Positions 1-7,651 of a stretch of DNA of 7,651 nucleotides are shown here, in pieces. Each line of letters starts with the position of its first letter. The stretch's first letter is position 1. The translations under genes and the position numbers were made by a program. The notes beneath the pieces were generated by a model. The model saw only the letters and a list, made by a program, of their open reading frames with translations. It was not told the origin of the DNA and searched no databases. Origin of the DNA: a candidate division TA06 bacterium SM23_40 (GTDB taxonomy: Bacteria; LJUI01; SM1-40); assembly GCA_001303705.1 (NCBI GenBank), contig LJUI01000178.1, positions 1 to 7,651 of the forward strand, read 5' to 3'.

Positions 1-72
1 AACCGCCGGCCACGCGCTCGCACACAGCGAAAGGACTGCGGCTGCGCACACTAGTGTTGCCACGGTCTTCAT
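1..72 (-). CDS. Exported protein, N-terminal fragment (Sec signal peptide)
   Basis: Only the first 24 codons lie in the window; the gene continues beyond the left edge. The visible residues are MKTVATLVCAAAVLSLCASA followed by WPAV. This is a textbook Sec signal peptide: a Lys at position 2, a hydrophobic core at about residues 4-17, and an Ala-Ser-Ala site that suggests signal peptidase I cleavage after residue 20. The Cys residues do not sit in a proper lipobox (LSLC has Leu at -1), so a lipoprotein is less likely. The ATG is preceded on the minus strand by AAGGAGAGGATC, a strong Shine-Dalgarno with suitable spacing, which fixes the start. The mature product cannot be identified. It is separated from the membrane-protein gene upstream by 524 bp that contain hairpins, so it is probably its own transcription unit. 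Confidence 0.7.
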   Translation of the reverse strand, partial: MKTVATLVCAAAVLSLCASAWPAV

Positions 73-241
73 GATCCTCTCCTTCTTGGTTGAACGCCCT
101 CTGTTCCGGATTGCACTCGAGGTCAGGACACCTCTCAGTGCAGGCTCTCTGAACCGCGGCGAGTCAACTCCTACCGAGCAACAATCGCCGGGTCCGTCAT
201 CATCCAAGTCAATAAGCAAGAGACATGCCAGCACAGACGAC

Positions 242-267
242 ACGGCCACCCGAGATTGGGTGGCCGT
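242..267. repeat. Perfect 10-bp inverted repeat (hairpin)
   Basis: ACGGCCACCC at 242-251 and GGGTGGCCGT at 258-267 are perfect reverse complements around a 6-nt loop, GAGATT. The stem is GC-rich and would be very stable as RNA from either strand. Neither side has a T-tract, so it is not a canonical intrinsic terminator. It could be a Rho-assisted 3' end, an RNA-stabilising element or an intergenic palindromic repeat. Confidence 0.6.
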
Positions 268-339
268 CAGTAGTGCTATACGCTCCAATCAATTCCAGCG
301 TCCGTCGATCCGGAAGCGCCGGACAGTCTGCTCAACTAA

Positions 340-361
340 GGTGCGGTTTCCAAACCACACC
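340..361 (-). terminator. Hairpin, possible terminator of the upstream minus-strand genes
   Basis: Read on the minus strand, GGTGTGGTTT (361-352) pairs with AAACCGCACC (349-340) through 10 positions. One is a U-G wobble that would be a C-A mismatch on the plus-strand RNA, so the fold favours minus-strand transcripts. The following bases, TTAGTTGAG, are only moderately U-rich. It lies about 235 bp past the stop of the membrane-protein gene. A weak terminator or processed 3' end is plausible. Confidence 0.35.
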
Positions 362-596
362 TCTCATTACTCCGCAGCGATATTTCTCCCTCGGATCTAA
401 TGTTATGTCCAGGCCCGGAACCACCCGGGTGCTGTGCAGATGCCGCAGGAACTGCGCCGGATGTTGCGGGCGCTCTGGTGTGCGGCTCCCTCCAGGTCGA
501 TAACGTCCTGTGCGGATAGTTAGGGCACCTCATACCCCCCCACCGCCCAGCCCGGGCCTGATCCGAACCATACTCTATGCGTTGCACCCTCCTTCA

Positions 597-1046
597 TCAG
601 GAACCGACGTCACTTCGCAGTCGGGTGACTAGAGAGAGGTGTGCACCAAAGAGCGTCGTCAGGAGCTGCAGGAAGGGTGATAATATGACCATCAATACGA
701 GCCATCCAATGAAGCTTAACTTGGGATCATAGAGGATGAGCGGAATCCCGAAGTTCACATAGTCCGCATTGGGATTGAAGAGCCATACGATGCATCTTCC
801 CCAGCTCACGGCCGCCAGAACGAAGGTGACGCCGGAGGTGACTGCCGCATATCGGAAGACCTTCCTCAGGACTTCTTCTATCGGCTCACCCGCAGTGACG
901 AAATATCTGGCGATGTACCAACCCACCAAGAAACCGAAGACTATGCAGAAGATCGGCACACCCATCCCTATCCCGAATAAGATCACGTCGATTATGATGA
1001 AGATGAGAAAAGCCCATCGAGGGTTACGTGCGAAACCTCCGTTCAT
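597..1046 (-). CDS. Small four-helix integral membrane protein, unknown function
   Basis: The 149-residue product is strongly hydrophobic, with four predicted membrane segments at about residues 11-29, 31-50, 67-90 and 111-133. The stretch at 51-66 (TAGEPIEEVLRKVFRY) is polar and amphipathic. The N-terminus carries Arg7 and Arg10, and the C-terminus ends in a short charged tail (TRLRSDVGS). By the positive-inside rule both ends are probably cytoplasmic. The ATG start follows GGGGAGGG with about 9-10 nt spacing, a convincing ribosome binding site. No catalytic motif is visible and I do not recognise a family. It follows the cupin gene on the same strand after a 167-bp gap containing a hairpin, so co-transcription with glnS and the cupin gene is possible but unproven. 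The hydrophobic periodicity and ribosome binding site make it a real gene despite its lack of a name. Confidence 0.75.
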   Translation of the reverse strand: MNGGFARNPRWAFLIFIIIDVILFGIGMGVPIFCIVFGFLVGWYIARYFVTAGEPIEEVLRKVFRYAAVTSGVTFVLAAVSWGRCIVWLFNPNADYVNFGIPLILYDPKLSFIGWLVLMVILSPFLQLLTTLFGAHLSLVTRLRSDVGS

Positions 1047-1162
1047 GACGTGCCGCCCTCCCCGGTCCCGCAGAATCCCAGTCTACATTCCCCTGTCGCT
1101 CGTCCGCCCTGTGCCGTCAAGTCATCACAAGCGCTCCCGCTGGCCCGGCTCTGGCGCACGAG

Positions 1163-1186
1163 GAGACGCAGGCCCGACCTGCTCTC
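1163..1186 (-). terminator. Hairpin downstream of the cupin gene, weak terminator candidate
   Basis: On the minus strand GAGAGCAGG, loop TCGGG, then CCTGC, a bulged G and TCTC form a 9-bp stem with one bulge. It starts 28 nt after the cupin stop codon. No T-run follows (TCTCCTCG), so it may only slow transcription or protect a 3' end. Confidence 0.3.
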
Positions 1187-1213
1187 TTCTCTATCCTCCG
1201 GCGACGATCCCCT

Positions 1214-1582
1214 TCAGTCCTCCAGCTGTACCACGGCCAGGAGCACGTCAGCATCGCCCACGACGCGGCTCCGGTGCCCTTTGCCCGTAGTATCCTCAAG
1301 GAGAGTGACGCTTCCCGGACCGAACCGCCGCACCTCGCCGTCACTCACCTCGCCCTCGGTTTCACCAGAGAGGTAGAAGAAGATCTGCCGGCAAGGTGTC
1401 GGATGCCAGTCTCCATACCAGCCCGGGGACGCACTGACAAAGCCGAACCGGGACGCAGGAGTCAACGGCGAAAGATTCAAGGGCGGTGCAGGCGGCGCGA
1501 AGTCTGTCGGGGTGAGCTCCAGTTCCACATCCTCGAAATGCGACTCGCCATCTGCGTCGGCATACACCCGCGTATACTTCAT
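1214..1582 (-). CDS. Small single-domain cupin protein
   Basis: The 122-residue product reads as one cupin beta-barrel. The first cupin-like motif is around GWYGDWHPTPCRQIFFYLSG (residues 54-73). The turn DGEVRRFGPGSVTLLEDTTG follows at 81-100, then GKGHRSRV at 100-107. Expected metal ligands are only partly kept: His60 and His103 are present, but the second His of the usual HxH is Thr62 and the usual Glu position appears to be Gln66. Function is therefore unknown, perhaps small-molecule binding or a non-canonical metal site. I chose the ATG at 1582 over an upstream in-frame start at 1660. GGGGAGGACAG lies about 8-10 nt before it, and the upstream extension looks non-coding. It lies 107 bp after glnS on the same strand and may be read through from it. 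Confidence 0.85.
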   Translation of the reverse strand: MKYTRVYADADGESHFEDVELELTPTDFAPPAPPLNLSPLTPASRFGFVSASPGWYGDWHPTPCRQIFFYLSGETEGEVSDGEVRRFGPGSVTLLEDTTGKGHRSRVVGDADVLLAVVQLED

Positions 1583-1689
1583 CTCGTTATCTGTCCTCCC
1601 CCCGGTGGCGGCGCCCCGCTTCGATGCGGATCTCGAGGCGATATGAACTCTATCGCACACAACGATCCCTCAGGCCGTCGAAGAGCGAT

Positions 1690-3384
1690 CTAATCCTTCT
1701 GCTCCTCGCGTTTCTGGATCTTTGCCCACGGATCGCGCAGGCCGACCGTGCGGTTGAAGACGAGTTTTTGAGGTGTCATATCCGGGTCAACGCAGAAGTA
1801 GCCCTGACGCTCGAACTGGATCCGATCGAACGGCTGCAGATCCGCGGCCGCGAGCTCCACCTTACATGACGTGACTGTCTCCAGCGAATCCGGATTGATG
1901 AACTCCTTGAAATCCGCGTCCTTCTGCCCTGCCGGATCCTCCACCGTGAAGAGCTTGTCATAGAGCCGGATCTCGGCGTCGAGGGCATGCTCGGCCGAGA
2001 CCCAGTGGAGGGTCGACTTGACCTTACGCCCGTCGGGCGCGTCGCCGCCCCGCGTGTCCGGGTCATAGGTGCAGTGCAATTCTACCACGTTTCCGTTCTT
2101 GTCCTTGACGACATGCGTACAGGCAACGAAATAGGCGTATCTCAACCGCACCTCACGCCCCGGGGCCAGGCGGTAGAACTTCTTCGGCGGCTCCTCCATG
2201 AAGTCCTCGCGCTCGATGTACAGCACCTTGGAGAACGGCACCTGCCGCGTGCCGGCGCCCGGATCCTCCGGGTTATTGACGGCCTCGAGCTGCTCCACCT
2301 CGCCCTCGGGGTAGTTGTCGATCACCACTTTGAGCGGACGCAACACGCCCATGAGCCGCGGCGAGGTCCTGTTGAGATCCTCCCTCACGCAATGTTCCAG
2401 CAGCTCGAGGGCGACAGTACTGTCTGCTTTGGCCACCCCGATGCGCCCGCAGAAGTTCCGGATCGATTCGGGGGAGTACCCGCGCCTGCGCAACCCGCTA
2501 ATGGTGGGCATCCGCGGGTCATCCCACCCGTTGACGTGACCTCCCTCCACCAGCTCGAGAAGCTTTCGCTTGCTCATCACCGTATAGCTGAGGTTGAGGC
2601 GGGCGAACTCAATCTGCTTGGGATGGTACACCCCCAGCTCATCGAGGAACCAGTCGTACAGGGGTCGATGGTCCTCGAACTCCAGCGTACAGATCGAATG
2701 GGTGATACCCTCTATGGAATCTTCCAGGCCGTGCGCCCAGTCATACATGGGGTAGATGCACCACCCGTCGCCGGTGCGGTGATGCGTCGCCTTCAGAATA
2801 CGATACATGACGGGATCCCGCATATTCATGTTGGGGTGTGCCATATCGATTCTGGCGCGGAGCACCTTCTGCCCGTCCCCGAACTGGCCGGCGCGCATCC
2901 GCTCGAGGAGGCGGAGGTTCTCCTCAACGGATCGGTCGCGGTACGGGCTGTCCTTGCCGGGCTTCGTCAGCGTGCCGCGATACTCGCTGATCTGCTCCGC
3001 GTTCAGGTCGTCCACATACGCCTTCCCCGCCTTCACCAGCTGCACGGCATATTCGTACATCTGTTCGAAATAGTCGGAAGCGAAGAAGAGTCTATCCTCC
3101 CAATCGAACCCGAGCCACCGGACGTCCTCGATGATCGACTGGACATACTCTTCCTCTTCCTTGCTCGGATTCGTGTCATCGAATCTTAAATTGCAGAGCC
3201 CACGGTAGTCCTGAGCGATACCGAAATTGAGACAGATCGATTTCGCGTGTCCGATGTGCAGATAGCCGTTCGGTTCGGGAGGAAACCGCGTGTGCACCCG
3301 GCCCTCGAACGCACGCTCCTTGAGATCTTGGTCGATGATCTCCCGTATGAAATCGCGGACGGGCGCCACATCTGAAGAATCCAT
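1690..3384 (-). CDS. glnS: Glutamine--tRNA ligase (GlnRS)
   Basis: This class I synthetase charges tRNA-Gln with glutamine using ATP in the cytoplasm. The 564-residue product is close to E. coli GlnRS (554). Visible landmarks are [17 protein letters not shown] at 33-49, with the HIGH motif at 43-46; [10 protein letters not shown] at 64-73, the ATP/amino-acid pocket; [15 protein letters not shown] at 209-223, where Tyr214 matches the glutamine-reading Tyr211 of E. coli; and VMSKRK at 269-274, the KMSKS-type loop. The anticodon-binding beta-barrels occupy about 340-545, ending [18 protein letters not shown]. No YqeY-type C-terminal extension is present. The ATG at 3384 is chosen over an upstream in-frame ATG at 3543: AGGAGAG sits 7 nt before it, and the extra 53 residues resemble no GlnRS N-terminus. 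Its presence implies direct Gln-tRNA charging, though GatCAB could coexist elsewhere. A candidate promoter lies at 3610-3639. Confidence 0.98.
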
Positions 3385-3423
3385 CAGATCTCTCCTGTCA
3401 TCGTGCGATCGTATGCCTTCTGG

Positions 3424-3450
3424 TCCTGCCGCCAGGCGGGAGTCGCAGGA
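3424..3450 (-). other. Nested hairpin in the glnS leader
   Basis: TCCTG (3424-3428) pairs with CAGGA (3446-3450), enclosing CCGCC-A-GGCGG (3429-3439). It ends 40 nt before the glnS ATG. It may be a leader structure. No T-box sequence or recognised riboswitch core is visible around it. Confidence 0.3.
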
Positions 3451-3609
3451 CGCCGAACGAGATGAGGACCGCTCGCTTTTCCGCCACACATATAAAACCG
3501 GCCCGCCATGAGCGAGTCCCACCGACAGCAACGAGGAGTACATTTGCCCACACGAGTCAGAAAGCAGAACCTCCCGGAGCTATAGTCAACTCCCACTCCG
3601 TTAGAGAGG

Positions 3610-3639
3610 AAGATAGTCCAAAACCGGGCAATCCGTCAA
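3610..3639 (-). promoter_or_regulatory. Candidate sigma70 promoter for glnS
   Basis: On the minus strand TTGACG (3639-3634; five of six to consensus), an 18-bp spacer and TATCTT (3615-3610; four of six) form a plausible promoter. Transcription would start near 3603, giving a leader of about 220 nt before glnS. This is the best-scoring pair I could find by eye in the intergenic region. Confidence 0.45.
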
Positions 3640-3751
3640 GGGCGTATCGTAACTCCACCTGCTTGGAACACGAGCTGCACGGGACTTCGTCGTCCCCACG
3701 TATCTCTGCCGGTCCCTCCAATTGACGAAGACCCTCCGACCCTGCAGTGAG

Positions 3752-3767
3752 TTCGCTCGAGAGCGAA
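3752..3767. repeat. Inverted repeat TTCGCTC / GAGCGAA
   Basis: A perfect 7-bp inverted repeat with a 2-nt centre. It could be a short hairpin or a near-palindromic protein-binding site. It lies 12 bp from the larger hairpin at 3780-3811. Confidence 0.4.
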
Positions 3768-3779
3768 TGTCCCATCACT

Positions 3780-3811
3780 AAGCCCGAATCTCCGGCCGGC
3801 GATTCGGGCTT
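3780..3811 (-). terminator. Strong hairpin after the Kelch gene, probable terminator
   Basis: AAGCCCGAATC (3780-3790) and GATTCGGGCTT (3801-3811) are a perfect 11-bp inverted repeat around a 10-nt loop that contains the self-complementary CCGGCCGG. It begins 47 nt past the Kelch stop codon. The trailing T-tract is short on either strand (TT), so termination efficiency is uncertain. The position and stem strength fit the 3' end of the surface-protein transcript. Confidence 0.55.
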
Positions 3812-3828
3812 GAACGAACTCGTCGGTG

Positions 3829-3878
3829 AGATCCAGAACCTACAGGTCTTTCCAGAGCCTACTCCAAGTTCTGGATCT
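3829..3878. repeat. 11-bp inverted repeat straddling the Kelch stop codon
   Basis: AGATCCAGAAC at 3829-3839 is the exact reverse complement of GTTCTGGATCT at 3868-3878. The 28-nt loop contains the Kelch stop codon (3859-3861), so the last coding residues (IQNL) form one arm. With the hairpin at 3780-3811 it would make a double-hairpin 3' end. Confidence 0.6.
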
Positions 3879-4593
3879 GCCCGATGTACACACTACTGAG
3901 GTATCCCTCGTTGTAACCGCCGAAGACGAAGATGTAATCAGTTGCATCGATGGTTGCCAGCTCCACGTGCGGGATACCGACCGGCGCAGGGAGCGGAGTG
4001 GCCGACATCCACCCCTCTCCCTCCTTCCAGACATGAACCCGATCGCTTGCCGGCCAGGGGCCATAGCCCGCACCGCCGCCGGCAATGACGAGGTACTCCC
4101 TCAGGAAGTCGCCATCGGCAAAAGCGACCGGTTCAGGAAGAGGATCGATCGCCTCCCAGCTCTCCAGGGCCGGGTCGTAGCGGATTACGTCGCTGATAGG
4201 ACTGAGGTCCTCGTGGCTCAGTCCACCTGCGGCGTAGCAATATGTACCGTCGGAGGCCGAGGCTACGTACATCCGCTTCGGTTCCGGCGGAGCACTCATC
4301 TCTATCCAGGAATCGCCGAGAATGTCGTACTCCCAGAAGACCTGGACCGGCCTGTAGCTGTACCGCTGCTCCATATAGTAGTAGTAGATGTTGTTCCCTA
4401 CGGCAGCAGCTCCGTACTTGCAGCACTCGAACCGACCGCTCGGATACGGCGAGCTGAGCATCTCCCACGCGTCGGCCGCCGGATCGTATCTCCTCATCGT
4501 ATCAGAGCCAAGCGTGTGGCCACCGAAGACATAGAACTTCCCATCGTAAACAACTCCCCTGACGTTGGAACCGTGGATGGGTAGCGCCTGCAC
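3859..4593 (-). CDS. Kelch-repeat beta-propeller, probably the frameshifted C-terminus of the upstream protein
   Basis: The 244-residue frame shows about five Kelch blades. Gly-Gly pairs or their equivalents lie at 24-25 (YVFGGH), 123-124 (YAAGGL), 172-174 (IAGGG) and 225-226 (FVFGGY). Blade-ending Tyr...Trp signatures are YDPAADAW (36-43), YDILGDSW (89-96) and YDPALESW (139-146). The second blade lacks Gly-Gly and has a run of Tyr instead. Such propellers bind proteins or glycans outside or inside cells. The first possible start is GTG at 4593, with no Shine-Dalgarno, a TGA in the same frame only two codons upstream (4600-4602), and no signal peptide. It overlaps the preceding gene by 100 bp in the -1 frame, and the Kelch consensus starts almost at its first residue. 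I therefore think it is the C-terminal domain of the upstream exported protein, separated by a frameshift. An independent, translationally coupled gene is the alternative. Confidence 0.65.
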   Translation of the reverse strand: MQALPIHGSNVRGVVYDGKFYVFGGHTLGSDTMRRYDPAADAWEMLSSPYPSGRFECCKYGAAAVGNNIYYYYMEQRYSYRPVQVFWEYDILGDSWIEMSAPPEPKRMYVASASDGTYCYAAGGLSHEDLSPISDVIRYDPALESWEAIDPLPEPVAFADGDFLREYLVIAGGGAGYGPWPASDRVHVWKEGEGWMSATPLPAPVGIPHVELATIDATDYIFVFGGYNEGYLSSVYIGQIQNLE

Positions 4594-7262
4594 GGAGATT
4601 CAAGCCGTTGGCCGGTATCGGCAAGAGAGCTCGGCAGGAATGGGCACGGCCCGCCGTCTGTCGCGACCTCGTCATACCAGGCCATGAGGTTGTAGAACTG
4701 GCCGCAAAAGCCGTCTTTCGTCGAATCCTGGCCAGTACTGTCATAGATCGCCGGGTTCGTCAGATCGCCTCCTATACCATCACCATTGTCATCGAAGAGC
4801 GGGTACTCGGGAGGCGAGGCGGCATTCGAATGGGGTGTTTCCCACTCATACGCCTCGTCGAGGGCGATGTACCCATCTCCATTCCTGTCCGAAGACGAAG
4901 GAACGACATTGTCCGGATATCCACCACGCATCGCCAGTCGCCACATACCAGCCCACCCGTAGGAGTTGGGTTGATTGGCCCGGACGGAGGTGGCGGTGAT
5001 CACGCGCCGCTCATCGCTGCATAGACCCTGCATGTGAGACATGATCGCACCACTATAGCAGGGATTGTATGCCCCGATGTAGGCCCTGCACTCTATGTTG
5101 TCGATCCAGTCTCTCAGCTCAGTGAAGTAGACAAACCCGTTATGGACCTCGAAGCCGCTCGTATTGCCGTGATCGACCCACCAGACATGCACCAGATCAT
5201 CCTGAGTGACCTTCGCTGCAACAGTGTCGAACGCTGCCTGCACATTCGCCTTGGTGCTGATATCATCGACGAGCTCAGGGTGGACGTTGGCGCTATCGCC
5301 GTAGGAGAGGTAGATGATGTCCTCAGGGGCGAATCCCCAGTCCATGAGGGTCCACACCTTCCCCGATGTGTCGTTCCAATACCATCTGTACATCTGACCG
5401 CTCACGTTCCCACCCATGACGACGATCGCGTACCGATGGCCATAGGGCTTCCATTGGCCCGCGCCGGAACTCACTACGAATTCAAACGTGTCCTCGTCAT
5501 AGAGCGTGGAAGGTGGCACCCCGATCCTCGAGCGGTACCCGTATAGACCGGGCGGCGCCGCCAGCGGGACGTCGTGATAGAGGTGATGCTGCACCGTGGC
5601 CTGCGCAGGCAGCGTGTAGTGATCGGGCCCCATGATGCCGCGCGAGTTGCCGTTCGGCATGATGGCGTCCGTCAGGACCCAGAACGGCTCCGGCTCTGTC
5701 CAGCGATTGATGGCCGTATAGGTCACTCCGAGCGCCCCTCCAGGCGAAACCTCAGTGGTATCCGGCGTCAAGTAGAGCGTCACATAGTCATCCTGATCGA
5801 AATAGTGCGCCCCCATGTCGCTGCGCGTGCCATCCGGGTCCAGCGAGTCAGGATGGCCTGCATCTACGCAGGGCGAGCCCCACAAGAGCCGATAGTCTCC
5901 TCTGTCGGCCAGAACGAACATCGGATCGAGGTCGATGTTACCCGGGCCCGGCCAGCCTCCGTCAACGTCAGAATAGCCCACGCTGAACGAGGCCATCAAC
6001 TCGCCATAGATCTCATCTCCCATCCAGGTTCCCGTATCTCTCCAACAGATGGAGTTCAACACATCAATGACAATCTGGATATTCGCGTAGGCATAGAGGC
6101 CGCCTCCCTTGAAGGCCGTGTTTGAGGTAATTGTGTTCCCACAGACCGGGATCGAGCAATTCCAGAAGCCGATACCTCCTCCGCCTCCACTCGGGGCGAC
6201 ATTCTCTGACACGACATTGCCCGCGATCGAACCGTTATTGAAGTTTTTCAAGTATATACCGCCGCCATTGGCGCCAGCTCTGTTCCTGGTGAGGACATTG
6301 CTATGGACAGCGCCACCCATCCCAGGAATCACATTCGACAGGTAGAGGTGGATCCCACCACCGTCACCGCTTGCCGAGTTGTCTGTTATCACATTATCCG
6401 TTATCGCTCCTGAAAACGTATGGAAGCAACTGATCCCGCCGCCTATTCCCGAATCGCCCACGGCGCTGTTGAATCTGATCTCGTTCTGCGAGATCGTATC
6501 GCTGTCGAGGACATAGGAACAGACTCCTCCCCCGATCGACGCAGTGTTCTCTCTGATGGTATTGTGCATGATGGTCGAGACGCACTTGTACGTGAAGACT
6601 CCCCCTCCCATCGTCATCACCGTCGGATAGCCGGTCGTGTCAGCAACGTTACCGACAATCTCGTTGTAGGTGATCACGGGTCTACTCTGGGAGAACATCA
6701 TCCCCCCGCCAGCACCGGATGAATTCTCCGTGAACGTATTGTAAGTCACTGTGGCGTTGGAAGAGTCGATGCCGCAGAGGCCTCCTCCGTTGTGAACGGC
6801 GTGATTCCGACGAACCACGTTATGGATCACGGTCGGGGAACTGTTGATGCACATGATCCCACCGCCGAGCCATCTGTCGTACTCGTTCTTGTACCCCTGT
6901 CCGTTCTGGATCGTGAATCCCCGAATCACCGCATCCGAGGTCTCGCCGCTGCAGAAAATCACGACAGACGCTGTATCGGCCATCCCGACGACGGCCGTAT
7001 CCGCGTCTATGATCGTGTTCTCGATTGTCTGGATGTTGCCAGTGTACAGATACTCGCTGGTGACCAGAATCTTCTTTCCCAGGAAGTTAAGCCGCTCGTA
7101 GTATACTCCCTCTGCCACCAACACAGTATCGCCGTCCACCGCAGCATCGATTCCTGCCTGGATAGCTGGATACTCGCCCGGCACGTGGAGAACCGTCGCC
7201 GCGGCACCAGCACACAGCCCCAGCACCAGAACCGCACCCACAAGGGTCGTCGGCTGTCTCAT
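4494..7262 (-). CDS. Exported beta-helix protein with C13/legumain-like cysteine peptidase domain
   Basis: This 922-residue protein starts with a Sec signal peptide (h-region about 5-20, likely cleavage after AAA at 20-22). A right-handed parallel beta-helix spans about 25-490, opening with LHVPGEYPAIQAGIDAA and carrying ten GGG turns between 133 and 389, spaced 25-34 residues; it closes with SPCVDAGHPDSLDPDG and SDMGAHYF. An Ig-like module follows at about 493-600. The peptidase domain runs from RYAIVVMGG (610) to about 865, with the clan CD dyad His698-Gly699 (WWVDHGN) and Cys735 (YNPCYSG). DRNGDGYIALDE (792-803) is an EF-hand-like calcium loop and DDNGDG (824-829) a second, shorter one. 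I chose the ATG at 7262 over an in-frame start at 7445 because GAGGAGG lies about 10 nt before it and the signal peptide begins there. The last 33 residues (LESPCRRYPSTV onward) look like out-of-frame Kelch sequence. It probably acts at the cell surface or is secreted; its substrate is unknown. Confidence 0.85.
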   Translation of the reverse strand: MRQPTTLVGAVLVLGLCAGAAATVLHVPGEYPAIQAGIDAAVDGDTVLVAEGVYYERLNFLGKKILVTSEYLYTGNIQTIENTIIDADTAVVGMADTASVVIFCSGETSDAVIRGFTIQNGQGYKNEYDRWLGGGIMCINSSPTVIHNVVRRNHAVHNGGGLCGIDSSNATVTYNTFTENSSGAGGGMMFSQSRPVITYNEIVGNVADTTGYPTVMTMGGGVFTYKCVSTIMHNTIRENTASIGGGVCSYVLDSDTISQNEIRFNSAVGDSGIGGGISCFHTFSGAITDNVITDNSASGDGGGIHLYLSNVIPGMGGAVHSNVLTRNRAGANGGGIYLKNFNNGSIAGNVVSENVAPSGGGGGIGFWNCSIPVCGNTITSNTAFKGGGLYAYANIQIVIDVLNSICWRDTGTWMGDEIYGELMASFSVGYSDVDGGWPGPGNIDLDPMFVLADRGDYRLLWGSPCVDAGHPDSLDPDGTRSDMGAHYFDQDDYVTLYLTPDTTEVSPGGALGVTYTAINRWTEPEPFWVLTDAIMPNGNSRGIMGPDHYTLPAQATVQHHLYHDVPLAAPPGLYGYRSRIGVPPSTLYDEDTFEFVVSSGAGQWKPYGHRYAIVVMGGNVSGQMYRWYWNDTSGKVWTLMDWGFAPEDIIYLSYGDSANVHPELVDDISTKANVQAAFDTVAAKVTQDDLVHVWWVDHGNTSGFEVHNGFVYFTELRDWIDNIECRAYIGAYNPCYSGAIMSHMQGLCSDERRVITATSVRANQPNSYGWAGMWRLAMRGGYPDNVVPSSSDRNGDGYIALDEAYEWETPHSNAASPPEYPLFDDNGDGIGGDLTNPAIYDSTGQDSTKDGFCGQFYNLMAWYDEVATDGGPCPFLPSSLADTGQRLESPCRRYPSTVPTSGELFTMGSSMSSVATRLALIR

Positions 7263-7285
7263 GATATCTCTGCCTCCTCGCTGCA

Positions 7286-7435
7286 CTACCCCACCATAAG
7301 ATAGACACCCCCAACAGTCACCGCTGCGTGCCCGCTCCCAGCCAGCAAAAAGACCCGAGCAGCTCCACCGCTCAGGTCCAGAAATCTCTGAGATGTTCTG
7401 CCCGGGCAACGGGGCTCTTTGCCACCCGGTTTCAT
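7286..7435 (-). CDS. Possible 49-codon leader peptide overlapping the terminator
   Basis: An ATG at 7435 opens a 49-codon frame beginning MKPGGKEPRCPG and ending VYLMVG, stopping at 7286, 23 bp before the start of the large exported protein. It runs through the terminator hairpin at 7347-7378. The only Shine-Dalgarno-like sequence, GAGAGGA, lies about 12 nt upstream, which is long. No codon run typical of amino-acid attenuators is present. It could be a regulatory leader peptide, but chance is equally likely. Confidence 0.15.
   Translation of the reverse strand: MKPGGKEPRCPGRTSQRFLDLSGGAARVFLLAGSGHAAVTVGGVYLMVG
7347..7378 (-). terminator. Rho-independent terminator with T5 tract
   Basis: On the minus strand GACCTGAGC (7378-7370), a 9-nt loop, and GCTCGGGTC (7360-7352) form a 9-bp stem with one U-G wobble, followed at once by TTTTT (7351-7347). 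The wobble would be a C-A mismatch on the opposite strand, and the T-run is on this side, so orientation is clear. It ends 84 bp before the start of the large exported protein, and no recognisable protein gene lies upstream of it in the window. Confidence 0.75.
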
Positions 7436-7496
7436 GGCCGCACACCGTCCTCTCGGGCGCATCTGCCCGTACAGGACAGGTACCGACCGCCGCCCA
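7347..7496 (-). ncRNA. Candidate structured small RNA or leader/attenuator (~150 nt)
   Basis: The span from the predicted transcription start (about 7496) to the terminator T-run is about 150 nt and can fold into a chain of hairpins. Hairpin A (7447-7477) has an outer GTCCT/AGGAC stem, a small asymmetric internal loop, and an inner CGGGC/GCCCG stem. Hairpin B (7402-7429) pairs nine positions, including three G-U wobbles that exist only in the minus-strand RNA. Hairpin C (7379-7400) pairs CAGAA/TTCTG and ATC/GAT around a small loop and abuts the terminator. I compared it by eye with SRP RNA, 6S RNA, GEMM, FMN, TPP, guanidine and T-box cores and saw none of their signature sequences. It could be a stand-alone sRNA, or a leader that controls the exported protein gene by attenuation. 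Confidence 0.45.
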
Positions 7497-7502
7497 GTGT
7501 GG

Positions 7503-7532
7503 ATTCTACATCAAGCACGCCACCCGTGTCAA
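7503..7532 (-). promoter_or_regulatory. Near-consensus sigma70 promoter
   Basis: On the minus strand TTGACA (7532-7527; six of six) is followed after 18 bp by TAGAAT (7508-7503; five of six), with TG directly before the -10. It is the best promoter in the window. Transcription should start near 7496 and first produce the structured segment ending at the terminator at 7347. Confidence 0.7.
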
Positions 7533-7569
7533 CTACATAGCCGCCGCCCGCCGCGCCAGTCACGCATCG

Positions 7570-7584
7570 CTGACGATACGTCAG
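7570..7584. repeat. Inverted repeat CTGACG-ATA-CGTCAG
   Basis: A perfect 6-bp inverted repeat with a 3-bp centre. It lies 38 bp upstream of the -35 box of the promoter at 7503-7532, a position suited to a regulator-binding site. It borders the tandem repeats on its right. Confidence 0.4.
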
Positions 7585-7589
7585 ATCAG

Positions 7590-7648
7590 CCGTATCGCCA
7601 GATAGCCCGCTCGGCCGTATCGCCTGAGGCCCGCTCGGCCGTATCGCC
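7590..7648. repeat. Degenerate tandem repeat, 24/25-bp period
   Basis: Two identical 20-bp units occupy 7605-7624 and 7629-7648 (each ending GGCCGTATCGCC), 24 bp apart. A third, degenerate copy retains CCGTATCGCC at 7590-7599, 25 bp before the next core. The array probably continues past the window edge. Read on the minus strand the period of 24 would encode an 8-residue repeat (SGDTAERA), but the 25-bp step breaks the frame. The array may be upstream regulatory sites, a minisatellite, or the decayed end of a repeat-coding gene. Confidence 0.65.
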
Positions 7649-7651
7649 CGA

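Follow-up and report, generated by a model that had tools for sequence, protein, structure and literature searches.

A promoter, a folded RNA of about 150 nucleotides and a terminator lie in order on the minus strand of the window (the whole stretch of DNA that was analyzed, 7,651 nucleotides), and this unit is probably a cis-acting transcription attenuator, riboswitch-like in character, in the 5' leader of a surface-protein gene. The initial annotation had offered either a small RNA (sRNA) or a leader that gates the gene. The leader is favored over the sRNA because the unit is repeated in ten to eleven dispersed copies that have their own promoters and are directed towards genes, largely for exported proteins, and because a core motif in each unit is complementary to the 5' arm of the terminator hairpin. 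The features of the unit and of the gene that follows it are listed below in the order of transcription.

7503 to 7532, minus strand: sigma-70-like promoter TTGACA-N18-TAGAAT (-35 at 7532-7527, -10 at 7508-7503), from a local site scan
7496, minus strand: approximate putative transcription start, placed from the position of the -10 element
7489 to 7496, minus strand: putative 5' strand of P1, TGGGCGGC, predicted to pair with 7410-7403 in the minimum-free-energy fold
7436 to 7488, minus strand: P2, a long hairpin in the computed fold and an extension specific to the window
7411 to 7426, minus strand: P3, a small hairpin in the computed fold, GG.GGC-AAAGA-GCC.CC
7401 to 7409, minus strand: core and proposed antiterminator strand TTGCCCGGG (family CUGCYCGGG), from complementarity to the terminator 5' arm
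7379 to 7400, minus strand: small hairpin in the computed fold, CAGAA.ATCT / AGAT TTCTG (7400-7391/7387-7379)
7352 to 7378, minus strand: terminator hairpin GACCTGAGCGGTGGAGCTGCTCGGGTC, from the scan, genome repeats, covariance models and the computed fold
7347 to 7351, minus strand: U-tract TTTTT, from the sequence and the terminator scan
7273 to 7280, minus strand: Shine-Dalgarno-like CGAGGAGG, from the sequence
4494 to 7262, minus strand: surface-protein gene encoding a signal peptide, a NosD-type right-handed beta-helix and a C13-peptidase-like C-terminal part, from Pfam and the N-terminus

Promoter, terminator and predicted fold

The near-consensus minus-strand promoter described earlier is present (TTGACA-18-TAGAAT, 7532 to 7503) and scores 11/12. 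It is the one promoter-type site on either strand of a 752-base stretch, where 0.3 would be expected. The local scan likewise returned a single terminator hairpin followed by a T-tract (about 7379-7351, minus strand) against 0.2 expected by chance, in agreement with the intrinsic terminator with T5 that had been reported and that lies at 7378-7347. Upstream of the promoter, positions 7575-7651 at the end of the contig consist of imperfect short tandem repeats (GGCCGTATCGCC..GCCCGCTC).

The RNA from 7496 to 7347 on the minus strand has a predicted folding energy of -77.9 kcal/mol (z = -4.3), which none of the shuffled sequences equaled, and the claim that about 150 nucleotides are structured is thus borne out. 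The plus strand of the same stretch gives -57.1 (z = -2.2), which makes the minus strand the more stably folding of the two. The three independent hairpins drawn originally are replaced in the computed fold by a junction of P2 and P3 that is closed by P1 (7496-7489/7410-7403) and followed by the small hairpin and the terminator. No counterpart of P2 was recognized among the other copies of the unit. In the predicted fold the core of the window lies mostly within the 3' strand of P1, and pairing of the P1 5' strand with 7410-7403 would therefore sequester the proposed switching strand.

Copies of the unit in the genome

A DNA search of the genome to which the window belongs (2.88 Mb in 189 contigs) found the terminator hairpin repeated on three contigs, once with 37/37 identical positions and twice with 88-90% identity. 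The idea of an sRNA confined to a single locus was dropped once these repeats appeared. A covariance model of the hairpin built from four seed copies detected six more (E 1.4e-6 to 0.022), and a model rebuilt from the ten copies (R2) of necessity finds all ten again (E <= 1.3e-10). R2 also found a weak eleventh copy (C74), which has both the hairpin and an upstream core. A twelfth sequence, C87, which precedes a short beta-helix frame, is a weak candidate only. Since the pattern of the core motif by itself also has many matches on a reversed control, only matches accompanied by a hairpin were kept. Of the 11 copies, C87 among them, for which 200 nt of sequence upstream are available, nine have a promoter of the form TTGACN-N15..19-TAnnnT within that distance, compared with 2.5% of random genome windows.

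The hairpin is the best conserved part of the copies, conservation here being assessed, like all of the comparative evidence, between paralogues within a single draft genome. Beyond the hairpin and core most copies bear little resemblance to one another, with the exception of a closely related group (C90, C88, C112 and C116b), and the hairpin and the core are thus the elements that have been kept. Covariation within the terminator hairpin is weak. One-sided changes that preserve the hairpin give G-U pairs on the minus strand (pairs 15-33, 19-29, 20-28 and 11-37), and the argument that G-U wobbles identify the minus strand as the transcript holds across the copies. These changes also bear on the DNA of the hairpin, which is a 27-bp inverted repeat and could be read as a transcription factor site downstream of the promoter. 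An operator of this kind is very improbable, as the same changes are G-U on the transcribed strand and merely break the palindrome in DNA.

Two further readings of the repeat were weighed against the copies. A dispersed palindrome resembling REP elements and without a regulatory role would account for a repeated palindrome that the searches made outside this genome did not find, yet there are only 10-11 copies and their promoter and position are conserved, which leaves little room for this explanation. The frame TRAVELLGS runs through the hairpin and is open in C42, C90, C88 and C116b (translated by eye), as a translated leader peptide would require. It contains an in-frame TGA in the window, C116a and C122, and the upstream indels that separate close copies have lengths that are not divisible by three. 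Because of these stops and frame-breaking indels the leader peptide was rejected, and it is the least credible of the alternatives.

Genes downstream of the unit

The surface-protein gene starts, as reported, 84 nt downstream of the unit, with an ATG at 7262 lying 84 nt past the T-tract. Its product had been called an exported peptidase. The signal peptide stands and the match to Pfam NosD is significant, whereas the peptidase assignment is plausible at a Peptidase_C13 match (E = 0.0047) that is below the cut-off of that model. The frame of the surface protein ends at about 4494, and the minus strand continues with a kelch-like frame (3859-4593) in a different reading frame; the change between 4494 and 4600 is possibly a frameshift or an assembly error.

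In seven of the 11 copies the next gene lies 76-231 nt downstream, is preceded by a Shine-Dalgarno sequence and encodes an N-terminus resembling a signal peptide. Its product is a beta-helix protein for the copies in the window, C42, C122 and C155, and another kind of exported protein for C90, C116b and C24. The next gene does not encode an exported protein at C116a (a CDP-alcohol phosphotransferase-like membrane protein gene at 292 nt) or at C74 (a lexA-like gene at 394 nt), and the C88 copy is cut by the end of its contig. Where the close relatives of the C112 leader are followed by a gene, C112 itself is directly followed by an antisense transposase-like frame (L187:238-1206), which by eye is IS110-like. 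The genome as a whole has a large expansion of exported beta-helix paralogues (52 places, with the N-terminal motif HVPGEYPTIQAGIDAAVDGDTVLVA), many of them in tandem on contig C117.

Wherever a downstream gene can be assigned, the copy is oriented towards it. In none of the copies was a promoter-like site found in the 150 nt that follow the hairpin, and the interval from hairpin to start codon likewise has none. Transcription would therefore have to pass the terminator to reach the genes, and the choice of a leader over an sRNA relies chiefly on this point. A multicopy family of trans-acting sRNAs, each unit being a gene of its own duplicated along with the surface genes, would agree with the presence of a promoter and terminator in every unit and with a hairpin that is better conserved than the rest. 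The orientation of the copies and the gap to the gene, mostly 76-231 nt with no promoter-like site, speak against it, as does the generally low similarity of the RNAs beyond the hairpin and core. Moreover, the downstream genes are of several unrelated kinds, so coduplication fails to explain the association. An sRNA family is thus unlikely.

Core motif and proposed antiterminator

The core lies between the promoter and the hairpin of the copies and has the consensus CUGCYCGGG. It resembles the 3' arm of the hairpin (CUGCUCGGGUC) and is consequently complementary to the 5' arm (CCCGAGCGG); the core in the window pairs at 8/9 positions with the terminator 5' arm at 7376-7368. Across 10 copies, 79/90 cells pair in register compared with 26-45/90 when the strands are slid by one to three positions. 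When the upstream site that best complements the 5' arm was compared with dinucleotide shuffles, the combined Fisher p was 4e-6 (0.04 for the 3'-arm control), an optimistic value since the copies are related paralogues in one genome and are not independent. The proposed antiterminator strand was a post hoc finding, and for three sequences (the window, C116a and C122) an upstream site other than the core scores highest as a complement of the 5' arm. Permuting cores against hairpins among the copies gives p ~ 0.06, a value limited by the little variation in core and hairpin sequences. One position between core and 5' arm is usually a C.A mismatch. It is U:A in C116a and C116b, and in C42 a two-sided change has made it G:C, at the cost of an A-U pair in the terminator itself.

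Predicted energies favor the terminator over the antiterminator by 8-16 kcal/mol in 8/10 copies (11.2 in the window), whereas the difference is 1.2 in C155 and 0 in C42. The antiterminator would thus need help or kinetics to form.

Proposed mechanism of attenuation

The leader carries a terminator hairpin and U-tract on the strand of the gene and has no second promoter, as in transcription attenuators. From the computed repeats, promoters, gene association and complementarity we infer read-through, switching, a direction of control and a ligand, which may be pictured as follows. RNA polymerase would start near 7496 and produce the folded leader. As long as the P1 fold upstream keeps the core (7409-7401) paired, formation of the terminator (7378-7352 and U5) would stop transcription. 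A signal, which might be a small molecule, a protein or folding kinetics, would open or remodel the upstream fold, and the freed core would pair with the terminator 5' arm, preventing the terminator and allowing the gene to be transcribed. Since the predicted energies favor the terminator, the default state would be off, and a signal or cotranscriptional folding would have to favor read-through. The presence of the device, with variants, before other genes for exported proteins suggests that it would switch surface proteins as a set.

A second leader family

Inspection of the sequences that precede the 52 beta-helix matches uncovered a second leader type (type-2) that is better conserved than the window type. 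It consists of a TTGAC promoter, a three-way junction (P1 UUCCCGAG/CUCGGGAA, P2, and P3 GCC-CGGU-GGC) and a terminator whose 5' arm contains CCGAGC. Nine copies were located in the genome with a covariance model (L242-L250, for example L242:1501-1565), and 8/9 precede genes with a signal-peptide-like N-terminus. Five pairs of the junction have two-sided changes, and 0/500 shuffles reach the observed covariation score with an alignment that was fitted to the model, compared with 3/500 for a six-sequence MAFFT alignment. In 9/9 copies the strand GCCCGGUGGC can form 8/10 pairs with the terminator arm GACACCGAGC, and the mismatch in this putative switching strand has the same context as in the window type.

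The two types are alike in having a TTGAC promoter, a folded domain, a terminator and an exported gene downstream, as well as a strand GCCCGG opposite CCGAGC. They differ in that type-2 has the covarying P1-P2-P3 junction and another terminator hairpin. Comparison of the sequences is suggestive of shared descent of the two types. The second family also bears on whether the leaders switch at all. A nonswitching 5' untranslated region, in which a partial terminator or a stabilizing hairpin sets a fixed expression level, would be in keeping with a terminator fold that is favored in most copies and with U-tracts that are imperfect in several of them. Such a region would not call for a conserved core complementary to the 5' arm, for the two-sided change in C42 or for a second leader family with an aptamer-like junction at the same position, and it is considered improbable, the attenuator being preferred.

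Distribution and related systems

The earlier statement that the unit belongs to no known RNA family stands, as the window has no match to Rfam at the gathering threshold and only chance-level matches at a permissive threshold. With Rfam 15, ten contigs or loci in which the two types are represented, with five type-2 copies among those searched, gave no match at gathering, and no family was supported at the permissive threshold for one copy of each type. Judged by Rfam, the sequence of the window unit is that of an undescribed family.

Beyond this genome, models of the two leader types, with R2 and R3 among them, found no true member of either family in about 385 sampled genomes of other phyla; the matches inspected were coding sequence or plain terminators. 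R2 had no match in 23 named genomes, a result of little weight. The exact hairpin pattern had 0 matches in 84,980 species genomes and IMG/VR, which excludes close relatives only, as the pattern fits about half of the known copies and host records were perhaps omitted. Strongly diverged members would be missed by model and pattern searches alike. A search for relatives with GlnRS gave matches scattered over many phyla and no placement.

The attenuators that work by a competing antiterminator (trp/TRAP and terminator riboswitches) resemble the proposed leader at the level of class, with mutually exclusive terminator and antiterminator structures that share the terminator 5' arm, whereas the window leader has no aptamer recognized by Rfam. 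The c-di-GMP riboswitches (GEMM class I and class II) also occur in many copies per genome in the leaders of surface and adhesion genes and often act through an intrinsic terminator. Clostridioides difficile 630, for example, has 12 class I and 4 class II c-di-GMP riboswitches (PMC6366702). The likeness is one of placement and copy number only, as the window and the copies searched have no Rfam match; the c-di-GMP-I and c-di-GMP-II models matched neither at gathering nor among the permissive matches. The leader may therefore be said to work like a c-di-GMP riboswitch rather than to be one.

A broader and more tentative proposal, which we hold to be rather doubtful, is that the two architectures form a new superfamily of riboswitch-like leaders in an uncultivated phylum-level lineage, that they have a switching strand in common and number at least 19 copies, and that one signal acts through them to coordinate a large set of surface proteins, beta-helix proteins included. 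If the attenuator reading itself is right, a single genome would switch its surface proteins by families of RNA attenuators, much as C. difficile does with its c-di-GMP riboswitches but without a known RNA family, and the leaders would offer a handle on how an uncultivated lineage controls what it displays to its surroundings. Separately, a long-range stem (CGGCTAC...GTAGCCGT) occurs about 150 nt before beta-helix genes at two other places, both on the minus strand (upstream of 62363 in G000:C4 and of 10893 in G000:C11), and is possibly a third structured leader.
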